A stretch of 64,000 bases of DNA from Planctomycetota bacterium. GTDB lineage: Bacteria > Planctomycetota > UBA1135 > GCA-002686595. This document shows, one piece after another, positions 1 through 64,000 of this stretch (position 1 is its first letter; every line of letters begins with the position of its first letter). Below the pieces are notes generated by a model. That model did no database searches. It saw nothing but the letters and a program-made list of their open reading frames with translations, and was not told the DNA's origin. Location of the stretch: the NCBI GenBank assembly GCA_016872795.1, contig VGYZ01000004.1:25486-89485 (forward strand). Direction: 5' to 3'. Position numbers and translations under genes: made by a program.

Positions 1-2071
1 GCCGTTCGAGCAGCACCTCCTGCGCCGCGCGGCGCGCGGCCTTGCCGGGCTTGAAGCGCAAGTAGCGCCCGTCCGCGCCGAGCCGCCACGCCTGCGCATT
101 GTCCGCGAGGTAGGGTTCGATGCCCTCGCTCAGCACGCGCTGAGCAAGGCGCTTCTCCGTGATCGGAAAGCATGTTTCCACGCGCCGGAACAGGTTGCGC
201 TGCATCCAGTCCGCGCTCGCGCAGTAGCACAGCTCGTCACCCAAGGCGAGGAACCAGAAGATGCGGCTGTGCTCGAGGAAGCGACCGACGATGGAACGCA
301 CGCGGATGCGGTCGCTCACGCCCGGAATGCCCGGCTTCAAGCAGCAGGTGCCGCGCACGATCAAATCCACCTGCACACCGGCCTGCGAGGCACGGTACAG
401 GGCCTGGATGATCGTCGGCTCCGAGAGCGCGTTCATCTTCGCGACGATGCGCGCGGGCTGGCCGGCTTCGGCGTTGCGCGCTTCGGCTTCGATCAGGCCG
501 AGCAATGTGCGGTGCAGCGAGAACGGCGACTGCACGATGCGCCTCAGGCGTGTGACTCGCCCCAGTCCCGTGAGCTGCAAGAACAGTCGGTGGACATCCT
601 CGCCGATCTCGCGGTCGCATGTGAGCAGCCCGAAGTCGGTGTAGCCGCGAGTCGTGCGCACATGGTAGTTGCCCGTGCCCAGATGCACATAGCGACGCAG
701 CTTGCGCGCCTCGCGCCGCACGATCATCAGCATCTTGGCATGCGCCTTGTAGCCGACGATGCCGTACACGACATTCGCGCCAGCCTGCTGCAAGCGCGTC
801 GCGAGCCGGATGTTGTCCGCCTCTTCGAACCGCGCGCGCAGCTCGATCACCGCGGTCACTTCCTTCCCAGCGTGCGCGGCGGCGATCAGCACATCGACCA
901 TGGGTGAATCGCCCCCGGTGCGGTACAGCGTCTGCTTGATCGCGAGCACGCTCGCGTCCGCTGCGGCCTGCCGCACGAGTTCGACCACGGGAGCGAAGGA
1001 GTCGAACGGGTGGTGGAGCAACAAGTCCCCCTTGCGCAGCACCTCGAACATGTCCGCTCCACCCTGCTCGATGCGGCGCGGAATGCGCTGCACGAAGGGC
1101 GGGTACTTCAGATCCGGCCGATCGACGAGCTCCACCATCGCCACGAGCCGGTGGATGTTCACCGGACCGTGCACGCGGTACAGGTCGCGCTCGTCGAGCT
1201 CGAACTGCCGCAGCAAGAAATTCGCGGTTTCCTCGGGGCATGTGTCGGCCACTTCGAGCCGCACCGCGTCGCCGAAGTTGCGGTCCGCGAGCTCGCCCTT
1301 GAGCGCGCGCATCAAGTCATCCGCCTCTTCCTCATCCACCCACAGGTCGCTGTTGCGCGTGACGCGGAACTGATAGCAACCTTCCACCTTCATCCCGCTC
1401 AAGGCGTCGCTGACATGCGCGTGGATGCTCGACGAGAGCAGCACGAAGTCGAAGGGGCCCGTGGCAATCCCCTCCGGCAGCCGGATCAAGCGCGGCAGCG
1501 AGCGCGGAACCTGCACGATCGCAGTGCCGCTCTCGCGACCGTAGGCATCGTCGCCCGAGACGGACACGACGAAGTTGAGCGACTTGTTGTGGATGCGCGG
1601 AAACGGATGCGACAGATCGAGCCCGACCGGCGTGAGCACCGGCAGTACCTGCTGGGTGAAGTAGCGCTGGATCCACGCCTGCTGGCGCTGGTTCCAATCC
1701 GTGCGCTTCAGGATGCGCACACCCTCGCGCCCGAGTGCTGGGAGCAAGTCCTCGTTCAACAGACGGTATTGCTCCGCCACGAGTGCGTGAGCACCCTCCC
1801 CGATCCGGCGCAGCGTTTCGGCGTTGGACATGCCGTCCGGCTCGTTGCGCGGGATGCCGTGCCGAGACTGCTGGCGCAGTCCGGCCACGCGAATCTCGAA
1901 GAACTCGTCGAGGTTCGTGCTGCAGATCGCGAGGAAGCGCACGCGCTCGAGCAGCGGCGTCGATGCATCCTTGGCCTGCTCGAGTACGCGGGCGTTGAAC
2001 TCGAGCTGAGACAGCTCGCGATTGAGGTACAGCGACGGGTCGCGCAGCTCGGACGGCGTTGGAGCAGGCAT
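1..2071 (-). CDS. ppk1: Polyphosphate kinase (3' end truncated by window edge)
   Basis: Translated by hand from ATG at 2071 on the minus strand: MPAPTPSELRDPSLYLNRELSQLEFNARVLEQA...IKQTLYRTGGDSPMVDVLIAAAHAGKEVTAVIELRARFEE..., with Ppk1 hallmarks. Not in the ORF track because it lacks a stop inside the window. Confidence 0.95.
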   Translation of the reverse strand, partial: MPAPTPSELRDPSLYLNRELSQLEFNARVLEQAKDASTPLLERVRFLAICSTNLDEFFEIRVAGLRQQSRHGIPRNEPDGMSNAETLRRIGEGAHALVAEQYRLLNEDLLPALGREGVRILKRTDWNQRQQAWIQRYFTQQVLPVLTPVGLDLSHPFPRIHNKSLNFVVSVSGDDAYGRESGTAIVQVPRSLPRLIRLPEGIATGPFDFVLLSSSIHAHVSDALSGMKVEGCYQFRVTRNSDLWVDEEEADDLMRALKGELADRNFGDAVRLEVADTCPEETANFLLRQFELDERDLYRVHGPVNIHRLVAMVELVDRPDLKYPPFVQRIPRRIEQGGADMFEVLRKGDLLLHHPFDSFAPVVELVRQAAADASVLAIKQTLYRTGGDSPMVDVLIAAAHAGKEVTAVIELRARFEEADNIRLATRLQQAGANVVYGIVGYKAHAKMLMIVRREARKLRRYVHLGTGNYHVRTTRGYTDFGLLTCDREIGEDVHRLFLQLTGLGRVTRLRRIVQSPFSLHRTLLGLIEAEARNAEAGQPARIVAKMNALSEPTIIQALYRASQAGVQVDLIVRGTCCLKPGIPGVSDRIRVRSIVGRFLEHSRIFWFLALGDELCYCASADWMQRNLFRRVETCFPITEKRLAQRVLSEGIEPYLADNAQAWRLGADGRYLRFKPGKAARRAAQEVLLER

Positions 2072-2182
2072 GGGCGGCCTTGGGGTTAGGATAGGAGAGC
2101 GCGCGGCGTCCGGGCGCTCGGTGCCCCGTAGCGTCGGGATTGTGCCATTCTTGCCACCGCTCGGGCCCGGCCGCAGCGCCAC

Positions 2183-2671
2183 ATGTTCCGCATGCAGATC
2201 CTGCTCATACGCCACGCCATCGCCCAATCCAGTTCCGCCTCCGGGCTGGATGCCGAGCGCGCGCTCACGCCGGAAGGTCGTCGCGAGTTCGAGCGAATCG
2301 CGTCCGCACTCGCCGCGCTCGGCCTGCGCCCGCGGCTCGTGCTGCACTCCCCTTGGCGCCGAGCGCACGAAACTGCTGCCTTGCTCGAGGCGCGCTTCCA
2401 AGCCACCTGCCAGCCCTGCCCCGAGCTCGCCCAAGCGCCGTCGACGGAGCTGCTCGGCCGCATGGGGTCCGGTGATGTCGCCCTCGTCGGCCACGAGCCG
2501 TGGATCTCGGCCCTCGCAGCTTGGCTGATCACGGGCAAGCGCGAGCTTGCGGCTGGCTTCCCGTTCGAACGCGGGGGCTGCGCGCTGCTCGAGGGGCGCG
2601 CGCTTCCGGGCGAAGCGCGGCTCGTCGCGTTCCTGCCACCTGCGATGCTCTCCGGCCTCCGCCTGCGCTGA
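2183..2671 (+). CDS. sixA: SixA-type phosphohistidine phosphatase (histidine phosphatase superfamily)
   Basis: ILLIRHAIAQ...LTPEGRREFERIASALAALGLRPRLVLHSPWRRAHETAALL; next to and divergent from ppk1. Confidence 0.85.
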   Translation: MFRMQILLIRHAIAQSSSASGLDAERALTPEGRREFERIASALAALGLRPRLVLHSPWRRAHETAALLEARFQATCQPCPELAQAPSTELLGRMGSGDVALVGHEPWISALAAWLITGKRELAAGFPFERGGCALLEGRALPGEARLVAFLPPAMLSGLRLR

Positions 2672-3074
2672 GGTCCGGGCCCGAACCGGCGCGCGAGCGC
2701 GCGCCCAAGGGCTCCCTTGGGGGCCTGCCGTCCCCGCTCCCTCGCGGCGACGCGACAGCCACCTCGCTCGCCTTGGCCTCGCTGCGCGAGCGAGCGCCGT
2801 ACTCCAACTCGGCGCCACGGTGCCATCGTCTCGCTTCTCTCGCGCACGCTCCGCAGCGCAGCGGGGCCGCTGGCGCGAAATGTCGAGGCGAATCGTAGTG
2901 AGCCGAGTTCGGAAGCGAGCGTAGGCGCGGCTGCGACTCATCAGCACCGAAGATCGCGCCCCTCGCCTGCACGCCCCCTCGACGCGTCCGGAGGTTGCTG
3001 CGCGATGTCCTTGGAACGAGCGCACGCTCGTTGAAGGTCGCGCGCGCGAGCCGTAGCCTGACCGGAGTCCCACT

Positions 3075-3356
3075 ATGCCGGTGCCTCGCCTCGAGCTGTT
3101 CGTCCATGGATCGACTCGCGCGGGCCGCGAGGCACGCGCGCATGTGGAGCGGCTCTCGGCCGCCTTGGGCGGGGACAACTTGCAGGTCGCCTTGATCGAC
3201 CTCGAGCTGCAGCCGGAGGCCGGCAAGGCGCTCGATGTCCGCCTCACACCCACGCTGGTGCGCCGCGACCTGCCTGGCGCGCCGCGCGTGTTCGGTTCGC
3301 TCGCCGATCTTGCCGCGAGCGCCCGCGCACTCGCTCTCGCGGAGGTGGCCCCGTGA
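3075..3356 (+). CDS. KaiB-like (thioredoxin-fold) domain protein
   Basis: 93 aa MPVPRLELFVHGSTRAGREARAHVERL...LIDLELQPEAGKALDVRLTPTLVRRDLPGAPRVFGSLAD; KaiB-type core (TPTLVR..P.P.R...GSLAD). Confidence 0.75.
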   Translation: MPVPRLELFVHGSTRAGREARAHVERLSAALGGDNLQVALIDLELQPEAGKALDVRLTPTLVRRDLPGAPRVFGSLADLAASARALALAEVAP

Positions 3357-5425
3357 ACGAAGCCCCCGAGGAGCGGCCGTACGAGCTCGTACCAAGGCAA
3401 GCGGGTGCGGAACTCTGCGAACCTTGGATCGAGCAGGACCAGGACGCACTGCTCGCGCTCGACGGCGCGGGCAAGGTTTGCTCGCTCAACTCCGCTGCGG
3501 CCCGCTTGTTCGGCTCCACGCGCGAGGCGTTGCTCGGAACACGTCTTGGAACGCCGCTCGCCGCTCCCACGGGCACGGAACTCGTGCTGCACCACGCTGG
3601 ACAGGGCAGCGTCACGCTCGAACTCGTGCCGCTGGGCGAAGCAGTCGGCCGACGCTGGCTGCGCCTGCGCGACATCACTTCCCTGGCAAAGACACGCGAC
3701 GCCCTGGCCACGCTGCACGAGCGCGCGACGCTGTTCGAGTGCGCGACGAGCGACGGGCTGTGGCACTGGGATCTCTCGGCGGACCGCGCCCACTTCTCCC
3801 CGCGCTGGCGAGAGCTGCTCGGCCTCGCGCACGAGCGGCTCGATGACTCGATCGGCGAGTGGTTCGATCGCGTCCACCCCGAGGATCTCGAGCGCGTCCA
3901 AGCGGAACTGCGCGTGCACATCGCCGGCGCGACCGAGCTGTACGAGTGCGAGCACCGACTCCAGTACCACGGCGGCGGCTGGCGCTGGGTCCGCTGTCGC
4001 GGCAAGGCGTCGCGCGACGCACAGGGCCGAGCGCTGCAATTCGCCGGCTCGCTGAGCGACATCACGCACCTGAAATTGGCCGAAGAGCAGCTCGCTCATC
4101 GCTCGTTCTACGACACGCTCACCGAGCTCCCCAACCGCGCGCTGTTCCACGATCGACTGCGCCACGCACTGCGTCGCGCCGCGCGCCGAGCAGCGCGCCG
4201 CTGCGACTATGTGTTCGCGGTTCTGCTGCTCGATCTCGATCGCTTCAAGTTGATCAACGAGAGCCTCGGACACTTCGCGGGCGATCGCCTGCTGGTGATG
4301 ATCGCGCGGCGCCTCGAGCTCTCGCTGCGCCCCGGCGACACGGTGGCCCGACTCGGCGGCGACGAGTTCGCGATCCTGCTCGATGATGTCGGTGACGCCT
4401 CGGACGCCGTGAAGGTCGCCGATCGCGTGCACGGCGAACTCTCGGCGCCGTTCAACATCGGCGGCCATGAGCTGTTCGTCAGCTCCTCGATCGGCATCGC
4501 CACTTCGCTCACCGGCTACCACCGTCCGGAGGACGTGCTGCGCGACGCGGACACCGCCATGTACCGCGCCAAGGCCTCCGGCCGTGCGCGCCACGCACTG
4601 TTCGACTCCGCCATGCACGCCCACGCCGTGCAGCAGCTGCAAATCGAGCGCGACCTGCGACGGGCCGTCGAGCGCCACGAGATGCGCGTGCACTACCAGC
4701 CGATCGTGTCGCTCGCGACGGGGCACATCGGCGGATTCGAGGCGCTCGTGCGCTGGACGCATCCCGAGCGCGGCCCGATCTCGCCCGCCGACTTCATCCC
4801 GATCGCCGAGGAAACCGGGCTGATCGTTGCCCTCGGGCGCTGGGTGTTGCGGCAGGCGTGCATGGAGCTCGCGACATGGCAGCGCAAGCTCGGCAATCCG
4901 CGCGCCTGCACGCTCTCGGTCAACCTCTCGAGCAAGCAGCTCAACCAGCCCGATCTCGCGCATCAGATCGCGCAGATTTTGGTGGAGACGGGCGTGAAGG
5001 GAGAGGCGCTGCAACTCGAGATCACCGAGAGCGCGATTCTCGAGCGTCCCGACGCCGCCAAGTCGATCCTGCTCAAGCTCAAGGAGCTCGGGCTCAAGCT
5101 CTCGATCGATGACTTCGGAACGGGCTATTCTTCGCTCTCGTACCTGCAGCGCTTCCCGATCGACTCGCTCAAGATCGATCGCTCGTTCGTCCAGCACCTC
5201 GGCTCGGAGCGCGGTGAGCAGAGCGATGACGCGCGCATCGCGCGCACGATCGTGATGATCGGCCGCAACCTCGGCAAGAGCGTCGTGGCCGAAGGCGTGG
5301 AGACGGCCGCTCAGCTCTCGCTCATGCGCGCGGTCGAGTGCGACCACGCTCAGGGCTATTTTTTCTCCAAGGCCGTCGACGGCGATAGCGCGCTGGCGCT
5401 GATGGCCGCGGGTCGACGCTGGTAG
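3353..5425 (+). CDS. PAS-GGDEF-EAL domain protein (putative bifunctional c-di-GMP cyclase/phosphodiesterase)
   Basis: PAS-like region, intact RLGGDEFAILL, GFEALVRWTHPERGPISP, DDFGTGYSSLSYLQRFPIDSLKIDRSFV; start overlaps the KaiB-like stop. Confidence 0.93.
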   Translation: MNEAPEERPYELVPRQAGAELCEPWIEQDQDALLALDGAGKVCSLNSAAARLFGSTREALLGTRLGTPLAAPTGTELVLHHAGQGSVTLELVPLGEAVGRRWLRLRDITSLAKTRDALATLHERATLFECATSDGLWHWDLSADRAHFSPRWRELLGLAHERLDDSIGEWFDRVHPEDLERVQAELRVHIAGATELYECEHRLQYHGGGWRWVRCRGKASRDAQGRALQFAGSLSDITHLKLAEEQLAHRSFYDTLTELPNRALFHDRLRHALRRAARRAARRCDYVFAVLLLDLDRFKLINESLGHFAGDRLLVMIARRLELSLRPGDTVARLGGDEFAILLDDVGDASDAVKVADRVHGELSAPFNIGGHELFVSSSIGIATSLTGYHRPEDVLRDADTAMYRAKASGRARHALFDSAMHAHAVQQLQIERDLRRAVERHEMRVHYQPIVSLATGHIGGFEALVRWTHPERGPISPADFIPIAEETGLIVALGRWVLRQACMELATWQRKLGNPRACTLSVNLSSKQLNQPDLAHQIAQILVETGVKGEALQLEITESAILERPDAAKSILLKLKELGLKLSIDDFGTGYSSLSYLQRFPIDSLKIDRSFVQHLGSERGEQSDDARIARTIVMIGRNLGKSVVAEGVETAAQLSLMRAVECDHAQGYFFSKAVDGDSALALMAAGRRW

Positions 5426-5625
5426 CCCCGGGCTTGGCCGGAGCCGGTCGGGCCGGATTCCGCAGGACTCTTCAGCCCGCCGCCGGGTTCGCCCGATCCG
5501 CCCCGGCTCAGGCAGCCGTGGCGCTCGGCTTGACATCCGCACGCCGATCGTCGAGCATTGCTTCCATGGAAAGGGGCTCCCAGAGCCCCTGGTCTGCCGT
5601 TCCAGCACCTACCGGATCTGCCTCC

Positions 5626-7461
5626 ATGCGCCACTTCGCCAAGTCAGCAGCTCTAGGGGCTCTCGCCCTCGCCGCAGCCTCGCCCTCCGCTCTCGCCCAG
5701 ACTCTTCAGGCGACGCTCTTCAAGAGCGGCTTCTCGCAGCCCGTGTACCTGTGCTCGCCTCCGGGCGATACGACCCGCCAGTTCGTGGTCGAGCAGGGTG
5801 GCAAGATCCGCATCATCAAGAACGGCACCACGCTCACGACCAACTTCCTGAACCTCGGCTCGGCCGCGGGCGGTGGACTCGGCAAAATCTCCACCGGCAG
5901 CGAGCGCGGCCTGCTCGGCCTCGCGTTCCACCCGAATTACGCGCAAAACGGCTACTTCTACGTCAACTACACGGCCGCCACCTCGGGCGCGACGGTGATC
6001 GCCCGCTATCAGGTCAGCCCGACCAACGCCGATGTCGCCTCGACCACCGAGCTCGTGCTGCTGACGATCGCGCAGCCCTTCTCGAACCACAACGGCGGCT
6101 GCATCCAGTTCGGGCTCGACGGCAAGCTCTACATCGCCACCGGCGACGGCGGCAGCGCCAACGACCCCAACAACGCCGCGCAGAACACCAGCTCGCTGCT
6201 CGGCAAGATGCTGCGCCTCGACATCAACCTGCCCGCGCCGTACATCCCCGCCGACAACCCCTATGTCGGCGCCGGTGCGCCCCTCGACGAGATCTGGCAC
6301 ATCGGCCTGCGCAACCCGTTCCGCTTCAGCTTCGACCGCTCGACCGGTGACATGTACATCGGCGATGTCGGGCAGAACGCGGTCGAGGAAATCGACTTCG
6401 CCCCCGCTGGCGGGAGCGGTCGCAACTACGGCTGGCGCTGCATGGAGGGCAACACGAGCACCGGCCTCTCGGGCTGCACGCCGAACTCCCCCGCTCTGAC
6501 GGCCCCGCTGCGCGACTACACGCAGGCTTCCGGCGGCCACTGCTCCGCGATCGGCGGCTATGTCTACCGCGGAAGCACGGTTTGTGGCCTGCAGGGCACC
6601 TACTTCTACGGGGACTACTGCTCGAGCGCGATCTGGTCGCTGCGCTACGTCAACGGACAGGTGTCGAGCTTCACGGTCCGCACCACCGAGCTCGAGCCCG
6701 CGGGCACGCCCACGATCAACTCGATCAGCTCCTTCGGCGAGGACGCCAGCGGCGAGCTCTACATCCTCGACTACTCCGACGGCGAGATCTACCGCATCGA
6801 CCCGGCCGGCGGCGCACTCGACTGCAACACCAACGGCGTCGCCGACGGCTGCGACCTTCAGAACGGCACCTCGCTCGACTGCAACTCGAACGGCATCCCG
6901 GATGAGTGCGACATCGCGGGTGGCCTGCCGGACTGCAACGCCAACGGCCGTCCCGACAGCTGCGACATCGCGAGTGGAGCCCCGGACGTGAACGGCAACG
7001 GCATTCCCGACAGCTGCGAGTGCCAAGGCGGCACCCCGCCCTCGACCTACTGCACCGCCAAGATGAACAGCCAGTTCTGCGTTCCGGCCATCGGCTACCA
7101 AGGTACGCCGAGCCTCTCCAGCGCCGGTCCGTTCCGCATCACCGCGACGAACCTGCTCAACAACAAGCAAGGCCTCGTCTTCTACGGCTTCGCGCAGGCC
7201 GCCGCGCCCTTCCAAGGCGGCACGCTGTGCGTGCAGGGGCCCGTGAAGCGCACCCCGGCGGCGAACACCGGCGGCAGCACCACCGGCAACAACTGCACCG
7301 GCACCTTCAACTACGACTTCAAGGCCCTGATGACCTCCGGCTCGGACCCCCTGCTGCAAATCGTCGGACAGCCGGTCAACGCCCAGATCTGGAGCCGCGA
7401 CCCCGCGGACACCTACACCACGAACCTCACCGACGCGGTTCGCTTCCAGATCTGCCAGTAG
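5626..7461 (+). CDS. Secreted PQQ-dependent sugar/sorbosone dehydrogenase-like protein with DCNxNGxxD repeats and C-terminal domain
   Basis: Signal peptide MRHFAKSAALGALALAAASPSALAQ; FVVEQGGKIRIIKNG, GLLGLAFHPNYAQNGYFYVNYT, DEIWHIGLRNPFRFSFDRSTGDMYIGDVGQNAVEEID (soluble glucose dehydrogenase-like propeller). ORF track starts upstream at 5434. Confidence 0.88.
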   Translation: MRHFAKSAALGALALAAASPSALAQTLQATLFKSGFSQPVYLCSPPGDTTRQFVVEQGGKIRIIKNGTTLTTNFLNLGSAAGGGLGKISTGSERGLLGLAFHPNYAQNGYFYVNYTAATSGATVIARYQVSPTNADVASTTELVLLTIAQPFSNHNGGCIQFGLDGKLYIATGDGGSANDPNNAAQNTSSLLGKMLRLDINLPAPYIPADNPYVGAGAPLDEIWHIGLRNPFRFSFDRSTGDMYIGDVGQNAVEEIDFAPAGGSGRNYGWRCMEGNTSTGLSGCTPNSPALTAPLRDYTQASGGHCSAIGGYVYRGSTVCGLQGTYFYGDYCSSAIWSLRYVNGQVSSFTVRTTELEPAGTPTINSISSFGEDASGELYILDYSDGEIYRIDPAGGALDCNTNGVADGCDLQNGTSLDCNSNGIPDECDIAGGLPDCNANGRPDSCDIASGAPDVNGNGIPDSCECQGGTPPSTYCTAKMNSQFCVPAIGYQGTPSLSSAGPFRITATNLLNNKQGLVFYGFAQAAAPFQGGTLCVQGPVKRTPAANTGGSTTGNNCTGTFNYDFKALMTSGSDPLLQIVGQPVNAQIWSRDPADTYTTNLTDAVRFQICQ

Positions 7462-7481
7462 CAACGCTGGCGTTTCCCATC

Positions 7482-7520
7482 GCGGGGGCCGGCTCGCCGT
7501 TCAGGCGTGCCGGCCCCCGC
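7482..7520 (+). terminator. Hairpin terminator after the sugar dehydrogenase-like gene
   Basis: Perfect 12-bp inverted repeat gcgggggccggc / gccggcccccgc starting 21 bp after the stop codon. Confidence 0.65.
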
Positions 7521-8748
7521 GCTTGCGCCGCGATCTGGGTGGGCGGAGCGAGCCGAAGCCACCCCGGGTCTCGAAGGCCCCCTAGTGGGTGCCCCTGGAG
7601 GATGCCATGGGCGGGTCACCCTCGTTGTTGCCCCTGATGGTGCATTGGAAGCGCAGCCTCGGACGCTGACCCGAGAAGCTGACCTTGGCGACCCCGCGTC
7701 GGCTCGCTGACATCTCCCGTAGGGGTGCCGCGAGCTCCCGGCGGCATCCGGCGGGCAGACGAGCACGCGGCGGGCTCGCCCGCCGCGCCCAGTGCCGCGC
7801 CGGCTGCACCGCGGCCTGGGCACCGTATCTCGGGACCCATGTCCAACCGACGCCCCGCCAGCGCCCTCGGAGCGTCATAGGCGAGCCGTACCTAGAGTGT
7901 CTCCGCCCAGGGCGACCGTCGCCTCACCTCCCCGCCAAGCGGCTCTGGCCTGCATGATCCACGGCGGCCACGCCGCTACCTCGCCGCGGGTCGCTCATTC
8001 CGCGCGGGTTCCTGTTCAGCCCGCCACCGTGGGCTCCTCGGCGCACTGTCCGCAGCCCCCTGCTTCGCGCTCATCGCGGCGGCCTCGCGCACCCCAGCGG
8101 TGCCGGCGACTGACTCGGTTGACCCAGAGAGAGCCCTGCGCACATCCGTGCACTTGCACGCCGGTGTCAGCGCGGCCCGGACTTCGACGCGCAACGGCGT
8201 GGTGCCAGCATGTCTCCAAAGACGGCACAGGCGCAGCGGCCCGTCGACTCGCGCAAGGTTGGGGTGCCCCTGGGATGCGCAGCGAACCAACCCGCACCGA
8301 CCAACTCAGGCCGACCAGTTCAGGCCGACCCACCCGCGGGGATCGACGCTCGCGACTCCGACGCGGGCGCCCTGACTACCCCCACGAAGCGCAGCGTCGG
8401 CACGACCCGAGGCGTCGCAACCGCGAGCGAGTCCCTGTCCGGCACGGGGTGCCTGCCCACACCGGCCCTCCGTTCGGCTGCGCGAGCCGAGCCACCATTG
8501 CGCCTGCGACCCCGAGTCCGCGAGATGCCGCTGTAGAACCGCGGCCGCAGCGCCGCGGCATGATCGCATCTCGGGGCGAAGCCGGGAGCTGTCCCTGCCC
8601 AGTCGCGGCCCAAGTCCGCCTTCCGGCGGCCGCCCGCATTCCCTCCAAACCTGCGATCTCGCACATCGGGGCCGCATCCACCGCGTCCCGGACTCCTTCG
8701 CCAACCTCCGCGCAAGGCGGGGCACAGGAGGCGAACGGCACAAGCAGG

Positions 8749-8786
8749 GCGAGCGGCGCCCCCCTTGGCGGGGAGGCGCCGCTCGC
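8749..8786 (-). terminator. Hairpin terminator after the secreted protein gene
   Basis: Perfect 12-bp inverted repeat gcgagcggcgcc / ggcgccgctcgc with inner cccc/gggg, downstream of the minus-strand stop at 8830. Confidence 0.65.
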
Positions 8787-8829
8787 TTGAGTTTGCGCCA
8801 GCGATCGCGCGGATCGCTGCGCTAGCCGA

Positions 8830-10230
8830 TCACGGGCAGAGCGTGATCTCGAGGCCGTCCGACAGGTGCGTCGTCTTCGGGGCCGGCGGGTCGCGGAACC
8901 ACGCCTGGATGTCGAAGATGCCGCCAGCGGCAACCGGGAAGCCGGTCTGGGCCGCGAGGGACGCGTTGATGTCGAGCGACATCGAGCCGTCGCACGCGTT
9001 CGCGGTGCCGCCGGTACTCTGGGTGGCCGAGCGGAGGGTCGGCGACTTGACGCACAGGAAGCTCGACGAGGTCGGGCTCCACGGCACGGCCACGCGCCCA
9101 ACACCGTAGAAGAGCAGGCCCGTCTTCGCGCCTTCAAGGTTGGTCGCGGTCAGGATCGCCGGACCGGCGTTGCTGGCGCTGGGGACGCCGCTCGCGAGGG
9201 TCATCGTGCCGTTGCAGCCGTTCGAGGTCGTGCCGGCCGTGCAGTAGTTGACGGCCTGAGCCGCGCAACCGCCGCAGGAACCGTTGTTGCCCAGCACCAT
9301 ATAGAACCCGGAGAAGGGGTTGCCCGGGGCGCCACCGAACCAGTAGCAGCCCGTGCCACCACTCGGAGCGGAGGGGCAGGAGGTTCCCGGAGTCAGACCG
9401 CCGCCGGCGAGGTCGTTGTCGACATTGATCCAGAAGCCGTCGTCGTTGGAGAGGCCCGAGCCGCAGGGGTTGCCGTACAGCGGGTCCGTTGAGCACGGCA
9501 CGGTGTATGTGCACGAGCCGGGAACCGTGGCGAAGGGATCGCCCGAGAGCAAGATGCCCTGGTCGCCCGAACCGGTGAACACATTGTCCATCTGCCACGA
9601 CCAGTTGAAGCGGTCGAGGTCAGCGTTGTTGTCGTAGAGGCCGTCGGCGTCGGACTGCATGCAGAAGCCCGTGTTGCCCAAGTCGAACCCGACGACCCAG
9701 CACTGCAGGGCGCCGGTCGACGTGCCGCCCGGCATCGTGGCGATCGGGAGTTGGAACACGGTGCCCTGCGTCGAGAGCGCCGGGGGCATCGGAGCCGGCG
9801 GGAAGCCGCCGCACTGGCCGCCGAGCGTGTCGAAGAAACCGACCTTGATGTCGACCGTGCCCAAGAGAGCCTTGGTGCAGTAGCCGACCTCGAAGAAGGT
9901 CACATCGTTGTCGGTGGTCGCACCCACCGGAGCCGTACCGCCGAGGCCGCCGGGGATCCGGCCTTCGTCGATGTAGGTCTCGCAGTAGCCGGTGCCGGTA
10001 TAGAAACCGCCACCGGTCCAGGTGCAGGTGTTGTCGTAGATGAAGTTGGTGACGGCGCGGATCTGAGATTCGCGCGCGGAGGTCACCGGCTGGCCGGTGC
10101 GCAGGTTGATCACCGGCCCTTGCTGAATGGCACCGGGGATCGGGTAGACGTTGTCCACCTGTTGAGCGAAGCTCGAGCCGCACACGAGGGCAGCAGCGGC
10201 GGCGATCAGGGTCGAACGGACCATGTACAT
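8830..10230 (-). CDS. Secreted protein of unknown function with conserved C-terminal domain
   Basis: Signal peptide MVRSTLIAAAAALVCGSSFAQ; C-terminus NYCTAGTTSNGCNGTMTLASGVPSASNAGPAILTATNLEGAKTGLLFYG... matches the C-terminus of the 5626-7461 product. Start is MYM at 10230 or MVR at 10224. Confidence 0.85.
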   Translation of the reverse strand: MYMVRSTLIAAAAALVCGSSFAQQVDNVYPIPGAIQQGPVINLRTGQPVTSARESQIRAVTNFIYDNTCTWTGGGFYTGTGYCETYIDEGRIPGGLGGTAPVGATTDNDVTFFEVGYCTKALLGTVDIKVGFFDTLGGQCGGFPPAPMPPALSTQGTVFQLPIATMPGGTSTGALQCWVVGFDLGNTGFCMQSDADGLYDNNADLDRFNWSWQMDNVFTGSGDQGILLSGDPFATVPGSCTYTVPCSTDPLYGNPCGSGLSNDDGFWINVDNDLAGGGLTPGTSCPSAPSGGTGCYWFGGAPGNPFSGFYMVLGNNGSCGGCAAQAVNYCTAGTTSNGCNGTMTLASGVPSASNAGPAILTATNLEGAKTGLLFYGVGRVAVPWSPTSSSFLCVKSPTLRSATQSTGGTANACDGSMSLDINASLAAQTGFPVAAGGIFDIQAWFRDPPAPKTTHLSDGLEITLCP

Positions 10231-10463
10231 GTCTCCTGAGAAGTTAGTGAGAAAAGGAGGGAGAGAATCTCGGCCTCCAAGCGTAACGCGCTCAGCTAGA
10301 GTGCGTCAAACCGGATTCCTAGCGTACCTAGGAGGGACCCCCGCCGGGGCAAGTTCCCCAGTAGAAGTTTCCGGCGCGCCGCGGTCGCGGAAGCCGGACC
10401 CTCACCATGCTCGACGGTATCACGCCCCGCGGGGGTGGGAAGGGGGGGGGGCGGAATTTTCTG

Positions 10464-11564
10464 TCACGGCAGCTCGGAGCGCTTCCGACCGCAGGCTTCG
10501 CAGAAGCGCGCGTGCGCTGCGAGTGCGGCGCCACAGCCTGCGCAGAAACCCGAGGGAACGGAGGCGAGGGCCTCACCGCAAGCGCCGCAGAACTTGCCGG
10601 GCGCGACCTGTGCGCCGCACTTTTGGCAGCTGACCTTGGCGCTCGCGGACTCCCCTGCCACGGGGCGCGGCGCCTGCATCATCTGCTGCGCCAAGCCCAG
10701 ACCGACGCCCAGCCCCGCGCCGCCGAGCAGTCCGCCGCCAGCGCCGCCTTCGCCGCCCCCCTTGGCCATGCCTTCCCCCGCGCCCAGCATGGCCTTGCCG
10801 GCCGCGAAGCGCTGGAAGTTGTCCACGCCGCCCACGGCGCGCAGGTAGGCCGCGTCCGTGTAGAGCTTCTTGAGGTTGACTGCATCCGGCTCGGAGATCG
10901 CGACCACGAAGTTGCCCAGACGCGGGATGACGAGGCCGTACGAAGCGCAGTGGGATCCGACGCCCGCGAGCACATCGGCCTCGATTTCCTCCGTGTACGC
11001 GCCGGAGGTCACATCGAGCAGCGGCCACTTGTTCTTCACCACGAGCTCGGCGACGCGGTCGCGGATCACCTTGAGTACCTGCTCCCGCAGCCACGCCGAG
11101 ACCTGCGCCGGAGCGCCGCCGCCCATGCCGACGAGGCCGACGATCAATCGATCCGGATCGCTCACGCGGAAGGAAAACTCCCCGTGCACCATCGTCTCGA
11201 CCGGCACGCCAGACTTGGGGTCTTCGACGTTGCCGACGCGGCCGCCGAACTTCTGGCCGACCTGCTCGGTCATGCTCACGAAGAACACCTCGGCGATGAA
11301 CACGCGGCCGCCGGTGAACGAGTCGACGAGGTTCGAGAGGAAGGGCAGGTTGGCGCTGTCGAGCGTGTGGCGCCCGGGGCCGAGCGTCGCGACCACCTTG
11401 CCGTCGCGGAAGAACACGCAGCGCTCGTCCGACTCGACGGTGAGCTGCGACTTCATCGGAATCGTCGGATCCGGGTGCTTCCAGACGATCTGTACCTTGG
11501 CCTCGTCGGGCCGCGCGATCATCAGCTCGCCCACACCGCGCTTCAGCCAGTCCATCACGCCCAT
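10464..11564 (-). CDS. SPFH-domain (virion core-like) protein with C-terminal double zinc ribbon
   Basis: MGVMDWLKRGVGELMIARPDEAKVQIVWKHPDPTIPMKSQLTVESDERCVFFRDGKVV...; C-terminal CQKCGAQVAPGKFCGACGEAL and FCAGCGAALAAHARFCEACG. Confidence 0.85.
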   Translation of the reverse strand: MGVMDWLKRGVGELMIARPDEAKVQIVWKHPDPTIPMKSQLTVESDERCVFFRDGKVVATLGPGRHTLDSANLPFLSNLVDSFTGGRVFIAEVFFVSMTEQVGQKFGGRVGNVEDPKSGVPVETMVHGEFSFRVSDPDRLIVGLVGMGGGAPAQVSAWLREQVLKVIRDRVAELVVKNKWPLLDVTSGAYTEEIEADVLAGVGSHCASYGLVIPRLGNFVVAISEPDAVNLKKLYTDAAYLRAVGGVDNFQRFAAGKAMLGAGEGMAKGGGEGGAGGGLLGGAGLGVGLGLAQQMMQAPRPVAGESASAKVSCQKCGAQVAPGKFCGACGEALASVPSGFCAGCGAALAAHARFCEACGRKRSELP

Positions 11565-11681
11565 CGCATGCTCTCCTTGGTTCCAGAGGTCAGGGGCTCA
11601 CGCGCCCAGCAGGTGCGCACACGCGTGCGCCAGGCCACCTACGCGCAACCTACGCCGATCTTCACGCCGTGCAAGCACCGC

Positions 11682-12371
11682 TCAACGCACGCGCTGGTTC
11701 TTCTCGTAGAAGCCAGTGAAGCGCGCGTCGGGCGCGCCCTCTTCGTCGAAGAAGCGCCACGCCCCTTCGCGAGCGTTGTTCAGGTAGCTGCCCTCGGCCA
11801 TGAGCTGCCCGTTCTCGTGCCAGTACTTCCACGGCCCTTCGTTCTGCCCGCGGTGCAAGAGCCCCTCGTAGCGTTTGCGGCCGTTGGCGTGGTACTCGAC
11901 CCAGTCGCCCTCGCGCAGGCCGGACGCAAAATCGCCCTCACGCAGCAGCACGCCCCGCTCGTCGAAGTAGCGCCAATGGCCGCCCAGCTTGCCCTCGTCG
12001 TCGTAGGCGCCTTCGCAGCGCAACTGGCCGTTCTCGAACCAAATCTTCATCGGTCCCACGCGGGTGGACGCGCCCTGCTCGCCGAGACGCTCGCTGCGTT
12101 CCGTGAAGAGCCCACCGTTGGGATGGAACTCGCGCACGCGGACGAGCGCACCGGGCCCTGCATCGGCGGGTTCCTGCACGCGCGCGATGCCCGGAGTCAC
12201 CGCCGGCACAGCGGGGCGCTCGAGCGCCGTCGAGTCGAGCGCCGCGTGGGCGGGTGGAACGAGCACGGACTGCGCCGGCACCGGCGTGTCCATGGGCGCG
12301 GGCTCGCCCGGCCCACAGCCGACGGCCCAACAGCACGCGCACGCGCACGCGAATTTTCGAATGTAGTTCAT
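11682..12371 (-). CDS. Lipoprotein with YwqK/MORN-like repeats
   Basis: MNYIRKFACACACCWAVGC lipobox; repeats such as MKIWFENGQLRCEGAYDDEG, WRYFDERGVLLREGDF, WKYWHENGQLMAEGSYLN. ORF track start (12833) is too far upstream. Confidence 0.8.
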   Translation of the reverse strand: MNYIRKFACACACCWAVGCGPGEPAPMDTPVPAQSVLVPPAHAALDSTALERPAVPAVTPGIARVQEPADAGPGALVRVREFHPNGGLFTERSERLGEQGASTRVGPMKIWFENGQLRCEGAYDDEGKLGGHWRYFDERGVLLREGDFASGLREGDWVEYHANGRKRYEGLLHRGQNEGPWKYWHENGQLMAEGSYLNNAREGAWRFFDEEGAPDARFTGFYEKNQRVR

Positions 12372-12414
12372 GCCGCGGTCCGCCGGCCCCAGAGCGTAGC
12401 TCAACGCGCTGAGA

Positions 12415-13092
12415 TTGCAGCCCACCTTGTGCCCGGGCGCCGCCGCCAACTGCTCGCGCTCCTTGGCCAGCCCCACGACGACATCGCCCGCTCCCCCCCG
12501 ATCGCCGCTCCCCTGTCTCGACGCCGGTGGCCTCAAGCGACTCGAGTGGTTCAGAGTCGAGCTCGAAACGCCGGGCGCAACGGCGCGCCTCGCGCGAGCG
12601 CGGCTCGAGGATCGGCGTGGGCCGGCCCCTTCGACCTTCCTGCAAGGCGAACCCGCGCTCACGCGTGAACCCCTGCCCGAGGGCGAGCTCACGGTCGAGG
12701 CCCAGTGGCACGGTTCCCGCCAGCGCGCGCTCGTCTCCGCGTTGCGCGAGCTCCTGCCCGCGGGTCGTTGCACCGTGGAAGCGTCGCTCGGTCGCACCCC
12801 CATCTTCGCACGCGTCGGCCGCATCCTCGTCACGAGCCCAGCCGAGCCACATTCCGCGGCGCAGCGCCTGGAGGAGCCCGAGCTCCAGGTCTACTTCGAC
12901 CCCCGTCGGCCCGCGAAAGGCCAGCTCCTCGATGACGACGGCGAGAGCAGCGGGAACAGCACTTCGACCACGGACTTCAGCGCGCGCATCGCTCGCGGGC
13001 GCGTGCTGCTCGACGCCTTGTGCAACGGAATCGAAGTGGTCGACCGCGGCTGGCATGTGCACGCGCACGGCCTGCCGCAGGTCAAGGGCTGA
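12415..13092 (+). CDS. Hypothetical protein
   Basis: ORF with protein-like composition (LKRLEWFRVELETPG...FLQGEPALTREPLPEGELTVEAQWHGSRQRALVSALRELL...), divergent from the lipoprotein gene. No family recognised; start uncertain. Confidence 0.5.
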   Translation: MQPTLCPGAAANCSRSLASPTTTSPAPPRSPLPCLDAGGLKRLEWFRVELETPGATARLARARLEDRRGPAPSTFLQGEPALTREPLPEGELTVEAQWHGSRQRALVSALRELLPAGRCTVEASLGRTPIFARVGRILVTSPAEPHSAAQRLEEPELQVYFDPRRPAKGQLLDDDGESSGNSTSTTDFSARIARGRVLLDALCNGIEVVDRGWHVHAHGLPQVKG

Positions 13093-13672
13093 CGGCGTCG
13101 GACTCGTTCTCCGCGATCGACGGCAGCATCAGCCACGCATCGAACGCGGGGAACCCGTGCAGCGTGAGCGCGGCTCGCGCCACCACATGTTCTTCGTCCG
13201 CTTCGCGCGGAAAGGCTGGTGCAAAGCCCACTTTCAGGCCCTGACAGCCTTCCGAGCGCGTCGCCGTGCGGCGCGGGAACAGCTCCCGAATGGCGCAGTC
13301 GAACGAGCCGCCGATGAGATTGCCCACTTCGAGGAGCGCATCCTTCGTGGCGCGCTCCAGATCGCGATCCTTGCGGCGCGCCACGACCACATCGTCGGCC
13401 ATCATCATCAGGTAGCACGCCATCGCGATCGCTTCGGGCAACGGGACGAGCAACGCGCCGTGCCGCAGCGTTCCATCGATGGTCACGCCGAGGCGGAAAG
13501 CCACATGCACGACCTTCTCGCCCGCGACGCGCTGTCGCGCGCGCGCGACCTCGACCGCCCCGCATGTGAGCGGTCGGTCGAGCAGCATCGACAAATCCTC
13601 GGCGATCTTGGCGAAACATCGCTGCACCAGCTCGCGATCTGTGGCCTGCTGTCGTTCGAGAGTGGCCTGCAT
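13082..13672 (-). CDS. CheX/CheC-type chemotaxis phosphatase-like protein
   Basis: DALLEVGNLIGGSFDCAIREL carries the CheC/CheX D/SxxxExxN motif; lies in the che cluster. Confidence 0.7.
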   Translation of the reverse strand: MQATLERQQATDRELVQRCFAKIAEDLSMLLDRPLTCGAVEVARARQRVAGEKVVHVAFRLGVTIDGTLRHGALLVPLPEAIAMACYLMMMADDVVVARRKDRDLERATKDALLEVGNLIGGSFDCAIRELFPRRTATRSEGCQGLKVGFAPAFPREADEEHVVARAALTLHGFPAFDAWLMLPSIAENESDAVSP

Positions 13673-13684
13673 GTGTAGCGACTC

Positions 13685-14203
13685 CTAGGAATGAGGCGCG
13701 CCCTCGCATCGCCACAGTTCCACAGAGATGAGCCCCTGTTGCAAGCGATACACGAGCGCGCCGCACACGGGACCCGCAGGCTGCGCGCCGGCGTCCTTCA
13801 TGAACGGGATACTTAGGTCGAACGCGCCGAGTGGATCGAGCACGCGTGTCTTCACATGTCCGGTGATCATGTTGGCGCACTCCTTGAGCGCGTCGTTGAC
13901 TTCATCGACCGCCAGCGCCGTTTCGCCGTCGAGCATCAGCAGCCCGCGCGCGATGTCGTGCGCGCCGGACGCTGTGCAGCGAAACACGACCTGCCCAGAG
14001 ATCGCTCCGCGAAACTCGACGACCGCCTCGCGGTCGAAGCTCTCGCGCGCACCGCCGCGAGCGGCAGCGGCGACGGGGCTCCCGTGCTCGGCCAGCGCTT
14101 CGAACGCGCACACCATCGAGGAAAACACCTCGTCGACGGCACGCTCGAGCGCGGCGAGCAACTCCGCATCTCCCGGCAGAGAGCGCGTGGACGAATCAGC
14201 CAA
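13685..14203 (-). CDS. CheX-like chemotaxis phosphatase
   Basis: VVEFRGAISGQVVFRCTASGAHDIARGLLML...DEVNDALKECANMITGHVKTRVL (DxxxExxN). TTG start at 14203 overlapping cheY is inferred; ORF track gives 14272. Confidence 0.75.
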   Translation of the reverse strand: MADSSTRSLPGDAELLAALERAVDEVFSSMVCAFEALAEHGSPVAAAARGGARESFDREAVVEFRGAISGQVVFRCTASGAHDIARGLLMLDGETALAVDEVNDALKECANMITGHVKTRVLDPLGAFDLSIPFMKDAGAQPAGPVCGALVYRLQQGLISVELWRCEGAPHS

Positions 14204-14570
14204 GGTACGCCTCCAGCGCAGCGCGAATCGACTCGGGCGTGAAGGGCTTGGTGACATAGCCATTCGCTCCAAGAGCGAGCGCGTTGTTCATCATTGCCTC
14301 ACCGCCCTCGGTGGTGACCATGATCATCGGCAGCGCTTCTTTGGCGCGCGTCGCGCGCACCGCCTTGACGAAGTCGACGCCGTTCATCTCCGGCATGTTG
14401 ATGTCGGAGAGGATCAGGTCGATGTCGGGATCGCTCTGGAGTCTCGCCATGCCCTCGACGCCGTTGCCGGCCTCGACCACGCTGGCGCAGGGAATCTCGG
14501 CCTGGCGCAGGACACGGGTGATGATCTTCCGCATCGTGGCGGAGTCGTCGACGATCAGGACCTTGTTCAT
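14196..14570 (-). CDS. cheY: CheY-type response regulator
   Basis: MNKVLIVDDSATMRKIITRVLR...LILSDINMPEMNG...MIMVTTEGG...GYVTKPFTPE; all receiver residues present. Confidence 0.92.
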   Translation of the reverse strand: MNKVLIVDDSATMRKIITRVLRQAEIPCASVVEAGNGVEGMARLQSDPDIDLILSDINMPEMNGVDFVKAVRATRAKEALPMIMVTTEGGEAMMNNALALGANGYVTKPFTPESIRAALEAYLG

Positions 14571-14722
14571 CGTCTGGGTGCCCTCGTTGCTGGGGTTGTC
14601 GTGCGCGCCTTGGGCGAGCGGCCGCGAAGTGCGGCGCGCGCCGATCGGCGTGCACCCTTGGTCGGAGAGCGCCAGTTCAAGTCTGAAACATCGTTGCGGA
14701 AATCCGCAAGAAACCGACAGGT

Positions 14723-15184
14723 TCAGCGTGGGGCCGCGAAAACTTGCAGGCGCAGCGGCCAGCCACGGAACGCCAGACGCTCCTCGTGCAGGAGCGCGGC
14801 GTGATCGAGCGGCAGCTCGAGCGGCGCACGGCAGGGCAAGGCCAGCTCGCTGCGACCCGGCAACACGGCCTTCAGGTTGCCGCCGAAGATATTCACCAAC
14901 TCGAGGAGTGTCGCTTCGATCTCGCCAGCCGAGAGCTCACCGCGTTCCTTGCCGAGCAGGCTCGCTGCGAACTCGCGCGCGGTCCCTTGAGGACAGGAGA
15001 GCACGACAGCGCCGCACCAATCGCCGCAGATCGAGACGCAGAAGCGTTCGAGCACTTCCCCGTCGCAGCAAGCATCCGCAGCCAGGCTGAGATGCTCGCC
15101 CAGCGCCGCACTCCAGACCTGCTCGAACAGCGTCGAGATCGCTCGCGCGAGGTCCAGCCCGACGGGAGTCGAGGAGGCAGCCAT
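14723..15184 (-). CDS. CheX/CheC-like chemotaxis phosphatase
   Basis: MAASSTPVGLDLARAISTLFEQVWSAALG...GEIEATLLELVNIFGGNLKAVLPG (ExxN motif). ATG at 15184 overlaps the cheR stop. Confidence 0.7.
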   Translation of the reverse strand: MAASSTPVGLDLARAISTLFEQVWSAALGEHLSLAADACCDGEVLERFCVSICGDWCGAVVLSCPQGTAREFAASLLGKERGELSAGEIEATLLELVNIFGGNLKAVLPGRSELALPCRAPLELPLDHAALLHEERLAFRGWPLRLQVFAAPR

Positions 15185-16008
15185 CAGGCGGCCTTCAGGC
15201 GATAGCACGCCGTGTGGAGCGTGTCGGACGCAAAGTTGTCGTCGACATTGATGGTCGTCTCGGCAGTTCCGAGGAACAGGTACCCGTCGGGGCGCTGGAC
15301 GCGGCGCATGTTGCCGAGGATCGAGCGCTTCGTGGGCACATCGAAGTAGATCATCACATTGCGCAGCATGATGAGGTCGAAGGGCCCCATCGGCGGGTAG
15401 GTGCGCGCCGCAAGATTGAACTCGCGCCACTGGATCGACGAGCGCAGCTTGGCGTCGATCTGCCACTCGAGGCCCTGCTTGTGGAAGTACTTCACGAGCA
15501 GCGGAGCCGGAAGTCCGCGGTTCACCTCGAGCTGGCTGTAGAGCCCCTCGCGCGCCTTCGCGAGCACCTGCGTCGAGATGTCCGTCGCGAGGACTTCCAC
15601 GCGCCACATCGCCAGCTCCGGGAAGTTCTCGCGCAGGAGCATCGCCATCGAATACGGCTCTTGCCCGCTCGAGGCCGCCGCACACCAGATCGACAGACGC
15701 TTCTCGTTCCATCGGCGCTCGATCAGCTCGGGGAACACCTTGCGTTTCAGGTGTTCGAAGGGCTGCACATCGCGAAAGAACGAAGTTTCGTTGGTGGTCA
15801 TCGCGTCGATGACGCGCGTCAGCAAGGCAGGATCGCGCCGCGCGCGCAGCTCCGTGACAAGCACCGCGATCGATCCGAGCCCGAGCTGGTGCGCGACTGG
15901 CCCAAGGCGCGCCTCGACGAGGTACTCCTTGCCCGCATCGAGCACGATGGCGGCCTCCGTGCGGACAAGCTCGGTGACGAAACGGAAGTCTTCGGCGCTG
16001 ATCGCCAT
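15184..16008 (-). CDS. cheR: CheR-type protein-glutamate O-methyltransferase
   Basis: MAISAEDFRFVTELVRTEAAIVLDAGKEYLVEARL...TTNETSFFRD...WCAAASSGQEPYSMAMLL...NVMIYFD...GYLFLGTAET. Confidence 0.93.
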   Translation of the reverse strand: MAISAEDFRFVTELVRTEAAIVLDAGKEYLVEARLGPVAHQLGLGSIAVLVTELRARRDPALLTRVIDAMTTNETSFFRDVQPFEHLKRKVFPELIERRWNEKRLSIWCAAASSGQEPYSMAMLLRENFPELAMWRVEVLATDISTQVLAKAREGLYSQLEVNRGLPAPLLVKYFHKQGLEWQIDAKLRSSIQWREFNLAARTYPPMGPFDLIMLRNVMIYFDVPTKRSILGNMRRVQRPDGYLFLGTAETTINVDDNFASDTLHTACYRLKAA

Positions 16009-17102
16009 CACGCACCCCTCGCGTACGAGCCGCGCGACTCGCGCACGCAACGCTCTACTTCGCCGGCCAGCTGCGAGAGCGGCAGGACCGCATCAGCAAG
16101 CCCCGCGCGTACGACGGCACCTGGCATCCCCCACACGACACTCGACGGCTCGTCTTGCGCCAGCACGATACCACCGGCCTGACCGATGAGCTCCGCGCCC
16201 AACATGCCATCCTGTCCCATTCCGGTCAGCAAGAGACACAGCGTGCTGCCGCCATAGGTCGCGGCCACGGACCGAAACAGCACATCGACCGCAGGTCGGC
16301 AGAAGTTCTCGGGCGCTCCTTGATGGAGCGTCACACTGACAGCACCCTCGGCATACCGCGTTTCCATGTGAAAGTCGCCCGGCGCAATCAGGACGCGCCC
16401 GGCGAGGACCACATCTCCTTCGCTGGCCTCCTTCACGCGCACCTGGCAGCGTTGATCGAGGTTGCGGGCGAGGTTGGCCGTGAATCCAGGGGGCATGTGC
16501 TGCACGAGGACGATCGGAACGGGGAAATCAGCGGGAATCGCGGGGAGGAACTCCGCCAGAGCGTTGGGTCCGCCCGTGGACACGCCGATCGCGAGAACTT
16601 CGATGCGCGCGCGGGCCTTCGGGTGCGGAGTGCGCGCAACGGCAGCGGGGGCGAGACTGCGCGCGACGCCCGCCTGCAGCGCAGCCACCGCGGGTATGCT
16701 CGCACGGCTGCGAACGCGCGTGAGCAACTCAGCGCCGAACGCGCGCGAGGCAACACACAGGGCAGCGTCGCTCTCGGGTCGAGCGAGCGTGTCGTCGGCG
16801 CCGCCGGACAGGGCCTGCGCGAGCGCTGCGCGACCATCCGTTCCGTCGTGCGCCAACGCGAGGATGCGCGCGCGCGGAAAGCTCTTGCGCAGACGAGCGA
16901 GCGAATCGCGCCAGTCTTCTTCCGCCATGCACAGATCGAGCACGACCACATCGGGGCTCGCGTCCGCGCACTTGGCGAGTACCAGCGCCGTGGAGCCCAC
17001 GCAGGCGCACAGTTCGATGTCCTCCGCCGCGCTCAGGCCATCCTTGAGGACCTTGCGCGCGAGCGCCGAGTCGCCGACCACGGCTACACGCAGGCTCGCC
17101 AT
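16008..17102 (-). CDS. cheB: CheB-type protein-glutamate methylesterase
   Basis: GVSTGGPNALAEFLPAIPADFPVPIVLVQHMPPGFTANLARNLD...LLLTGMGQDGMLG catalytic domain; N-terminal receiver-like domain. Confidence 0.92.
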   Translation of the reverse strand: MASLRVAVVGDSALARKVLKDGLSAAEDIELCACVGSTALVLAKCADASPDVVVLDLCMAEEDWRDSLARLRKSFPRARILALAHDGTDGRAALAQALSGGADDTLARPESDAALCVASRAFGAELLTRVRSRASIPAVAALQAGVARSLAPAAVARTPHPKARARIEVLAIGVSTGGPNALAEFLPAIPADFPVPIVLVQHMPPGFTANLARNLDQRCQVRVKEASEGDVVLAGRVLIAPGDFHMETRYAEGAVSVTLHQGAPENFCRPAVDVLFRSVAATYGGSTLCLLLTGMGQDGMLGAELIGQAGGIVLAQDEPSSVVWGMPGAVVRAGLADAVLPLSQLAGEVERCVRESRGSYARGA

Positions 17103-17110
17103 GGAGTCCA

Positions 17111-17482
17111 CTAGCCCCCGCGGATCCCGAGGAGCTGCAGCTTCTCTTCAACCATCTCGGGCGTGAACGGCTTCATCAGGTACTCGTTGGCTCCCGCCGC
17201 GAGCGCCTTGACTACCTGCTCCATCTCGGTCTCGGTGGTGACCATCATCAGCGGCAGATCGCGCCACTCCGAGCTCTGGCGCACGCTGCGAATGAACTCG
17301 TAGCCGTTCATCTCGGGCATGTTCCAGTCGACCAGTGCGATCGCGGGCAACGGCCCGCCGCGGAGACACTCGAGCGCTTCCTTGCCATGCGCAGCCTGCA
17401 CGACCTCGAAGCCAAGCTTGGTGAGAATGCGCGTGAGCACGGTACGGATCACGGCTGAGTCGTCGATGACCAAGGCTCGCAC
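17111..17482 (-). CDS. cheY: CheY-type response regulator
   Basis: (V)RALVIDDSAVIRTVLTRILTKLGFEVVQA...LVDWNMPEMNG...MMVTTETEM...YLMKPFTPEM. GTG start at 17482 inferred; ORF track start 17578. Confidence 0.9.
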   Translation of the reverse strand: MRALVIDDSAVIRTVLTRILTKLGFEVVQAAHGKEALECLRGGPLPAIALVDWNMPEMNGYEFIRSVRQSSEWRDLPLMMVTTETEMEQVVKALAAGANEYLMKPFTPEMVEEKLQLLGIRGG

Positions 17483-17519
17483 AAGTGTTCCTCGTTGGGC
17501 GTTGGGGCTCAAGTTGCAA

Positions 17520-17957
17520 TCAGGCCTCGGTGGGCACGAGCAGGACCTTGTCGGTATCGAGTAGGAGCAGCAGTTCATGCTCCAGCTTCGCCACGCGGCT
17601 GATGAGCTCGCGCGAGACGCCGCGCAGGTTCTCCGGCGGTCGCTCCAACACCGAGTCGTCTATTTCCAACACATCGCCGATCTCATCAACGAGCAGCGAC
17701 ACCGCGCCCTCCTCCGTGCGCAGGACGACATTCATGGAGCGGCCGCCGTTCTCGCGCGGACCGCGATCCAGCCGACGCCGCAGGTCGATCGCCGTGACGA
17801 TCTGGCCGCGCAGGTTGATCAAGCCGCGCACGACATCCGGAGCCAGCGGTACCGGCGTCATCACTTGATCGCGCAGCACTTCTTGGACCTTGTGCACCTC
17901 GACGCCGAACAGCGCGCGGCCGAGGTAAAATGTGCAGAACTGACGGGGCTTGCTCAT
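17520..17957 (-). CDS. cheW: CheW chemotaxis coupling protein
   Basis: FCTFYLGRALFGVEVHKVQEVLRDQVMTPVPLAPDVVRGLINLRGQIVTAIDLRRRL. Confidence 0.93.
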   Translation of the reverse strand: MSKPRQFCTFYLGRALFGVEVHKVQEVLRDQVMTPVPLAPDVVRGLINLRGQIVTAIDLRRRLDRGPRENGGRSMNVVLRTEEGAVSLLVDEIGDVLEIDDSVLERPPENLRGVSRELISRVAKLEHELLLLLDTDKVLLVPTEA

Positions 17958-17976
17958 GGTTGCTCTCCTCGGTGCT

Positions 17977-20214
17977 CTAGATGGCGTGGGTGTCGCACTC
18001 GCTCGCGAAGCGCTTTGCGACAGCGGCGATGTCGAGCAGGTCGGTCACCTTGCCACCAATCACGGCCGTTCCCAGCAACCCGGCGCGCGGCGCGCAGCGT
18101 TGCACCTTCAACTCTTGCTCGACGATGTCGAGGATGCGCTCGACCACCAGACCGTAGCTGCGATCGCCCTCGCGCACGACGACGACGGGCAGCGGTTGAC
18201 CCGCGATGTCCGCTTCGCTGCCACCGAAGTGCTCGGCCAGCGAGATCAGCGGCAGGATGTCGTCACGGTATTGCACGACGCGCTGGTGTCCGGACAGCTC
18301 GATCTGATCCGCCGCGAACACCTCGAGGCGCGCCGCCTCTTCGAGAGCTGCGGCCATGCGCTGTCCGCCGCCTACGCTGAACAGCAGCAGTCGGCGCTGC
18401 TCGCCTTCGCTGGCGTTCGTCGCGGCATTCGCGGAGACGCTCGCGCGCTCGCGCGCCTCGCTGATCACACGCGCGCGCTGGGCGATGCCCATCACATCGA
18501 GAATGAGCGCCACTTTGCCATCGCCCATGATCGTGGCGCCGGCGAAGGTCGAGAGCCCCTTCAGCAGCTTGCCGAGCGGCTTGACGACGATCTCCTCGGT
18601 GTCGCAGATGCGATCGACGACGAGGCCGAAGTGACGGTCGTCCGCCTGCAACACGACGATGTTCACGGCGGCGTCGCCGTTCGTGCGTTGCGCTAGCCCG
18701 AGTTCGCGATCGAGGTGTACGAGCGGCAAGAGCGCGCCTCGCAGTCGGTACACGGGGCTGCCTTCGATCATCTCGATGCCCTTGCGCGCGGCCTCACCTT
18801 CGAGGCGCACGAGCTCGAGCAACGAGACTTGCGGGATGGCAAAGCGCTCCTCGCCGGTGACCACCACGAGCGCCGGGATGATCGCCAGGGTCAGCGGGAT
18901 CTTGATGCGGATCGTGAGCCCTTCGAGGAAGCGGTTGTGCAGGTCGACTTGCCCACCGGTCTTCTCGATGTTCGAGCGCACGACATCCATGCCGACGCCG
19001 CGGCCGGAGATGTTGCTCAAGGCCGAAGCGGTCGAAAGGCCCGCCGCGAAGATCAGCATGCAGGCCTCGCGCTCGCCCATGCGCGACGCCTGCTCCTGCG
19101 TGATCAGGCCGTTGGTGACAGCCTTGCGCTTGACGCGCTCGACATCGATGCCACCGCCGTCGTCGGAGATCTCGATGATGACCTGCCCGCCCTCGTGGAA
19201 CGCGCGCAGGTGCAGCACGCCCTCGGCGGGCTTGCCGCGCTGGGCGCGCACCTGCGGCGCCTCGATGCCGTGGTCGCACGAGTTGCGCACGATGTGCGTG
19301 AGCGGGTCCTTGATCGCCTCGAGGATCGTCTTGTCGAGTTCGGTCTCCTTGCCGTCCATCTCGACGCGGATCTTCTTGCCCAGCGACTGCGACAAGTCGC
19401 GCACGACGCGCGGCAGCTTGCTCCAGATGTTCGAGATCGGCTGCATGCGCGTCTTCATGACGCTCTCCTGCAGCTCGGTCGTGATCAGGTTCAAGCGCTG
19501 CGTCGTCGCGAGGAAGCCGTTGTCGCAGGAGCTCGTGGTGAACTGCAGCACTTGGTTGCGCGCGAGCACCAGCTCGCCGACGAGGTTCATCAGCTTGTCG
19601 AGCTGGCCGACATCGACGCGGATCGAGTTGTCCGCGACCGAGTGTTCGGTCGATGCGGCGGCGGGCGCCGATGTGCTCGGGGCGGGCGCTGCAGGGGACG
19701 GGGGCGCCACGGGGCGCGCTGCTTCCACAGGCGCCGGAGCCAGAGCGAGCTCTGCGGGCGGGGTCGCGGAGGGAATCGGCGCACTCGCGGCCGTCGGAGC
19801 CCCCCCGGGCCGCTGCACGGGCTTGGCGAACTCACCCTGCAGGCGGGTCAGCGTCTCCTTCAACTCGAGGAACTCGTCCGGGCCTTCGCTGCCCTGCTTC
19901 TCGATGTTGTCGAGCATGCGGCGCGTGGCGTCGACAAGCGACAGGAGCGCGCCGGTCGCCTCCTGGTCGACGCCGACCTTGCCGTCGCGCAGGAGCGACA
20001 GCAGGTTCTCTCCCGCGTGCGACAGCGACTCGAGCCGCCCAAACCCGAGGAACCCGCAGGTGCCCTTGATGGTGTGGATCGAGCGGAAGATGCTCGCGAG
20101 CATCTCGCGCGCGTTGGGGTTGGACTCCAGCGCGAGCAGGTCGGTGTCGAGGCGGTCGAGGTTCTCGTGGCTCTCGACGAGGAACTCGGAAACAACATCG
20201 TCCATCTCGCCCAT
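17977..20214 (-). CDS. cheA: CheA chemotaxis histidine kinase with two C-terminal CheW-like domains
   Basis: Hpt SIHTIKGTCGFLGF; P4 HIVRNSCDHGIEAP, GGGIDVERVKRKAV, GRGVGMDVVRSNIEKTGG; CheW domain ALVVVTGEERFAIPQ...; second CheW-like domain RRLLLFSVGGGQRMAAALEEAARLEVF... Start MGEMDDVVSEFLVE at 20214. Confidence 0.93.
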   Translation of the reverse strand: MGEMDDVVSEFLVESHENLDRLDTDLLALESNPNAREMLASIFRSIHTIKGTCGFLGFGRLESLSHAGENLLSLLRDGKVGVDQEATGALLSLVDATRRMLDNIEKQGSEGPDEFLELKETLTRLQGEFAKPVQRPGGAPTAASAPIPSATPPAELALAPAPVEAARPVAPPSPAAPAPSTSAPAAASTEHSVADNSIRVDVGQLDKLMNLVGELVLARNQVLQFTTSSCDNGFLATTQRLNLITTELQESVMKTRMQPISNIWSKLPRVVRDLSQSLGKKIRVEMDGKETELDKTILEAIKDPLTHIVRNSCDHGIEAPQVRAQRGKPAEGVLHLRAFHEGGQVIIEISDDGGGIDVERVKRKAVTNGLITQEQASRMGEREACMLIFAAGLSTASALSNISGRGVGMDVVRSNIEKTGGQVDLHNRFLEGLTIRIKIPLTLAIIPALVVVTGEERFAIPQVSLLELVRLEGEAARKGIEMIEGSPVYRLRGALLPLVHLDRELGLAQRTNGDAAVNIVVLQADDRHFGLVVDRICDTEEIVVKPLGKLLKGLSTFAGATIMGDGKVALILDVMGIAQRARVISEARERASVSANAATNASEGEQRRLLLFSVGGGQRMAAALEEAARLEVFAADQIELSGHQRVVQYRDDILPLISLAEHFGGSEADIAGQPLPVVVVREGDRSYGLVVERILDIVEQELKVQRCAPRAGLLGTAVIGGKVTDLLDIAAVAKRFASECDTHAI

Positions 20215-20521
20215 GGGGTTCTGTTTCCCGGTTGAAACCGGTGCTTGCAGTCGCGGAACCCGCTCGGCCCCCTCCGTGGGGGCCGCTCTCAGGCTCCGGA
20301 CCGCTTTCGGCGGCCATGTGACGCGCCTTGAGCAGCTTTCGTGTTTCTCTCCTGAAACACGACGAAGCCAACCCCCGGTCTGAAAATCGCGACCGCAACT
20401 TCGCTCGCGGGATCGGCGGCCTAGACGCGCATGCGCCCCGCCCGAGCGCGTCCAGATCGGCCCGCGGAGCATCAGGACCAGCGCGCCCTCGCAGCGGGTT
20501 TTCGGCGCGAGCGCAAGAAAA

Positions 20522-20599
20522 TGGGGTGAGCGAGGGGACTCGAACCCCCGACCCCGAGGACCACAACCTCGTGCTCTAACCGACTGAGCTACGCCCACC
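20522..20599 (-). tRNA. tRNA-His (GTG anticodon)
   Basis: Reverse complement GTGGGCGTAGCTCAGTCGGTTAGAGCACGAGGTTGTGGTCCTCGGGGTCGGGGGTTCGAGTCCCCTCGCTCAC then C-CCA. Acceptor GTGGGCG/CGCTCAC pairs; anticodon loop TTGTGGT; extra 5' G-1 and encoded CCA. Confidence 0.95.
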
Positions 20600-20780
20600 G
20601 TTCTCGCGAGACAACAAGCGCCGTGTGGTGTGCGGCACGCACCCCGCGGGGCTGCGCTCCAACGGGGGCGCAGAGAATCGGACGGCGAGCGGCGCTTGTC
20701 AAGCGCTGAAGCGCACCGAAAGGCTGCTCCACGGGCACCTCGGTCGGACCCACCGCCGACTCGACGCGGCTTTTTGCGTC

Positions 20781-21221
20781 CTAGCGACCGAACAGCCGCT
20801 GCCAGAGCGTGCGCGGCGAGGATGCAGGCCCAGTACGTCGGCCGCTGCCGGCCCCTAGCTGCGGGACAGGGCTCGCCGAGAGTGCGTCCACCCGCCGGCG
20901 CAGGAGCTCGTTCTCGCGCTGCACGGCGCCCAGCGCGAGCAGCAGGCGCTTTTGGGCCTCCTCGGAGGTGCGCAACTCGTCCTCGAGGCGCTCCGCGCGA
21001 CGCACGGAGCCGCGCTCGACGCGGGCGGACCACTCGAGCTCCCCTGCCAGCCGCAGGCGCTGGGCTTCGGCGGCCTCACGCTCGCGCTCCGCCTGCGTCC
21101 GCTGGGCCTCGAGCCGCTCGATCTGCTCGAGGTAGCCCTGTTCCCGCCGTCCGGGACCGACCACCCGCGGCCGCCCCGCCGGCAGCTCATACACCCGCTC
21201 CCTCGTCTCGATGTGCAGCAT
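20781..21221 (-). CDS. Hypothetical coiled-coil protein
   Basis: Heptad-rich EQIERLEAQRTQAEREREAAEAQRLRLAGELEW...RRAERLEDELRTSEEAQKRLLLAL. Confidence 0.6.
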   Translation of the reverse strand: MLHIETRERVYELPAGRPRVVGPGRREQGYLEQIERLEAQRTQAEREREAAEAQRLRLAGELEWSARVERGSVRRAERLEDELRTSEEAQKRLLLALGAVQRENELLRRRVDALSASPVPQLGAGSGRRTGPASSPRTLWQRLFGR

Positions 21222-21305
21222 CGCAATCCCCTCAGCCTGTGGACATCGGCGCGTCCAACTCGCACCTTGCCCATCGTCCCATTTTCCCCCTCAGGAGCCG
21301 CCACC

Positions 21306-22067
21306 ATGCGTCTCATCTCCGCTGCCTCCCTGCTGTTGCTCGCCGCCTGCTCCGCCCCCCAGATCACGGGCACGCCCAACTACGCGCTGCTCGAGCCGAA
21401 GGGTGATATCGGATTCGCGACCGGCGGCAACCTGCTCGCCGATACGACACTCTCCGACCTCGGCATCGCCGACGCGGAAGGCGCGCTCGGCGCGCAGCTC
21501 GATTTCAAGTGGGGCGCGCCGCACCTCACGCTCGCCACACAAGCGGCGAGATGGGAGGGCAACGGCACGCTGGATGTCGCCTTCGGCGACATTCCCGCCA
21601 CTGAAGGCGTGTCGAGCAAGCTCGACCTCGCCGTACACCGTGCGTACCTCACCTTCGACTTCGCCCCCACCGACATGCTCGAGCTCGGCATCGGTGTCGG
21701 CGCCCTCGTATTCGACCTGAACGCAACCGTGACTCCTGAATCTGTCATGTTCGCGGCGCAGGAGATCGACGAGCTGGTGCCAGTGCCGGTGCTCGCCGCG
21801 CGCGCCGCGGGCCGCGTGTGGAAGCTCGAGCTCCAAGCTACCGCGGCCGGCATGGCGGTCGACATCGGCGGCGACGAAGCCAGCGTGCTCGACCTCGACC
21901 TGAACGCGCGCTACGCAGTCTTTGGCGAACACGGCTCGTTCCACGGAGCGCTCGTCGCGGGCTGGCGCTCGACCGACTTGGCCGTGGCCTACGATGATGG
22001 CGTCGAGAGCGCCGATCTCGACGCCACCGTCTCAGGCCCCTACATCGGCCTGCAGCTCGGCTTCTAG
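21306..22067 (+). CDS. Putative outer-membrane beta-barrel lipoprotein
   Basis: Lipobox LLLLAAC; alternating hydrophobic strands; C-terminal YIGLQLGF. Confidence 0.7.
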   Translation: MRLISAASLLLLAACSAPQITGTPNYALLEPKGDIGFATGGNLLADTTLSDLGIADAEGALGAQLDFKWGAPHLTLATQAARWEGNGTLDVAFGDIPATEGVSSKLDLAVHRAYLTFDFAPTDMLELGIGVGALVFDLNATVTPESVMFAAQEIDELVPVPVLAARAAGRVWKLELQATAAGMAVDIGGDEASVLDLDLNARYAVFGEHGSFHGALVAGWRSTDLAVAYDDGVESADLDATVSGPYIGLQLGF

Positions 22068-22088
22068 CCGCACAAGCGCATCCCCGCG

Positions 22089-22469
22089 ATGAGCGCGAGA
22101 GAGCGTCCGCCGAGCTACGGCAACATGAGCGACCAGCACTGGTCGCGCACGCGCAAGGAGCGCAACCGCGAGGCGCTCGACTACTACCTCGAGCGCTCGC
22201 GCAAGCCCGGCGTCGCCGAAGGCGGAGCGGAACGCAATTTCTACTGCATGCACTGCGACGGCGTGATTCCCTTCGCGCCGCGCACGCGCCTTTGTCCGCA
22301 CTGCAAGGGCGAGCTCGACGAGCATGTCGTGCGCTACTTCAACTGGGTCGAGATCAACGAGCCTCCGGAGAGCGATCTCAAGGCGCTGCTACCGTTCTTG
22401 ATCGGCGCGCTCGGCTTGCTCGCGCTCGCTGGACTCGCATTCCTCGCATGGAGCGTCTGGGGTTCGTGA
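22089..22469 (+). CDS. Small zinc-ribbon protein with C-terminal TM helix
   Basis: FYCMHCDGVIPFAPRTRLCPHCKGELDEHVV...ALLPFLIGALGLLALAGLAFLAWSVW. Confidence 0.65.
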   Translation: MSARERPPSYGNMSDQHWSRTRKERNREALDYYLERSRKPGVAEGGAERNFYCMHCDGVIPFAPRTRLCPHCKGELDEHVVRYFNWVEINEPPESDLKALLPFLIGALGLLALAGLAFLAWSVWGS

Positions 22470-23497
22470 GCGCGAGCCGTTTCGACCGACAGGAGCGCTT
22501 CGCGCCGCTCGGCGCTGAGGGGCAGGCACGACTGGCGCGCTCGCGTGTGCTGGTGGTCGGATGCGGCGCACTGGGCGGTGCACTCGCGCAGTCGATGGTA
22601 CGCAGCGGAGTCGGCACGGTGCGTATCGTGGACCGCGACATCGTCGAGGAAAGCAACCTGCCGCGGCAGGTGCTGTTCGAGCCGCAGGACATCGGTCAGC
22701 CCAAGGCGCTCGTCGCCGCGCGAGCGCTTGGACGCGTGGGTGGACCCGCGCGCATCGAGCCTCATGTGCGGCATCTCGACGGCGAATTGCTGCGCGAGCT
22801 TGCCGCGGATGTCGACCTCGTGCTCGATGGCACCGACAACCTCGCCACGCGCTACCTGGTCAACGACCATGCGGTCGAGCGCGGCAGATCGTGGGTCTAT
22901 GGCGGTGTCGTGGGCAGCTCTGGGCTCGTGTTTCCCGTCGTTCCGCCCGCGGGGGCGTGCCTGCGCTGCCTGTTTCCGGATCCTCCCCCGCCGGGCGCCC
23001 TGCCGACCTGCGACAGCGCCGGCGTGATCCAGCCGGCCGTTGCGGCCATCGCGGCGCTGCAAGCGGGCGTCGCACTCCGCTTGCTCGGTAGCCCGCGCGA
23101 ACGCCGCACCCAGACGAAGTCGCGCCTGATCGAGCTCGATGTCTGGTCGCTCGAATGCCATGGGATCGATGTTCCCCGCGATCCGGACTGTCCGTGTTGC
23201 GCTCGGCGTGAGTTTTCGTTCCTCGATGCGGACACCACGGGCGAGGCGCTCTCGCTGTGCGGTCGCCGCACCGTGCAAGTGCGTCCGAGCCGCTCGACGC
23301 GCGCGCGCATCGACCTCGTCGGCCTGAAGGCACGCCTCGCCACTGTGGCGCAGGACGCCGCGCTGCTCGACGGCCTGCTGCGCTTTCGCATCGAGGACAT
23401 CACCTGCTCCGTGTTCCCCGACGGACGCGCGCTGTTCGAAGGCACCGACGATCCCCTGCGAGCGCGCGCATTGTACGACCGCTGGCTGGGCTCATGA
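22448..23497 (+). CDS. ThiF/MoeB-family E1-like adenylyltransferase
   Basis: RFDRQERFAPLGAEGQARLARSRVLVVGCGALGGALAQSMVRSGVGTVRIVDRDIVEESNLPRQVLF...DGTDNLATRYLVND...ACLRCLFPDPPPPGALPTCDSAGVIQP. Start MERLGF at 22448. Confidence 0.9.
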   Translation: MERLGFVSASRFDRQERFAPLGAEGQARLARSRVLVVGCGALGGALAQSMVRSGVGTVRIVDRDIVEESNLPRQVLFEPQDIGQPKALVAARALGRVGGPARIEPHVRHLDGELLRELAADVDLVLDGTDNLATRYLVNDHAVERGRSWVYGGVVGSSGLVFPVVPPAGACLRCLFPDPPPPGALPTCDSAGVIQPAVAAIAALQAGVALRLLGSPRERRTQTKSRLIELDVWSLECHGIDVPRDPDCPCCARREFSFLDADTTGEALSLCGRRTVQVRPSRSTRARIDLVGLKARLATVAQDAALLDGLLRFRIEDITCSVFPDGRALFEGTDDPLRARALYDRWLGS

Positions 23498-24087
23498 GCG
23501 TGCGCGCCGTGGTGCTCGCCGCCGGCGAGAGCCGTCGACTGGGCGAACCCAAGGCGCTGGCGCACATCGGCTCGCGCAAGGCGCTCGAACATTTGTTGGC
23601 CGCGCTCGCGTGCGTGGATGCAGACCCGCTGGTGGTCACGGGTGCGCACGCTGAGGAAATCCGCGCGCACTGCGCGAGGCCAGCGAGCTGGCTACACAAT
23701 CCGCGCTGGTCCGAGGGGCGCACGAGCGGCGTGATCGCGGCGCGCGACGCGCTCCCCGGCGCGGACCTGCTCATCGCTCCTGTCGATGTCCCCATGGTGC
23801 GCGCGACGACCATCGCGGCCATCCTGCGCGCGTGGCACGACGCGGGCCGCCCAGAGGCGGGCTGGCTCGCCCCGCGCTTGCGCGCTCAGGGGACCTTCGG
23901 TCACCCAGTCCTCGTGGGCCGTGAGCTGCTTCGTCGCCTGGACGCTGGGAAGGAACTTCGCGCGCTGCGGGCCTTCGCGCAGCCGCTGCTCGCGGCCGAG
24001 GTGGACGATCCGGCCATTCTCGATGACCTCGACACGCGCTCGGATCTCGATGCGCTCCGCCAGCGTCTGGAAGCAGACGGCGGCTGA
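23494..24087 (+). CDS. MobA/MocA-like nucleotidyltransferase
   Basis: MSVRAVVLAAGESRRLGEPKALAHIG...NPRWSEGRTSGVIAARDAL...LLIAPVDVPMV; ATGA overlap with the ThiF-family gene. Confidence 0.85.
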   Translation: MSVRAVVLAAGESRRLGEPKALAHIGSRKALEHLLAALACVDADPLVVTGAHAEEIRAHCARPASWLHNPRWSEGRTSGVIAARDALPGADLLIAPVDVPMVRATTIAAILRAWHDAGRPEAGWLAPRLRAQGTFGHPVLVGRELLRRLDAGKELRALRAFAQPLLAAEVDDPAILDDLDTRSDLDALRQRLEADGG

Positions 24088-24128
24088 AGTTCCTGCGCGA
24101 TCGATCCCGATAGATCCGTCGGAATCGT

Positions 24129-27100
24129 ATGAGTTTCCAAGGAGACGTCGCAGGCCTGGGACTGGGTGAGCTGCTGCAGGGTCTGGCCCGCAGCGGGCGC
24201 GCCGGAGTTCTGACGCTGCTCACGACCGATCGCACCGTGCGCGTCGGCGTGCGCGACGGTCAGTTGTTCCTGCTCCCGGAGGAGCACGAGGGCTCGGACG
24301 GCTGGCGCATGCGCACGCAGCGCGCCTGGACCGCGCGCAACGAAGCGCACACCGAGGCGCTACGAATGCGCGAGATCGCGCAGGCGAGTCGCCTCGAAGC
24401 GATGTTCGGCATGCTCGACGCCAGCGGCGTGCACTTTCGGTTCGACGCGAGGCCGATCTCCGAGCTCGAGCCGCGCCCGGAGCATGCTCCGACGCTGGAA
24501 GCGGGCGCAGCCCACGAGCCGCAGGCGGCCGTTCTCGGGCCGGCGGTCAGCGTCGAGTACATCCTGCTCGAGCATGCCCGCATCAGCGACGAGCTCTCCG
24601 CGCAACCGCACGCGCATCGCGTCGACCCGCACTTCGTGCCTCGTCGACGCGGCGACGAGCCGCCCCAGCGCACGCTCGAACACATCTGGAACGAGTGCGA
24701 CGGCTCCTCCAGCGTGGCGGAGATCTCCGACCGCCTCGGCTGGCCCCTGCGTCAAGCGCGCACTGCGCTGTGTGCGCTGCACGGGCTCGGGGCGATGCGC
24801 TTCGCGGACGCGCGCGAGCTGCTCGCACTCGCTCACCACGAGCTGCAGTCGGGGCAGACCGCGCGCGCCGCCTCGCGCCTCGCGGGCTGGTGCCGACTCG
24901 CTCATGGCGGCCCCGCCTCCCAAGGGGATGCACAGCTGCTGCTCGACCACTGGGAGCGCGGCACCCTCGCTCCGGCCCTCGGCGCCATGGAGCCTCGGCC
25001 CGCGCGCGCGCTGCTCGCGCGACTCGACGGCGCCACGCAGGACCCGCTCCGCTCCGTAGAGCGCTGGATGGAGCTGCGCCGCGCTCACAAGCAGGACTTC
25101 CTGACGGAATTCGCGGCCCTGCGGCGTGCCCAGCGTTGTGGCGACGAGACGCTGCGACCGCCGGTCGCCGACCTCCTGCGCGTCGCCCGTCGCTTCCAGG
25201 ATCACGGCCAGACGGAGCGCGCCGCTGCGGTGCTGCGCTCGGTGGTGATGCGCGAGGGCGCCAGCGTCGCCGCCCGCCTCGAGATTGGCCAGCGCCTGAT
25301 GGCGCTGGGCAAGTTCGACGAGGGGGCGGGCTGGGTCATCGACGCATGCCACACGCTGGCGGATTCGGGTCAGCACGACCGCGCCGTGGCGGCGCTCAAG
25401 CCGATCCTGCAACTGCTGCCGAGCCAGCGCGAAGCGCGCGCGCTCTACTCGTCGAGCTTCCGGCGCACCGCCACCGGGCGCCGCGCGCGCCGCAACACGC
25501 TCGTCGCCTTGGGCAGCGCACTCGTGCTCTCGCTGGCGGGCGTGGTGCATGTTCGCCGCAGCGAGGACTTCGAGCGGCGCCTCGAGCTCGTGCGCGAGCA
25601 CCTCGATCGTCCCGAGGAAGCGCTCGCGGAGAGCGATGCCCTCTTCGGCGAGACATCCGACGAGCGCGTCGAGAGCTTGCGCGAACAACTGCGCTCGCGC
25701 ATTCGGCATCGACAACTGGCCGCTCGACAAGCCTGGAGCGCTCGCTTTCAGGACTGCCATCTGGAGTGCACGGGCGGCGATCCTGTGCTGGGCCTGCGCA
25801 ACGCGCTGCAGATGCCGCCGCTTCCCGCTGGACCCGCGCTCGACGGCGAGGTTGCTCCGCGCCTCGCGGAGCTGCTCGAGAGCCTGCTCGCCCGCTTGCG
25901 GGACATGCTGATCGCCTCCCGAGAAAACACCGTCACGGTCGAGGCCGCGCATGCCGAGCAGCGTCTCTCGCGCCTGATCGCCGACCTGCTCGCGGTGTTG
26001 CAGAGCACGCAGCCGAAGGACGAGTTGCAGGAGTTCGAGCAGACATTGCGCTCGTTGCAACTCACGCTCGACACGCGCAGTCTCGAACGCGCCGCACTGC
26101 GCGAGAAGGAGCTGCAGGCGCAGACGCTCGCGCACCTGGACGCACTGTTCGCCGCTGGCCGCGCACACGCCGCTGCCGGCGATCTCCAGCGTGCGGTGGA
26201 GTGCTTCGATGCGTTCGAGACGGCGCCCGGTGGCGCGGAGCTCGCGGCGCTCTTGCGGCGCGAGATCGACGCGGTTCGAGAGCACCAAGAGTCCGTGCTC
26301 GCGGCGCGCGCGCTCGCCGAGGCAGGTCGGCACGCCGAGGCGATCGCTCGGCTCTCGCCCGCGTGCCCGCGCCCCGCGGAGCATCTGCTCCCGTGCCGAA
26401 TCGAGTCGCTTCCCTCTGGCGCGCATGTGCGGCTCTCCAATGGGACGCTGCGCACCACGCCCTTCGTCCTCGAGTGCGCTCCGCTCGAGCGCGTGGCCGG
26501 CCGCGTCGAGTTTCCTGGCTACGAAACCACGGCGCTTGTCTTGGACGGCCCCGCCGACCGCCAGATCCTGCTGTCGCGCACGCCGAGCGCACACTGGAGC
26601 TCGCGCACGCGCGTCGAGGCCGTGCCGGTCTCCGTCGACGACTGCCACATCGTGTGCGACCGCGAAGGCCGCGTGGCGCGTCTTTCCGCCGATGGCCGCG
26701 AGCGCTGGGCTGTGCGCCTCAAGTCCGCGGCCGGCATCCGACACGCGCCGGTGTTCCTCCCGCGTCGGCCCGGCTCCCTGCTGGTCGTCGACGAGCTCGG
26801 CGCCGTGTGGATCCTCGCCACGCAGGACGGCTCCGTCGAGGGGCCGCTCGAGCTCGGATCCGCACCCGCGAGCGGTCCGCAACCGACGGCGCGCGGCGTG
26901 ACCTTGCGTCTGGGCGATGGGCGCGAGCTGCATTGGCAGGGAGAGCTCACCCCCACCACGGAGCAAGGGCTCAACACCTCCGAGCCCGCCGCGCGCGTCC
27001 ACGACGCCGGGCTCGCGTGCCTGCGACGCTCGATCGAGGCTGGACATGCGCTCTCCTCGCCATGGAACCAAGGCACGCTCGACGCGACGGGCACTCACTA

Positions 27101-27251
27101 TGTCCTGCGCCGCAGCGACGGGTCGATCCTGTTCGCGGCGATGCGCACCGGTGACTGGAACTACATCGCGTTTGAAGCGCCGAATGCCCGCGCACCACGC
27201 GGTCGCGCGTGGGTGTCCGATGCCAGTGGCTTGAAGGCGTTCGACCTGTAG
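24129..27251 (+). CDS. DUF4388 (PATAN-like) large membrane protein with TM segment and PEGA-like domain
   Basis: N-terminus MSFQGDVAGLGLGELLQGLARSGRAGVLTLLTTDRTVRVGVRDGQLFLL; TM TLVALGSALVLSLAGVV; PEGA-like SLPSGAHVRLSNGTLRTTPFVLECAPLERVAGRVEFPGYE. Confidence 0.75.
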   Translation: MSFQGDVAGLGLGELLQGLARSGRAGVLTLLTTDRTVRVGVRDGQLFLLPEEHEGSDGWRMRTQRAWTARNEAHTEALRMREIAQASRLEAMFGMLDASGVHFRFDARPISELEPRPEHAPTLEAGAAHEPQAAVLGPAVSVEYILLEHARISDELSAQPHAHRVDPHFVPRRRGDEPPQRTLEHIWNECDGSSSVAEISDRLGWPLRQARTALCALHGLGAMRFADARELLALAHHELQSGQTARAASRLAGWCRLAHGGPASQGDAQLLLDHWERGTLAPALGAMEPRPARALLARLDGATQDPLRSVERWMELRRAHKQDFLTEFAALRRAQRCGDETLRPPVADLLRVARRFQDHGQTERAAAVLRSVVMREGASVAARLEIGQRLMALGKFDEGAGWVIDACHTLADSGQHDRAVAALKPILQLLPSQREARALYSSSFRRTATGRRARRNTLVALGSALVLSLAGVVHVRRSEDFERRLELVREHLDRPEEALAESDALFGETSDERVESLREQLRSRIRHRQLAARQAWSARFQDCHLECTGGDPVLGLRNALQMPPLPAGPALDGEVAPRLAELLESLLARLRDMLIASRENTVTVEAAHAEQRLSRLIADLLAVLQSTQPKDELQEFEQTLRSLQLTLDTRSLERAALREKELQAQTLAHLDALFAAGRAHAAAGDLQRAVECFDAFETAPGGAELAALLRREIDAVREHQESVLAARALAEAGRHAEAIARLSPACPRPAEHLLPCRIESLPSGAHVRLSNGTLRTTPFVLECAPLERVAGRVEFPGYETTALVLDGPADRQILLSRTPSAHWSSRTRVEAVPVSVDDCHIVCDREGRVARLSADGRERWAVRLKSAAGIRHAPVFLPRRPGSLLVVDELGAVWILATQDGSVEGPLELGSAPASGPQPTARGVTLRLGDGRELHWQGELTPTTEQGLNTSEPAARVHDAGLACLRRSIEAGHALSSPWNQGTLDATGTHYVLRRSDGSILFAAMRTGDWNYIAFEAPNARAPRGRAWVSDASGLKAFDL

Positions 27252-27283
27252 CCGGCGACTGCGCCCGCCTCCATACTTCCTCC

Positions 27284-27656
27284 GTGGGCGTGGAGGACTC
27301 TGCGATCGTCGATCTGTTAGCGCGGAACGAGGACGGATCGCTGCTGCTGGTGATGGTCGAACATCGGCCCTGAGACGAATCGGACGAGCGGCTCCGCCAG
27401 CTTCAGGACAAGGTCAGCGCGTATCTCGCCTTCGCGCTCGACGGCGAGCTCGAGCGCGAGTTCCCCGGCCAGACGGCGGAGGGCATCACGCGGCTCTTGC
27501 GCTGCATCGAGCGGAGGGATGCGATGGTGCGCGGGCTCGTCCCGCCGCTGCGCCATGCGCTCGCCCCGCTCGGCGTGCGCTTCGATGTGCAGGCCGAGGG
27601 CAAACCTGCGCCGTGGCGCGATCCAAACGAGCCCGCGAGCCAGGAGCCGCGCGCGC

Positions 27657-27665
<9 letters not shown>
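27284..27665 (+). pseudogene. DUF6572-like protein gene interrupted by in-frame TGA (27371-27373)
   Basis: Hand translation: VGVEDSAIVDLLARNEDGSLLLVMVEHRP*DESDERLRQLQDKVSAYLAFALDGELEREFPGQTAEGITRLLRCIERRDAMVRGLVPPLRHALAPLGVRFDVQAEGKPAPW... One frame reads through except for a TGA where Trp would be expected. 3' limit uncertain. Confidence 0.65.
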
Positions 27666-28967
<1,302 letters not shown>

Positions 28968-28991
28968 GATTTGCCTTCGGAGGGCGTGCGC

Positions 28992-29567
28992 TCAGGGAAA
29001 CATCGAGTAGGCGGGCTTCACTTCGACCTCGAGCACGACGCCGTCGCGTACGAGCACGCGCCCCTTGCACTGGACGCCGGCCCGCCGGGCTTCGACGAGC
29101 ACCTCGTGCGCGCCCGCGGACTCGAGCAGCTTGGCGAGCTCCTCGAGCGTCGGAACGACTTGCACATGTTCGAAACCATGGGCGCAGAGCCGCTGCACGA
29201 TGCGCTCCGACAGGCCCGCCACATCGGAAGCCTTGGCTCCACCTGCCGCCTCGCCGTGGAAGCCCGCCTGCGACGCGCGCAGGAGCGAGTCCTCGAGCCG
29301 ACGCTGCCCGTCGCGGATCTCGATCAGCACATGTTCGATGCGACGCAGGTCGAGATCCTCCCGCTCGCGCGCCACGCGGGCGAGCGTCGACTGGATCTGC
29401 TCGAGCGCGGACAGGCGCTCCCCTAGGTGCGCAAGCTCGCGCAGCCGCTGGTGCAGCAGCCAGACGCCCGCCGCAGTCGCCCCGGCCGCGATGGCGCACA
29501 GCCCGAGCAGCCACGGCATCGTGGCCAGAAACCAGTCCGAACTCTCCGGGGCCAGCGCAAACGCCAT
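28992..29567 (-). CDS. Hypothetical membrane-anchored coiled-coil protein
   Basis: MAFALAPESSDWFLATMPWLLGLCAIAAGATAAGVWLLHQRLRELAHLGERLSALEQIQSTLARV; TM plus coiled coil. Confidence 0.65.
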   Translation of the reverse strand: MAFALAPESSDWFLATMPWLLGLCAIAAGATAAGVWLLHQRLRELAHLGERLSALEQIQSTLARVAREREDLDLRRIEHVLIEIRDGQRRLEDSLLRASQAGFHGEAAGGAKASDVAGLSERIVQRLCAHGFEHVQVVPTLEELAKLLESAGAHEVLVEARRAGVQCKGRVLVRDGVVLEVEVKPAYSMFP

Positions 29568-29678
29568 GGGCCCGTGAGGATACGCGCCGCTCGCCCGCGC
29601 TCCAAGCACGCGCAACCTGCGCGCCCCATGCGCCGCTCGTGCTTCTCAAGCACGGCCCGCAGCCTCTATCCTCCGCCC

Positions 29679-31799
29679 ATGCGCGCCGCCCTGATCGCCC
29701 TCGCCTGCTTCCTCGCACTCGCTGCGGTCCAGCTGCTGCCGCAGGCGGACCCTGCGCGACTCGCGGCCCAGAACGCCCATGCGGTGCTCCAAGAGCGCAT
29801 CGGGCCAGCGCCGACCGATGGTGCGAGCGACGAGCGAGCGACGCTCGCCGATCTGATCCTCGACGGACCCGCCGTCGTCGAGCGCACGGCCGATCGCGCC
29901 ACGCTCTCCATCTTCGGCGTGGGTTTCGAGAGCAGCGTGCCTTCCGAGGATCTCACGCTCCACTACCAAGCCCGCCGCAGCCTGATCCGCGGCCTGCGCG
30001 AGGCGGCAGCGAAGCGCAAGGTGTCGCTCGCCGTCGAAGGCGAGGAGGGGCCCACGGCGCAGAGCCAAGCGCGCGGCGCGAGCTTCGGCGTGCGCCACGA
30101 CGCCACGCGCGGGGCGCTGTTCGTCGAAGTGACTCAGCCCGGCGGCGAGCGCGTGCGCGCGGAGCTCGCCGGCTGGACTCCGCCCGAGCGCTCGTCGCTC
30201 TATCCCCCGCTGGTGGCGATCCTGCTCGCCGTCGTGTTCCGGCGCCCGGTGCTCGCGCTGTTCTCGGGCGTGTGGGTCGCGATGCTGCTCGCGCGCCTCA
30301 AGAGCGGCGCGAGCATCGGCGGCGCGCTCGCGGGCAGCCTGTCCGACTTCGCCGTGAAGAGCCTGTGGCCGCAACTCGCGAGCCACGACAAGCTGCTGAT
30401 CATCGGCTTCGTGATCGCGATGCTCTCGATGGTCGGCGTGATGACGAAGAGCGGCGGCATTCGCGGCCTCGTCGACTCGGTCGCGAAGTTCGCGCGCGGC
30501 ACGCGCTCGACGCAGGTCGCGACGTGGCTGATGGGCCTCGTCGTGTTCTTCGACGACTACGCCAACTGCATCCTCGTCGGCACGACCATGCGGCCCCTGT
30601 CGGACCGCTTCCGCATTTCGCGCGAGAAGCTCAGCTACCTCGTGGACTCCACCGCCGCTCCCGTGGCGGGCATCTCGATCTTCTCGACGTGGATCGCCTA
30701 CGAAGTCTCGACCTTCGCGCCCCAGCTCCCGGCCGCCGGGCTGACGTCGGACCAAGGCTACGCGGTCTTCATCGCGAGCCTCCCGTTCCGTTTCTATTGC
30801 ATCTTCACGCTCGTGCTCGCCGGCCTGATCGTCTTCAGCGGTCGCGACTTCGGCTCGATGCTGGCCGCGGAACGGCGCGCGCGCAGCACAGGGCTCCTCG
30901 TCCGCGAGGGCGGGACGCCCATGGTCGGCGACGCGGCGACGCACATCGAGCCCGCGCCCGGCGTGATCCCGCGCGCTCACCGCGCGATCATTCCGATACT
31001 CGTGTTCATCGGCGTGACGCTGTTCGAAATCCTGCGCGTGGGCAACGCCGCGCATGCCGGACTGTGGGACGACGCGAGCCTCGACTTCGTGCGCAAGGTC
31101 ACGCTCGTGCTCGCCGATGGCGAGAGCTCGCGCGCGATTCTGATCGGCTCGACCAGCGGCTTCCTCGTCTCGTGCGTACTGGCCTTCCTCGCGGGCTCCG
31201 CGAGCGCCATCCCGGGCGCGATCGCGACCACCATTCGCAACATGGGCATCGCCGTCGCGATCCTCTACCTCGCGTGGATCATCGGTGCCGCCTGCGACGA
31301 GCTCGGCACCGCGGGCTACCTGACCGAGCTGCTCGGTGATCGGCTCGCGCCGCCGCTCCTGCCCACGCTGCTCTTCTTGCTGTCGGCCGCGATCGCCTTC
31401 GCCACGGGGACCTCGTGGGGCACGATGAGCATCCTGCTGCCGCTGGTGGTCGGCCTCGCGTTCACGCTCGGCGAGCGCGATCCGAACCTAAGCGGCTACA
31501 CACTGATGCTGCTCTCCATCGGAGCCGTGCTCGAAGGCTCGATCTTCGGCGACCACTGCTCCCCCATCTCCGACACCACTATTCTGAGCTCGACGGCCTG
31601 CGCGGCGGACCACATCGACCACACGCGCACGCAGATGGGCTACGCGCTCACGACCATGGTCGTGGCGATCGCCTGCGGGTACTTCCCGTGCGCGTTCCTC
31701 GGCTGGAGCCCGTGGGCCGCGCTCGTCGCCGGCTGCGGCGCGCTGCTCATGATCGTGTTCGTGTTCGGACGAAGAAGCGACCCTCCCGCGCAGGCCTGA
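29679..31799 (+). CDS. NhaC-family Na+/H+ antiporter-like transporter
   Basis: LLIIGFVIAMLSMVGVMTKSGGIRGLVD, VVFFDDYANCILVGTTMRPLSDRFRISREKLSYLVDSTAAPVAGISIFSTWIAYE, FATGTSWGTMSILLPLVVGLAF, GSIFGDHCSPISDTTILSSTAC. Confidence 0.92.
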   Translation: MRAALIALACFLALAAVQLLPQADPARLAAQNAHAVLQERIGPAPTDGASDERATLADLILDGPAVVERTADRATLSIFGVGFESSVPSEDLTLHYQARRSLIRGLREAAAKRKVSLAVEGEEGPTAQSQARGASFGVRHDATRGALFVEVTQPGGERVRAELAGWTPPERSSLYPPLVAILLAVVFRRPVLALFSGVWVAMLLARLKSGASIGGALAGSLSDFAVKSLWPQLASHDKLLIIGFVIAMLSMVGVMTKSGGIRGLVDSVAKFARGTRSTQVATWLMGLVVFFDDYANCILVGTTMRPLSDRFRISREKLSYLVDSTAAPVAGISIFSTWIAYEVSTFAPQLPAAGLTSDQGYAVFIASLPFRFYCIFTLVLAGLIVFSGRDFGSMLAAERRARSTGLLVREGGTPMVGDAATHIEPAPGVIPRAHRAIIPILVFIGVTLFEILRVGNAAHAGLWDDASLDFVRKVTLVLADGESSRAILIGSTSGFLVSCVLAFLAGSASAIPGAIATTIRNMGIAVAILYLAWIIGAACDELGTAGYLTELLGDRLAPPLLPTLLFLLSAAIAFATGTSWGTMSILLPLVVGLAFTLGERDPNLSGYTLMLLSIGAVLEGSIFGDHCSPISDTTILSSTACAADHIDHTRTQMGYALTTMVVAIACGYFPCAFLGWSPWAALVAGCGALLMIVFVFGRRSDPPAQA

Positions 31800-31821
31800 G
31801 CCGTCCGCGCCACAACTCTCG

Positions 31822-32841
31822 ATGCCCCTCCCGCAGAAACTCGGACGCCGACTGCTGGTGGGCGTGTTGTTCGGCGTGCTCGTGTACGCCGGGATCGCCG
31901 TGTGGTCGGACGCCTCCGCGATCGCCGAGGCGTTCACGCGCCTGCCGCTGTGGGTGCTGCCCGTCGCGTGCGGCCTGAGCTTCGCGAACTACTGCATTCG
32001 CTTCCTCAAGTGGCAGCGCTACTGCGCTCTGCTCGACATCCGCCTCGCCACCGGCACATCGTTCTTGATCTACCTCTCGGGCATGACGCTCTCCGTCACG
32101 CCCGGCAAGATGGGCGAGGTCTTCAAGTCGTGGCTGGTGAAGCAGGTGACCGGCGTACGCATCCACCACTCGGCGCCCATCGTCGTCGCCGAGCGCTTCA
32201 CCGACCTGCTCGGGTATCTGATCCTCGTCGCAGTCGGGGGCTTGAGCACGGCCCCGGAGTACGCCTGGGTGTTCTGGTCGCTGCTCGCGGCGTGCGGTGT
32301 CGCGCTCGTGGTGTTGAGCTCGCCGCGCTGCACGCGCTTCGTGGTGAACTCCGTCGCGCGTCTTCCGGTAGTCGATCGACTTGCTCCGCGCGTCGAAGGC
32401 GCCTTCGCCAGCACACGCATCTTGCTGGCGCCGCGCGAGATCGTGCTGCCGACCGTCGTCTCCGTGCTCGGCTGGGGCTGCGAGTGCACGGGCTTTTGGA
32501 TCATCGCCAACGCGGTGGTCCCAGACAGCTTGCCTTGGCTGTACGCCGTGTTTGCCTTCGCTTTCAGCGCCGTCGCGGGTGCGGCTGCGATCATCGCTCC
32601 CGGCGGACTGGTCATCACCGAAGGTCTGTTGGGCTCGCTCCTGCGCCCGCGCTACCAACCGGTCCTCGAGCGCACGCTCGCACTCGCCGGCGACGCAGCG
32701 CGCGAGGCCGCGCGCGCTCAAGCCGCAGCGGCGGTCATCCTCGCGCGCCTGTGCACGCTGTGGTTCGCCGTGGCCGTTGGCTTCGCGGCCACCGCGCTGT
32801 TCACTCGCCACCACGGCAACGTGCAGGAATCGGCCGACTAG
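31822..32841 (+). CDS. Flippase-like / lysylphosphatidylglycerol synthase TM-region protein
   Basis: FANYCIRFLKWQRYCALLDI...FLIYLSGMTLSVTPGKMGEVFKSWLVKQVTGVRIHHSAPIVVAERFTDLLGYLIL. Confidence 0.85.
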   Translation: MPLPQKLGRRLLVGVLFGVLVYAGIAVWSDASAIAEAFTRLPLWVLPVACGLSFANYCIRFLKWQRYCALLDIRLATGTSFLIYLSGMTLSVTPGKMGEVFKSWLVKQVTGVRIHHSAPIVVAERFTDLLGYLILVAVGGLSTAPEYAWVFWSLLAACGVALVVLSSPRCTRFVVNSVARLPVVDRLAPRVEGAFASTRILLAPREIVLPTVVSVLGWGCECTGFWIIANAVVPDSLPWLYAVFAFAFSAVAGAAAIIAPGGLVITEGLLGSLLRPRYQPVLERTLALAGDAAREAARAQAAAAVILARLCTLWFAVAVGFAATALFTRHHGNVQESAD

Positions 32842-33947
32842 CTGCGCACGGCGAGGGCCAAGGCGCCGAACGCCGCGGCCAAGGTCGCGAGCCACGGAGC
32901 GTAGCTGCGCTCCGGCGCGTGCGGGGACGGCGGCGTTCCGCTCAGGTGTTCGCCTGGTCCGCTGCAGGGCGGGTCGACGCGCTCGACCCACGCACGGTCG
33001 AGGCGCCGTGAGAAGGCCAGCGCGAACTCGAGATCGTCGCCAACCAGCTGCGGCGCTCCGTCCAAGGCCACTTCCACGACACCCGGTCGCGCGCGCACGA
33101 CGCTCTGGCCGTCACACACAAGCCAGTCCGCGCTCGGCTCATCGTGCAGCGGCGGCAGGGAGCGTGCGTGCCCTTCGAGCGCCCAGCCGCGTTGCTCGCA
33201 GCGCACGGAACGTGCGGGCTCTGCTCCGGCAGAGCGCAAGGAGAAGAGCGCCTCGTCCGTTGACGCCGCGAGAGCGAGCCCGCGCGCGGCACACCACGAG
33301 AGCGCGAGATCTCCGAACAAAGTGCCTTGCAGGCGCGCGTCGATGTACACCCCCGCGCGCCCCGTCGGATGCAAGCTCGCTCCGTCCTCGCCGCCGACCG
33401 CGAGCAGCCCGGCATGCGCAGGCTTCCCTCGCGCGCGGTCCGTGATCCACACCACACCGGGCTCGTCCCAGCGTTGCCAATCCGGTTCTTCCCAATCTCC
33501 GTGCGGCCGCGCGAGCCAGTCCTCCGGCACGGCGTCCACCGCAGCACTCAGGAACTCGCCGGACACGGCGCGATACTCGCGCGGCAGGGAAACTCGTGCC
33601 TCCAGCGCATCGAGCGCGCGCTCCAGCGCCGTCGGCCCCGAGGAGCTCGCATACATCGAAGGCGAACGATCGACGAGCACCATCCAACGCGGCTCGGCCC
33701 GCGCGCTCGCGCGCGCACCGGCGAGAGCGAGACACCCGGCGCACAGGGCCCCGACGAGCAGCAGCAGCGACCATGGCGGAGTCCAGCGCCGAGCGCTCGC
33801 ACGCGCCGCGGTCGCAGGCACCTGCCTCCACACCATCAGCGTGCCCGTGCTCACACGCGGCGCACGGCGCGCTTGCAGGGCCGCCAGCATCACCACCAAC
33901 GGAACGGCAAGCGACACGAGCGCCCACGGTCGATCGAATGCGATCAC
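32838..33947 (-). CDS. BatA/VWA-like membrane protein
   Basis: (V)IAFDRPWALVSLAVPLVVMLAALQARRAPRVSTGTLMVWRQVP; MVLVDRSPSMYASSSG (DxSxS). GTG start at 33947 overlaps the DUF58 stop. Confidence 0.75.
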   Translation of the reverse strand: MIAFDRPWALVSLAVPLVVMLAALQARRAPRVSTGTLMVWRQVPATAARASARRWTPPWSLLLLVGALCAGCLALAGARASARAEPRWMVLVDRSPSMYASSSGPTALERALDALEARVSLPREYRAVSGEFLSAAVDAVPEDWLARPHGDWEEPDWQRWDEPGVVWITDRARGKPAHAGLLAVGGEDGASLHPTGRAGVYIDARLQGTLFGDLALSWCAARGLALAASTDEALFSLRSAGAEPARSVRCEQRGWALEGHARSLPPLHDEPSADWLVCDGQSVVRARPGVVEVALDGAPQLVGDDLEFALAFSRRLDRAWVERVDPPCSGPGEHLSGTPPSPHAPERSYAPWLATLAAAFGALALAVRS

Positions 33948-34828
33948 CGCACGAGCTCCAGAGCTAGCGCCTCGAACTCCGCGTCGGAGGGAGTCACGCG
34001 GAACGCCTGCCCGCGGCGCGCGAAGGCGCTGCGCCACAGCTCGAGTCGCCCCTCGAGCGCGCGTCCATACGCGGAGAGCACGCCGGAGTCGAGCGCGAGC
34101 GCGAGCGTGTCGCCGCGTTCCGGATCGAACCACTCGATGCCCTCGGAGGCTCGCGGAGCCAGCTCTCGCCGCGCCAACACTGCCGTCACGGTCACACGAC
34201 AGCCGCGCCGCGCGAGCGCGAGTACCTGCGCCGGCTCGACATCCATCAGGTCTCCGAGCACGACCACGCGGCTGGCGCGCGCCAGCTGTGGCAGAGCGAA
34301 CAGCTCGCGCAGCGATCTCTCGCCGCGCGCGATCCTGCTCCGCAGGAACTCGAGCAAACTCGGAAGATCGCGGCGCGTGCGCAACGCACAGCATTCGACG
34401 CGCCCCTCGGTGCCATGGGCCACGACCTCCGCACGCCCGCCGCTCCCGACCGTCGCGAGCGCGACTGCGGCTGCCAGTTCGCAGGCATGCTCCAGTTTCG
34501 AAGGCGCCCCCACCGACATCGACGCGCTCGTGTCGAGCGCGAGCAGCGAGCGCTCCCCCCGCTCCGCGCGCCGCACGCGCATCCACGGACGACCGAGGCG
34601 CGCCAGGAGCTCCCAGTCGAGGTCGCGCAAGTCCTCACCGTCGCGGTAGGGGCGATGCCCTTCGAACTCGACGCCTTGCCCCGGCATCAGGCCGGAACGA
34701 CCGTCATCGCGCGTGCCGCGCGCCCGCGCGATGGCTGCAAAGCGCTCGAGACGCGCGCAAAACGCCGGACCGAGCACGACGCGCGCGGAGTCGGCGCCCG
34801 GTCGCTCGAGCCTGCCATCCATCGGCAT
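33944..34828 (-). CDS. DUF58 domain protein
   Basis: GQGVEFEGHRPYRDGEDLRDLDWELLARLGRPWMRVRRAERGERSLLALDTSASM. Confidence 0.88.
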   Translation of the reverse strand: MPMDGRLERPGADSARVVLGPAFCARLERFAAIARARGTRDDGRSGLMPGQGVEFEGHRPYRDGEDLRDLDWELLARLGRPWMRVRRAERGERSLLALDTSASMSVGAPSKLEHACELAAAVALATVGSGGRAEVVAHGTEGRVECCALRTRRDLPSLLEFLRSRIARGERSLRELFALPQLARASRVVVLGDLMDVEPAQVLALARRGCRVTVTAVLARRELAPRASEGIEWFDPERGDTLALALDSGVLSAYGRALEGRLELWRSAFARRGQAFRVTPSDAEFEALALELVR

Positions 34829-36205
34829 CTAGCCTCGCCGCGGCCGCGGCGGCTCGAGGTCGAGCGCGCGTCCGCCGGCCGCAACCTGCGCCGCGCCGTC
34901 GCGCCAAGCCACGGTGCCGCGCCGCACCACGACTTGCGGCTTCCCGTGCAGTTCCCAGCCGTCGTAGGCAGACCACTTCGAGCGCGAGGGCAGCTCGTTC
35001 GCACGCACCGTGAAGCGCTGCTCGGGATCGAACAACACGACATCTCCGTCGTAGCCGCGCGCGAGCCGCCCCTTGCGCGGCAGGTGGAAGCTCTGCGCCG
35101 CACGCCATGTCACCGTATCGAGCGCCACCTGCGGATCGAGCCAGCCGCGCAGCGCGAGCTCGAAGGTGAGCGGCCAGAGGAGGTCGACCGACGGCATGCC
35201 CGACGGAGACTTGCCGTAGGGGCGCCGCTTGTACTCCAGCGGGTGCGGCGCGTGATCCGTGCCGATCGAGTCCACATCACCCGCCGTGAGCGCCGCGCAC
35301 AGGCCGAGCGAGTCGGAGGGCGTCTTGATCGACGGGTTGACCTTGAGCAGGTTGCCGAGCTTCTCGGCCCACTCGCAAGAGAGCAACAGGAAGTGCGGCC
35401 CGGTGCTCGACCACACGGGCAGTCCGCGCGTGCGCGCGCGGCGAATCTGCGCGGCCGCCTCGGCCGACGACACATGGTACACATGCAGCCAGGTGCCGTA
35501 GCGCTCCACGAACTCGATCGCCTTGCGCACGGACTCGACTTCGGCCTCGGTGGAGCGCGCGAGATGATGCAGCGCCACGGTCGCGTTGGGGTTGGCGTCG
35601 ACGAGCCGCAGCTTGTCGCGCTGGAGGATCGCTTCGTCCTCGCAGTGTGCGACGACCATGCGTCCGGCCTTGGCCGCACCTTCGAAGAGCCGCGCGAGCA
35701 GCTCATCGTCGAGCACGCCGCCGAGCCCCGTCGAACCTCCGAGGAAGCACTTGTAGGCCGGCGTGAGCGGCGCCATGGCGGCCAGCTCGGGCAGCGAGGC
35801 CTCGACGAGGTTCGCGAGGCAGCCGTAGTCGACGCGCGCGCGCTTCGAAACGTGCTCGAGGCGCTCCTCGAGCGCGCGCCGCGTGGTCGAGAGCGGCGGG
35901 TTGTTCTGCACCTCGACGACGCTGGTCACGCCTCCGTGCAGAGCGCCGAGCGAGCCCATGTCCCAGCCTTCGATGTGCTCGAGGCCCGGATCGCGAAAGT
36001 GCACGTGCACATCGACGAGCCCCGCGATCGCCGTCAACCCGCCCGCGTCGAGCCGCGGCAGGCCCTGCGCCTCGACATTCCCTCCGACGGCCTCGATCAC
36101 GCCCGCGCGGATGCGAATGTTGACCGGAGCCGACTGCGGGCCGGGCGGGTAGCTACGCGCTCCGCCGATCCACAGACTCTCACCGCGCACGCCGCTCGTG
36201 CTCAT
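34829..36205 (-). CDS. pyrC: Dihydroorotase (amidohydrolase family)
   Basis: LTAIAGLVDVHVHFRDPGLEHIEGWDMGSLGALHGGVTSVVEVQNNPP...AYKCFLGGSTG...HCEDE...LHVYHVSS...IGTDHAPHP. ATG at 36205 overlaps the upstream gene. The family call is firm; pyrC versus another dihydroorotase paralogue is not certain. Confidence 0.88.
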   Translation of the reverse strand: MSTSGVRGESLWIGGARSYPPGPQSAPVNIRIRAGVIEAVGGNVEAQGLPRLDAGGLTAIAGLVDVHVHFRDPGLEHIEGWDMGSLGALHGGVTSVVEVQNNPPLSTTRRALEERLEHVSKRARVDYGCLANLVEASLPELAAMAPLTPAYKCFLGGSTGLGGVLDDELLARLFEGAAKAGRMVVAHCEDEAILQRDKLRLVDANPNATVALHHLARSTEAEVESVRKAIEFVERYGTWLHVYHVSSAEAAAQIRRARTRGLPVWSSTGPHFLLLSCEWAEKLGNLLKVNPSIKTPSDSLGLCAALTAGDVDSIGTDHAPHPLEYKRRPYGKSPSGMPSVDLLWPLTFELALRGWLDPQVALDTVTWRAAQSFHLPRKGRLARGYDGDVVLFDPEQRFTVRANELPSRSKWSAYDGWELHGKPQVVVRRGTVAWRDGAAQVAAGGRALDLEPPRPRRG

Positions 36206-37599
36206 GTGCGTCGGACCACGACCAGCGTGACATCGTCCTCGGGCTTGCCACCAGAGAACTGCACGGCGGCCTCCGCCAGCACGCGCGTGATCGTCTCGGC
36301 GTCCGCGCCGCGCGCGGCCTGCTCGATCAGCAGCTGCTTCACGCGCTCCTCGCCGAGCAGCTTGTCGCGGTCTTGCTCCGGATGCGCCTCGATCAGACCA
36401 TCCGTGAAAGCGAGCAGCACATCGCCCGCGCGCAGTTCGAAGCGCTCGTCGATGGCGTACTCGATGTCCGCCGCGAATCCCAGTGCAAGCCCGTGAGCAT
36501 CGTAGGTGAGCACCGCTCCGTCGCGCACGAGCAGCGGACCGTGGTGCCCCGCATTGCACATCTCGACGCGGCCGTCCGCGGAAATCGCAAGCAAGAGCAG
36601 CGTGAGGAATGTGCCAGGCTCGATGCGATCCGAGAGGTCCTGATTGAGCATCGTCACCGCCGCCGCCGGATCGTTCGACATGCGCAGCCCCGTGCGCAGC
36701 ACGCCCTGCGCGCTCTGCGTGATGAGCGCCGGACCGACCCCGTGCCCCGAAACATCTCCGACCACGACCGCGAGGCGTCCGTCCTTGAGCTTGACGAAGT
36801 CGAAGAAGTCGCCCGAGGTCTTCTCCGCCGCGCGGAAGAAGCCGTGGATGTCGAGTCCCGGAATGTCCTTCGGCGTGCGCGGCATCAGGCCCGACTGCAC
36901 GGCCTTGGCGAGCTCGAGCGAGTGCTCGAGCCGCGCCTTCTCCAGCGACTCCTGATGGCTGCGGTGCTTGTCGAGCGTGATCGCGGCCTGCTGGCAGTGC
37001 GCGTTGAAGAGCTCGAGATCGCGCTGGCTGAACTCGCGCGTCGCGGCCTTCGAGTCGACATACAGCGCGCCCTTCAGGCTGACTCCGTCGTCGCGCGTGC
37101 GCGAGAGCGGCACGCACATCACCGCGCGCAGGCGCAGGTCGAACACCGACTGCCCCAGATCGCGCGCCTCGGACTCGTTCTGCACGGTGGCGAGCTTGGG
37201 CTCGTTGCGCTCGATCACATTGCGCACCACCGAAGTCGAGAAGCGCTCCTTGTCCTGCACCGGCTTCTTGTCGCGCGTGCGCGCGACGCGGATGCGCAGC
37301 TCGCCCGAGGGCTCGAGCAGCACGAGGAAGCCGCGCTCGGCGCCGCACAGCTCGACCGAGTTGTCGACGATCTGGACCAAGGTCTCGTCGAAGTCCCGTG
37401 CCTCGGAGAGGCGCGCGAACATCCCGAGCAGCACCTCGACCGTCCGCCGGTCGGTGTCCTTGTCCCCCGTGAGGAAGCGGGCCGTGGACACCCCGACGGC
37501 TGGATTCGCGCGCTCGGCGGCGGTCGCGGGCACGGGTACTGCCATCGGCGACGAACTCGGAGACTTGGCTGCACCATCCTTCTTGCCGCGCCAGAACAT
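36202..37599 (-). CDS. GAF - PP2C/SpoIIE-type serine phosphatase (RsbU-like)
   Basis: GAF-like FLVLLEPSGELRIRVARTRD; phosphatase SGLMPRTPKDIPGLDIHGFFRAAEKTSGDFFDFVKLKDGRLAVVVGDVSGHGVGPALI...MCNAGHHGPLLV...LLAFTDGLIEA. Confidence 0.9.
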   Translation of the reverse strand: MFWRGKKDGAAKSPSSSPMAVPVPATAAERANPAVGVSTARFLTGDKDTDRRTVEVLLGMFARLSEARDFDETLVQIVDNSVELCGAERGFLVLLEPSGELRIRVARTRDKKPVQDKERFSTSVVRNVIERNEPKLATVQNESEARDLGQSVFDLRLRAVMCVPLSRTRDDGVSLKGALYVDSKAATREFSQRDLELFNAHCQQAAITLDKHRSHQESLEKARLEHSLELAKAVQSGLMPRTPKDIPGLDIHGFFRAAEKTSGDFFDFVKLKDGRLAVVVGDVSGHGVGPALITQSAQGVLRTGLRMSNDPAAAVTMLNQDLSDRIEPGTFLTLLLLAISADGRVEMCNAGHHGPLLVRDGAVLTYDAHGLALGFAADIEYAIDERFELRAGDVLLAFTDGLIEAHPEQDRDKLLGEERVKQLLIEQAARGADAETITRVLAEAAVQFSGGKPEDDVTLVVVRRT

Positions 37600-37735
37600 G
37601 GTCTCAATCTAGCGCAGCGGTTGCCCGGACTCCCGACCCAGCGGATATTGCTTGCCAGCTTGGCGACGGCGGCGACAATGGACAACCTTTGGGGGCGGGG
37701 CCAGCGCCCGCTATCCACCGCTCGCATTCCCCGAA

Positions 37736-38581
37736 ATGGCCCCTTTTCAACCCGCCATGCACATCAACGCCGACCACGGACCGAACTTCGCCACCCTGCA
37801 CCTGCGTGGCGAGTTCGACACCTTCTACTGCACCGCCTTCCAGAACGAAGTGTCGGCCCTCCAGCAGGCCGGTGTCCATCGCGTGGTGCTCAACCTGCGC
37901 TTCGTGAAGTTCATCAACTCGACCGCGCTGGGCACCATCATCAAGGTCTCCAAGCTGCTGAAGGGGCAGGGCGGCAAGCTCGTGATCGCCCGCCCCTCGG
38001 AGTTCTGCCGCGAGATGATCAAGAAGATCGGCATCGACCGCATCGTGCCCGTGTGCGACACGGACGAGGCTGCTCAGGCTGCCGTGATGGGCGTTGCGGC
38101 AGTTCCGGTGCCGAAGTCTGAGACAGAGGCCGGCCCGCCCGAGGACGAAAGCTCGGTCATCTTCAGCCCGACCGACGCCAGCCGCATCGAACACTTCCTG
38201 TCGCAGACTCGGCGCTTCAAGGAGCTCGTGAACCCGGTTCATGGCCACAAGTTCGGCTCGAACTGGCGCGGCATCGGCCGCATGGCGCGCCTCGACGAGA
38301 CCGGCCTGCACTTCTCGTGGAATGGCGGGGACACCGGACTCGAGGTGTTCGCCATGGGTCAGCTGCTCTCGATCGGCACCGAGCTCAAGGTCAAGTTCCG
38401 CCTGCCGCTGTTCCAGTCGGGCTTCTGCGAGGCCATGGCGGTCGTGACTTCGGTCGAGGAACGCGAAGGCGGCGTCAAGATCGGCGCCAAGTTCACCAAG
38501 ATCGAGGAGCGCACGCTGGCCGCCGTGAAACAGTACTCGGCCGACATGAAGTACCTGAAGGACGAGCTGCACAGCGTCTGA
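37736..38581 (+). CDS. STAS domain - PilZ-like fusion protein
   Basis: STAS: TLHLRGEFDTFYCTAFQNEVSALQQAGVHRVVLNLRFVKFINSTALGTIIKVSKLLKGQGGKLVIA; PilZ-like C-terminus RMARLDETGLHFSWNGG...LSIGTELKVKFRLPLFQSGFCEAMAVVTSVEEREGGVKIGAKFTKI. Start 37736 or 37757. Confidence 0.75.
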   Translation: MAPFQPAMHINADHGPNFATLHLRGEFDTFYCTAFQNEVSALQQAGVHRVVLNLRFVKFINSTALGTIIKVSKLLKGQGGKLVIARPSEFCREMIKKIGIDRIVPVCDTDEAAQAAVMGVAAVPVPKSETEAGPPEDESSVIFSPTDASRIEHFLSQTRRFKELVNPVHGHKFGSNWRGIGRMARLDETGLHFSWNGGDTGLEVFAMGQLLSIGTELKVKFRLPLFQSGFCEAMAVVTSVEEREGGVKIGAKFTKIEERTLAAVKQYSADMKYLKDELHSV

Positions 38582-38611
38582 GAGAGAGCGCGTCCGCTCG
38601 TTGTCCCACGC

Positions 38612-38651
38612 GCCGCGCGCGCCGCTCCCGACGCAAAGAGGCGCGCGCGGC
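38612..38651 (+). terminator. Hairpin terminator after the STAS/PilZ-like gene
   Basis: Perfect 12-bp inverted repeat gccgcgcgcgcc / ggcgcgcgcggc followed by actttcttcc. Confidence 0.65.
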
Positions 38652-38787
38652 ACTTTCTTCCAGAGCAGCCGCGCCCTGACAGGCTTTCCGCCTCGCGGCG
38701 CTCGCTGCGGAAGGAGCTTCGAGTTCCGCGCGCCTCGTCCGCGCGGGAGCGCGCTTTTTCCCGCGCGGCGCTCAGCTCCGGTGGCCG

Positions 38788-39477
38788 ATGTCCGAAAACT
38801 GCCTGAACTCGGCCCCCACGCCCCTCATGCACCACCGCGACTCCATGAGCCCCCGACCGACTCGACGCAAGCCCTCGCCCATCCCCGGCACCGAACCCGC
38901 GCGCCGAGCGTTGTTCATCGATCGCTGGGGCACGCTGATCGACCTGCCGCCGGGCGGCTTCGCCCCCTTCCTCGAATGCCGCATCGCGCCGGGCGTCACG
39001 GACCTGCTGTTCCGACTCTCCGGTGCGGGCTGGAACCTCTACCTCATCGGCAACGAGGACCTCGTGGCCAACGGTCGCGTCCGCGACGAAGAGTGGGCCA
39101 GCTTCGAGCACTCGCTGCTCGAGTACCTGCAGGGTCAGGGCGTGCGCATCCTCCGCAACTACGCCTGTCTCGAACATCCCACCGAAGGTGTCGGCGCCCA
39201 CAAGCGCACCTCGGTCTTCCGGCTGCCGGACACCGGCATCTTCTTCCATGCCCGCCAGAACGACGGCGTAGCCGTCGAGCGCAGCTTCCTCGTCGGCGAC
39301 AGCACGCTCGAGATCGCAGCCGGCAGCCGGGCGGGCCTGCGCACCGTGGGTCTCGCCACGGGAAGCGGATGCCGCGACGGCGAGTACATGGTCGAGCCCG
39401 ACATCCGCGCCACCGACCTGCGCGAGGCGCTCGAGTTCTTCCTCAGATCCGAGGTCGGATCGACCAAGGCCGCCTGA
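38788..39477 (+). CDS. HAD-like protein related to GmhB/histidinol-phosphatase family, with altered catalytic motifs
   Basis: RRALFIDRWGTLIDLPPGGF...FLVGDSTLEIAAGSRAGLRTVGLATG; HAD motif spacing retained but motif I reads DRWGT. Confidence 0.75.
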   Translation: MSENCLNSAPTPLMHHRDSMSPRPTRRKPSPIPGTEPARRALFIDRWGTLIDLPPGGFAPFLECRIAPGVTDLLFRLSGAGWNLYLIGNEDLVANGRVRDEEWASFEHSLLEYLQGQGVRILRNYACLEHPTEGVGAHKRTSVFRLPDTGIFFHARQNDGVAVERSFLVGDSTLEIAAGSRAGLRTVGLATGSGCRDGEYMVEPDIRATDLREALEFFLRSEVGSTKAA

Positions 39478-39577
39478 TCCCAGCGGGCAGAGCAGCCTCA
39501 CGAGCAGCGCCTCCCTCTCAGGTTCCCTGGGAGCGGGGCGCTGCGCTAGTTCACGAACCGCTGCGCCGCAACGCGCC

Positions 39578-40267
39578 TCACCAGCCCGGGCCCCAACCGC
39601 GCACCGCGTTCGCGGCCGGAGCAGGCCACGGCCAGTGGAATCCGCGCCAAGGACGCTCGCGGACGGGCGCCTGCAGCCCAGGAGTCCAAGGGACACCCTC
39701 GGGCGATCGCAGCTTGCCCGCCGTGATGCGCGGACGTGGGTCGGAGCCGAGCAGCCGCACGCGGGCGCCGGGCAGCACGGTCCACGGAGGGCGCACGGCC
39801 CCGACACAACTCGGCGGCGAGAGCAAGAGCGGCGCGCCGGAGCGCAGCTCAAGTTCGATGACATCGCCGGTCCCAGCGCGCAACGCCAGTGCCCCGCGCG
39901 GACACAGACCGCGCCAGCCGCTCGCGAGCTCGAACCGCAGCGGGCCCTCGCGCACCTCGAGCTCTGCCCGTTCCAGACGGCCGAAGTCCAGAGTCAGCCC
40001 GCGCCCCTCCTCGCGCGAGGGCCGCCAACTGAGCGCCAGCGCGCCCTCGATGTCGAGGCTAGCGCTGCCGAGCCAGCGCATCCGCAGCCGCGAGAGCGTC
40101 GACGACTCGAGATAGCCCGACGCTCCGTGAGTCCAGTCGCTCGCACCGCTCGCCAGCGTCTCGACACCGCCGGAGTGGGCCGCGCGCACGCGACCCGCGA
40201 GCATGTCGAGGCGCAGTCGGGGAGGATCGCCCGCGAGGGCGCACAGCGAAACCGCAACCAGCCACAT
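39578..40267 (-). CDS. Hypothetical secreted/periplasmic protein
   Basis: MWLVAVSLCALAGDPPRLRLDMLAGRVRAAHSGGVETLASGASDWT...; N-terminal signal-like segment, no family recognised. Confidence 0.55.
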   Translation of the reverse strand: MWLVAVSLCALAGDPPRLRLDMLAGRVRAAHSGGVETLASGASDWTHGASGYLESSTLSRLRMRWLGSASLDIEGALALSWRPSREEGRGLTLDFGRLERAELEVREGPLRFELASGWRGLCPRGALALRAGTGDVIELELRSGAPLLLSPPSCVGAVRPPWTVLPGARVRLLGSDPRPRITAGKLRSPEGVPWTPGLQAPVRERPWRGFHWPWPAPAANAVRGWGPGW

Positions 40268-40349
40268 GAAGTGTCTATCGAGTCCACGCCGCGGCCTACC
40301 CCAAGAGCGCGGCGAGAGCTCTCGGCGGGTGCGGAAAGAAGTTCCGCGC

Positions 40350-41447
40350 TCAGGCGAAGGCGCGGCGCAGCGCCTCGGCGCGCAGACGGTCGCGCTCCGT
40401 CGGCTCGACGAGGTCCTTGGCGACCGCGCGCTGCGACTGCACCTGCAGGTGCGCCTTCTGAAGCTGCACGCGCAAGCGGGCGAGCGTGCGCAGCTGGAGC
40501 TCCGAACATAGGCCGAGCAACTGCCCGAGCCGCAGGATCGAGAGGTGCGAAAGCGCGGTCTCCGTGCTCATCGCGCGCGACGAACGCACGAGCCCGAGTG
40601 CGCGCGCGGCGCGATCGGAAAGCTCCGGGCGCCGCGACTTCACCAACTCCGCGCGCATCGAGCGCTCGAACGCCACGACCGCCGGCACGAGCTCCCGCAG
40701 CTCGGCGAGCAGCGACTCCTCGCTGCGCCCGAGCGTGACCTGATTCGAGATCTGGTAGAAGTCGCCGAACGCACGCGAGCCCTCCCCGTACAGGCCGCGC
40801 ACCGCCAAGCCCGTGCGCGCAGCGGCCGTGAAGACCTTCTCCAGCTCGCTCGGAACGAGTGCGAGCGCTGGCAAGTGCAACATCACCGACGCGCGCAGGC
40901 CCGTGCCGACATTCGTCGGGCAGGCAGTCAAATAGCCGTACTGCGTGCTCGTCGCGTACTTCAGGCGCGTCTCGATCTCGTGATCGAGAGCGAGCGCGCG
41001 GGCGAAGGCCGCCTCCAGCTCGAACCCCGCCTCCATCGACTGCAGGCGCAAGTGATCTTCCTCGTTCACCATCACCGACAAGCGCTCGTCGTCGCTGAAT
41101 GCGACCGCGCGGCCGATGCGAGCGGCGCGCTCCTCGGCACTCGGCGCCAAGTCGCGACTCACGAGGTGGCGCTCGCGCAAGAGCAGGCGCAGCACGTCCG
41201 ACGACTCGGCGATGTCGATCCACTGCATGCGTCCGGCGCATGCAAAGCTCTCGAGCGCGGGGCGCAGCTTGGTCGCGAGCTCGCGGGCGCGCTCGTCGGA
41301 CAGCTTCGGCACGAACGGGTAGCCGTCCAAGTTGCGCGCGAGGCGCACGCGCGAGGAGATCACGACATCGCTGGCGTCCCCGGCGGGGACGAGCCACGAG
41401 GCGACGCGCTCAGCGAGGCGGACGGGATCGAAGGCTGACGCAGGCAT
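40350..41447 (-). CDS. mcsB: McsB-type protein arginine kinase
   Basis: DVVISSRVRLARNLDGYPFVPKLS...MVNEEDHLRLQSMEAGFELEAAFARALALDHEIE...YGYLTACPTNVGTGLRASVMLHLPALALV...GLYGEGSRAFGDFYQISNQVTLG. Confidence 0.93.
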   Translation of the reverse strand: MPASAFDPVRLAERVASWLVPAGDASDVVISSRVRLARNLDGYPFVPKLSDERARELATKLRPALESFACAGRMQWIDIAESSDVLRLLLRERHLVSRDLAPSAEERAARIGRAVAFSDDERLSVMVNEEDHLRLQSMEAGFELEAAFARALALDHEIETRLKYATSTQYGYLTACPTNVGTGLRASVMLHLPALALVPSELEKVFTAAARTGLAVRGLYGEGSRAFGDFYQISNQVTLGRSEESLLAELRELVPAVVAFERSMRAELVKSRRPELSDRAARALGLVRSSRAMSTETALSHLSILRLGQLLGLCSELQLRTLARLRVQLQKAHLQVQSQRAVAKDLVEPTERDRLRAEALRRAFA

Positions 41448-41494
41448 GCGAGCGTACTAGGCTAGCGTGCTCGCTCCCCCGGGGCACCTCGACC

Positions 41495-43216
41495 ATGTAC
41501 CTCGCGCTGTGCCTCGCCGTCCTTCCGCAGCAGTTCCCCGCGATACTCTGGCGCGCGCGGCAAGAGCCGAGCGAGTTGCAGCGTGCCTTCGGTGCCGTGT
41601 GCGTGTCGCGGACCGACTCGGTCGAAGCGCTGGTCGCCTCGGACATCGAGTTCCTCGTCTTCAACGCCCCGGGGCGCGACGACTTGCACCTCGAGCGCCA
41701 GCACGAGGGCTGGCAGGAGCGCCGTCGGCGCTGGCTCCAGTCGCGCGACCCTGCCTTGTGCCGCCGCGATCCGTGCCTCGCCGCTGCGGGAACGCTCGAG
41801 CGGCTGCGCGCCAAGCTCGGCGAGAGCCTCGCGAGCCGAGGCGGCGATGCGGGACTGGGCATCTCGCTCGGCGACGAAGTGGGACTGACGCCCGGCGGGG
41901 TGCCCGAGGATGTCTGCACCTGCGAGGCCTGCGAGCGCGAGTGGTCCGTTGCGCACGGGCGCGAGACTCGTCCGGAGCTTCCGTCGCTGCGCGACATCGG
42001 CACCGACGCGACCCTGCGAGCCGTGTTCGAGGGCGAGCTCGCGCCCAGCGCACTCTGGCTCGCACGCCGCGAGTTTCACCAGACCCAGATGCTCTCCGTT
42101 CTCGGGCAGCTTGCCCAGCTCGTGCGCGCCAAGGGCAAGCCGGTCGGCCTGCTCGGCATGTCGGGCCAGAGCGCGTTCGGCGGCGTCGCGGTCGAGCGCA
42201 TTCTCCCCGCGCTCGATTTTCTGGAGTGCTACCGCGTCGGCAACGCCCGCGACCTGGCGTTCACGCTGCGTGGCCCGCAGCAGCGCGTGTTCCTGACGGT
42301 GTTTGCGAACGACGGGCCGAGCGGAACGGCGTGGTCAGTGTGGGAACATTGGATGCACGGTGGAGATGGCGTCTTCGTGTGGAGCGAAGAGGATCTGGAG
42401 CGCGCAGCGGCGGACAGCGCGAGCCTGCTCGCGACCCTCGCTCGTGTCCGCGCCCTGCCGCCCCATCGGCCGCGCCCGACGGGCATCGCCATCGCCCATT
42501 CCGGTCGAGCCGTCGCGGCCGGATGGCTGCGCGATGCGCTGGTCGACGGGGCCACATGGCCGCAGCGCTTCCCGAGCTGGCAGGAACGACACGGCCGCGT
42601 CGAGCGCGCGCGAGCGCGCTGGTTCGACTTCGCGCGCTGCGCGGGAGCGATGCCCGGGGCGCTCCCGATCGAGAGCCTCGCGCCGGGCGATGCGGCGCGC
42701 TTTCCGCTGCTGGTGCTGAGCGAGCTCCTGGTGCTTTCCTCGGACGATCTCGCGCGCCTCGCCGCGTATCGCCGCGCGGGCGGCACGCTCGTGATCGACG
42801 GCGAGTTCGGCTGGACGGATGGCCTTGGCCATGCGCTCGAGGGCAGCGCGCGGCGCGAACTCTTGGAGCATGGCCCCGTGTTCGAGCCTCCCGCCGGGTT
42901 GGAGCTGCGCCTCGGTGGGCAACCGATCACGACGGAACAACGCGCGTGGCTCGTCGAACGAAAGGTGGAGCTGGCGCCACTGATGCCAGCAGCGGAAGCG
43001 AACGCCGCGCCGTGGCTCGTCACGTGGATCGCCACGAATCGCGGCGCTCGACTCGCCTTCCTGCCGTCCTCGCCCGCGAGCGGCGGAACCCCGCTGCGCT
43101 TCGAGCCCGTCGCCAACTGCGAGCTGCACTGGCTGCATCCGCCCGACGCGAGCGGCTGGAGCACGGTGCTTGCCGACGGCGAGGCGGCCGTGGTCGAACT
43201 CGCGCGCAAACCCTGA
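41495..43216 (+). CDS. Hypothetical protein, possible glycoside-hydrolase-like (beta-galactosidase-type) architecture
   Basis: Long ORF; GISLGDEVGLTPGGVPEDVCTCEACEREW; ARREFHQTQMLSVLGQLAQLVRAKGKPVGLLGMSGQSAFGGVAVERILPALDFLECY. Family call tentative. Confidence 0.55.
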   Translation: MYLALCLAVLPQQFPAILWRARQEPSELQRAFGAVCVSRTDSVEALVASDIEFLVFNAPGRDDLHLERQHEGWQERRRRWLQSRDPALCRRDPCLAAAGTLERLRAKLGESLASRGGDAGLGISLGDEVGLTPGGVPEDVCTCEACEREWSVAHGRETRPELPSLRDIGTDATLRAVFEGELAPSALWLARREFHQTQMLSVLGQLAQLVRAKGKPVGLLGMSGQSAFGGVAVERILPALDFLECYRVGNARDLAFTLRGPQQRVFLTVFANDGPSGTAWSVWEHWMHGGDGVFVWSEEDLERAAADSASLLATLARVRALPPHRPRPTGIAIAHSGRAVAAGWLRDALVDGATWPQRFPSWQERHGRVERARARWFDFARCAGAMPGALPIESLAPGDAARFPLLVLSELLVLSSDDLARLAAYRRAGGTLVIDGEFGWTDGLGHALEGSARRELLEHGPVFEPPAGLELRLGGQPITTEQRAWLVERKVELAPLMPAAEANAAPWLVTWIATNRGARLAFLPSSPASGGTPLRFEPVANCELHWLHPPDASGWSTVLADGEAAVVELARKP

Positions 43217-43218
43217 CG

Positions 43219-44316
43219 TCACTCGCGAGCGCCGCGGAGCTCGAGCTCACGGATCCGCGCCTTGAGCGCCTCGATCTGGGCCTGCAGCTGCTCGCCGCGA
43301 GCCGCGTGGTACACGCGCCCTTCTTCGCTCGACTGGTACGCGCCGCGCAGGTGCTCGCTGTAGGCGCGGGCTTCCGTCAGCTCCTGACGAACTCTGGCGA
43401 GGGTTTCCTCCACGCTCGCGTGCAGCCCCTGCCAGCGCTCCAGCTCGCGCCGGTAACTCTGGATCGTGCGCTCGCTCTCGCCGCGCACGGCGTGCCACCA
43501 GTTGCGCTCGCGATCGAAGTGCACGAGTTCCCCGAGCATGTCGAATGTCGCGCGCAGGGCACCCTCGGGAGCGACGGGCTTGGCGAGCAGTTCCTCCACG
43601 CGCGGCAGGCTCCGGCCGGCGAGAGCCGCGACGATCACATGGCGGTACACCGGCTCCGCGTGATCGGATGCGTACAGCTCGGCATTGTAGAAGCGCTGAA
43701 AATCCCGCGCGATCGGGCGCAGCGCCGGATCGTAGTCCATGTACATCGACAGGCACTGCAGCACGAGCCAGCGATCAAGGTTGCCGTGCGGGATCGAGAG
43801 CACGCGCGCGCCGCCGCGCTCGAGCTGCGCCTCGACGACCGCGCGCGCCGGAAGTCCGTGATGGCGATGCTCGTCGAGGTAGCGATGCCGCTCGCCGAGC
43901 TTGCGCTCGAGGAACTTCTGCAGCAATTCCTCGGCCTGCTCAACGCGCGGATGCGCGTACGGTCCCGCGAGAACCACCCAGCCGCGCGAGACTCGGCGCG
44001 CCTCCGACACGAACGCTTCGCGCAGCGGCACGGGAATGTGCTCGAGCGTGTCGAAGGCGCACACGGCGTCGAACGATGCGTCTTGGAATGGCAGACGACT
44101 GCCATCGCCGAGCACGAGCCCCGCGCTCGAGCTGGGCTCGACATCGACGAGGTCGATGCGTGCGTCGGGCAGGAATTCGCGCAGCACTGCCGTGCGTCCT
44201 CCGATGTCGAGCACGCGCAGTTGCGGACCATCGCCGCGCAGCTCGCGCAGCAGATCGGCCACCAGCCGATAGCGCTGGTACTGGTCGAATGGCAGGGCGA
44301 GTACGTCCGCGCTCAC
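43219..44316 (-). CDS. Class I SAM-dependent methyltransferase with C-terminal coiled coil
   Basis: LRVLDIGGRTAVLREFLPDARIDLVDVEPSSSAGLVLGDGSRLPFQDASFDAVCAFDTLEHIP; C-terminal coil QLQAQIEALKARIRELEL. GTG start at 44316. Confidence 0.8.
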   Translation of the reverse strand: MSADVLALPFDQYQRYRLVADLLRELRGDGPQLRVLDIGGRTAVLREFLPDARIDLVDVEPSSSAGLVLGDGSRLPFQDASFDAVCAFDTLEHIPVPLREAFVSEARRVSRGWVVLAGPYAHPRVEQAEELLQKFLERKLGERHRYLDEHRHHGLPARAVVEAQLERGGARVLSIPHGNLDRWLVLQCLSMYMDYDPALRPIARDFQRFYNAELYASDHAEPVYRHVIVAALAGRSLPRVEELLAKPVAPEGALRATFDMLGELVHFDRERNWWHAVRGESERTIQSYRRELERWQGLHASVEETLARVRQELTEARAYSEHLRGAYQSSEEGRVYHAARGEQLQAQIEALKARIRELELRGARE

Positions 44317-45611
44317 CGCTGCGACTCCAACTCCGAAGTCCCCGAGGGCCCGCGACGCGCCAGCATCCAGCGCGAGGGCACCTGAATCAGCCCGTGCTGG
44401 GCACGGTCGACATCGAGCACCTCGAAGGTGAGCACATGCTCGCGGTGGTCGATCGCCGTCGGCGAGGCCTTGGAGTGATCGTAGAGGAACAGGGTCAGGT
44501 AGTACTGCCCGTGGTTGAGCGGCATGCGCTCGACGAAGATCTCGACCTCGCCCTCGTCGCCCGGAACCACGCGCTGCAGCTCGATCGGCTGCTCGCGCCA
44601 CTGGTGGTTCGAGCCGTTCAGGTATGTCCCGTCCGTGCGATAGAGGCCGACACCGAAGACGGGATTGGCGCACACGCGGTGGGCCTTCCACGCCATGCGG
44701 ATCGAGTACGGGCGGCCGGTCTGGACCATGTGCGTCGGTGCCCGGTGCTCGTCGAGCATCTCGAAGTGCGTGACCTCGACCTCGCCCGAGCCCCAGCGCG
44801 GGTACTCGCTCTTCCGGCGGTGCACCATCGAGAGGCGCTCATTGCCGCGCGCCTTGGCGCGCTTCAGGTATGTGTCGGCGACTTGCTCGGCGGTACCTTG
44901 CTCGAGGATCTTGCCTTGATCCATCAGCACGACCCAATTGCACATCGATTTGATCGCGCCCATGTCGTGGCTGACGAACACCACCGTCTTGCCCTGCTCG
45001 CGAATCTCGTTGAGCCGATTCGTGCACTTGCCGCGGAAGTGCTCGTCCCCCACCGAGAGCGCCTCGTCGATGATCAAAATGTCGGGGTCGACGGTCGCGG
45101 CCACCGAGAAACCGAGGCGCACATACATCCCCGAGCTGTAGGTCTTGACTGGTCGGTCGATGAAGTCGCCGAGCTCGCTGAAGTCGACGATGCGCTGGAA
45201 CCGCTCCGCGGTCTCCTCGGGCGTCATGCCGAGGATCGCGCAGTTGAGCCGGATGTTCTCGCGGCCTGTGAACTCCGGATGGAAGCCGGCTCCGAGCTCG
45301 AGCAGCGAGGCGATACGCCCCTGCACTTCGACTCGACCCGTCGTCGGCGAGGTGATGCCCGTGAGCAACTTGAGCAGCGAGCTCTTGCCCGCGCCATTTT
45401 CGCCGATGATCCCGACCGTGCTGCCGTGTGGGATGTCGAGGTACACGCTCCGCACCGCCCAGAATTCCTGATAGCTGCGCGAATTGAAGATGACATCCCA
45501 CAGGCGATGGATGGGCTTGCGGTAGATGCGATAGCACTTCGAGAGATCCTCGGCGTAGAGCGCGCTCGAGCACTGGCGCCCGACGGCCCGCTCTGCGTTC
45601 TGGGTACTCAC
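44313..45611 (-). CDS. wzt: Polysaccharide ABC exporter ATP-binding protein with C-terminal Wzt-like domain
   Basis: GIIGENGAGKSSLLKLLTGITSPTTGRVEVQGRIASLLELGAGFHPEFTGRENI...KTYSSGMYVRLGFSVAATVDPDILIIDEALSVGDEHF; C-terminal carbohydrate-binding-like region. Confidence 0.9.
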   Translation of the reverse strand: MSTQNAERAVGRQCSSALYAEDLSKCYRIYRKPIHRLWDVIFNSRSYQEFWAVRSVYLDIPHGSTVGIIGENGAGKSSLLKLLTGITSPTTGRVEVQGRIASLLELGAGFHPEFTGRENIRLNCAILGMTPEETAERFQRIVDFSELGDFIDRPVKTYSSGMYVRLGFSVAATVDPDILIIDEALSVGDEHFRGKCTNRLNEIREQGKTVVFVSHDMGAIKSMCNWVVLMDQGKILEQGTAEQVADTYLKRAKARGNERLSMVHRRKSEYPRWGSGEVEVTHFEMLDEHRAPTHMVQTGRPYSIRMAWKAHRVCANPVFGVGLYRTDGTYLNGSNHQWREQPIELQRVVPGDEGEVEIFVERMPLNHGQYYLTLFLYDHSKASPTAIDHREHVLTFEVLDVDRAQHGLIQVPSRWMLARRGPSGTSELESQR

Positions 45612-45618
45612 GGTGCGC

Positions 45619-46494
45619 CTAGATGAAGTCCGCGAAGCGGTGCTGGGCCTTGAAGAAGAAGCGCGTTCCAAGCCACAGCGATGCCAGCGCCACGAGCGCG
45701 AGCTTGGCGAGCACGAGCGGCTGTGGCCAGTGCCCGAACAGGATCGTGCCGCGGTACGCATCCACCAGCCACGCCATCGGGTTCAGGTCCACCACCCAGC
45801 CGTAGCCGCCCTCGCGCACGAGCGACTCCGGATAGAAGATCGGCGTGCCGAACATCCAGATGGTGATCAGGGCCGATGTGACATGGCCGACATCGCGAAT
45901 GAGCAGATTGAGCGTCGCCAGCAGATATCCCAGCCCGACGGAGAAACCGACCTGCAAGGCGAGCAAGAGCGGCACGCTCAGGAACGAGAGTCCCAATCGC
46001 AGCGGCTCGAATGGAGACTTCCCGGCCTCTGGAATCCAGTCCGCCGACGCCGGGTCTGCAGCGGGGAAGGCGTAACCAAACACCAGCATTCCCAGCAGCA
46101 CGAACGCGAGACCGATCAGCAAGTTGACCAGTGCCGACATCGAAATGTAGGCGGGCAAGATCTCGCTGGGAAACACGACCTTCTTGATCAGACTGCCGTT
46201 TTCGACCAGCGTTCCCGTGCAGCGCGAGACGATCTCCGCATGACAGCCCCAGGTGACGATGCCGAGGTACATCATCAAGACGACCTGCGAATCGGGCTGA
46301 AAATCGCTCCAGCGACTCTTCAGCACGAAGCGGAACACGAAGGTGTAGGTCGCGAGGCTGAGCAGCGGGTTGACCAGCGACCAGAAGAACCCGACCGTCG
46401 ATCCGATGTAGCGGCCCTTCAGGTCCTTCTCGACGAAGTTCTTCACCAGCGGAGCGTGGCGACGCAACGAGTGGTAGAGGCGCACGAGCTCCAT
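45619..46494 (-). CDS. wzm: ABC-2 type polysaccharide export permease
   Basis: MELVRLYHSLRRHAPLVKNFVEKDLKGRYIGSTVGFFWSLVNPLLSLATYTFVFRFVLKSRW...LNLLIRDVGHVTSALITIWMFGTPIFYPESLV. Confidence 0.9.
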   Translation of the reverse strand: MELVRLYHSLRRHAPLVKNFVEKDLKGRYIGSTVGFFWSLVNPLLSLATYTFVFRFVLKSRWSDFQPDSQVVLMMYLGIVTWGCHAEIVSRCTGTLVENGSLIKKVVFPSEILPAYISMSALVNLLIGLAFVLLGMLVFGYAFPAADPASADWIPEAGKSPFEPLRLGLSFLSVPLLLALQVGFSVGLGYLLATLNLLIRDVGHVTSALITIWMFGTPIFYPESLVREGGYGWVVDLNPMAWLVDAYRGTILFGHWPQPLVLAKLALVALASLWLGTRFFFKAQHRFADFI

Positions 46495-46496
46495 GG

Positions 46497-47408
46497 CTAG
46501 ATGATGCGTTTCCCCATCGCGGAGAGAGCCAATTGCACGGCGAACTCGGCCGTCTTGTTGCGTTCGTCGAGTATCGGGTTGATCTCGGTGATCTCGAGGC
46601 CGAGCAGCTTGCCCGACTCGAACGCGTGCTCCATCACGAGGTGCGACTCGCGCAGGTTGGTTCCGCCCGCGACCGGAGTGCCGACGCCCGGCGCGACATT
46701 GGGATCCGTTCCGTCCATGTCGAAGGACAGGTGAAAGCCACAGGTGCCGTCCATCGCGATCGCGAGCGCGCGGCGCATGATCTCGCTCATGCCCCACATG
46801 TCGATGTCGCGCATCGTGAAGACCTTCACGCCGGTCGACTTGATCTCCTCGCGCTCGAACTGGTCGAGATCGCGAACGCCGACGATCACCGCATTGCGCG
46901 GCTCGACCATCGGAACCACATCGCCCAGGCCGACGAGCTCTGGCGCGCCGCGCCCGAGAATCGCGGCGCACGGCATGCCGTGAATGTTGCCGGACGGCGA
47001 GGTTTCCGGCGTGTTCATGTCGCCGTGAGCGTCGAACCAGATCAGCCCGACGCGCTGGCTGCGGCGGTGGTGGTACGAGCTGATCGCAGCGACGGTTCCG
47101 ACGGCAATCGAGTGATCACCACCGATGACGAGCGGGAACACGCCGTCCTCGAGCACCTTCTCGACCTTCACGCGCAAGCGCTGGCAGGCGCGCGAAATCT
47201 CGCCCAGAAAGCGCGCGCGCGGATCGCGCGGCTCGCGCGACTCGGGCGCGGGCACCGCGAGGTTGCCGCGATCCTCGTACGCCAGTCCGAGGCGGCGAAT
47301 GCCGTCCTCGAGTCCCGCGATGCGAATCGCGCTCGGCCCCATGTCCACGCCACGGCGTCCCCCGCCGAGGTCCATGGGCACGCCGATCATCGCCACCTTG
47401 TTCAACAT
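46497..47408 (-). CDS. rocF: Arginase
   Basis: VAMIGVPMDLGGGRRGVDMGPSAIRIAGL...PLVIGGDHSIAVGT...LIWFDAHGDMNTPETSPSGNIHGMP...HLSFDMDGTDPNVAPGVGTPVAGGTNLRES. Confidence 0.95.
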   Translation of the reverse strand: MLNKVAMIGVPMDLGGGRRGVDMGPSAIRIAGLEDGIRRLGLAYEDRGNLAVPAPESREPRDPRARFLGEISRACQRLRVKVEKVLEDGVFPLVIGGDHSIAVGTVAAISSYHHRRSQRVGLIWFDAHGDMNTPETSPSGNIHGMPCAAILGRGAPELVGLGDVVPMVEPRNAVIVGVRDLDQFEREEIKSTGVKVFTMRDIDMWGMSEIMRRALAIAMDGTCGFHLSFDMDGTDPNVAPGVGTPVAGGTNLRESHLVMEHAFESGKLLGLEITEINPILDERNKTAEFAVQLALSAMGKRII

Positions 47409-47445
47409 GCTGGGTTTCCGGGTGAGCTGCGCCGCGAGCGCGTCC

Positions 47446-49308
47446 CTAGTGCGTTCGTGCCCCGAGTGCGCCGAGCACGGCGCCCTGCAAGCCGGGCTCC
47501 GCGGGACCGATGCGACTGCCGAGCCACTCGACCTCCGCGAGTCCGCCCCACTCACCCAAGGCGAAGCCGACACGACGCAGGTCGCGCGCGCTGATGGCCG
47601 GCGGCGGACGCTGCAGCTCCATGCGCAGGGCATCCATGCCGGCCGCCTCGATCCACAGCGCGGCCGCGAGCACGCTGCGATTCCACGGCTCGCTCCACAC
47701 GGTCGAGCGCAACAGGGGCACGATCTCCGCGTCGCCTGATCGCACGAGCGCACAGGCGAGCTCCACATCGATGTCGATCTCGTCGCCGAGCGGGAACAGC
47801 GTGCGCATCAACGCGAGGTCCGCGGCTCCCGGCTGCTTTCCGAGCGCTTCGACCGCCAAGCGTGCGGACTCGCCCGCAGGACGCTGCGAGAGCAGGTACT
47901 CGCGCACGACATCGCGCGAGGGCTCGTAGCCGCCGAGCAACAACTCGCTCGCCAGCCGCACCTTGGCACCGGCAGGGAGGCGCGGCAGGAGCTCCACGGC
48001 AAGACCGCGGACACTCGGCTCTCCGCCGCAGCGCGAGAGCGCCTCCAACACCGAGCCGGCATCTGGGTGCAGTTCCAGCGCGCGCTCCCCGGCGAGCCCC
48101 GCACGTTCGCGCAGCGTGGCCAGCGCGCTCGAGTCCCCGAGCCGCAATCGCGCCACGAGCGCCGTCGAACGCACCAGTGGATCGAGGTCGAGCTCGAGCG
48201 CCGAAAGATCGGACACATACGAAGGATCGCGAGCACCGCCGATCGCTTCCGCCGCCAGTGCGCGTTCGCGCGCATCGGCCGAACGCAGCTGCAGCTCGAG
48301 CAGCTTGAGCGAGTGATCTGCTCCGGCGCGCGCGAGCAGCGCCGTCGCGTGCGGACGAACCGACAGGACGCTCCACGCCCGGCGCAGCAGCGGCTCCGTG
48401 CGCGCCTCGAGTCGCTCGCGAGCGATCTCGTCGACCAGAATGCGCCACTCTTCGTCGCTCGAGGGCTGGAACAGGCCCGCCTCCACGAGCTGTGCGAGCT
48501 GTTCGGGAATCGCGCGCACGACGCCGCGCAGGCGTTCCGGCGGCACCCCCGCGAGCGCGATCTCGAGGAAGTGGTCCGCCACGCCACGCCGGCTGAGCAG
48601 CGCGGCGGAGCGGTAGACCACGCGGTTCAAGAACCTCTGGTTGCGAACCAGATCCTCGAGCAGGAGGCTCTCCCAGGCCTGCCCGTCGACGAGTCCGTGC
48701 GCTCGCGCAGCCTCGAAACGCACATCGAGGTACGCGCGCGCCAACTCGCTCTCCTGCGGCGGCGTCGCGCGCCATGCCAGCGCCGCGCGCGCACCGAGGG
48801 CGGCGGGGCCGTCGTCGCCGTGCGCCAATCGCTCGAGCGCCGACAGCGCGGCAGCCGTGCCGTTGAGGCCCAGCGCGAACGCTCCAGCTTCCGCGACCTG
48901 CGGCACCTTGCGACCCGCCAAGTCGAGCAGCTGCGGCAGGTCGCGCGCATCCGCGTACAGGCCGAGCGCCCAGATGGCTGCGCGCTTGAGCTCCGGATCC
49001 TTCTCAGCGGTGAGCTCGATCACGCGCGTGCGACCTTGAGACTCCCGCGCGGCGCCGAGCGCGAGCACCGCCGCCGCTCGCCGCGCGGGCGCAGCGGAAC
49101 GATCGTCGAGCACGGCCAAGGCGCTGCTCGCCGTTCCCCTGCCCAACGAGCAGCGCGCGTCGCGCGCGCACAGCTCCGGCCACGCCGACGCCTTCAGCAG
49201 CTCCACGCGCGCGGGCACGACGGCCTCGTCCCGCGCGTCCTGCGCGGGGAGTCCAGCCAGCGAGGCGAACAGGGCTAGGATCGCTAACATGCGGGCGCGG
49301 CCCTTCAT
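47446..49308 (-). CDS. HEAT-repeat secreted protein
   Basis: Signal peptide MLAILALFASLAGLPAQ; alpha-helical repeats (AAAVLALGAARESQGRTRVIELTAEKDPELKRAAIWALGLYADARDLPQLLDL...). Confidence 0.8.
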   Translation of the reverse strand: MKGRARMLAILALFASLAGLPAQDARDEAVVPARVELLKASAWPELCARDARCSLGRGTASSALAVLDDRSAAPARRAAAVLALGAARESQGRTRVIELTAEKDPELKRAAIWALGLYADARDLPQLLDLAGRKVPQVAEAGAFALGLNGTAAALSALERLAHGDDGPAALGARAALAWRATPPQESELARAYLDVRFEAARAHGLVDGQAWESLLLEDLVRNQRFLNRVVYRSAALLSRRGVADHFLEIALAGVPPERLRGVVRAIPEQLAQLVEAGLFQPSSDEEWRILVDEIARERLEARTEPLLRRAWSVLSVRPHATALLARAGADHSLKLLELQLRSADARERALAAEAIGGARDPSYVSDLSALELDLDPLVRSTALVARLRLGDSSALATLRERAGLAGERALELHPDAGSVLEALSRCGGEPSVRGLAVELLPRLPAGAKVRLASELLLGGYEPSRDVVREYLLSQRPAGESARLAVEALGKQPGAADLALMRTLFPLGDEIDIDVELACALVRSGDAEIVPLLRSTVWSEPWNRSVLAAALWIEAAGMDALRMELQRPPPAISARDLRRVGFALGEWGGLAEVEWLGSRIGPAEPGLQGAVLGALGARTH

Positions 49309-49488
49309 CGGCTGACGGAGGCCACCCGCCCCCTGGAATGGGGCCGACGGTCCTGCAACCGGAGCACGATCCTAGCGGGCCCAGAACCGTGTTCCAGATC
49401 CTCCCAACGGACCGTCACACCGAGTCCGTCACCGCACCCTGCACGGGAAGTTTCTTCCCGCCCCGTTGCTTCCCAACGCAGGGACGCC

Positions 49489-50844
49489 CTAGTGATCGAC
49501 GGGCGTGCCGAGCAGGCCCACGAGCTCCGCCTTGCGCTGGTCACGGATCGCGGCCGTGCGCGCCTCGAGATTCAGGCGCAGGAGGGGCTCGGTGTTCGAC
49601 GCCCGCACATTGAACCACCACCAGTCGGGCGAGCGCAAGTCGCCGAACTCGACCGTGATGCCGTCGAGCATGTCCTGCCGCCCAGCCTTGTACTTCTCGC
49701 GCAGGCGCGCGATCGCACCTTCCTTGTCCTCGACATGGAAGTTGATCTCGCCGCTCGCGTGGTAGCGACGCAAGCCCCGAGCACGCTTGGAAAGCGAGTC
49801 CGAACCGCGCGAGAGCATCGACAGGGCGCTCACGAAGGCGATCTCGCCCGAATCGCACACATAGTTGTCCGCGAAGTAGAAGTGCCCCGAGAGCTCGCCA
49901 CCGAAGATGGCGCCGTTCTGGCGCATGGTCGCCTTGATGAACGAGTGCCCGACGCGGTCGCGCACGGCGCTGCCGCCGGATTGCTCGATCTCCTCCTTCA
50001 CGACCCACGACGAGCGCAGGTCATAGACCACGGGCTTGCCCGGCTTCTCGCGCAACATCTCGCGCGCGAGCAGCGCCGTCATCAGGTCCGCCGAGAGCGT
50101 CTCTCCCGTGTCGTCGACGAAGCAGCAGCGATCCGCGTCGCCGTCGAAGGCGATGCCGGCGTCGGCCTTGTGCTGGGCGAGCAGCGCCTTCACGTCGCGC
50201 AGATTCTCTTCCTTGAGCGGATTCGCCTCGTGGTTGGGGAATGTGCCGTCGAGCCGCATGAAGAGCGTGTGCGCCGTGACATTCTTCAGGCGCGCGAGGA
50301 TCGGCGGCAGCGTGTGGGCAGCCATGCCGTTCGCGACATCGACCGCGACCGTGAGCGGGCGCTCGATCTTCGCGAAGCGCACGACGTGCTCGGCGTACTT
50401 CTCGAGCAGCTCGACCTTCGTCAGCGTGCCACGCCGCGCCGCGACCGGAGGCTGCGCCTCCGCGACCATACGCTCGATGTCCAAGATCCCGTTGGCGGCC
50501 GAGATCGGGCGCGCGCCGCGCGAGCACAGCTTCATGCCGTTGTACTCGCCCGGATTGTGGCTCGCGGTCACATTGAGGCCGCCGTCGACATCCTGCGAGC
50601 CGATGCCGAAGTACGCCATCGGCGTCGAGCACAGGCCCATGTCGACCACATCGCAACCCGCGTCGCGAAGGCCCTCGATCACCGCGGCCTGCAGCTCCGG
50701 CGAGTGGGTGCGCATGTCGCGCCCGACCGCCAAGCGCTGCGCCTTCAGCAGACGAGCAAAGGCGTTGCCGATCTTGCGCCCGAGCGGCGCGTCGAGCTCC
50801 TTGGGGTACTTGCCGCGGATGTCGTAAGCCTTGAAGATGCCCAT
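49489..50844 (-). CDS. manB: Phosphomannomutase/phosphoglucomutase
   Basis: FKAYDIRGKYP; GGLNVTASHNPGEYNGMKL; GIAFDGDADRCCFVDDTG; GAIFGGELSGHFYF; RASNTEPLLRLNLEA. Confidence 0.93.
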   Translation of the reverse strand: MGIFKAYDIRGKYPKELDAPLGRKIGNAFARLLKAQRLAVGRDMRTHSPELQAAVIEGLRDAGCDVVDMGLCSTPMAYFGIGSQDVDGGLNVTASHNPGEYNGMKLCSRGARPISAANGILDIERMVAEAQPPVAARRGTLTKVELLEKYAEHVVRFAKIERPLTVAVDVANGMAAHTLPPILARLKNVTAHTLFMRLDGTFPNHEANPLKEENLRDVKALLAQHKADAGIAFDGDADRCCFVDDTGETLSADLMTALLAREMLREKPGKPVVYDLRSSWVVKEEIEQSGGSAVRDRVGHSFIKATMRQNGAIFGGELSGHFYFADNYVCDSGEIAFVSALSMLSRGSDSLSKRARGLRRYHASGEINFHVEDKEGAIARLREKYKAGRQDMLDGITVEFGDLRSPDWWWFNVRASNTEPLLRLNLEARTAAIRDQRKAELVGLLGTPVDH

Positions 50845-50912
50845 GGTCGTGAGGTGGCGGGGTCGTGGGGGTCAGGCGTGAACGGGAAGCCGAGGCCGCG
50901 GCGAGCGCGACG

Positions 50913-51959
50913 TCAGCCGAGGAGCTCCTCGAGCGCGACGACCACGCGGGCGACGTCCTCGATCGAGACATCGAGGTGCGTGACGAAGCGCAGGGTGGTC
51001 GCGTCTTGCGGCAGCACGAGCACATGGCGCTCGCGCAGCGCCGCCATGAGCGACTCCGGCGTGTGACGCGGATGCGTGACCCGCGCCATGACGATGTTGC
51101 TCTCGATCGTGTTCGGAGAGCACTCGAGCCCGTCGAAGCCGTCGAGCACGCTGGCGAGCTCGCGCGCGAGCTCATGGTCTTTGGCGAGCCGCGCGATGTT
51201 GTGCTCGAGCGCGTACAGCCCCGCCGCGGCGAGCACGCCCGACTGGCGCATCCAGCCGCCGAGGCGCTTGCGCACGAGCCGCGCGCGCTCGAGGAACTCG
51301 CGCGGACCGGCGATCAGCGAACCCACCGGACAGCCGAGCCCCTTCGAGAGACACAGCGACACCGAGTCCGCGCAGGCCGCGTACTCGCGCGCCGGGACGC
51401 CTGACGCCACCACGGCGTTCATGAGCCGCGCGCCGTCCATGTGCACCGCAATGCCCTGCTCGCGCGCGAGCGCGTGGATCGCGCGCAGGTGCCCGAGCGG
51501 CACCACGCGCCCGCCCGGCCCGGCGCCCGAGCCCATGAAGGTCTGCTCGACGCACACGAGCGTCGTACGCGGACAGTGCAGCGAACGCAGGCGAATCGAA
51601 CGCCGCAGTTCGTCGAGCGGCAGTCGCCCGTCCTCCGCGACGATGGTCGTCGATTGCACACCGTGCAGCGCCCCGGCCGCGCCGGCCTCCCACTGCACCA
51701 TGTGCGCGCTGCGCTCGAGCAGGAGCTCGTCTCCGTGGCGCGTCCACGAACCCACCGCGACCGAGTTCGCCATGGTGCCCGAAGGCACGAACCACGCGCC
51801 GTCCTTGCCGAGCAGATCCGCCACGCGCCGCTCGAGCGCGGCCACGGTCGGGTCGCCGTCGAGCACATCGTCGCCGATGTCCGCGCGGAACATCGCTTCG
51901 AGCATGTCGCGCGACGGACGCGTGACCGTGTCGCTGCGGAAGTCGGAGACGCGCATCAT
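50913..51959 (-). CDS. ltaE: Low-specificity L-threonine aldolase
   Basis: DFRSDTVTRPSRDMLEAMFRADIGDDVLDGDPTVAALERRVADLLGKDGAWFVPSGTMANSVAV...VHMDGARLMNAVV...SLCLSKGLGCPVGSLIAG. Confidence 0.93.
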   Translation of the reverse strand: MMRVSDFRSDTVTRPSRDMLEAMFRADIGDDVLDGDPTVAALERRVADLLGKDGAWFVPSGTMANSVAVGSWTRHGDELLLERSAHMVQWEAGAAGALHGVQSTTIVAEDGRLPLDELRRSIRLRSLHCPRTTLVCVEQTFMGSGAGPGGRVVPLGHLRAIHALAREQGIAVHMDGARLMNAVVASGVPAREYAACADSVSLCLSKGLGCPVGSLIAGPREFLERARLVRKRLGGWMRQSGVLAAAGLYALEHNIARLAKDHELARELASVLDGFDGLECSPNTIESNIVMARVTHPRHTPESLMAALRERHVLVLPQDATTLRFVTHLDVSIEDVARVVVALEELLG

Positions 51960-51972
51960 CGCGGCTCGAGCG

Positions 51973-53151
51973 TCATTTCACGCCCGCGGTCGCGAGGCAG
52001 TTCGTCACGCGCCGCAGCGCTTCCTTGATGTCGTCCCCGCTAGCCGCGTAGGAGAAGCGCAGGAAGCCCTCGCCCAGCGCGCCGAACGCGGTGCCCGAGA
52101 GGATCGCCACGCCGGCCTCGTGCAGGAGCTTGGTCTCGAGCTCCTTCGACTTGAAGCCCGTCTTGGTGATGTTGGGGAACGCGTAGAAGGCGCCCTTGGG
52201 CAACACGCACGAGAAACCCGGGAGCTTGTTCAGTCCGTCGACGATCAGCCTGCGACGCGCGTCGAACGCGCTCATCATGCGCTCGACCGCGACCTGCGGC
52301 CCGCGCAGCGCCTCGAGGCCGGCCCACTGCACCGGCGCACTCGGGCACGAGTTCGAGTTGATCTGCAAGCGCTCCGCCATGTCGATCAGGCTCTTCGGCC
52401 ACACGCCGTAGCCCAGCCGCCAGCCCGTCATCGAAAAGGTCTTCGACCAGCCGTCGAGAATGATCACGCGCTCGCGGATCGACTCGTAGGAGTACAGGCT
52501 GACATGCTGCTCGCCGTCGTACAACATGCGCGAGTAGATCTCGTCGGAGAGGATCGCGATGTGCGGGTGCTGCTCGAGCCCCGCGACGAGCCGGTCCATC
52601 TCGGGCTTGCGGATCACGCCGCCCGTCGGATTGGCGGGCGTGTTGACGATGATGAGCCGCGTGCGCGGCGTGATCTTCGAAAGCACCTCGTCGGGGTTGA
52701 ACGAGAAACCGCTGGCTTCGCGCAGCTCGATCGGCACAGGCGTCGCGCCCGTGTACCGAATCAGCGACTCGTAGATCGGAAAGCCCGGGTTGGGATACAG
52801 GATCTCCGCGCCCTCCTCGCCGAACATCGAGATCGCGAAGTACATCGTCGGCTTGCCGCCCGGCACGATCATCACATCGGCCGGGTCGACCTTGGCTGCG
52901 CGCCGCGTCCAGCAGTCCTCGGCCACCGCCTCGCGCAGCTCGGGAATGCCCTTGGCCGGCGTGTAGAAGTGGGCCCCGTCCGCGAGCGCCTTGCGACCGG
53001 CCTCGACGATGTTCTCGGGCGTGCGGAAATCGGGGGAGCCGATGCCGAGGTTGACGATGCTCTTGCCTTGGGCCGCGAGCGCCTTGGCGCGGGCGAGGAT
53101 CTCGAAGGCGGACTCGGTTCCCAGACGGGACTGGCGTGCGGCTAGCTTCAC
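51973..53151 (-). CDS. Class I/II pyridoxal-phosphate aminotransferase
   Basis: (V)KLAARQSRLGTESAFEILARAKALAAQGKSIVNLGIGSPDFRTPENIVEAG...VNTPANPTGGVI...ILSDEIYSRMLYDGE...ILDGWSKTFSMTGWRLGYGV. GTG start 53151. Confidence 0.92.
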   Translation of the reverse strand: MKLAARQSRLGTESAFEILARAKALAAQGKSIVNLGIGSPDFRTPENIVEAGRKALADGAHFYTPAKGIPELREAVAEDCWTRRAAKVDPADVMIVPGGKPTMYFAISMFGEEGAEILYPNPGFPIYESLIRYTGATPVPIELREASGFSFNPDEVLSKITPRTRLIIVNTPANPTGGVIRKPEMDRLVAGLEQHPHIAILSDEIYSRMLYDGEQHVSLYSYESIRERVIILDGWSKTFSMTGWRLGYGVWPKSLIDMAERLQINSNSCPSAPVQWAGLEALRGPQVAVERMMSAFDARRRLIVDGLNKLPGFSCVLPKGAFYAFPNITKTGFKSKELETKLLHEAGVAILSGTAFGALGEGFLRFSYAASGDDIKEALRRVTNCLATAGVK

Positions 53152-53324
53152 GGAACTTCCCCGGCCCTTCCAAGGCCGGTCAAGGGGGCTCGTTGCGAGG
53201 CCGCAGAGCATAGCGCAGCGCAGCGGTGTTCCGAGAGCTGTAGTGGAGCGTTCGCGCACCTGCGAGTAGCCTCCGCGAGCGAAGCTGTGGCCGGGCGCCG
53301 CCGCTCGACTAGAGGATCGACCCC

Positions 53325-54374
53325 ATGCGCACTCCCTTCCGCTTCCTCGCGCTGGCCCGGGCTCGCACCGCCGCCCTGTTCGTCGCGGCGCTCGCCCTCG
53401 CCCCCGGCTGCGCCAAGGAACCCGACCTCGTCGTCTACTGCGCCCTCGACCAGATCTTCGCCGAGGACCTCGTGCGCGAGTTCGAGCAGCGCACCGGTCT
53501 GGTCGTGCGCGCGGAGTTCGATGTCGAGGCGGCCAAGACCGTCGGCCTCGTGGCGCGCCTGCGCGAGGAGCGCAATCGACCGCGCTGCGATGTCTTTTGG
53601 AACAACGAGATCGCGCACACCGTCGCCCTCGCGAAGGACGGCCTGCTCGCACCCTACGCCAGCCCGAGCGCGAGCGACATTCCCGCGGCGTTTCGCGACG
53701 CCTCGAACCTCTGGACTGGCTTCGCGGCGCGTGCGCGCGTGCTGATCGTGAACACCGAGCAGGTCGACCCGAGCACGCTCCACGGGCTCGCCGATCTCGT
53801 CGATCCCAAGTGGAAGGGCAAGACATGCATGGCGCGGCCGCTGACGGGAACCACGCTCACGCACGCGACGGCGCTGTACGCGAGCAAGGGCGTAGAGGCC
53901 ACCGAAGGTTGGCTCGACGAACTCGCGGCCGGAGGCGTCAACTTCGTGCAGTCGAACGGGCAGGTGATGCGCATGGTGCGCGAGGGTTCGATGGCCTTCG
54001 GCCTGACCGACACCGACGACTACTGGGTCGCCAAGCAGGCCGGTTTTCCCGTCGCCCAAGTGGTTCCCGACCAGCGCGACGCGGCGCACCAAGACGCGCC
54101 AGGCACATTCCTGATCCCCAACACGATCTGCCTCTTGAAGAACGCGCCCCGTCCCGATGCGGGCCGGCGGTTCATCGACTTCGTGCTCTCGCGCGAGGTC
54201 GAGGCCAAGCTCGCGGCCGCGGACGGAGCCCAGATTCCGCTGCGCGCGGGGGTGCCAAAGCCCGAGCATGTGCTCGACATCGAGCGGCTCACGCTGATCC
54301 CAGTCGACTGGAATCTCGTCGGCGAGCAGATCTCAGCGCGCATGGAGCAGCTGAAGGGACGCTTCCTCCAGTGA
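53325..54374 (+). CDS. Ferric-type ABC transporter substrate-binding lipoprotein (FbpA/AfuA-like)
   Basis: Lipobox LALAPGC; DLVVYCALDQIFAEDLVREFEQRTGLVVRAEFDVEAAKTVGLVARLREERNRPRCDVFWNNE...PKWKGKTCMARP. Confidence 0.88.
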   Translation: MRTPFRFLALARARTAALFVAALALAPGCAKEPDLVVYCALDQIFAEDLVREFEQRTGLVVRAEFDVEAAKTVGLVARLREERNRPRCDVFWNNEIAHTVALAKDGLLAPYASPSASDIPAAFRDASNLWTGFAARARVLIVNTEQVDPSTLHGLADLVDPKWKGKTCMARPLTGTTLTHATALYASKGVEATEGWLDELAAGGVNFVQSNGQVMRMVREGSMAFGLTDTDDYWVAKQAGFPVAQVVPDQRDAAHQDAPGTFLIPNTICLLKNAPRPDAGRRFIDFVLSREVEAKLAAADGAQIPLRAGVPKPEHVLDIERLTLIPVDWNLVGEQISARMEQLKGRFLQ

Positions 54375-55909
54375 GTCGTCCGCTGGTGCTCCTCGCCGCG
54401 GCGCTGTTCGCGCTGCTGGGACTCGCGCCACTGGCGCTGATGGCCGCGCGCGTGACGCCGGAGGATCTCTCCGCCCTGTTCACCTCCGATGCCGCGCCGC
54501 TGCTCGGACGCACGGCGCTCTACGGACTGGGCGTCGCAGCGCTCGCGCTGCTCCTCGGCGTGCCGTTCGGCTTTCTGACCGCGCGTACGGACATGCCGCT
54601 GGCGAGCGTGCTGCGCCCCCTGGGCGTCGTGCCGCTGTTCCTGCCGCCGATGATGCTCGCCATGGTGTGGACGGCCGTGGCCGAGATGCGAGGCGCGCCG
54701 GCGGCGTACTTCGTCTCCGCGCTGAGCACATTTCCACTGGTCGCCGTGTTCGCCGCGCGCGCCTTCGAGCGCATCGACGCTCGGCTCGAGGACGCGGCGC
54801 GACTCGCCGGCGGCACGCGCGCGGTGCTGCGCGCCACGCTGCCGCTCGCGCTCCCGCCCGCCCTGTGCGGCGCGTGCCTCGCGTTCGTCTTCACGATCAA
54901 CGACTTCTCCGTGCCGGACTATGTGTCGTGGCTGGGGCTCCCCAAGTTCAGCGTCTACGCCGACTCGATCTACGCCACATGGCGCATCGATGCGCGAGCG
55001 GGGCGCGCGGTCGCGATGGCGTTGCCGCTCATCGCGCTCACGCTGCTCACTCTGGTGCCCGCCCTCGCGCTGCGGCGCCGCGGCGCGCTCGCCTCGGTCG
55101 TCCCCGACTTCCGCTCGAGCGCGCCCATCGCGCTCGGTCCGTGGCGCTGGCCCGCGTTCGTGTTCTGCGCTGGCCTGCTCGCCGTGGGCGCTTTCGTTCC
55201 ACTCGGACGCCTGCTGTGGGAAGCGGGCGGCGGCCACAAGGGTTGGTCCTCAAGCGAGCTCGCGACCGCCTTCTCTCTGGCGCTCGAGCGCAGCCGCGGC
55301 GATGTACGCAACAGCGTGGTGAGCGCGCTCGCCACCGCCTCCGCCTGCGTCGTGCTCGGGCTCGTGCTCGGACACGCACTCGAGCGCTCGCGGCGCGCTC
55401 GCGCGCTCGAGCCGTGGCTCGTCCTGCCGCTCGCCGTTCCCGCCGTGCTGTTCGGCATCGGCATCGTCGTGCTGTGGAACCGCGAAGCCACGGCTGCGCT
55501 CTACGACAGCGACGCACTCGTCAGCGTGTTGCTCACAGGCCGCTTCGTGGTCTTCGCCGCGCTGATCTCGAGCGGAGCGGTCGCCGCGCTCGATCCGAGC
55601 CTCGAGGACGCCGCCCGCATGGCCGGTGTCGGACCGCTCCAGCGTCTCGCGCGCATCGTCGCGCCCGCCCTGCGTTCCTCGCTCGCCGGCGGCTTCGTGC
55701 TGGTCTTCGTACTCTCCCTGCGCGAGCTCGACGCGACCCTGTTCGTGCCCGCGGCCAACCACACGGCGATGTTCCGCATCTTCAACCAGATCCACTTCGG
55801 TCGCGACGCCTTCGTGGCGGCGCTCGCGCTGCTCTTGGTGTTCCTGATCGTGCTGCCCGGACTCCTGTGGTCCCTGTTCGCCCGCAAGCGGCTGGAGCTC
55901 CTGCCGTGA
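54371..55909 (+). CDS. Ferric-type ABC transporter permease (FbpB-like)
   Basis: Two BPD permease halves: PLFLPPMMLAMVWTAV...LEDAARLAGGTRAVLRATLPLALPPALCGACLAFVFTINDFSVPDYV and LEDAARMAGVGPLQRLARIVAPALRSSLAGGFVLVFVLSLRELDATLFV. GTG start 54371. Confidence 0.9.
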   Translation: MSRPLVLLAAALFALLGLAPLALMAARVTPEDLSALFTSDAAPLLGRTALYGLGVAALALLLGVPFGFLTARTDMPLASVLRPLGVVPLFLPPMMLAMVWTAVAEMRGAPAAYFVSALSTFPLVAVFAARAFERIDARLEDAARLAGGTRAVLRATLPLALPPALCGACLAFVFTINDFSVPDYVSWLGLPKFSVYADSIYATWRIDARAGRAVAMALPLIALTLLTLVPALALRRRGALASVVPDFRSSAPIALGPWRWPAFVFCAGLLAVGAFVPLGRLLWEAGGGHKGWSSSELATAFSLALERSRGDVRNSVVSALATASACVVLGLVLGHALERSRRARALEPWLVLPLAVPAVLFGIGIVVLWNREATAALYDSDALVSVLLTGRFVVFAALISSGAVAALDPSLEDAARMAGVGPLQRLARIVAPALRSSLAGGFVLVFVLSLRELDATLFVPAANHTAMFRIFNQIHFGRDAFVAALALLLVFLIVLPGLLWSLFARKRLELLP

Positions 55910-56571
55910 GCGCCGTCTCGCTCGACGCCGTGACCGTGCGCATCGGCTCGCGCACCTTGCTCGACGCGCTGACGCTCGAAGTCGCCGAGCGCGAGCACTT
56001 GCTCGTCGTCGGGCCCTCGGGCTCGGGCAAGACCACGCTCCTGCGCACGATCGCGGGCCTCGCGAGTCCCAATGCGGGCGCCGTTTCCCTGTTCGGAACG
56101 AAGGCCAGCGATGGAGCTCGCGTGCTCGTACCTGCCGAACGCCGCCGCATCGGGTTCCTGTTCCAGAACGGCGCTCTCTGGCCGCACATGAGCGCCGCTA
56201 GGCAGATCGAGTTCGTCCTCGAGCACGCCGGAGTCTCCGCTCGCGAGCGCGCTCGGCGCGCGAGCGAGCTGCTCGAGTGGGTCGAGCTGCGCGGCTTCGA
56301 GCAACGCCTGCCCGCGACGCTCTCCGGCGGCGAGGCGCAGCGCGTAGCGCTCGCCCGCGCCCTCGCCGTCGAGCCCAAGTTGCTCCTGCTCGACGAGCCC
56401 CTCGGCCCGCTCGACTGCGAGCTGCGCTCGGCCTTGCTCGCCAAGCTCGGCGAGCTACAGCAGCGCCTGGGACTCACCGTCGTGCATGTCACGCACGCAC
56501 CGGACGAGGCGCGCGCGATCGCGACGCGCACCCTGCGCCTGCGCGCTGGGCGCATCGAGGATGAGCGATGA
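55906..56571 (+). CDS. Ferric-type ABC transporter ATP-binding protein
   Basis: LLVVGPSGSGKTTLLRTIAGLASPNAG...FLFQNGALWPHMSAARQIEFVL...LPATLSGGEAQRVALARALAVEPKLLLLDEPLGPLD. GTG start 55906. Confidence 0.93.
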   Translation: MSAVSLDAVTVRIGSRTLLDALTLEVAEREHLLVVGPSGSGKTTLLRTIAGLASPNAGAVSLFGTKASDGARVLVPAERRRIGFLFQNGALWPHMSAARQIEFVLEHAGVSARERARRASELLEWVELRGFEQRLPATLSGGEAQRVALARALAVEPKLLLLDEPLGPLDCELRSALLAKLGELQQRLGLTVVHVTHAPDEARAIATRTLRLRAGRIEDER

Positions 56572-57560
56572 ACGCGAGATCGCTCGCCGGCATCGCTGTC
56601 GCAGCGCTCGGCGCCTGGGCGCTCGTGGCGGTCTTCCACGAGCCCGCGAAGGCCCACGCGCCCGTCGCGTGGGAGAGCTCGAACCAGTGCGCCGAGTGCC
56701 ACCGCCAGGTCCACGACGAGTGGTCAAACTCGTGGCACGCGCAGGCTTGGGTTGACGAGGAGGCGCGCAAGCTGAGCGACAACTTCTCCAACACCGACTG
56801 CATCGATTGCCACGCACCACAGCCCATCTTCGAGACCGGCATCGGCAACCGGCCGCTGGCGCGCTCGACGCGCCGCGCGCAAGGCGTCGACTGCATCGCG
56901 TGCCACCAGATGAGTGACGGGCGCATGGCGGGGACGCTCGACAACCCCACGGTCTCCTGCCGCCCGAGCGCACAGCGCGAGCTCACTCGCCCCGAGGCCT
57001 GCGGCGGCTGCCACAACCAGCATGGAACCGTCGATCAGTGGAAGGCCAGCCGCTACGCGCAACCCGGCCCCGGCTTTCAGGACTGCGTGAGCTGCCACAT
57101 GCCGCTGCGCGATCCCTCCGATCCGTCGAAGGGCCGCGTGCATGTGATGCACGGTGGCCACGACCTCGAGCTCGTGCGCTCGGCCGTTGCGCTGCGCGTC
57201 GCGCGCGATGGAGGCGTGCCCGTCGTGGAAGTCGAGAATGTCGGCGCGGGCCACAACTACCCCACCGACGAGCGCAGCCGCGCCTCGGACATCTTCTGGC
57301 GCGACATCGCGAGCGACGGCACCAGGGGCGAGTGGCGCAAGCTGCACCGCTTCCGCAATCCCTATCGCTTCGAGGTCGGCGAGCCGAACACCGAGCTGCC
57401 CGCGGGTCAGACCATCTCGCTGCGCATCGAGGATCCCGCTGCGCGCGGCGAGCTCGAAGTGGCGCTCTTTTACAAGCTCTCGCCCTACTACGCGGATCCC
57501 GAGCGCCCCGATCCCGAGCGCGAAGCATCGCTCGTGCACTCCGCGAGGCTTGCGCCGTGA
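56568..57560 (+). CDS. Multiheme (five CxxCH) cytochrome c, c554-like
   Basis: CAECH, CIDCH, CIACH, CGGCH, CVSCH; VENVGAGHNYPTDERSR; N-terminal signal/anchor. Confidence 0.88.
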   Translation: MNARSLAGIAVAALGAWALVAVFHEPAKAHAPVAWESSNQCAECHRQVHDEWSNSWHAQAWVDEEARKLSDNFSNTDCIDCHAPQPIFETGIGNRPLARSTRRAQGVDCIACHQMSDGRMAGTLDNPTVSCRPSAQRELTRPEACGGCHNQHGTVDQWKASRYAQPGPGFQDCVSCHMPLRDPSDPSKGRVHVMHGGHDLELVRSAVALRVARDGGVPVVEVENVGAGHNYPTDERSRASDIFWRDIASDGTRGEWRKLHRFRNPYRFEVGEPNTELPAGQTISLRIEDPAARGELEVALFYKLSPYYADPERPDPEREASLVHSARLAP

Positions 57561-58990
57561 AGCGTGCGCTGGTGGCGCTCGCGCTGCTCGGCGGCTGCTC
57601 CGAGGAGAGCCCGCAGTCCATGACTCCGGCTACGAGCGTGGCGAGCAGCCTGCGCGACGTGGCGCGCGCGAGCGTGGCGCGGCTCGAGGCCGAGGTCGGA
57701 CCGAATCAGGAGCCCGCGAGTACGGACCCGGAGCTCGTCGAGCGCGTGACGGGCCTGCTCGATGCGATCGAGAGCGCGTCGCTCGGACGCGTCGCGCGCG
57801 AGGAACTCGCGTCGCTTGCGCCCGCCAGCCTGCCGATCCTCGCGCGCTGGCTCGACGACGCCGCACTCCCCGCCGCACAGCGCACGGCCGCGATCGAGGC
57901 GCTCGGCGTCGCGGACACGCGCTACGGAGCGGAACGGCTGCTCGCGCGCATCGAGGCGATGCGCACGCGCAAGAACGACGAGGCGTGGGTCCGCGCGCAC
58001 TGCGCGTGGCGCCTCGGGCAAGGCACGCAGGACTGGATCGTGCCGCGCATGATCCGCCAGATGCGCTACGAGACCGACCACGAAACCGTGATCTGGATGG
58101 CGCGCGCGCTCGCGCGCTTCGACAACCTCTCCGGTCTCGACGCGCTGTATGTCGTGCGCCGCAGCGCCGCGACCGAGGAGTTGCGGGCGAGCGCCAACTC
58201 CGCACTCTATGACCTCGCGCGCGAGCACAGCTTCGACGAGCCGGACGCGCTCTACCGGGCGTGGTTCGCAGCCGACGCGCGCCTCGCCGATCCGCCGCTC
58301 TCCGCGCTGCACCAGCTCGAGATCTGGCGCGTCATCGCGGGCTTCGCCGAGTGGCAGCTGCGCGGCGTCGACGACGGTCGCTTCACGCTCGCGCGCGAGA
58401 ACCGCGCCGCCACGGCGCTGCTCGCGGAGGCGCTCGACGATTCCGATCGCTACATCCGCACCCACGCGGCACAGTCGCTCGGACGCATGGGCGCGCGCGG
58501 TTGCTCCGCGGGGCCGGCCCTGCTCGCCGCGCTCGACGATCCGCAGGCCGGGATCTTCGTCGCGGAAGCACTCGGCGGCGTCGGCTACGCCCCGGCCGAA
58601 GCCGAGCTGTGCGCGCGCCTCGGCGCACCTCGCTCTCTCGAAGTGCGCACCGCTGCAGCCCGCGGGCTCGCCGCCCTCGCGCTCCAAAGCAGCGCTCGAG
58701 CGCTCGAACCCTACACCCAAGAGTCGACACCTCGCGACCTGCGCTTTGCCGCCGGCTGCGCGCGGCTGCGCTGCTCGCCGCTCGATGCTCCGCTCACGCT
58801 CGTCGAATGGCTGCTCGCGGACTACGCCACCGGCGCGGGAGAGACGTCCTCCTCGGAGCCCGCCCTGCGCGCGTGGTACGCCTCGCGGCCAGACGCGGAC
58901 CTCGCGGCGTGGGACGCGGCGCCCGATGGCACGCCGAGCGCACGCATCGCCCGGCGCGCCGAGCTGCTGCGCACGGCGCTCCCGCGCTGA
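57557..58990 (+). CDS. HEAT-repeat lipoprotein
   Basis: (V)KRALVALALLGGCSEES lipobox; HEAT-like TALLAEALDDSDRYIRTHAAQSLGRMGARGCSAGPALLAALDDPQAGIFVAEALGGVGY. GTG start 57557. Confidence 0.8.
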   Translation: MKRALVALALLGGCSEESPQSMTPATSVASSLRDVARASVARLEAEVGPNQEPASTDPELVERVTGLLDAIESASLGRVAREELASLAPASLPILARWLDDAALPAAQRTAAIEALGVADTRYGAERLLARIEAMRTRKNDEAWVRAHCAWRLGQGTQDWIVPRMIRQMRYETDHETVIWMARALARFDNLSGLDALYVVRRSAATEELRASANSALYDLAREHSFDEPDALYRAWFAADARLADPPLSALHQLEIWRVIAGFAEWQLRGVDDGRFTLARENRAATALLAEALDDSDRYIRTHAAQSLGRMGARGCSAGPALLAALDDPQAGIFVAEALGGVGYAPAEAELCARLGAPRSLEVRTAAARGLAALALQSSARALEPYTQESTPRDLRFAAGCARLRCSPLDAPLTLVEWLLADYATGAGETSSSEPALRAWYASRPDADLAAWDAAPDGTPSARIARRAELLRTALPR

Positions 58991-58991
58991 A

Positions 58992-59885
58992 CTAGCCGTA
59001 GACGACGAGGCCCGTGGCCGCGACCCACAGGAGCGCGTTCACCACGAAGATCGCGTCGCCGCCGAGCAGCACGCGCGTCGGACTGCCTCCGGCCTTCTGC
59101 TGGCTGACGAGCAGCAAGTAGCGCGCGAGCCCGAACACGACGAACGGCACGGTGTAGATCAGGTTGCGGCTGCCGAACTTGGTGGCCGTCTCGTCCGAGA
59201 CGGTGTACATCGTGTAGCACACGATCGTGCAGGCGGCGAGCGCGGTGACCATCTGGTCGAGGAAGCCGCTCGTGTACTGCATCAGATTCGCGCGATGGCT
59301 GCCGCGCTCGTCGCCGAGCAGGTCGATCTCGGCCCTGCGCTTGCAGAGCGCGAGGAACAGCGCGAGGAAGAATGTGCACAGCAGCAGCCAGTGCGAAACC
59401 TCGGCGTGCGCCGCGAACGCGCCCGCCTGCACGCGCAGCAGGAAGCCGGTCGCGATGCAGAACACATCGACGAGCACGACATGCTTGAGACGCACGCTGT
59501 AGCTGAAGTTGAGCAGGATGTAGCCGGCCGTGATCGCGAGCACCGTCGCATCCGCGAGCCATGCGAGAGCCAGCGACGCCGCGACGCAGCCCGCCGACAT
59601 CGCGAGCGCGAGTGGCGCTCCGACCTCGCCCGCGGCGATCGGCCGGTCGCGCTTCGTCGGGTGCGCGCGGTCGCTCTCGACATCGAGCACATCGTTGACG
59701 AGGTAGATCGCGCTCGCCCCGATGCAGAACGCCGCGAACGCGTACAGCGAGCGCAGCACATCCCCGAACTCCGCATCGTGCGACACGCTCGTGTCCGCGC
59801 GCGCGAACGCCACCGCCGCGAGGACGAAGACATTCTTGACCCACTGCTGGGGTCGGATCGCGCGCAGAGTCGCGGGGAGTCGCAT
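58992..59885 (-). CDS. UbiA-family prenyltransferase (decaprenyl-phosphate phosphoribosyltransferase-like)
   Basis: MRLPATLRAIRPQQWVKNVFVLAAVAFA...IYLVNDVLDVESDRAHPTKRDRPIAAGEV...FCIATGFLLRVQAGAFA...FLALCKRRAEI. Confidence 0.9.
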   Translation of the reverse strand: MRLPATLRAIRPQQWVKNVFVLAAVAFARADTSVSHDAEFGDVLRSLYAFAAFCIGASAIYLVNDVLDVESDRAHPTKRDRPIAAGEVGAPLALAMSAGCVAASLALAWLADATVLAITAGYILLNFSYSVRLKHVVLVDVFCIATGFLLRVQAGAFAAHAEVSHWLLLCTFFLALFLALCKRRAEIDLLGDERGSHRANLMQYTSGFLDQMVTALAACTIVCYTMYTVSDETATKFGSRNLIYTVPFVVFGLARYLLLVSQQKAGGSPTRVLLGGDAIFVVNALLWVAATGLVVYG

Positions 59886-59999
59886 GGGGGCACTTCTTCG
59901 GACGAGAGGGGCTGCGGGCGAGAGCCTCGCGCCGCACGGTAGCCGGCTCGCGGCCGGAACTTCTTTCGCGCGGCACCGCCCGCGCGGGGCGCGCACCAC

Positions 60000-60118
60000 G
60001 CTCAGTCGAGCGAGAGCGCCGGGCTCGCGCCCGCTCAGTCGAGCGAGAGCGCCGGGCTCGCGCCCGCTCAGTCGAGCGAGAGCGCCGGGCTCGCGCCCGC
60101 TCAGTCGAGCGAGAGCTT
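60000..60118. repeat. 33-bp direct tandem repeat, three full copies plus a partial fourth
   Basis: Unit gctcagtcgagcgagagcgccgggctcgcgccc at 60000-60032, 60033-60065, 60066-60098, partial 60099-60116; the partial copy lies in the 3' end of the pseudopilin gene. Confidence 0.95.
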
Positions 60119-60757
60119 GCGCAGCTCTTCGACCGGCGAATCCGGTCCGACGATCAGGTGCATCTCGTCGGGCCCGAGCACGCCGGACTCCTTCAGCAGC
60201 GCGATCTCCCACGTGTTCACCGAACCATCGGCCATCAGCGCGACGGTGGTATGACGGTGGTTCATCTCAGGGTCGTTGTCGTCGGCGACGAGAACTTCCT
60301 TGCCCGAGCCCGGGAACTGCCGCAGCGGGTAGTTCTTACAGTCGCGGCCCGCGTAGGAGCTGTACGTCCCGTCGATCGCCTCGAGGTCCTTGTACCAGTC
60401 GGTCTCGACCTTGCCCTGCAGGCCCGGCAGCGCCGAGGTCTCCACGCCGGGGCAGGTCATCTTCTTGGCCGTGGCCTTGGTGTTCTCGAGCATGTCCTTG
60501 GAGACGATCTCCGCGAAGAACTTGGCCCCCGACTGGCTCGGAGCGCGGTCGAGGCTCTGCTTGTAGATCTGCATGCCCTTCCAGATCTCGCCCATGTTGG
60601 CCTTGCAGGCCGTGACCTTGGCGGCGTCGAGAGCCTCGGGAATACGCGGCAGGAGGAACGCCGCGAGGATCCCGATGATCATGATCACCGCGAGCAGCTC
60701 GATGAGGGTGAAGCCGGCGCGCGCGGCGCGGCGTGCAGTCTGGAGAGCGTTTCGCAT
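60101..60757 (-). CDS. Type II secretion/type IV pilin-like pseudopilin
   Basis: AARAGFTLIELLAVIMIIGILAAFLLPRIPEALDAAKVTACKANMGEIWKGMQIYK; prepilin cleavage/methylation motif. Confidence 0.92.
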   Translation of the reverse strand: MRNALQTARRAARAGFTLIELLAVIMIIGILAAFLLPRIPEALDAAKVTACKANMGEIWKGMQIYKQSLDRAPSQSGAKFFAEIVSKDMLENTKATAKKMTCPGVETSALPGLQGKVETDWYKDLEAIDGTYSSYAGRDCKNYPLRQFPGSGKEVLVADDNDPEMNHRHTTVALMADGSVNTWEIALLKESGVLGPDEMHLIVGPDSPVEELRKLSLD

Positions 60758-60915
60758 GGGCGAGATTTCCGTTGCGGGCCGCGAGACGACGCGACGCGCG
60801 CGCCGAGCCCGACCTTGGACCGTGCGCGGTTGTACCCCCCTGCGGAGCCGGAGTCACGGACCAGCCGTGCTCTTTCGCACGCTCCCTCCTCCCGAGCCAC
60901 CTTCCGCCAAGTGCA

Positions 60916-60950
60916 GCGGACCTCCGCTTCCCAAGGGAGCGGAGGTCCGC
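60916..60950 (-). terminator. Hairpin terminator after metK
   Basis: Perfect 13-bp inverted repeat gcggacctccgct / agcggaggtccgc, downstream of the minus-strand stop at 60975. Confidence 0.7.
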
Positions 60951-60974
60951 GAGATCGTGCCGGAGCGCGTGCTC

Positions 60975-62156
60975 TCAGGCCTGCGCCGAAACCCCCAGCG
61001 CGGCGCACAGGGCGTCCTTGCGCCCCGTCTGCTCCCAGGGAAAGTTCGGGCGGCCGAAGTGGCCGTGGTAGGCCGTCTGCTCGTAGATCGGGCGCTTGAG
61101 GTCGAGGTCCTTGATGATCGCCGCCGGGCGCAGGTCGAAGACCTTGGAGACGGCTTCGGTGAGCCGAGCCTCGCCCACCTTGCTCGTCCCGAATGTGTCG
61201 ACGCGGACCGAGAGCGGCTTGGCGATGCCGATGGCGTAGCTGACCTGCACCTCGCAGCGCCGGGCGAGGCCCGCGGCCACGATCGTCTTCGCCACCCAGC
61301 GCGCCGCGTAGGCAGCCGATCGGTCGACCTTGCTCGGGTCCTTGCCGGAGAACGCCCCGCCGCCGTGGCGCCCCATGCCCCCGTAGGTGTCGACGATGAT
61401 CTTGCGGCCCGTGAGGCCCGTGTCGCCGTGGGGCCCGCCGATCACGAAGCGACCGGTCGGGTTGACATGGTAGATGGTCTTTTCGTCGAGGAACTTGGCC
61501 GGGATCACGGCCTTGATGACCTGCTCGATGACGGTCTTCCTGATCTCCTCGTGGGAGACCTCCGGCGCGTGCTGGGTCGAGATCAGCACCGTGTGCACGC
61601 GCACCGGCCGGTCGCCCTCGTACTCGACCGTCACTTGGCTCTTCGAGTCCGGGCGCAGCCACGGGATCGACTTGTTGAAGCGCAGGTCGGCGAGCTTCTC
61701 GACGAGGCGGTGCGAGTAGTAGATCGGGAACGGCATCAACTCGGGCGTCTCATCGCAGGCGTAGCCGAACATCAGGCCCTGGTCGCCCGCGCCCTGCTCC
61801 TTCTCCACCGCCGTCTCGGCCGTCACGCCGAGCGAGATGTCATCCGACTGCTTGCCGACCACGGTCATCACGCAGCACGAGTCCGCGCTGATGCCGGCCG
61901 ACTCGTCGGTGTAGCCGATGCGGCGCAGGACCCCGCGCGCGATGTTTTGGTAATCGACAGCGGGAACGCCCGGCTTCTTGGTGGTGATCTCGCCCGCGAC
62001 GACGACCAGCCCGGTGGTCGTGAGCACTTCGCAGGCCACGCGGGCGTTGGGGTCGAGCGCGAGGTAGGCGTCGAGGACCGCGTCGGAGATCTGGTCGGCG
62101 ACCTTGTCAGGGTGCCCCATCGAGACGGACTCGGAGGTGAACAGTTGGCGTGCCAT
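60975..62156 (-). CDS. metK: S-adenosylmethionine synthetase
   Basis: [41 protein letters not shown]...[34 protein letters not shown]...[51 protein letters not shown]. Confidence 0.97.
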
Positions 62157-62345
62157 CGTGTGCGGTGGTGAGGGTTCCAGAAGAGGCCCGCGGAGCGGGG
62201 CAAGGGACCTATCGACGGATGCGGATGAACGGATGCAACGCGCCGGAATCTCGAGCCCAGCCAGCCGAAGAGCGGGAAGAGTCTACCCCTACCCCCCCAA
62301 CCAACCAAGCTGCGACCCGTGTCATGGCGCGCGCCGCGTGTCGAG

Positions 62346-63674
62346 CTACCGGCATCGGCCGCGCAGGGCTTCGAGCGTGAGCTTCGTGGCTCCCTTTTGG
62401 AGCGCCACGGCCTCCCGGGCAGCCACGGCCATGCGCCGGCGCTCGCCGGCATCGGCCGCGAGCTCGCGCAGCACGCGCGCCAGCTCCGCGCGATCGGCCA
62501 CGCGGCGACAGGCGCCCGCGCTCTCGAGCAAGGCCGCCTCCTGCCGGAAGTTGTGCACATGCGGGCCCCACACCACCGCGCAGCCCTGCGCCGCCGGCTC
62601 CAGCATGTTCTGGCCACCGTGCGCGATCAGGCTGCCGCCGACGAAGACGATGTCGGCGAGCGCGTACAGGGCCTCGAGCTCGCCGATCGTGTCGACGACC
62701 AGCGGGCGCTCGAGGTCCACGCTCTCGCCCCGCCGCAGCTCGGTCAGCATCTGTGGCTCGATCCCCAGCGCCGCGAGCTCGCGCCGGACCTCGGGCGCGC
62801 GCGGCGGGTGGCGCGGAACCACTACCAGCCGCGCCCCGGGCACGGCGCTGAGGCAGGCCTCGACGAACCAGCCTTCCTCCGGAGCATGGGTGCTCCCCGC
62901 CACGATCGTCAGCCGCCCCGAGCGCACGCCCAAGAGCCCGCGCAGCTCCTCGACCTTGCGCGTGCGCTCCGGCGTCGGCTCGCGGAACAGCCCGTCGGCC
63001 TTCATGTTGCCGGTGACGACCACGCGCTCCCTCGCGCCGCCGAGGTCGCGAAAGCGCTGCGCATACTCCTCGAGCTGCACGCAGAAGAGCGAGATGCGAG
63101 TGAACTGCGGCAGCGTGCTGCGGAAGCGGTGGTAGCGCCGGAAGCTGCGCTCGGTGATGCGGCCATTGACGACCGCGACCGGCACGCTGCGGCGATTGCA
63201 CAGCCGCAGGAAGTTGGGCCAGATCTCGAGCTCGACCAGCACCACGAGGTCGGGCTGCACGCGCGCGAGAAAGCGCTCGACGCACCACGACAGGTCGATC
63301 GGGAAGCGCAGGATCGGCCGTGTGGGAAAGACCTGCCGCGCGACTTCGAGGCCGGTCTCCGTGGTCGCGGAAATCACGATCTCCGTGTCGGGCTCCTGCT
63401 CGGCGAGCAGCCGCACCAGCGGCGCCGAGCCCTTGACCTCGCCCACCGAGACGCCGTGGATCAGGATTCTCCGGCGCGTCCGCCGTGGCAGCGGCGCGTC
63501 GATCACGAGCCGCTGCGCCGCCATGCGAGCGAAGCTGCGGTCGAACACGCCCCGCAGCACGAAGTACGGCGCTCCGGCGGCGAGTGCCGCCAGCCACAGC
63601 AGGTCGTAGGCGCCGTGCAAGAGCCCGCGCAGCACGCCCGGGCTGGGATCGCGCGTGATCGGCGGCGGAACCAC
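62346..63674 (-). CDS. waaA: 3-deoxy-D-manno-octulosonic acid transferase
   Basis: RILIHGVSVGEVKGSAPLVRLLAEQEPDTEIVISATTETGLEVARQVFP...VVLVELEIWPNFLRLCNRRSVPVAVVNGRITERSFRRY...VTGNMKADGL...VAGSTHAPEE...FVGGSLIAHGGQNMLEPAAQG. Confidence 0.95.
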   Translation of the reverse strand: MVPPPITRDPSPGVLRGLLHGAYDLLWLAALAAGAPYFVLRGVFDRSFARMAAQRLVIDAPLPRRTRRRILIHGVSVGEVKGSAPLVRLLAEQEPDTEIVISATTETGLEVARQVFPTRPILRFPIDLSWCVERFLARVQPDLVVLVELEIWPNFLRLCNRRSVPVAVVNGRITERSFRRYHRFRSTLPQFTRISLFCVQLEEYAQRFRDLGGARERVVVTGNMKADGLFREPTPERTRKVEELRGLLGVRSGRLTIVAGSTHAPEEGWFVEACLSAVPGARLVVVPRHPPRAPEVRRELAALGIEPQMLTELRRGESVDLERPLVVDTIGELEALYALADIVFVGGSLIAHGGQNMLEPAAQGCAVVWGPHVHNFRQEAALLESAGACRRVADRAELARVLRELAADAGERRRMAVAAREAVALQKGATKLTLEALRGRCR

Positions 63675-63692
63675 GTCCGTGCGCGGCGCGAG

Positions 63693-64000
63693 CTAGTCGC
63701 CCTCGCCCTCGGCCGCCCCGTGGCAGCGCTTGTACTTCTTGCCCGATCCGCACGGGCACGCCTCGTTGCGGCTGACACGCTCGACATCCGGTCCCTTGGC
63801 AGCAGGACCGGACTGCGCCTCCTTCGCACGCTGGATCGCGTCGAGGCGGCGCTTGAGATCGAAGGCCTGCGCGGCGGGGATCGGAACGCCCGGAGCTCTG
63901 GCAGGCGACGGCGCCGGAGCCGACGCTGCTGCGGGCCGCGCGGATGCCGGGCCTGCGGGAACCGGAGGGCTCGCAGGCTGCGGCGCCGCGGGATTCGCCG
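63693..64000 (-). CDS. secA: SEC-C motif C-terminus, probable SecA preprotein translocase ATPase (truncated by window edge)
   Basis: Hand translation: ...[56 protein letters not shown]. The SEC-C motif is clear; SecA identity is inferred because the body lies outside the window. Confidence 0.7.

What the first reader, a model, noticed from the sequence alone, without database searches (positions are those of the whole stretch)
13082..15184. Three different CheX/CheC-type phosphatase-like proteins in one chemotaxis cluster
Products at 13082-13672 (DALLEVGN), 13685-14203 (DALKECAN) and 14723-15184 (ATLLELVN) each keep the ExxN core of CheC/CheX/FliY phosphatases (established motif) but differ strongly elsewhere. 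They alternate with a stand-alone CheY. Three paralogous phosphatases with two CheYs suggests dedicated dephosphorylation of separate outputs (inference). I do not recognise this layout from textbook systems.
Basis: partly seen in the sequence, partly recalled or inferred. Interest (0 to 1): 0.6.

Follow-up and report, generated by a model that had tools for sequence, protein, structure and literature searches.

The report
Three old CheX lineages in chemotaxis operon
A lake planctomycete's chemotaxis operon carries three different predicted brakes for its motor-signalling proteins; they come from three anciently separate families, and one of them is an undescribed type that follows the flagellum more closely than chemotaxis itself.

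Summary
In a complete minus-strand che operon (cheA-W-Y1-B-R-X3-Y2-X2-X1) of a freshwater Planctomycetota MAG, three genes encode CheC/CheX/FliY-superfamily proteins. CheX2 and CheX3 pass the Pfam CheX cut-off (49 and 38 bits; cut-off 27). CheX1 does not (17.7 bits), but its AlphaFold model matches FliY, CheC and CheX. They are not recent duplicates: a tree puts them in three old lineages. Two modules meet here. CheX3 belongs to a cheA/cheY1/cheB/cheR cluster. cheY2-cheX2-cheX1 is a trio found across the phylum, elsewhere next to cheA, alone, or with X1 fused to a receiver or CBS domains. The three-CheX layout recurs in the genus, in genus g5 (G010) and in g56, so it is no artefact. Most unexpected is CheX1. 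It has a nearly invariant GCQG motif, keeps ExxN in most members, and is present in 59 of 64 FliG-positive versus 4 of 17 FliG-negative genomes of the family; among FliG-positive genomes it is independent of CheA. I infer two CheY outputs with their own phosphatases, CheX1 acting on the motor side. No enzymology was possible.

The parts
13082..13672 (-). CheX1: divergent CheC/CheX/FliY-fold protein, 196 aa; D111xxxE115xxN118, G142-C-Q-G145 motif, P152
   Evidence: Pfam CheX 17.7 bits, below cut-off; AF2 model and Foldseek to FliY/CheC/CheX/FliM; C143, Q144, G145 and P152 invariant in 35 family sequences
13685..14203 (-). CheX2: CheX phosphatase, 172 aa, TTG start overlapping the end of cheY2
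   Evidence: Pfam CheX 49.3 bits; family profile matches solved CheX 3hm4 at E 8e-16; D, E, N and P of the signature invariant in its alignment
14196..14570 (-). CheY2: stand-alone receiver, partner of the CheX2/CheX1 trio
   Evidence: Pfam Response_reg 96.7 bits; orthologues in trio loci of other genera, about 160-250 bits
14571..14722 (-). 152-base gap between cheX3 and cheY2, the junction of the two modules
   Evidence: ORF coordinates; no promoter or terminator found there by the simple scan
14723..15184 (-). CheX3: CheX phosphatase, 153 aa from ATG
   Evidence: Pfam CheX 38.4 bits; AF2 model matches CheX 1xko/6vpw; groups with CheX of cheA-cheB-cheR clusters in other families
15184..15999 (-). 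CheR methyltransferase
   Evidence: Pfam CheR 187.9 bits
16008..17111 (-). CheB methylesterase with receiver domain
   Evidence: Pfam CheB_methylest 216.6 bits; NCBIfam CheB 305 bits
17111..17491 (-). CheY1: stand-alone receiver; its start is uncertain (the ORF runs up to 17578)
   Evidence: Pfam Response_reg 91.9 bits
17520..17957 (-). CheW
   Evidence: Pfam CheW 102.5 bits
17977..20298 (-). CheA histidine kinase (5' end approximate)
   Evidence: Pfam Hpt, H-kinase_dim, HATPase_c and CheW domains

Best explanation
The locus is one chemotaxis operon built from two CheY/phosphatase modules. Module 1 is cheA-cheW-cheY1-cheB-cheR-cheX3, in which CheX3 removes phosphate from CheY1. Module 2 is cheY2-cheX2-cheX1, a trio common in the phylum, in which CheX2 removes phosphate from CheY2. 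CheX1 is a third, anciently separate CheC/CheX/FliY-fold lineage with one ExxN site and a nearly invariant GCQG motif; it most likely acts at the flagellar motor, dephosphorylating a motor-bound receiver or tuning the switch, because it is kept with the flagellum even where CheA has been lost. Shown: fold, linkage, ancestry, motif conservation and co-occurrence. Inferred: catalysis, the CheY assigned to each phosphatase, and the motor-side role of CheX1.
For: Pfam and structure matches. Tree: X1 is one clade (100/99), X3 groups with CheX of cheA-cheB-cheR clusters (95/94), X2 is separate. The trio is unlinked to cheA in other genera of the family and sits directly upstream of cheA in other families of the phylum. 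CheX3 clusters without the trio: G020, G429, G045, G047. Layout with all three in g56, with cheY1-cheX3 adjacent. CheX1 in 59 of 64 FliG+ and 4 of 17 FliG- genomes, Fisher p 4e-8; among FliG+ genomes 33/35 with CheA and 26/29 without, p 0.65. In genus g56 the two genomes with FliG and CheA have CheX1 and the five without lack it. The CheX catalytic mechanism (Asn orients water, acidic residue binds the receiver Lys) is established: PMC3035606.
Against: No enzymology and no CheX-CheY specificity data. CheX3 is dispensable: deleted in the close relative G003 and not found in G460. Some CheX1 copies lost the catalytic Asn (G007, G019, G023, G024, G027, one copy in G015), so part of the family may be non-catalytic. 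Genomes are incomplete MAGs, and Fisher's test ignores relatedness. CheX1 is not located in flagellar gene clusters in the loci I read.
Confidence: 0.6

Rival explanations
1. Plain redundancy: all three proteins dephosphorylate the same CheY pool and differ only in strength or localisation, with no dedicated outputs.
For: All three share the fold and the ExxN site; CheX3 is lost in G003 and not found in G460.
Against: Three old lineages rather than duplicates; the trio travels with its own CheY2; CheX1 outlives CheA.
Confidence: 0.25
2. CheX1 is not a phosphatase but a scaffold or motor part that kept the fold, as FliM did, or a pseudo-enzyme that senses CheY2-P. (This competes only with the CheX1 part of the best explanation.)
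For: Best fold matches include FliY and FliM; it tracks FliG and not CheA; some copies lack Asn118 while Cys143-Gln144 stay invariant.
Against: E115 and N118 are kept in most copies, including those in most CheA-less genomes; the genome has its own, divergent FliM.
Confidence: 0.3
3. The locus is a CheC-CheD type adaptation system, with CheX1 in the place of CheC.
For: CheC (1xkr, 2f9z) is among the best fold matches of CheX1.
Against: No CheD is found in this genome or in five of six congeners searched; CheX1 carries a single ExxN motif, where CheC carries two.
Confidence: 0.05

Closest known systems
CheX of Thermotoga, Borrelia and Desulfovibrio (Pfam PF13690)
   Same: CheX2 and CheX3: family score over cut-off, fold, ExxN site, place beside CheY
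   Different: Two members in one operon, each in its own CheY module; Geobacter genomes carry one cheX each (PMC2577667), flagellated Desulfuromonas three per genome (PMC8235581)
CheC and FliY (two-site CheC-type phosphatases; FliY sits in the flagellar switch)
   Same: Best Foldseek matches of CheX1; link to the flagellum
   Different: CheX1 has one ExxN site, no FliN domain, no CheD partner in this genome, and a GCQG motif
Campylobacterota CheX with conserved neighbours (PMC9321776)
   Same: A CheX kept at a fixed place away from the main che cluster
   Different: Different phylum and neighbours; no trio with CheY and a second CheX-like protein reported in the passages read

Membership tests
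CheX (PF13690) for CheX2 | Score over Pfam gathering cut-off | tested here: met
   49.3 bits against 27
CheX (PF13690) for CheX2 | [D/S]xxxExxN plus downstream Pro | tested here: met
   D, E, N and P of the signature invariant in 15 relatives (D105, E109, N112, P134 in the numbering)
CheX (PF13690) for CheX3 | Score over Pfam gathering cut-off and CheX fold | tested here: met
   38.4 bits; Foldseek to CheX 1xko/6vpw
CheX (PF13690) for CheX3 | [D/S] four residues before the catalytic Glu | tested here: not met
   Ala in this protein (ATLLELVN), Ser in some relatives; the catalytic Glu and Asn are kept
CheX (PF13690) for CheX1 | Score over Pfam gathering cut-off | tested here: not met
   17.7 bits against 27
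CheC/CheX/FliY superfamily for CheX1 | Superfamily fold | tested here: met
   AF2 pLDDT 83, Foldseek probability 1.00 to FliY, CheC, CheX and FliM
CheC/CheX/FliY superfamily for CheX1 | Catalytic ExxN | tested here: met
   E115/N118 in this protein and most relatives
CheC for CheX1 | Two ExxN sites and CheD partner | tested here: not met
   One motif; no CheD in the genome
FliY for CheX1 | C-terminal FliN domain | tested here: not met
   196 aa, no FliMN_C match
CheC-type phosphatases, all three | CheY-P phosphatase activity | not testable with these tools
   Needs purified proteins

The most novel reading that the evidence does not exclude
CheX1 founds a previously undescribed branch of the CheC/CheX/FliY superfamily, present in several families of Planctomycetota, that works at the flagellar motor independently of chemotaxis. 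It is kept by flagellated species without CheA and, in other families, fused to receiver or CBS domains that would feed it phosphorylation or nucleotide signals.
Probability: 0.4. Interest if true: 0.65.

Novelty: new variant of a known kind. Interest (0 to 1): 0.45.

Why it matters
CheC-type phosphatases set how quickly a motor signal is erased. Here one operon holds three lineages and two CheYs, which gives a natural test of whether phosphatases are wired to particular response regulators. A branch that survives with flagella after CheA is gone would show that this fold has a motor-side job beyond chemotaxis, in a phylum whose flagellar control I found no literature on in the library searched.

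Tried and rejected
Recent gene duplication: rejected by the tree. Assembly artefact: rejected, because the layout recurs in independent MAGs. CheX1 standing in for a missing FliM: Pfam FliM fails in the genus, but a divergent FliM with a FliMN_C domain lies in the flagellar cluster, so no replacement is needed. CheC-CheD system: no CheD. Sequence searches of PDB with CheX1 gave no significant match. Conserved neighbours of stand-alone CheX1 (panB, an S1-domain gene, an ECF sigma factor and an RseB-like gene) look like chromosomal context and gave no function. No CheX1 match on plasmids. The paper searches found no work on Planctomycetota CheX, DUF3334, a half-remembered neighbour of CheX, had no literature, and the CheC-phosphatase review of Muff and Ordal is not held.

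Full report
What is there. The window comes from a Planctomycetota MAG (3.78 Mb, 162 contigs, 91% complete); its close relatives in the species collection are Planctomycetota MAGs, several with lake names in their records. On the minus strand lies a complete che operon, read 5' to 3' as cheA, cheW, cheY1, cheB, cheR, cheX3, cheY2, cheX2, cheX1. The genome has one CheA, one detected chemoreceptor, no detected CheD and a flagellar cluster with FliG and a divergent FliM.

The observation. All three ORFs are at the stated places with the stated motifs. CheX2 and CheX3 pass the curated Pfam CheX cut-off; CheX1 does not. With six relatives, AlphaFold gives CheX1 a confident model (pLDDT 83) whose best solved matches are FliY, CheC, CheX and FliM middle domains. 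CheX3 gives CheX as its best match. A profile of the CheX2 family reaches solved CheX structures at E 8e-16. So all three are members of the superfamily, CheX1 as a distant one.

Conservation of the layout. The linked triplet occurs in the other species of the genus, except G003, where cheX3 has been deleted, and in G010 of genus g5. In genus g56 (G432, G433) the order is cheA, cheW, cheB, cheR, cheY1, cheX3, cheY2, cheX2, cheX1, which puts CheX3 directly after CheY1. In the second g5 genome, G460, no cheX3 was found.

Two modules. Clusters with cheA and cheX3 but no CheX2/CheX1 occur in G020 and G429 of the same family and in G045 and G047 of other families. The cheY2-cheX2-cheX1 trio occurs without cheA nearby in G008, G009, G017, G029 and G031; in G032 CheX2 and CheX1 are one reading frame. 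In other families of the phylum, cheY-cheX-X1 lies directly upstream of cheA in most loci read, and X1 is fused to a receiver domain or to a CBS pair. In some order-level relatives X1 with a degenerate receiver-like tail follows a sigma-factor gene, with or without cheY and cheX. The 152-base gap between cheX3 and cheY2 marks the joint in the window.

Ancestry. In a tree of 94 sequences CheX1 and its phylum-wide relatives form one group (100/99), the focal CheX3 another (100/99), which joins CheX of cheA-cheB-cheR clusters (95/94), and CheX2 lies elsewhere. The alignment has long branches, so finer branching is unsure; the separation of X1 and X3 from X2 is strong. They are not recent duplicates.

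The CheX1 family. It has an invariant Cys-Gln-Gly (GCQG in nearly all) and Pro152, and E115/N118 in most members. In 81 genomes of the family CheX1 is found in 59 of 64 with FliG and 4 of 17 without it (p 4e-8). Among genomes with FliG it does not depend on CheA (33 of 35 with, 26 of 29 without, p 0.65). In genus g56 it is present in the two species with FliG and absent in the five without. The test ignores relatedness and some genomes are incomplete (the CheX1+/FliG- cases G440, G019 and G458 are 77-80% complete).

Mechanism. In CheC/CheX/FliY phosphatases an Asn enters the receiver active site and orients water for attack on the aspartyl phosphate, and an acidic residue binds the receiver lysine (PMC3035606). 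CheX2 and CheX3 keep these residues and the fold, so CheY-P phosphatase activity is the expected function. From linkage I assign CheX3 to CheY1 and CheX2 to CheY2. CheX1 keeps the same residues in the window, but its persistence without CheA points to a role at the motor. These assignments are inferences.

Assessment. The finding is real and somewhat more interesting than first described, not because of three phosphatases as such but because one of them is an undescribed, flagellum-linked branch. It remains a variant of a known kind of system.

Noticed in passing
L109:8939-10318 (G000 contig C87): A fourth, ordinary CheX in the genome, away from any che gene and next to a phosphate-transporter-like gene; orthologues in the other species of the genus.
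   Followed up: partly
L160:5258-6436 (G000 contig C1): FliM is so divergent in this family that Pfam FliM misses or barely sees it, while its FliMN_C domain (68 bits) is clear.
   Followed up: partly
L142, L149, L150 (X1 with receiver); L141, L148 (X1 with CBS pair): CheX1 relatives in other families are fused to a receiver domain or a CBS pair, between cheX and cheA or next to cheX.
   Followed up: partly
L097:8890-9990: CheX2 and CheX1 fused in one reading frame (G032).
   Followed up: no
L105, L106, L108, L144, L146, L152, L157: An X1 gene with receiver-like tail follows a sigma-70 family sigma factor gene; in L105, L106, L108 and L146 with cheY between.
   Followed up: no
L071:13587-16124: The cheA of the close relative G003 is split by an in-frame TAG, besides the loss of cheX3.
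   Followed up: no
window 11682-12698 and 10464-11564: Downstream of the operon lie a MORN-repeat protein and an SPFH/Band-7 protein with zinc ribbons.
   Followed up: no
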